The position numbers and the translations under genes are program-made. Below are positions 1 through 18,837 of a stretch of 18,837 nt of DNA, in pieces; the first letter of the stretch is position 1; each line of letters starts with the position of its first letter. The notes under the pieces are model-generated. The model was given only the letters and a program-made list of their open reading frames with translations. It did no database searches and had not been told where the DNA came from. The stretch spans positions 1 to 18,837 of the forward strand of contig WJIO01000303.1 in assembly GCA_014730235.1 (NCBI GenBank), written 5' to 3'. This DNA is from Candidatus Poribacteria bacterium (GTDB lineage: Bacteria; Poribacteria; DTPJ01; WJIO01).

Positions 1-1
1 T

Positions 2-160
2 GTAGCTTCAACAGGAATAATTGATGAAGTGGGATTTTTTACAAAAGCATTATCTGAAGGTGAAATAAAGGAAGTTATGTCCTCCGGTCTTGAGGAGCTT
101 TCTGCCGTTGATCCCGAGAATAAAGTCTTTTCTGCATGGGCTCAAATAAAAACAAGGTAG
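2..160 (+). CDS. LamG / concanavalin-like domain protein, C-terminal end (partial)
   Basis: The reading frame is open from the window edge to a TAG at 158-160, giving 52 residues of a protein that begins outside the window. The segment GIIDEVGFFTKALSEGEI matches the last strands of LamG-type jelly-roll domains, where a conserved Asp-Glu-Val is followed by an aromatic pair and a short helix with Leu-Ser/Thr-x-x-Glu-Ile. The end, SAWAQIKTR, resembles the terminal strand of many secreted LamG proteins in Poribacteria-like genomes. The role is probably binding of a surface glycan or other ligand, but the catalytic or anchoring part, if any, is not visible. The next gene starts 10 bp downstream and is probably co-transcribed. 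Confidence 0.8.
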   Translation, partial: VASTGIIDEVGFFTKALSEGEIKEVMSSGLEELSAVDPENKVFSAWAQIKTR

Positions 161-170
161 GACAGTTTTT

Positions 171-485
171 ATGACAAAAACGAAGGTAAGTATGGATAAC
201 TGCGGCATCGAAACAATTATAACAGGTGAAATGCTGGATAACGGCAATATTAAGATTAACATAGAAAGCAAATGTAAGAGTATTGAGAAAATGGCTCTGG
301 AACTGGAAGAAATTGATCTTTCCCAGGCCATGCAGAAACTGGAGGATTCAAATATCTTTAAGTTGGCCTGTAAATTCCTGCGACATTCAGCATGCCTTGT
401 GCCAGCAGCGGTTATCCGTACTTTGGAAGTTGAAGCTGGTATATCCTTACCCGGTAAATCCTGCATAAAAACAGAGCGAATTTAA
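171..485 (+). CDS. small conserved protein of unknown function (DUF6951-like)
   Basis: This is a 104-residue soluble protein without signal peptide or membrane segment. An AGGA at 159-162 lies 8 nt before the ATG. It has five cysteines (11, 35, 67, 75, 98). The N-terminal DNCGIET is followed by a beta-like segment (GNIKINIESKC), a helical middle rich in Glu/Leu and a C-terminal VPAAVIRTLEVEAG. This pattern recalls a family of about 100 residues found in archaea and anaerobic bacteria that I believe is catalogued as DUF6951; that name is from memory and not checked. The cysteines could bind a metal or redox cofactor, but no standard CxxC motif is present. It follows the LamG gene by 10 bp, so the two probably share a transcript. 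Function unknown. Confidence 0.8.
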   Translation: MTKTKVSMDNCGIETIITGEMLDNGNIKINIESKCKSIEKMALELEEIDLSQAMQKLEDSNIFKLACKFLRHSACLVPAAVIRTLEVEAGISLPGKSCIKTERI

Positions 486-698
486 AGTTCTACAACTGCA
501 TTTTAATGGTTTAATCGGTAAATAATATGGTTCTTCAGTTTTAAGTGTGGTAAAAATGAAAAACTTTTATAAGCACATCATTCCTGCGAAGTCAGGAATC
601 CAGAAAAAATACTATCTTGGAAGACTGGATTACTGCTTTTGCAGGAATGACAACTATATTATATCCATTTTTTAACGATTACATTATACTATAGAAAA
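486..698. other. convergent intergenic region
   Basis: This is the gap between the 3' ends of the small conserved gene (+) and the propeller-methyltransferase gene (-). It holds no plausible gene. Its only clear structure is the inverted repeat at 578-650, which could also act as a transcription stop for both genes. Confidence 0.6.
578..650. repeat. REP/MITE-like inverted repeat
   Basis: Two 26-nt arms (578-603 and 625-650) are inverted copies with 22 of 26 positions matching, separated by 21 nt. The left arm starts tcattcctgc and ends aatccag. Each arm is also a small hairpin: attcctg at 580-586 pairs perfectly with caggaat at 593-599. The 'ATTCCTGC...GCAGGAAT' core is a recurring dispersed element in many bacterial genomes, usually mobilised by a separate transposase (established knowledge). 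The position between convergent gene ends is typical. Confidence 0.8.
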
Positions 699-3600
699 TT
701 ACTTTATCTCTGCCTGTTCATTAGGCGAAAGATTGCTTCTGGGAGCAAATACAACTGACGGAAGCATCTGGTAGCTGCAATTACATCGGGCCTGACCTTC
801 GGGAACTAGCACCAAACCACCTGCTACAATTGTATGAACCCAGCAGGCAGGTCGGAATCCACCCCAGTTATTCACACCATCGTACCAATCGTCCATCTTC
901 AAGTATCCAAATGTGCCGGAACGGAAAGTAAGCATATGCTTGCCGGCGCAAATCATACCGCAGTTGTATGTCCTGCCGAATGGGCGATCCAGGTCTTTAC
1001 CAGTTTCCAAGGATAAAGAAAAAGGTTCAAGAAAGACTTCATTATCTATTATTATAGGTCTTGATGCGTAGTTATAAGAACCGGGTCCGTTACTGCCGGT
1101 GTAGGGATAATAGTAATCAGGACCTGCGCCGTCGGGAAGGTCCTTCACCCATTCAGCCGGTTTCTTACCTACGCCTATCTCTCTATTCCACAGAAGATCG
1201 CCAGTACTTGCTTTATATGCAGCTATTCTTCCACCTGCTTCTGATGGAAGTTTAAATCTGGTGTGTTGTTGTGTAGCAATAATTATATCATTTTTATGAT
1301 TTACGGCCAGGAGTGTAGCAAAGTCATTATTAACGCTGTATATTTCCTCACCGGTTTCAGCATCCAGAGCTGTCAACTTACCTGGTTTCAATCCTTCAGC
1401 TCTTTCAGGGCTGCGAAGCCTATCCTGTAAGGCCTGGGGACGGTCTATGAAGAAAACCATACCATCACCGATAGCGAAGGTATTATGCCTTATGGAGTCT
1501 TTTGCTTCATACATCCATTTTACCTTGCCGGTTTCGGCATCCATTGCAAAAACTGCCCTGGATTCACTGAACTGGTGGCTCATATCCGCTTCCCGATAGC
1601 CTCCAGTGACTATATGATCTACATCTACAATGCTTCCGTATACTGTTCCATTTTCAGCGAACAGAAAACCCCAGTAATTCAACGCCCCCCATCGGGATTT
1701 GCCGGGATCTTCTATGGATGGTGATCTCAAGGTTTTTACATGATTTCCAGTATATATATCCAATACATGAACCTGTCGGAAGGCCTTGCTGTACTGCTGC
1801 ATACCAACCCTTACATACATCCTATCGCCGTCAATGGCGTAGTTGGATGCTGTTATGGCTGCACCCAAAAGATTGTCCTGATCATAATGCTTGGCCAGGT
1901 CTTCGATATAATAATCCCACACCTGATGACCGTTGTAGGCGTCATAAGCCCGGATGCCGTGTACGCCCTGGACGAACATCAAACCATCTTTGAACAATGG
2001 CGCAACACCCCGGCCATGACGGGATGGAACGTCAAAATCGGGATCGTTCCACCACAATATTCCCAGATCACCCTTAACTTTATCATCCATAGAGCAGAGG
2101 GAGTTACCGGGATCTGCATACATGTGAGTCCATTCACCAGCACCGGAAAGGGCATCCTGAACGCTTTTACTCATGGAACCGGTCTTTCCTACCATCATAA
2201 CCCCGCCGTATGGTCTCTGGACATGGGGAATTTTGGCCTGTATCGGACTTTCCCCTGTATCCACAGATTTCCGGGATATTACAAGGTTTGCGAAGTAACT
2301 GGGATATCTGTCCAGGGAATATTCGCTTTGCTGGACAACTACGCGAGAACCGTATATGCCAGCCGAATTTAGTATCTTTCGGGCCTTGCGGACATTTTCC
2401 GGGTCAGGGTCAACGGCCACCACATAAAGGTTTGTCCTTTTTACGATTTCATAAGCAAGTGCCCCATCTCCGCAGCCTATGTCAATGCAGTATCCGTGAG
2501 TTATATCCGATTCCTTGATAATTTCCCGGGCGGCTGTCTCATATAAATCGTTTTCACCATAAGGTGAGTTATTAATTTCTTTGGCGATAATAGATGCCCT
2601 TCCAGCCCTCTTAATATCATCGTAGCAGTATATATAACCTTTATCAGTACTTATGAAGAGTTTACCCTGGGCCACAGCTAAACCGTAAGGTATACCTTCG
2701 ACTTCTGCCGCCCATTCTATATCCTTCTTTTCCGTATCAAATACAGTTACTTTTCCGTTGGTTGTAGCAGCTATTACCTTATCATGGGCTGATATAAGGG
2801 ATATGGTCTGGGCTTTTTCAATGGTCTGTATAGTCCATGCAGGTTCGCTCATATAATATACGTCAATATCATTTCCCCTGCGGTCCTTTGCCTTTTTGGA
2901 ATATACAAAGTTTTCAACATCATAGGCTTTAAGCTTTAGGTCTACAGGGTCAACAGAGAATATATATTGAGAATTCATGGCCAGACCGGGGGATTTAAGC
3001 TGGTCACCAGTAATTCTTTCGCCATTAGATTCTCCAAATATGCCATTTGTCAGACCGATTATCTCTTCATAATCCCTGGTGTTACCTGTTGTTACAAACA
3101 GATAATCGTTGTTGGCAAATACCCTGTCGCCGCCGTAACTTCCGTATTTTTGCAAATGGTAATAGGACAATTCTCCAGTATTTATGTCAAAGCCAGCAGG
3201 CACAGAGCGTCCTGTAGGCACGATAACATGATCATCTGTAACCAGCAGGTAACCCTGACATGATATTCCACTGTAGGCTTCGGCGGCTCCATGAGGCTGT
3301 TTATACCATATTTCACCGGAACTGTCGTTTATCCATTTAACTTCACCTGTTTCGGGATTCATGGCCACAATGTCAATACCATCGGAGGGCCATATTCCTG
3401 CACCGTAATATAGAACATCGTTCTTAACGGCAATGCCACCGCGAGAGGGCCAATTGGATACCATTCTATTGTTACCCAGTTTATATATATCAGCCCGGAA
3501 ATTCTTTTTCCAGATCAGTTCGCCTTTATCCGCTGAGACGCAATAGAGATTACCGTCGTCGCTGTTTATAAAGAGCTTATCTTTCCATACAGCCGGGGCC

Positions 3601-3971
3601 ATGCGGACAGGGGCATCGGTGAAGAATGTCCATACTTCCTCGCCTGAGTCAATATTAACAGCGTGTATCTGGTGATCCGTTGAGCTTCCATAATACATTA
3701 ACTTGTCTTTGATCACCGGCTGGTAGACATGATCGGAAGTAATGCGGGTATGAACTCCTACCCACGCGGGGGTTGGTGCGCTGGCCTTAATCAGCCATGA
3801 CAATCCCAGGTCTGATGGAAGTTTATTATCTATATGACCGCTTCTGCTGGCATCTGCCCGGAACTGAGTCCAGTTGTTATTTGTGTAATTATCTGTCTCG
3901 CTGTATATGTTTGCTGTGATAACCAGTAAACATATAAAGATAATTAAAATCTTGAAAATTTTTGTTTTCAT
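699..3971 (-). CDS. exported PQQ-type beta-propeller protein with internal methyltransferase fold (protein A: P2-MT-P1)
   Basis: This 1090-residue protein starts at an ATG with GGAGG 7 nt upstream. A signal peptide covers about residues 1-24 (MKTK, a hydrophobic stretch, then IYSET). Residues 34-452 form a first propeller with quinoprotein-type repeats such as AVNIDSGEEVW, CVSADKGELIW and AMNPETGEVKW. Residues about 465-600 are a class I methyltransferase fold: motif I is DIGCGDGA (497-504), followed by an acidic strand end, AVDPDPENV. After EWTH (613-616) a second propeller runs to the C terminus (AMDAETGKVKW, AYKASTGDLLW) and contains Cys-x-Cys at 1063/1065. The family is common in planctomycete-like bacteria and its function is unknown. 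Binding of PQQ itself is not shown; the name reflects only the repeat type. The gene is transcribed divergently from the operon carrying its paralogue, protein B. Periplasmic or surface location is inferred from the signal peptide. Confidence 0.9.
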   Translation of the reverse strand: MKTKIFKILIIFICLLVITANIYSETDNYTNNNWTQFRADASRSGHIDNKLPSDLGLSWLIKASAPTPAWVGVHTRITSDHVYQPVIKDKLMYYGSSTDHQIHAVNIDSGEEVWTFFTDAPVRMAPAVWKDKLFINSDDGNLYCVSADKGELIWKKNFRADIYKLGNNRMVSNWPSRGGIAVKNDVLYYGAGIWPSDGIDIVAMNPETGEVKWINDSSGEIWYKQPHGAAEAYSGISCQGYLLVTDDHVIVPTGRSVPAGFDINTGELSYYHLQKYGSYGGDRVFANNDYLFVTTGNTRDYEEIIGLTNGIFGESNGERITGDQLKSPGLAMNSQYIFSVDPVDLKLKAYDVENFVYSKKAKDRRGNDIDVYYMSEPAWTIQTIEKAQTISLISAHDKVIAATTNGKVTVFDTEKKDIEWAAEVEGIPYGLAVAQGKLFISTDKGYIYCYDDIKRAGRASIIAKEINNSPYGENDLYETAAREIIKESDITHGYCIDIGCGDGALAYEIVKRTNLYVVAVDPDPENVRKARKILNSAGIYGSRVVVQQSEYSLDRYPSYFANLVISRKSVDTGESPIQAKIPHVQRPYGGVMMVGKTGSMSKSVQDALSGAGEWTHMYADPGNSLCSMDDKVKGDLGILWWNDPDFDVPSRHGRGVAPLFKDGLMFVQGVHGIRAYDAYNGHQVWDYYIEDLAKHYDQDNLLGAAITASNYAIDGDRMYVRVGMQQYSKAFRQVHVLDIYTGNHVKTLRSPSIEDPGKSRWGALNYWGFLFAENGTVYGSIVDVDHIVTGGYREADMSHQFSESRAVFAMDAETGKVKWMYEAKDSIRHNTFAIGDGMVFFIDRPQALQDRLRSPERAEGLKPGKLTALDAETGEEIYSVNNDFATLLAVNHKNDIIIATQQHTRFKLPSEAGGRIAAYKASTGDLLWNREIGVGKKPAEWVKDLPDGAGPDYYYPYTGSNGPGSYNYASRPIIIDNEVFLEPFSLSLETGKDLDRPFGRTYNCGMICAGKHMLTFRSGTFGYLKMDDWYDGVNNWGGFRPACWVHTIVAGGLVLVPEGQARCNCSYQMLPSVVFAPRSNLSPNEQAEIK

Positions 3972-4184
3972 TTTTTCCTCCGTTTTATCTAATTATATTT
4001 CCATATATAATTCTTCACATTGTTATAACATTATAAAGTTAAAAACAGATTAACACGAGGTTATTCTTTAGTTCAGATTTATATAACGAAAACTCTTGCA
4101 GAAAGATTATTAAAGAGGTATTATAACAAAACGACATTTTATATGCTGATAAAAATGGCAAAATATGTGAAAGGAAATTATATT
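3972..4184. promoter_or_regulatory. divergent promoter region
   Basis: This AT-rich spacer lies between protein A (-) and the UroD-family gene (+). It holds the ribosome binding sites of both genes (GGAGG for A near 3979-3983; aaagga before 4185). A good plus-strand promoter sits at 4096-4124. A weaker minus-strand -10 (TATAAT, 4035 down to 4030) has no clear -35. I see no obvious operator repeat. Confidence 0.55.
4096..4124 (+). promoter_or_regulatory. sigma70-type promoter of the glycan/sulfatase operon
   Basis: A -35 box TTGCAG (4096-4101) and a -10 box TATTAT (4119-4124) are separated by exactly 17 nt. The predicted start near 4131 would leave a leader of roughly 54 nt before the ATG at 4185. 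This is the only good plus-strand promoter seen ahead of the operon. Confidence 0.5.
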
Positions 4185-5249
4185 ATGACATACCGGGAGC
4201 TTTTTAACGAAATCATGTTTTATGGGGAATTTGACCGTATGCCTGTTATACATTGGGCTGGTTGGCCAGAAACCCGTGAAAGATGGCTTAAAGAAGGTCT
4301 TCCTGCTGATAAAAGCGAACATGAATTTTTTAACGCCGTTCCCATGTGGACTGGCGTGGGTGTCAACCTGGGTATTATACCGGGTTATGAATATGAGGTA
4401 ATAGAGGATACCGACGAATATCGAATATTTCGAGGCGGCGATGGAGTAATCTGTAAGGATTGGAAAAATAAAAGCTGTATTCCCCATTACATTGATTTTA
4501 CCCTGAAAGGGGCCAAGGAATGGGATGATTTTAAGAAGAGGTTACAGCCTGATCCTGTTCGTATCCCAAAGGATCTGGATAAAAGAATAGCCAATGCAGA
4601 AGCCTCTGGCCTTCCTGTTTTTGTAAATACAGCATCCATGATGGGCTGGATTCGAAACTGGATGGGTGTTGAGAATATGTCATATCTTATGTATGATGAT
4701 CCTGACGTATACGCTGATATGGTTATGACTCTGGCGGACTTAACGTGTTGGGGTATTGATCAGGTGCTTCCTAAAGTAAAGGTAGACGCGGGTTTTGGAT
4801 GGGAGGATATATGTGGCAGTTCAGGCCCATTGGTCAGTCCTAATATTTTTGAGAGGTGCGTCGCCCAGGGTTATCGTAAGATAAGAAATAAGCTGGAAGA
4901 ATATGGCGTGAAGCTTTATGGTATTGATACCGACGGTGATGTCACCGACCTTATAGGACATTGGCTTGATGCTGGCGTAAATATTCAATTCCCCATACAG
5001 GTAAGTCCCTTTGGTGGTGATGCCATGAAATTCCGGAAGATGTATGGAAAGGAACTCCGGGTTATAGGTAATTTTGACAAGCTGGCACTGGAGAAAGGTC
5101 ATGATGCTATTGAAGCTGAGATTCAGCGGTTGCTACCCCTTATGAAAGAGGGTGGATTTATTATGATGCCGGATCACCTGATAACTCCCGGAGTTGCGCT
5201 TGAGGACTATATATGGTATCTGGAAAGGGTCAGGGAACTAAGGTTTTAG
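4185..5249 (+). CDS. uroporphyrinogen decarboxylase (UroD) family protein
   Basis: This is a 354-residue cytoplasmic TIM-barrel protein. I chose ATG 4185 because aaagga lies about 10 nt upstream and MTYRELFNEIMFYGEFDRMPVI matches the usual family start (TYRE..., D-R-x-P). An in-frame ATG at 4143 would add 14 residues with no ribosome binding site. The segments GYEYEVIEDTDEYRIF and MPDHLITPGVALEDYI are characteristic of UroD-superfamily members in catabolic clusters of planctomycete-like bacteria. These are not heme enzymes, and their substrates are mostly unknown. Where corrinoid methyltransferases of the MtaA/CmuA type carry the zinc-binding HxC, this protein has GIDTDGD (246-252). Zinc-dependent methyl transfer is therefore not supported. 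It is the first gene of the operon, 9 bp before the CPBP gene. Confidence 0.85.
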   Translation: MTYRELFNEIMFYGEFDRMPVIHWAGWPETRERWLKEGLPADKSEHEFFNAVPMWTGVGVNLGIIPGYEYEVIEDTDEYRIFRGGDGVICKDWKNKSCIPHYIDFTLKGAKEWDDFKKRLQPDPVRIPKDLDKRIANAEASGLPVFVNTASMMGWIRNWMGVENMSYLMYDDPDVYADMVMTLADLTCWGIDQVLPKVKVDAGFGWEDICGSSGPLVSPNIFERCVAQGYRKIRNKLEEYGVKLYGIDTDGDVTDLIGHWLDAGVNIQFPIQVSPFGGDAMKFRKMYGKELRVIGNFDKLALEKGHDAIEAEIQRLLPLMKEGGFIMMPDHLITPGVALEDYIWYLERVRELRF

Positions 5250-5258
5250 GCAGATTTA

Positions 5259-6011
5259 GTGAAGCGATTTATCAGATTTATAACAATAGAACAATGGGGA
5301 AAAATTGAACAGGAATACAGCGGGGATTATGAAAAGCCTGATCTAAAAGGCATATTATGCCTTTTATTTTCGGTTTTAATGCTGACTGTTATGAGATATT
5401 ATGGTCGGCCCAGGATATTTAGACTGCATTTCAGCAAGTTTGTAAACAACTGGCTCCTGCCAACTATATGGCCCCATTTATACTGGGTAACCTTTGCCTT
5501 GTTTTTATATCTTGTTCTGCCTTATCTTTTTATCAGGTTTATATTTGGTGAAAAAATAAGGCAGCATGGATTTTCTCTGGCAGGTATAAGCAGGTACAAA
5601 TGGATCTATCTAGGGTTGACACTGGTGGTAATACCCCTGGTAATCGGCGCATCTTTCTTCCCCAGCTTTATTGAAAAATATCCCCTGTATTCCGGAGCAA
5701 GAGATACTGCTGCGGGATTTGCTGTATGGGAGATAAGTTACGCCTTATATTTTATAGCTCTTGAATTTTTCTTCAGGGGTTTTATGCTTTTTACTATGGT
5801 CAGGTATATTGGAGTTTATGCTATTTTTGTTATGGTCATACCTTATGTGATGATCCACTTCGGAAAGCCCTTTGCTGAGACTCTGGGTTCCATAATTGCC
5901 GGAATGGCTTTAGGAACTTTATCTTTACGGACAAGATCAATATTTGGTGGTGTGATTATTCATGTTTTGATTGCATGGACAATGGATTTACTGGCGGTTT
6001 TGATGGGATAA
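5259..6011 (+). CDS. CPBP-family intramembrane metalloprotease (CAAX-like)
   Basis: This 250-residue membrane protein starts at GTG, 9 bp after the stop of the UroD gene, with only a weak ribosome binding site, so translational coupling is likely. After a cytoplasmic N terminus there are about six to eight hydrophobic segments (about 30-45, 68-96, 114-134, 153-170, 183-199, 209-222, 228-249). The CPBP/Abi motifs are visible in order: E169-FFF-R173 (motif 1, with the usual preceding Glu replaced by Leu), H200 in VMIHFGKPFAE (motif 2, with E207), and H235 in GGVIIHVLIAW (motif 3). These place glutamate and histidines as probable zinc ligands. Family roles include prenyl-protein processing, bacteriocin self-immunity and protein maturation; none can be chosen here. 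Its place in a catabolic operon suggests processing or membrane handling of an operon product, which is inference. Confidence 0.85.
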   Translation: MKRFIRFITIEQWGKIEQEYSGDYEKPDLKGILCLLFSVLMLTVMRYYGRPRIFRLHFSKFVNNWLLPTIWPHLYWVTFALFLYLVLPYLFIRFIFGEKIRQHGFSLAGISRYKWIYLGLTLVVIPLVIGASFFPSFIEKYPLYSGARDTAAGFAVWEISYALYFIALEFFFRGFMLFTMVRYIGVYAIFVMVIPYVMIHFGKPFAETLGSIIAGMALGTLSLRTRSIFGGVIIHVLIAWTMDLLAVLMG

Positions 6012-6044
6012 CTTCCATTTTACAAAAGAAAGGAAATAAAATCT

Positions 6045-7034
6045 ATGGATAAACCAAAGATAGGTGTAATAATACCAAAAGAAGCGAGGGAAAGGTTATT
6101 TTCTCCAGAAGATATAGAGCGTTTGAATAAAATAGGCAATGTAAAATGGACGGATTCATCAAGCCAGCTTTCCAGTCAGGAAGCCGTTGAATTTTTAAAA
6201 GACTATCAGATAGGCGTTGGTTCATGGGGAACACCCTGGCCTGATGAAGTAGTTGTAAATGGCTGTCCTGAATTAAGGCTTTGGGTACATGCTGCCGGTT
6301 CGGTGCGACGCTTTTTTGGTAATCATCTCAAAGATAAAGATATTACCATTGCATCATGCGCCCCTGCTATCGCTGAGAACGTGGCCGAGATAACTTTGGG
6401 TCAGCTTATAATTGGACTCAAGCGAACACTGGAAAATGCAGCAGCAAACAAAAAGGGAAAAGCAGGTAAGCCATCAAACAGCATGGCCCTGGCCTCCGCC
6501 ACTATCGGTGTAATCGGTGCATCCCAGGTTGGAAGACGAACAATACGAAACCTTAAGCATTTTGGGCCCAGGATACTCCTGTATGATCCCTTTGTGTCAA
6601 AGGAAAAAGTGGAAGAATTAGGTGTGGAATTGATGGAAGATTTGACAGAGCTTTGCCGACAGAGTAACGCTGTTACCCTTCACACGCCGGCCCTGCCCTC
6701 GACGGAAAAGATGATGGGCGCAGATCAGTTTAAGGCCATGCCGGATGACTGCGTTTTTGTCAATACCGCCCGGGGGATGTGCGTTGATGAACAGGCGTTG
6801 ATCGCAGAATTGGAGAAAGGCCGTTTGTTTGCTTTTCTGGATGTTTCGTCACCAGAACCAACACCCGACGACAGCCCTTTCAGAAAGCTGCCTAACGTGA
6901 TATATACATCCCATATTGCCGGTGGCGCAGATTCTAAAATCGGTAAACAGGCTGTAGATGATATTGAAGCATTTATTAACGGTAGATCCCCAAAGATGGC
7001 TGTTACCTTTGATATGCTGGACAGGATAGCTTAA
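6045..7034 (+). CDS. D-isomer-specific 2-hydroxyacid dehydrogenase, NAD-binding
   Basis: This is a 329-residue cytoplasmic oxidoreductase with gaaagg about 12 nt before the ATG. The nucleotide-binding Rossmann domain begins near residue 150 (TIGVIGASQVGRR); the usual GxGxxG appears as G158-A-S-Q-V-G163. Catalytic residues are visible: R243 in NTARGM, E271 in SSPEPTP and H290 in TSHIAGG, the Arg-Glu-His set of the family. N-terminal and C-terminal parts form the split substrate domain. The reaction would be reversible NAD(P)H-dependent reduction of a 2-oxoacid to a D-2-hydroxyacid. The precise substrate (glycerate, phosphoglycerate, or a sugar-derived acid) cannot be read. In this operon it may act on a sugar acid released from the glycan, which is inference. 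It is spaced 33 bp from the previous gene and 25 bp from the next. Confidence 0.9.
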   Translation: MDKPKIGVIIPKEARERLFSPEDIERLNKIGNVKWTDSSSQLSSQEAVEFLKDYQIGVGSWGTPWPDEVVVNGCPELRLWVHAAGSVRRFFGNHLKDKDITIASCAPAIAENVAEITLGQLIIGLKRTLENAAANKKGKAGKPSNSMALASATIGVIGASQVGRRTIRNLKHFGPRILLYDPFVSKEKVEELGVELMEDLTELCRQSNAVTLHTPALPSTEKMMGADQFKAMPDDCVFVNTARGMCVDEQALIAELEKGRLFAFLDVSSPEPTPDDSPFRKLPNVIYTSHIAGGADSKIGKQAVDDIEAFINGRSPKMAVTFDMLDRIA

Positions 7035-7059
7035 TATCCTGATTCTAAAGGAGGGAAAA

Positions 7060-10000
7060 ATGTATACAACTGGTGTTACCCTTGGAATGATAATGTTCGT
7101 CTATGTTACTTCAGCATCATCCCAGGATATACTTCCGGATTTTGATGATTATTACCTGCCTGATTATATCCCTGATATGATGGAGTTGGAATATAAACTA
7201 CCGATTGATGACTCAATAACCCCTTCCCATGAAGTTCCCCGGATATACCAGCATAGCGGCGATGCAGGCCCGGATCAGACGTTCTTTCTCGTTGGCTCAA
7301 ATCTAACTGAAGAAGTATTTGTATGGGGTAGAGATGCGGATAATCCAGAGGGAAAACGCTGGGCGGTAAAGACTTACCTTGTAAATGATAACTATCTTTC
7401 CGTCACACTGCCGGACAGATGCCCCGACTCTTTATTTATTGTATGGGTGAAGAACTATGCCGGTTGGTCAAGACCTTTCAGGATAAATACCCCTCAATCC
7501 TGGTGGTGCTGGCCAAAAGAACCCCTTCCGGGACAGGACTTAAGCATATTTGGCAGGGATCTGGGAAGACGACCGGATCGGACAACGGCCTTTGTATACC
7601 TTGCCAGTGATAACTCAGAAGGAGAATGGCTTGATGTGTTAAGTTCTGATAAATACACTGTTACAGTGTATTTACCTTATGATTTACTACCGGGTGATTA
7701 CAAGTTGTGGTTTCATGCCGGATGCGGAGGTTGCTTTGGCTGGGGAGAGCCTTTGTCCCTGAAAATTGCAGAGGAATCGGAAGAAGTTTATGAGTTTGCC
7801 TATACTCCTCCCTATGAAAAAGAGAATCTACAGGATAAGATTGATGATTTACAGGAAAGCGGCGGCGGTGTTTTAAAACTGGACGAGGGTGTATATGAAT
7901 ATAAGGGAACGCTGGAAATACCCAGGAATGTGACAGTAGAAGGAGAGGGACTTGATAGAACCATACTTCAGGTTGTCCAGAGTGAACCTCAGGACTTTGC
8001 CTGCATTACTAGTGCAACATGGAACCAGGCCCCGGGTCGGGTGCATACTCCCGGCGACATTATGGAATATAAATTATCAGTTCCTGCTTCGGGTAAATGG
8101 GCTGTATGGTTGAGATATGCTACTGAGATGTCACCCTGGAATCAGCCGGGAGTCAGTGGAAATATGGTTATTGAAGTAGACGATGGAAACGCGGTTAAGC
8201 TGGATAATCTATCCAACACTGGCAGTTTTGGCACTTTTAAATGGTCTCATTCTGCCGATATAGAGCTAGAAGCCGGAACTCATATACTCAGATGGCGAAA
8301 TGTAAAAGGTGGCGGTATCAGCCTGGATGCTTTTGTATTTGCACTTAATCCTGATTATGAACCAAGTGACAGCCCGTTCCCGGAAACAGGAAAAGATGTT
8401 ATAGTTTTACAGGGTGAAAATGTTACAAAATTCCAGACAAAAGAGGGTGTTTTACCCGGCAGAATGACGGTGGCAGTAGCTTTAACCGGTGATAACGCTG
8501 CCATAAAAGACTTAACAATAAGCGCAAATCCCCAGATAAGTGATGGTGTTATTATTCAGAGCAATGAACCACTGAAATGGGTTAAAGGATGCCAGATTGA
8601 AGGATGCCGGATTGCTGATATGGAAGGTAAACATGCGGAAATATGCGGCGTCAGGTTTATCAGGGCTAAACAGGCAATAGTAACTGGTAATGAAATATGG
8701 GGTCGTTCCCCGTTATATTTCAGCGGTATAAGAAACTGCAATATCAGTAATAACAAGCTTATACCTGTTACCCGGTTCGGTGCTAACTCAGAAGCCGCCA
8801 TGCAAGGACGTAATGAGGTTATAGAGGAGTGTGTTATTGAAAATAACCTGGTAGCATCACCTCCCGGAGCGGAAGCCGGAAGCCCCCAGACACGCCGTTT
8901 AATATGGGTTTCCACCGGGCGAGGCTCTGTGACAAAGAACTGGTTTGCCAATAACGGCGTAGTCCAACCCCAGGGACCCGGTTCTTCCGTAGGTGCAGGA
9001 CAGATGCGTTTTGGTGGGGTGGCCGGAACAGACCAGAACGTGGGTGAGATGATATTATTCGAAGCTAACCACCGAACCATGTATTTTGGCCCGTTAGTTG
9101 GTGGAGATAAGCAGTCTGTGTTACTGCCTGAAACTATTCCACCTACCCCGGAAAATCGTCTGGGAAGTGTGGAAAGGGAGCAGTTGGCTTATGATGAAGA
9201 AGGAAATGAAACTCCTTTCTGGCCCCCAGATGTTGAAGATGGCTCTCCTGAACCGCCAATAACCGAATATTATGTTTCCATATTTAAAGGAAAAGGACAG
9301 GGGCAAACCCGGAGAGTTGTTAAAAGGGAAGGTGAAACGCTGATCCTGGACAGACCCTGGCGCGTTGCGCCGGAGGAGGGAAGCGTTGTAGCTGTGGGAA
9401 CGGCCTTTTATCGTAATCATATAGTGGGTAACTATACTCCTGACGGCATGACGGGTATTCAACTGTGGATATCCTGCATGGAAAACATAGCATCAGGCAA
9501 TACCATCGCAAGGATGCGCCGCCCGGCTTTTTACCTCTATTCCAACGGCACGACCCTGGCAAGCTCTATGCCAAGAAGGTGGAACCGGGGTATCAGTCCG
9601 TTGTTCTTTAATCATATCGAGGGTAACTATAGCCATGAATGCAGCGCAGGTGCATTGGTGACAAGTGGAGATTATCCTGACATACCAATTGAATTTCCCA
9701 GGGCTTTAGGAAATGTTATCCGGCAGAATTCCTTCATCAAAAGCCGAAATGACGGGGTTATAATAGTCAGCCGGAAGGGAAATGCAGCCGATGGCGATAC
9801 ATCACCTTCCATACTGGGAACTATTGTGGAATTCAACGTGGTAAGGGATGCCGCTATTGCCTACCATTCCAGCAACGGCAGCGATGGTGTATTATTCCGT
9901 CGTAACCATGCCTATTTCTGGTATCCTGTCAGCAACTCAGATGATCCCCCGATAGCTTTTCAGATAGACCGGGCCGGGGCTGATGTGATCATAGAGGATA

Positions 10001-10074
10001 ACAGCGTTGAGGGAAAAGTAGGGGAGATGAACCCAAAGTACTCGATAATTATAAAAAAGCCTATAGAAGAATAG
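7060..10074 (+). CDS. exported right-handed parallel beta-helix protein with inserted carbohydrate-binding-like domain
   Basis: This 1004-residue protein has a strong ribosome binding site (aaaggaggg) before the ATG. A hydrophobic leader (about 1-22, ending SASSQD) lacks the usual positive charge near the start but is otherwise signal-like. Residues about 60-240 form two IPT/TIG-like beta domains (FFLVGSNLTEEVFVWG; PGQDLSIFGRDLG). From about 258 a pectate-lyase-type helix starts (DKIDDLQESGGGVLKLDEG; VTVEGEGLDRTILQV). It is interrupted at about 317-433 by a jelly-roll segment (MEYKLSVPASGKWAVWLRY ... GGISLDAFVFAL) resembling CBM6/35-type modules. The helix resumes at about 444 and runs to the end with repeated N-x-I/V ladders. 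The likely role is binding or cleavage of polysaccharide (lyase, hydrolase or epimerase). I see no diagnostic catalytic motif of one family. It is followed 15 bp later by the sulfatase. Confidence 0.85.
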   Translation: MYTTGVTLGMIMFVYVTSASSQDILPDFDDYYLPDYIPDMMELEYKLPIDDSITPSHEVPRIYQHSGDAGPDQTFFLVGSNLTEEVFVWGRDADNPEGKRWAVKTYLVNDNYLSVTLPDRCPDSLFIVWVKNYAGWSRPFRINTPQSWWCWPKEPLPGQDLSIFGRDLGRRPDRTTAFVYLASDNSEGEWLDVLSSDKYTVTVYLPYDLLPGDYKLWFHAGCGGCFGWGEPLSLKIAEESEEVYEFAYTPPYEKENLQDKIDDLQESGGGVLKLDEGVYEYKGTLEIPRNVTVEGEGLDRTILQVVQSEPQDFACITSATWNQAPGRVHTPGDIMEYKLSVPASGKWAVWLRYATEMSPWNQPGVSGNMVIEVDDGNAVKLDNLSNTGSFGTFKWSHSADIELEAGTHILRWRNVKGGGISLDAFVFALNPDYEPSDSPFPETGKDVIVLQGENVTKFQTKEGVLPGRMTVAVALTGDNAAIKDLTISANPQISDGVIIQSNEPLKWVKGCQIEGCRIADMEGKHAEICGVRFIRAKQAIVTGNEIWGRSPLYFSGIRNCNISNNKLIPVTRFGANSEAAMQGRNEVIEECVIENNLVASPPGAEAGSPQTRRLIWVSTGRGSVTKNWFANNGVVQPQGPGSSVGAGQMRFGGVAGTDQNVGEMILFEANHRTMYFGPLVGGDKQSVLLPETIPPTPENRLGSVEREQLAYDEEGNETPFWPPDVEDGSPEPPITEYYVSIFKGKGQGQTRRVVKREGETLILDRPWRVAPEEGSVVAVGTAFYRNHIVGNYTPDGMTGIQLWISCMENIASGNTIARMRRPAFYLYSNGTTLASSMPRRWNRGISPLFFNHIEGNYSHECSAGALVTSGDYPDIPIEFPRALGNVIRQNSFIKSRNDGVIIVSRKGNAADGDTSPSILGTIVEFNVVRDAAIAYHSSNGSDGVLFRRNHAYFWYPVSNSDDPPIAFQIDRAGADVIIEDNSVEGKVGEMNPKYSIIIKKPIEE

Positions 10075-10089
10075 ATTTATGAGGATGTT

Positions 10090-11442
10090 ATGACAGATAA
10101 TCGGAAACCCAATTTTATATTGATTTTATGCGATAACCTGGGCTTTGGCGATATAGGTTGTTTTGGTTCGGAGGTGCATAATACACCAAATCTGGACAAT
10201 ATGGCTGAGGAAGGTATAAGACTTACCAGTTTTTATGTGTCCAGTCCTGTTTGCACACCATCCAGAGCCAGCTTTATGACTGGATGCTATGCCCAGAGGG
10301 TTGACATGCACCTGGATGAAAAAGGGGGATGCGTTTTAAGACCTGTTTCGGCAAAGGGATTGAATCCCAATGAGAATACCATAGCCAAAACGCTGAAACA
10401 ACAGGGATACAATACGGCTTGTATCGGCAAATGGCATCTGGGAGATCAACCGGAGTTTTTACCGACAAATCATGTTTTTGACTACTATTACGGTATTCCA
10501 TACAGCGAAGACATGATCCATGAGAGAAATCCAGCATGGCCTCCCCTTCCTTTGATGCGCAACGAAAATGTCATCGAAGCTCCTGTTGATCTTAAAACAA
10601 TAACTGTACGTTATACACAGGAAGCCGTTGATTTTATAAAACGCAATGCCGATAATCCTTTTTTTCTGTATATACCACATGCTACTCCCGGAAGCGAAAA
10701 AATTCCCCAGGTCAGCAAAGAATTTTATGGTAAATCATCCAACGGCCGTTATGGTGATTCGGTGGAGGAGCTTGATTGGTCTACAGGACAAATACTTTCC
10801 ACCCTAAGGAAATTAAATTTGGATGATAAAACCCTGGTTGTTTTTACCTCAGATAACGGTGCTGTGCAGGGTCATGGCGGCAGTAATGAGCCATTCAGGG
10901 GTTGGGGTTATGATACGCTGGAAGGTGGTATGCGTATGCCATGTATTATCCGATGGCCCGGTAAAATACCATCCAGAGAAGTAAGCGATGAATTATGTAT
11001 GGCGATGGACTTCTTACCTACTTTTGCGGGTTTATCAGGAGCAAATTTACCCCGGGATACAATAATTGACGGTAAAGATATATGGCCCATAATCGCATGT
11101 GAAAATAAAGCCGTTTCACCCCATGAAGTGTTTTATTATTATCAGAGAGATCAGCTTCAAGCCGTCAGGTATGGTAAATGGAAACTGCATCTTCCTATGG
11201 AAGCCAGATACAATCATGGTGGACGAAACACCGGAAGCAGTCCGTTGATGTTGTTTGATCTGTATGCGGATATAAAAGAATCAACTGATGTATCCAGAAA
11301 CAACCCGGATTTAGTAAAGAAAATCCTTGAAATAGCAGAAAAAGCCCGTTATGAATTGGGTGATTTAGGAAATCCGGGTAGTCAGCAAAGGAAAGCCGGT
11401 TTTGTTTCTAATCCTGCACCTCGAACTCTAAATAAGGAGTAA
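10090..11442 (+). CDS. formylglycine-dependent sulfatase (S1 family), no signal peptide
   Basis: This 450-residue protein starts with MTDNRKPNFILILCDN, so it has no signal peptide and should be cytoplasmic. The sulfatase signature C55-T-P-S-R59 followed by ASFMTG is intact. C55 would be converted to formylglycine by a maturation enzyme encoded elsewhere. GKWHLG follows at the usual distance, and D255-N-G completes the calcium site. The first metal site reads C14-D15-N16 instead of the common Asp-Asp. FYYYQRDQLQAVRYGKWKLH near the C terminus matches the typical end subdomain. It would hydrolyse a sulfate ester on a sugar or related compound; the position-specific substrate is not readable. It is tightly linked to the beta-helix gene (15 bp) and to protein B (6 bp), which supports a shared glycan substrate. 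Confidence 0.93.
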   Translation: MTDNRKPNFILILCDNLGFGDIGCFGSEVHNTPNLDNMAEEGIRLTSFYVSSPVCTPSRASFMTGCYAQRVDMHLDEKGGCVLRPVSAKGLNPNENTIAKTLKQQGYNTACIGKWHLGDQPEFLPTNHVFDYYYGIPYSEDMIHERNPAWPPLPLMRNENVIEAPVDLKTITVRYTQEAVDFIKRNADNPFFLYIPHATPGSEKIPQVSKEFYGKSSNGRYGDSVEELDWSTGQILSTLRKLNLDDKTLVVFTSDNGAVQGHGGSNEPFRGWGYDTLEGGMRMPCIIRWPGKIPSREVSDELCMAMDFLPTFAGLSGANLPRDTIIDGKDIWPIIACENKAVSPHEVFYYYQRDQLQAVRYGKWKLHLPMEARYNHGGRNTGSSPLMLFDLYADIKESTDVSRNNPDLVKKILEIAEKARYELGDLGNPGSQQRKAGFVSNPAPRTLNKE

Positions 11443-11448
11443 ATATTC

Positions 11449-14400
11449 ATGCAGTTAAAATTATCAATAGTGAAATTGTTTTTATTAGTTATAATATCAG
11501 TTTTTATAATTATCCCTACTACAAATGCAAATCAGGCTGAGGATATTCTGGATGCGATGGATGTTAAAGGTGGTCTGGTGGTTCATGTCGGTTGTGGTGA
11601 TGGTAATCTCACTGCTGACTTGAAAATAAATGACAGTTACATTGTGCATGGTCTGGATACGGATGTAAAGAATGTAGAGGATGCTCGTAAATACATCAGT
11701 TCTCTTGGTATCTATGGCGAGGTATCCGTTGATCATCTAAAGGGTGAAAAACTTCCCTATATTGACAATATGGTGAATCTGGTAGTTTCGGAGAAACTGG
11801 GTAATATTCCCATGGATGAAGTAATGCGCGTCCTTTGTCCAAATGGTGTTGCTTATATTAAAGACGGTGATGAATGGGTAAAAAAAGTTAAACCAAGACC
11901 AGAAGAAATTGACGAATGGACTCATTATCTTCATGATACTGACGGCAACCCGGTAGCCCAGGATTCAGTAGTTGGCCCTCCCCGTCATCTACAGTGGGTA
12001 GGTAGTCCAAGATGGTCAAGACATCACGATCATATGGCCAGTATGAGTGCCCTGGTCTCATCCAATGGGCGAATATTTTATATAATGGACGAAGGATCAA
12101 CTGCATCTATAGTGCTTCCGTCGGATTGGAAAGTAATTGCCCGGGATGCCTTTAACGGTACTATCCTGTGGAAACGATCTATTGATAAATGGCATACCCA
12201 CCTTTGGCCATTAAAAAGCGGCCCAGCTCAGCTTCCGCGACGATTGGTATCTATCGGTGATATAGTCTATGTAACACTGGGTATTGATGCACCGCTTTCG
12301 GCTCTGGATGCGGCTACAGGAGAGACAATCCGAACCTACGATGGAACAAGGGCAACTGAGGAAATATTGTATAAAGATGGTATACTTTACCTGCTGGTTA
12401 ATGAAAATCCTGAAAAGGAGGAGAAGAAATATTCAGGTGTGCAGGTCATCAGGAAAGATGCAAGAGAAACGGCCTGGGATGCGCCGCCCAGAAAAGTTAT
12501 GGCAGTTAATGCTTTTACCGGAGAGAAAGTGTGGGAAATAGATCAGACTGTAGTTCCATTGACAATGGCCACAGACGGCAAAGGCCTATACATGCATGAT
12601 GGTGAAAAAGTGATCAGCCTGAACCCACAGAACGGTGATTTAAACTGGGAATCCAAACCCCTGATGCGATGGGCTACTATTAGAACATATTTTGCCCCGA
12701 CCCTGGTGGTTAAAGATGGTGTTGTTATCTTTGCTGGTGGTGAAAATATGGTCCCTCACAGAGGTGGCAAAGACACCATGACCGCGTTATCAGCAGAAAC
12801 TGGCAAAGAGCTATGGACAGCACCGCATCCTCCCGGCGGTTATCAATCACCAGAAGATGTTATTATCGCCGGTGGTCTTGTATGGGCAGGGGCTACAACT
12901 GGTGGGGGATATTCAGGAATTTTTACAGGAAGAAATATAAAAACCGGAGAACTGGAAAACGAATTTCCGCCGGATGTTGATACTCACTGGTTTCACCATC
13001 GCTGTTACAGGGCTAAAGCCACTGAACAGTATCTCCTTACATCCCGAACAGGTATAGAATTCCTGGATATAGATCAAAACCACTGGATCTGTCATCACTG
13101 GGTCAGGGGAGGCTGTCTTTACGGAATAATGCCATGTAACGGCTTGATTTATGCTCCACCCCATGACTGCGCCTGTTACATAGAGGCCAAGCAGTTTGGC
13201 TTAAATGCCCTGGCCCCAGAGTCTGAATCAAGGAAAATTCCAGCAGAGGTATCAGATGAAGGACGACTTAAACAAGGCCCTGCTTATGGAGTTTTCATTG
13301 AAGCTGTTTCTGGGAATTCCTATGATTGGCCTACATACAGACAGAATATAACCCGCAGCGCATCTACAGAAGCGTCAGTGTCAGAGAAGGTAAAGGAATC
13401 GTGGGAAACTGAAATGGGAACAAATCTCACCAGCTTAACAGTCGCTGACGGCAGGATTTATGTCGCTTCTATTGATACTCATACAGTCTATGCCCTGGAT
13501 GAAAAATCCGGCGAAGTTTTATGGAGCTACATGGCTGGAGGCCGGGTAGATTCGCCACCGACTATACACAAAGGGCGCGTGTTCTTTGGTTCTGCCGACG
13601 GTTACGTATACAGCCTTCGGGCCATTGATGGGGAACTTATTTGGCGTTTCCGGGCGGCCCCGGTAGACAGACGTTTGATGTCGTTTGAACAGCTTGAATC
13701 AGTCTGGCCTGTTCACGGCAGCGTAATGATTCGGGATGATGCTCTGTATTTTGTTGCAGGAAGGTCTATGTTTATTGATGGCGGTCTGCGCCTCTTTAAG
13801 CTTGATCCTGTAACAGGTAAAAAACTGGTGGAAAAAGTCATGGACGATAAAGATCCAAAGACTGGTGAAAACCTACAGGTATATGTAGACACATTAAATA
13901 TGACTGTAGCTCTGCCGGATATTCTATCCAGCGATGGCGATAATATATACATGCGCTCAATGCCCATTGATTTTCAGGGAACCCGTAAGAAGCTTGCTTA
14001 TACCAATGCAAATCAACAAAAAAGCAATTACGTACATCTCTTTGCCCCTACGGGCTTTCTGGATGGAAGCTGGTGGCATCGCTCTTACTGGGTATACGGA
14101 ACCAGTATGGCTTCGGGATACGGTGGCTATTATCAGGCCGGTAAATACGCTCCGGCTGGTCGGATCATCGTCGCTGATGATGAAAATATATACGGATTTG
14201 GTCGCAAACCCCAATATTACAGGTGGACAACACCTATGGAATATCACCTCTTTGCTGCTAGCAGGGAAATACCTGAACCAAAATTCCAGGAGAGCCGCAA
14301 CAGTGGTTCGTGTGTCAGAGTAGCAAAATCGGCAAGCCTTAATCCGGCGAATAAACCCGTTACTGTAGAAGCATGGGTTATGCCCGGTAATTTAAATGGA

Positions 14401-15354
14401 GCTATAATTTCCAGAGGAGGCCCTTCTCACGGTTACTGTCTCTATCTGAAAGACGGAGTTCCGCATTTTTCCATAAGATCAGATGGTACTGTCAGGACAG
14501 TTTATTCCCGACTATATGTAACCCCGGGAAAATGGGTGCACCTTGCAGGTGTATTAATAGATGAAGACAGGATGAATCTTTATGTCAATGGAACTCTTGT
14601 CAAGAAGGTCATGGATGATATTTCCCAGACAGGAATGATAGTCTCTGATCCTGCTCAAGCAATGGAGATAGGAGCAGATGAAGGCGGTGCAATAGGATCA
14701 GACTACCAATCACCCTACGGCTTTACAGGATTAGTTGATGAAGTGAAAATATATCACAAGGCCTTTACATCTGACGAGATAAGAGAACATTACAATAATC
14801 CCGAAAGCAAGCCTTCTGAGAATGATAAAATAGTTTTGTATTATACCTTTGATGATGAAAACGCCAAAGACGCGTCGGGAAATAATAATCATGGAAAGGT
14901 AGAAAAAGGTGTATATGTAGACGGCAAAGTCGGCAAGGCCATAAAATTCTCAGGAGAAGAGAAGAAGACCACTCAGATTTCCAACCAGTATGCCGTTGAG
15001 CATAAATGGACTCATGAATTACCTCTGCATGTGCGTTCTATGGTGCTTGCAGATGATAAGATATTCATAGCCGGTCCACCTGACCTTGTAAATGAGGATG
15101 AAGCCCAGAATTTACTGGATGATCCCGAAGTTCAGGCCCTGCTTGTGGAGCAAGAGAAGTCATTAGAGGGCAAAAAAGGCGCAACCCTCATGGTTATATC
15201 CAAAACAGACGGTGAGAAGCTTGCGGAATATAAACTTGATTCTGTTCCTGAATGGGATGGAATGGTTGCCGCCAACGGATGCCTATATTTTTCCACTATG
15301 GATGGGAAAGTTGTATGTTTTGAGGCATTGGAGATAGAAAATGCAGAAAATTAA
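11449..15354 (+). CDS. exported methyltransferase-fold / PQQ-type propeller / LamG protein (protein B: MT-P1-P2)
   Basis: This 1301-residue protein begins 6 bp after the sulfatase, with aaggag just upstream. A signal peptide spans about residues 1-27 (hydrophobic core, then PTTNANQA). Residues about 30-140 are a class I methyltransferase fold with motif I HVGCGDGN (46-53), followed by GLDTDVKNV. EWTH (156-159) opens propeller P1, with repeats such as ARDAFNGTILW, AVNAFTGEKVW and ALSAETGKELW, closing with HDCACY (C574, C576). Propeller P2 starts at W627 (WPTYRQNITRS) with ALDEKSGEVLW and SLRAIDGELIW. It is interrupted at about 945-1165 by a LamG-like jelly-roll and finishes at about 1170-1293. 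P1 and P2 match the C- and N-terminal propellers of protein A respectively, in swapped order. Function is unknown; probably a periplasmic or surface glycan-binding or redox protein. Confidence 0.9.
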   Translation: MQLKLSIVKLFLLVIISVFIIIPTTNANQAEDILDAMDVKGGLVVHVGCGDGNLTADLKINDSYIVHGLDTDVKNVEDARKYISSLGIYGEVSVDHLKGEKLPYIDNMVNLVVSEKLGNIPMDEVMRVLCPNGVAYIKDGDEWVKKVKPRPEEIDEWTHYLHDTDGNPVAQDSVVGPPRHLQWVGSPRWSRHHDHMASMSALVSSNGRIFYIMDEGSTASIVLPSDWKVIARDAFNGTILWKRSIDKWHTHLWPLKSGPAQLPRRLVSIGDIVYVTLGIDAPLSALDAATGETIRTYDGTRATEEILYKDGILYLLVNENPEKEEKKYSGVQVIRKDARETAWDAPPRKVMAVNAFTGEKVWEIDQTVVPLTMATDGKGLYMHDGEKVISLNPQNGDLNWESKPLMRWATIRTYFAPTLVVKDGVVIFAGGENMVPHRGGKDTMTALSAETGKELWTAPHPPGGYQSPEDVIIAGGLVWAGATTGGGYSGIFTGRNIKTGELENEFPPDVDTHWFHHRCYRAKATEQYLLTSRTGIEFLDIDQNHWICHHWVRGGCLYGIMPCNGLIYAPPHDCACYIEAKQFGLNALAPESESRKIPAEVSDEGRLKQGPAYGVFIEAVSGNSYDWPTYRQNITRSASTEASVSEKVKESWETEMGTNLTSLTVADGRIYVASIDTHTVYALDEKSGEVLWSYMAGGRVDSPPTIHKGRVFFGSADGYVYSLRAIDGELIWRFRAAPVDRRLMSFEQLESVWPVHGSVMIRDDALYFVAGRSMFIDGGLRLFKLDPVTGKKLVEKVMDDKDPKTGENLQVYVDTLNMTVALPDILSSDGDNIYMRSMPIDFQGTRKKLAYTNANQQKSNYVHLFAPTGFLDGSWWHRSYWVYGTSMASGYGGYYQAGKYAPAGRIIVADDENIYGFGRKPQYYRWTTPMEYHLFAASREIPEPKFQESRNSGSCVRVAKSASLNPANKPVTVEAWVMPGNLNGAIISRGGPSHGYCLYLKDGVPHFSIRSDGTVRTVYSRLYVTPGKWVHLAGVLIDEDRMNLYVNGTLVKKVMDDISQTGMIVSDPAQAMEIGADEGGAIGSDYQSPYGFTGLVDEVKIYHKAFTSDEIREHYNNPESKPSENDKIVLYYTFDDENAKDASGNNNHGKVEKGVYVDGKVGKAIKFSGEEKKTTQISNQYAVEHKWTHELPLHVRSMVLADDKIFIAGPPDLVNEDEAQNLLDDPEVQALLVEQEKSLEGKKGATLMVISKTDGEKLAEYKLDSVPEWDGMVAANGCLYFSTMDGKVVCFEALEIENAEN

Positions 15355-15511
15355 GGCTGGTGGTATCATAAAAAATATCAATCCGGTCAAAATAAATCTT
15401 AAATCATTACCTAATAATCCTGGTGTTGCCAGCACTATTTTCAAAGCCCTGGGTAAACACGATATAAATGTTGAATTTACTAAAGAAAATCAGGCTTTGT
15501 CTGGAAAATAA
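15341..15511 (+). CDS. 56-codon protein resembling half of an ACT domain
   Basis: The ATG at 15341 overlaps the end of the preceding gene by 14 nt and has ggaga 6 nt upstream (15330-15334), the arrangement of a translationally coupled gene. It fills most of what would otherwise be a 180-bp gap. The product, beginning MQKIKAGGI, contains NPVKINLKSLPNNPGVAST followed by IFKALGKHDINVEF. This matches the first beta-alpha-beta of ACT regulatory domains (strand, N-N-P-G-V-A turn, helix, then I-N-V-E/D strand). The second half of the roughly 70-residue ACT fold is absent, and the next ribosome binding site follows directly. It is either a naturally short, possibly dimerising ligand-binding peptide or the remnant of a larger amino-acid-sensing protein. 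ACT domains commonly bind amino acids or other small ligands; the ligand here is unknown. Confidence 0.6.
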   Translation: MQKIKAGGIIKNINPVKINLKSLPNNPGVASTIFKALGKHDINVEFTKENQALSGK

Positions 15512-15534
15512 ATAAAATTGGAGGATATTTTTAA

Positions 15535-16578
15535 ATGGCTGAAAAACTTCCTTTTCAAAAACCAGTTTTTATAAGCGGCGAATATGGATACCATACTTTT
15601 CGTATTCCTGCTGTTATTGTATCAAAAGAGGGCACCATTCTTGCGTTTTGCGAGGGTCGTAGAACCAGCGGCAGCGATCACGGAGACCTTGATATTGTTT
15701 TAAGACGCAGTTGCGATAATGGCAAAACATGGACAAATCCTATAATAGTTTACGGTGAAGCTGGTAATATAACCATTGGCAATCCATGCCCTGTAGTTGA
15801 CCAGAGTACCGGAACTATATGGTTGCCATTTTGCCGCGATAATAACGATGTTCTTATAACAAAAAGCAATGATGACGGTATAACCTGGTCAGAACCGATT
15901 GACATAACAAAAGACGTTAAGAAATCCGATTGGGGATGGTATGCCACAGGACCTGGTGTGGGGATTCAGATTAAATACGGCCCTCATAAAGGGCGAATGG
16001 TTATTCCCTGCGACCACAGAGAAAAGATGGATGATAAATGGTTTATGTTCTCACATGTCTTTTACAGTGACGACGCGGGAAAAACTTGGCAATTGGGAGG
16101 TTCTGTGGCCATACATACAGATGAATGTCAGTTGGTGGAATTAACTGATGGAAGGCTTCTGATAAACATGCGTAATTACTGGGAGAGAACAGGTGGAGAG
16201 GCTAAAAAAGGTGATATGCGCGCTTTGTCATGGAGTGATGATGGGGGAGAAACATGGTCAGAATTGGAGTTTGATGAACAATTAATCGAACCTATATGCC
16301 AGGCCAGTTTTATACGCTATGACAAAAAACTACTACTTTTCTCTAATCCAGCCGATAAATCCAACCGGATTAATATGACTGTACGTATAAGTTGTGATGA
16401 AGGTGAAAGTTGGCCTTTATCAAAATCACTTTATGCCGGTCCTTCTGCATATTCATGTTTGACCGTATTGCCTGATATGAGTATTGGATGTTTATATGAA
16501 TGTGGGGAAAAGAGCGCGTATCAGACTATTACTTTTGCTAATTTTGATTTAGATTGGTTTTCAGATAAAAAGGAATAA
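15535..16578 (+). CDS. exo-alpha-sialidase-like BNR/Asp-box protein (GH33-like), no signal peptide
   Basis: This 347-residue six-bladed propeller has ggagg 12 nt before the ATG. It carries the sialidase RIP motif (TFRIPAV, R23) and five Asp boxes: SCDNGKTW at 59, SNDDGITW at 111, SDDAGKTW at 178, SDDGGETW at 234 and SCDEGESW at 286, spaced 52-67 residues apart. D48 in SDHGDLDIV aligns with the catalytic acid of GH33 enzymes. Y306 in GPSAYSCLTVL sits where the nucleophilic tyrosine is expected. The protein has no export signal, so it probably acts on imported oligosaccharides, or is not a true sialidase; many relatives of this kind are annotated only by family and could act on other acidic sugars. 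It is the last gene of the operon and is followed within 15 bp by a strong hairpin. Confidence 0.88.
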   Translation: MAEKLPFQKPVFISGEYGYHTFRIPAVIVSKEGTILAFCEGRRTSGSDHGDLDIVLRRSCDNGKTWTNPIIVYGEAGNITIGNPCPVVDQSTGTIWLPFCRDNNDVLITKSNDDGITWSEPIDITKDVKKSDWGWYATGPGVGIQIKYGPHKGRMVIPCDHREKMDDKWFMFSHVFYSDDAGKTWQLGGSVAIHTDECQLVELTDGRLLINMRNYWERTGGEAKKGDMRALSWSDDGGETWSELEFDEQLIEPICQASFIRYDKKLLLFSNPADKSNRINMTVRISCDEGESWPLSKSLYAGPSAYSCLTVLPDMSIGCLYECGEKSAYQTITFANFDLDWFSDKKE

Positions 16579-16591
16579 ATTCAGTCAGGAA

Positions 16592-16624
16592 TATTCCATC
16601 ACCCCTTAAAGGGGTGATGGAATA
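16592..16624. terminator. bidirectional hairpin terminator between convergent operons
   Basis: Perfect 16-nt inverted arms (16592-16607 and 16609-16624, tattccatcacccctt and its complement) flank a single A; in practice a 14-bp stem with a 5-nt loop. It separates the sialidase gene (+) from the RRM gene (-). Neither side has a strong T tract, so efficiency as an intrinsic terminator is uncertain, but position and stability fit. Confidence 0.7.
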
Positions 16625-16635
16625 AATAGTCAATA

Positions 16636-16953
16636 TTAATATCTCTGTCTGCGGTTTGATCCATATCCACCACCACCGCCAGAGCGACGACCTCCGCCAC
16701 CGCCTCGGGAATCTCTGGCTTCGTCAACCTTAAGGTTACGTCCACCAAGTTCCTGTCCGTTCATTTCTTCTTTAGCCTTTTGAGCATCAGCTTCTTCAGC
16801 GAATTCAACAAAGCCAAAACCTCTCGAACGTCCGGTTGCGGAATCTTTGATTACTACAGCAGATACAACTTCACCAAACTGAGCAAAAGCTTCTTCTAAT
16901 TCTGCTTCAGTTGTATCAAAATTCAGGTTGCCAACATAAAGTTTCTTCGCCAT
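16636..16953 (-). CDS. RRM-type glycine-rich RNA-binding protein
   Basis: I chose ATG 16953 because gaaagg lies about 6 nt upstream and MAKKLYVGNL is the usual start. A GTG at 16968 would add five residues and swallow that site. The 105-residue protein is one RNA recognition motif: RNP2 is LYVGNL near the start and RNP1 is RGFGFVEF in the middle, with the aromatic residues that stack on RNA. A short tail of Gly and Arg (about 25 residues, ending RRQRY) follows. Bacterial proteins of this type bind single-stranded RNA and are often cold- or stress-induced RNA chaperones (family knowledge). It is downstream of the parvulin gene, separated by a 24-bp palindrome that could be its operator or the end of the preceding transcript. 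Confidence 0.93.
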   Translation of the reverse strand: MAKKLYVGNLNFDTTEAELEEAFAQFGEVVSAVVIKDSATGRSRGFGFVEFAEEADAQKAKEEMNGQELGGRNLKVDEARDSRGGGGGRRSGGGGGYGSNRRQRY

Positions 16954-16974
16954 AATCTTACCTTTCACAAAGAC

Positions 16975-16998
16975 CGAATCTCATATATATGAGATTCG
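16975..16998. promoter_or_regulatory. 24-bp perfect palindrome upstream of the RRM gene
   Basis: The sequence cgaatctcatat followed by its exact complement forms a perfect palindrome in the 74-bp gap between the parvulin gene and the RRM gene. It lies about 22 nt before the RRM start. It could be an operator for a dimeric regulator, a cold-sensitive RNA hairpin in the RRM leader, or a terminator for the parvulin transcript (no T tract follows on the minus strand). I cannot choose from sequence. Confidence 0.6.
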
Positions 16999-17027
16999 TT
17001 AAAATCACACATACCTTTATAGTATGT

Positions 17028-18035
17028 TTACTTCCCCTCTAGCATAATGCTTATGTCGGCTTTTTCCTTAGCGGATTTAAACCAGTTATCCATAGCATTC
17101 ATTACTTCTTTTTCAGTGAGGTATTTCTTAATTTTCTCTTTAACTTCGTCAAATTCCACTTTTCTTTCTGCTTTTTTATCAGCAACCTTTATAATGTGAT
17201 AGCCGTATTGTGTTTCAACTATATCGCTGATCTTTCCTGGCTCAAGGTTAAAAGCAGCCTTAGAAAATGGCCCTAACATTTGCCCTTGGGCAAAATATCC
17301 CAGATCTCCTCCTTTTTCTGCGCTATCGCAGTCTGAATTTTCTTTTGCTAATTCAGCAAAATCTTCACCTTTTTTGACTTTTTTAAGTATATCCTCTATT
17401 TTCTTCTTCGCATCAGCTTTTTGCTTTTCATCAGCATTGGGTTCAACTTTTACAAGGATATGACTTGCCTTTACCTTTTCCGGTTCAACAAACTTCTCTT
17501 TATTTTCTTCGTAAAATTTTGATACTTCTTCATCTGTTACTGACTTGGCTTTAGGCCTGATTTCTTTTTCAACAAATTCTCCGGCAATAAGCCTTTCTTC
17601 TATCTGGTTCTTTAGTTCTTTTTCTGTTAATTTTTCCTGCTTTAAGATTTGTTGATATATATCTTCAGAGGGAAATTTAGCTTTCATATTTGCCAATTCT
17701 GCATCAATCTCTGAGGTTTCAGGTGTAAATCCAGCATTTTTTCCAGCTTGAATGAGTAGTTCCTGCTCAACGAGGCTATTAAGGATCTGCTCTTTTATCA
17801 TCTTCTTTGTAGCTTCATCAGCGTTAGTCTGCAACTGTGGGTTACTTGCTATGGCTGCTTGCATTTCTTTTTCTAAAGTAGATAATAAAATCTTTTTTCC
17901 ATTTATCAAAGCTGCTACTTTTTCTTCAGCATTTTCAGATTTATCGGATTTTTCTGATTGTTCCGCGCTAATATAATATGGAATAAACAAAATTAAGCTT
18001 ATTATTAAAACAAAAAATACTACATGGTTAAACAT
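17028..18035 (-). CDS. exported parvulin-type peptidyl-prolyl isomerase (PpiC/SurA/PrsA-like)
   Basis: I chose ATG 18035 because GGAG lies 6 nt upstream; an ATG four codons earlier (18047) has no ribosome binding site. The 335-residue protein has a signal peptide (hydrophobic 4-23, then ISAEQ; no lipobox cysteine). A SurA-type N-terminal helical region covers about 40-165. One parvulin domain covers about 187-285: KVKASHILVKV, KENSDCDSAEKGGDLGYF, QMLGPFSKAAFNL and ETQYGYHIIKV are the conserved blocks. A short helical, lysine-rich tail packs at the end. It catalyses cis-trans isomerisation of prolyl bonds and assists folding of exported proteins in the periplasm. A genome that exports many large beta-rich proteins, as here, would need such a chaperone. 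It lies 38 bp downstream of rpsU on the same strand. Confidence 0.92.
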   Translation of the reverse strand: MFNHVVFFVLIISLILFIPYYISAEQSEKSDKSENAEEKVAALINGKKILLSTLEKEMQAAIASNPQLQTNADEATKKMIKEQILNSLVEQELLIQAGKNAGFTPETSEIDAELANMKAKFPSEDIYQQILKQEKLTEKELKNQIEERLIAGEFVEKEIRPKAKSVTDEEVSKFYEENKEKFVEPEKVKASHILVKVEPNADEKQKADAKKKIEDILKKVKKGEDFAELAKENSDCDSAEKGGDLGYFAQGQMLGPFSKAAFNLEPGKISDIVETQYGYHIIKVADKKAERKVEFDEVKEKIKKYLTEKEVMNAMDNWFKSAKEKADISIMLEGK

Positions 18036-18073
18036 ATTAATCTCCATTTAAGGATTTATTTTCAAATAACTGT

Positions 18074-18250
18074 CTACTGTCCTTTTCTTTTATTGGATTT
18101 GCGATTTTTTCTGTGCTTTCGGGAACTGGGTTTTTCATACACGCGGCGTTTTTTTACTTCATCAATAATCCCCTCTTTTTTACAAATAGTTTTAAATTTA
18201 CGGATAGCTTTCTCTATAGAACCCTCTCGATCAACTCTTATTTGAGCCAA
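18074..18250 (-). CDS. rpsU: 30S ribosomal protein bS21
   Basis: A small basic protein (58 residues from the chosen start) with AQIRVDREGSIEKAIRKFK followed by Lys/Arg-rich IIDEVKKRRVYEKPS and a basic tail, the pattern of bacterial S21. It binds the 30S subunit and assists pairing with the messenger's Shine-Dalgarno sequence. The start is ambiguous. A TTG at 18250 gives the family's usual N terminus and has a perfect GGAGG (18259-18255) 4 nt upstream. An ATG at 18262 would add MGGS and put that GGAGG inside the coding region, leaving only AGGA three nt upstream. I favour TTG. A small hairpin (18262-18279) overlaps the ATG. It heads the rpsU - parvulin - RRM group. Confidence 0.9.
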   Translation of the reverse strand: MAQIRVDREGSIEKAIRKFKTICKKEGIIDEVKKRRVYEKPSSRKHRKNRKSNKRKGQ

Positions 18251-18261
18251 GGAACCTCCCA

Positions 18262-18279
18262 TCTGTCCTGTTAGACAGA
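18262..18279 (-). promoter_or_regulatory. small leader hairpin at the start of rpsU
   Basis: The arms TCTGTC and GACAGA (6 bp, 6-nt loop) lie directly before the GGAGG of rpsU and cover the upstream ATG. It could affect start choice or translation; the stem is short and may be chance. Confidence 0.3.
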
Positions 18280-18285
18280 ATTTAA

Positions 18286-18291
18286 ATTATA
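18286..18291 (-). promoter_or_regulatory. candidate -10 box for the rpsU group
   Basis: A perfect TATAAT reads on the minus strand (18291 to 18286), 36 nt before the TTG start of rpsU. No good -35 lies 16-18 nt further upstream, so this is a weak call. Confidence 0.35.
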
Positions 18292-18837
18292 TGTCGGGTT
18301 TAATATTTTCTACTTATCGTAATCGTTAAAAATCTATATCACTTAATTGAATATAGAAAAAAGTGTGTAGTAAACATATCTTTCATTTTTTAGCGATTGC
18401 TTATCATAAAGCAGGCATTATTATAAATACTATTAATAATACCTTTTCTGAAAATTATCAACCATGTTTCGTAAGATTAAGCACGAAAACAGTGATAATT
18501 ATTCCCAAAAAGCAAATAATTATTATATTAGAGTTAGATTAATTTTTATGCACTACCTTGTAAAATCTGTTCAGGGCTAAATCAAAATACTCCTGATAGA
18601 AAAGAGCTTGCAAATCAGAACATTACTCCTAATTAAAGGATAAGAACCAAGATATTGGAAACAATAAATTAAAATTGACTTAGCTAAAATAATTAACAAA
18701 CGAAATAGAGAATCGGTAGTGCAAAAAGGAGAGAACGTCTGTGGGGTGGAAACCTCAAAGTCTTCAATTTCACAAACAGATTCCTATAACGCTGTCTAAA
18801 CAGCTTACATATAATTAATAACACAAAAGTCATATAA
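18292..18837. other. AT-rich region without a recognised gene
   Basis: About 545 nt with no supported coding frame on either strand. Visible structures are an AT-only 9-bp inverted repeat (18495-18503 with 18515-18523), a 6-bp pair TTTCGT/ACGAAA (18467-18472 and 18483-18488), and a small hairpin GCTGT-ctaa-ACAGC (18791-18804). The part from about 18715 to 18805 is less AT-rich than its surroundings and might be a small RNA, but I recognise no family. Confidence 0.5.

Follow-up and report, generated by a model that had tools for sequence, protein, structure and literature searches.

Genes and modules in the window

The window, meaning the whole 18,837-nucleotide stretch of DNA analysed here, carries two long genes, for proteins A and B, that contain the same three kinds of module: a class I methyltransferase-like domain (MT) and two PQQ-like beta-propellers, P1 and P2 (Table 1). 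Both frames are open, with the lengths and the module orders that the first-pass annotation had given them, and each protein has Pfam matches to PQQ_2 propellers and to methyltransferases. B comes sixth in a closely packed plus-strand sulfatase/beta-helix operon, which runs from a URO-D-like gene (from 4143) through genes for a CPBP protease-like protein, a 2-hydroxyacid dehydrogenase, a beta-helix protein and a sulfatase to B and a BNR protein; A is divergent from this operon. The earlier suggestion that A and B flank one promoter region does not fit this layout, since the 171-bp gap 5' of A (3972-4142) is shared with the URO-D-like gene and B comes sixth in the run.

Table 1. Modules and motifs of proteins A and B, with positions in the window
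Feature	Position	Strand	Description	Basis
Protein A	699..3971	-	1090 aa, order P2-MT-P1, signal-peptide-like N-terminal segment	ORF and module matches
A P2 propeller	2607..3890	-	residues 28-455	PDB structural matches; P2a-P2b profile score 300
A class I methyltransferase-like domain	2148..2564	-	residues 470-608	Pfam Methyltransf_25 1e-6; MT-MT score 128
A P1 propeller	735..2147	-	residues 609-1079	Pfam PQQ_2, best stretch 791-933; P1a-P1b 247, 387 columns
A P1 four invariant cysteines	777..962	-	C1004, C1043, C1063, C1065	family pattern
Protein B	11449..15354	+	1301 aa, order MT-P1-P2 with LamG insert, signal-peptide-like N-terminal segment	ORF and module matches
B methyltransferase-like domain	11527..11898	+	residues 27-150, motif I HVGCGDGN at 46	Pfam Methyltransf_25 3e-7
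B P1 propeller	11899..13248	+	residues 151-600	model matches to Rv3035, tetrathionate hydrolase
B P1 four cysteines	13003..13176	+	C519, C556, C574, C576	family pattern
B P2 propeller, first part	13306..14313	+	residues 620-955	profile comparison; BamB structural match
B LamG (concanavalin-like) insert in P2	14320..14781	+	residues 958-1111	Pfam Laminin_G_3 7.5e-20
B P2 propeller, last part	14989..15351	+	residues 1181-1301, ST..G...C at 1282	motif and BamB match

By sequence and by predicted structure, P1 and P2 have the same fold as known PQQ-like and BamB-like beta-propellers (PF13360; YxaL, BamB, Rv3035, tetrathionate hydrolase). The fold prediction of A (mean pLDDT 78.3, pTM 0.83) matched PDB structures nearly always through P2, with YxaL at Z 30.3 (rmsd 3.2, 334 residues aligned) and BamB at Z 28.4, and the P1 fold was matched through the model of B. 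This model, of residues 140-1301, is weaker than that of A (pLDDT 68.7, pTM 0.60); its P1 (model residues 8-450) matched Rv3035 at Z 25.0 and tetrathionate hydrolase at Z 23.4 (355 aligned), and its P2 matched BamB at Z 22.1 across B645-1293. Because that last match spans both parts of P2, the segment of B after the LamG domain belongs to it. A LamG domain within P2 is found in B alone among the eight family members of the source genome and also in the related loci L032 and L036, and it was thus gained on B's own branch. What sets the family apart from known propeller proteins is the joining of two different propellers and an MT-like fold in one apparently secreted system. Further, no curated model of BamB (TIGR03300, 89 and 72 bits against a cut-off of 285) or of quinoproteins (TIGR03075, 59 and 56 bits against 480; TIGR03074, 34 against 833) reaches its cut-off on A or B.

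Correspondence and arrangement of the modules

The landmarks on which the permuted order had been proposed are all found at the residues given: motif I of MT (DIGCGDGA at A497, and its counterpart at B46) and the EWTH that follows it (A613, B156), the Cys-x-Cys of P1 (A1063-1065, B574-576), and the start (W...R....RS at A34 and B627) and end (ST..G...C at A441 and B1282) of P2. Such agreement is far beyond chance. Module alignments of A-type proteins (A, C271, C141, C327, C76) and B-type proteins (B, C205, C157) were compared using hhalign, and like modules scored highest with like: 300 for P2a-P2b (E 1.7e-41), 247 for P1a-P1b (E 2.1e-33, with the whole propeller aligned over 387 columns) and 128 for MT-MT (E 1e-21). 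Cross-pair scores were lower (P1a-P2b 58, P2a-P1b 92), which is the level expected between propellers in general; P2 of A is therefore not the nearer relative of P1 of B, an outcome that had been named beforehand as one that would speak against a permutation. P2 modules of the A-type and the B-type can be aligned over their full length, from a shared WPTYR.D..RSG at the start to a shared [ST]T..G.[IV].C at the end, and the limits of the module are therefore equal in both orders.

The eight members in the source genome comprise four with the order P2-MT-P1 (A, C271, C141, C327), three with MT-P1-P2 (B, C205, C157) and one MT-P1 protein without P2 (C76). We scanned GTDB genomes using a three-row P2 alignment, a query that under-samples systems without P2, and obtained 80 loci, which belong to Planctomycetota, Verrucomicrobiota, Lentisphaerota, Kiritimatiellota, Hydrogenedentota, Omnitrophota, Sumerlaeota and Balneolota. 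PVC-type bacteria are rich in family members, and one 4.2-Mb genome has 25 P2 matches. When every frame was mapped using HMMs, 89 systems were resolved into 43 P2-MT-P1 fusions, 15 MT-P1-P2 fusions, 30 two-gene systems and one MT-P1 alone. The genes of the two-gene systems are adjacent or nearly so, with MT-P1 first in 25 and P2 first in five. Split MT-P1 proteins end directly past P1, and each separate P2 protein starts with a hydrophobic leader of its own, which stops immediately N-terminal of the WPTYRH motif. These separate signal peptides, the 30 loci and the occurrence of both gene orders rule out a frameshift artefact as the source of the split genes. Family genes also occur as tandem pairs, with two MT-P1-P2 genes at L031 and two P2-MT-P1 genes at each of L073 and L068. 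Our literature searches turned up no described propeller-methyltransferase family, and a search by sequence gave no solved structure of a member; the family is apparently undescribed.

Wherever both are detected, in fused or split form, MT lies immediately N-terminal of P1, and only P2 moves or splits off. The difference between A and B is therefore a swap of two parts. The shifted order of homologous modules that the first-pass annotation described stands, and the closed ring of three modules that it added is neither needed nor favoured. Because the parts are found fused either way or as separate genes, they probably form one assembly whatever their order. The unit would then have two functional parts, MT-P1 with its four-cysteine PQQ-like propeller and P2 as a second PQQ-like propeller, made as MT-P1-P2 (as in B), as P2-MT-P1 (as in A) or as two adjacent secreted proteins. 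We infer a contact between P2 and MT-P1, with P2 docking on MT-P1 in either linkage, so that the covalent order would probably be irrelevant.

Origin of the two orders

In a tree of MT and P1, the MT-P1-P2 proteins fall on one side of a branch (100*), opposite a clade of P2-MT-P1 and split systems, and the five arrangement states are explained with six changes. Additional genomes revealed a third lineage, the c-type, which has the order MT-P1-P2 and is about equidistant from the A-type and the B-type. A P2 tree rooted on standalone propellers has a basal polytomy of the c-type (99*), the b-type (100*) and a clade of P2-first and split systems (97*). Since two of these three deep lineages carry MT-P1-P2, that order is favoured as the ancestral one. 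Two P2-LamG-fn3-MT-P1 fusions, L079 and L101, nest within the split clade together with L096 (97*, 99*), in which the MT-P1 gene is followed by the P2 gene; this grouping indicates a second, independent P2-first fusion. Distances in the MT-P1 and P2 trees are correlated overall (r 0.96) and within the fused P2-first (0.90), MT-first (0.94) and split (0.84) systems, with shuffles giving about 0. MT-P1 and P2 have thus travelled together, and a species history in common also adds to the correlation.

A common origin of A-type and B-type P2 is likely on these data. A profile built from both P2 types gave at least 138 bits for family P2 and at most 83 for other propellers in six genomes. It can be argued instead that different free-standing propellers were recruited independently to either end of MT-P1, and that the motifs shared by P2 modules are generic. 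Free-standing PQQ-like propellers are indeed common in genomes that carry the family, a standalone C205 propeller also starts with W-P-Q-W-R, and the monophyly of P2 against six standalone propellers has just 92% SH-aLRT (unstarred, with long outgroup branches). However, a profile of A-type P2 only gives about 104-163 bits to B- and c-type P2 and at most 77 to standalone propellers, the start WPTYRHD..RSG and the end ST..G are common to the P2 types, and the module trees are concordant, all of which makes independent recruitment unlikely. Taken together, the profile scores, the module trees and the correlated histories support reading the two orders as a permutation of homologous modules.

Fission followed by re-fusion is the likeliest, being the most economical, route between the orders. 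The alternative, a tandem duplication to (MT-P1-P2)(MT-P1-P2) with subsequent loss of both ends to leave P2-MT-P1, could start from tandem pairs of the kind seen, for example, at L031, L073 and L068. Yet none of the surveyed systems is a partly trimmed fused intermediate, split genes are known in both gene orders and have been re-fused at least once, and we therefore rate duplication as rather unlikely. A single ancient event, in all likelihood fission and then re-fusion through two-gene forms like those that survive, would then underlie the difference between A and B; no known intermediate falls on the branch parting the two orders among the surveyed systems.

Companion genes and possible role

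A further proposal was that A and B work together as subunits in a single complex. The two genes lie less than 12 kb apart, L034 carries both types side by side, and in a sample of 59 genomes that belong to the same phylum as G021, all four genomes with a B-type member also have an A-type one. With A-type P1 in 13 of these genomes, the overlap has a hypergeometric probability of about 0.002, a value that ignores kinship. However, copy numbers are unequal (four A-type, three B-type and one MT-P1 in the source genome; ten against one or two in G064), adjacency is rare, with L034 the one other locus, and A and B belong to separate transcription units. In a second phylum, G086 has the A-type only and G111, at the cut-off used, the B-type only. 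A joint complex thus gains no support past co-occurrence, which may just reflect similar lifestyles, and we give the proposal little credence.

A possible partner gene encodes F3, a secreted, C-terminally membrane-anchored protein with the motifs CxVPVFRYALERW and, further on, CSCxVKxxNPGxD, for which no Pfam family was matched. Its gene lies directly 3' of P2 in many split loci and also adjoins the P2-first genes of L059 and C271 and the MT-P1-P2 genes of L036, G021:C239 and L170. F3 occurs in 10 of the 59 genomes, all of them among the 13 with A-type P1 (hypergeometric probability about 5e-9, kinship again ignored). In the second phylum, it is present in five genomes. Two of the five, G097 and G105, have no family match at the cut-off, which rules out a strict tie between F3 and the family; there F3 sits with an FtsX-type permease and, in G105, with ThiF-like genes, these names being given by sequence resemblance to typed L092 genes. 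The single F3 copy of the source genome lies beside C271 and none is near A or B. F3 is a frequent, not an obligatory, companion of the family. Tentatively, MT-P1 and P2 might form a two-part extracytoplasmic machine, often accompanied by an F3-like membrane-anchored protein with the cysteine motifs and by an FtsX-type ABC transporter, in which the secreted methyltransferase fold and the four-cysteine propeller would serve a new chemical or binding role and any linkage of the modules would be tolerated; we see this as possible rather than probable.

A, B and the split MT-P1 and P2 proteins all have a hydrophobic, signal-like N-terminal segment where the start is present and are predicted to be secreted. 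The MT domain shares its Rossmann-type fold and motif I region with class I SAM methyltransferases (Methyltransf_25/_11; PDB 3dlc is nearest by sequence), and most members also keep the acidic residue after strand 2 (80 of 94 domains at the position of A523). Unlike those enzymes, it appears to be secreted and is always joined to P1, and the GxGxG of motif I is intact in only 33 of the 94 domains; A and B are among the keepers, and in some members, such as L084, the motif is wholly lost. SAM is not expected outside the cytoplasm, so a methyltransferase fold there is odd. With the leader placing MT outside the cytoplasm and motif I eroded in about two thirds of the domains, methylation is unlikely as the family function; as judged from these sequences, a structural role, or the binding of a ligand that is not methylated, is more likely. 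Some ligand binding is possible, given that about one third retain GxGxG and most the acidic residue.

The CxC of A and B is part of a four-cysteine pattern in P1 (C-37/39-C-18/20-CxC). Its general form, C-x(30-60)-C-x(14-26)-CxC, is present in 89 of 89 complete modules, and the five rows without it are cut-short sequences. CxxCH occurs in no family member, so heme c domains are ruled out. The cysteines, together with the conserved positions of R1040, R651 and H616 and the similarity to PQQ and quinoproteins, might suggest a periplasmic oxidoreductase, PQQ-type or centred on cysteines or a metal, in which the MT-like domain aids substrate or cofactor binding. But the quinoprotein models fall far short of their cut-offs, and the cysteines, which may form disulfides or a metal site, could be plain disulfides; an enzyme of this kind seems unlikely to us.

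Other features point to binding. Many family proteins carry attached domains of a carbohydrate-linked kind, namely LamG (B, split MT-P1), malectin (C271, C141, L054, L157) and CBM96 (L054), and sulfatase genes lie near family genes at 16 loci, including the window and the paralogue C141. These attachments and neighbours make carbohydrate a likely ligand, and the assembly is probably an extracytoplasmic scaffold that binds carbohydrate or sulfated glycans, with the MT-like domain in a structural or non-methylating ligand-binding part. The full account, a secreted family of MT-P1 and P2 with an ancient change of order by fission and re-fusion, parts that dock and a job as a binding scaffold, is one that we hold with moderate confidence.

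Multidomain proteins whose circular permutation came about by fission and fusion are reportedly treated by Weiner and Bornberg-Bauer (2006, cited in PMC2588589). The present family likewise has modules in cyclically shifted order and split-gene forms, and it differs in that both fused and both split orders coexist, often within one genome. It adds a new family to the examples of permuted domain order, one whose split forms persist in both gene orders, and offers good material on how domain order changes and on how far linkage order constrains assembly. The split forms predict that MT-P1 and P2 bind each other, and they would make the function of the family approachable with small, separate proteins.

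Gene run around protein B and companion protein F3

Protein B, in the MT-P1-P2 order (a methyltransferase-like domain followed by two PQQ-like propellers), is encoded in a same-strand run whose genes are mostly separated by 6-33 bp, with 180 bp ahead of the BNR gene, and which is probably a polysaccharide-related operon.

A frequent neighbour of MT-P1/P2 family genes encodes F3, an unannotated protein that reads from its sequence as secreted and membrane-anchored and is marked by two motifs, CxVPVFRYALERW and CSCxVKxxNPG. P1 of the A type (P2-MT-P1 order) was present in all 10 F3-carrying genomes of one 59-genome sample. FtsX-type ABC permeases, named outside L092 by sequence resemblance to the L092 genes, accompany F3 at L166, L167, L168, L169, and L092, as do ThiF-like genes at L167, L168, and L092 and ModA-like binding proteins at L167 and L168; no propeller gene lies near F3 at L167 or L168. 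Loci combining F3 with these permeases may represent a separate transport system.

Coordinates of the genes and gene run discussed
Feature	Location	Positions	Strand	Remark
F3	L092	7353-8522
F3	L059	4530-5819
F3	L021	10782-11891	-
F3	L170	8544-9641	-
C271 gene	L021	6314-10552	-	signal-peptide-like start
URO-D-like, CPBP, 2-hydroxyacid dehydrogenase, beta-helix, sulfatase, protein B, BNR genes	window	4143-16578	+

Lineages and origin of the paralogues

Both domain orders adjoin on one Pirellulales contig, an MT-P1-P2 gene being directly followed by a P2-MT-P1 gene (L034:2-7140). P2 is strongly expanded in the 4.2-Mb source genome, G024, where its profile matches 25 times. The c-type (L144, L145, L147, L148, L149) forms a third lineage, divergent and in the MT-P1-P2 order, that is about equally distant from the A-type and B-type; MT motif I is gone from all four c-type rows scored.

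C271, an A-type paralogue in the window genome, carries PAS-like and malectin domains C-terminal to P1 (residues 1102-1199), an odd pairing in a secreted protein.

The closest relatives of the window-genome paralogues A, C271, C327 (also A-type), and B lie in separate phyla (Verrucomicrobiota, Omnitrophota, Hydrogenedentota, and Planctomycetota), and when 20 genomes taken as relatives were searched, its own included, A was matched in only three; the paralogues were likely acquired horizontally.
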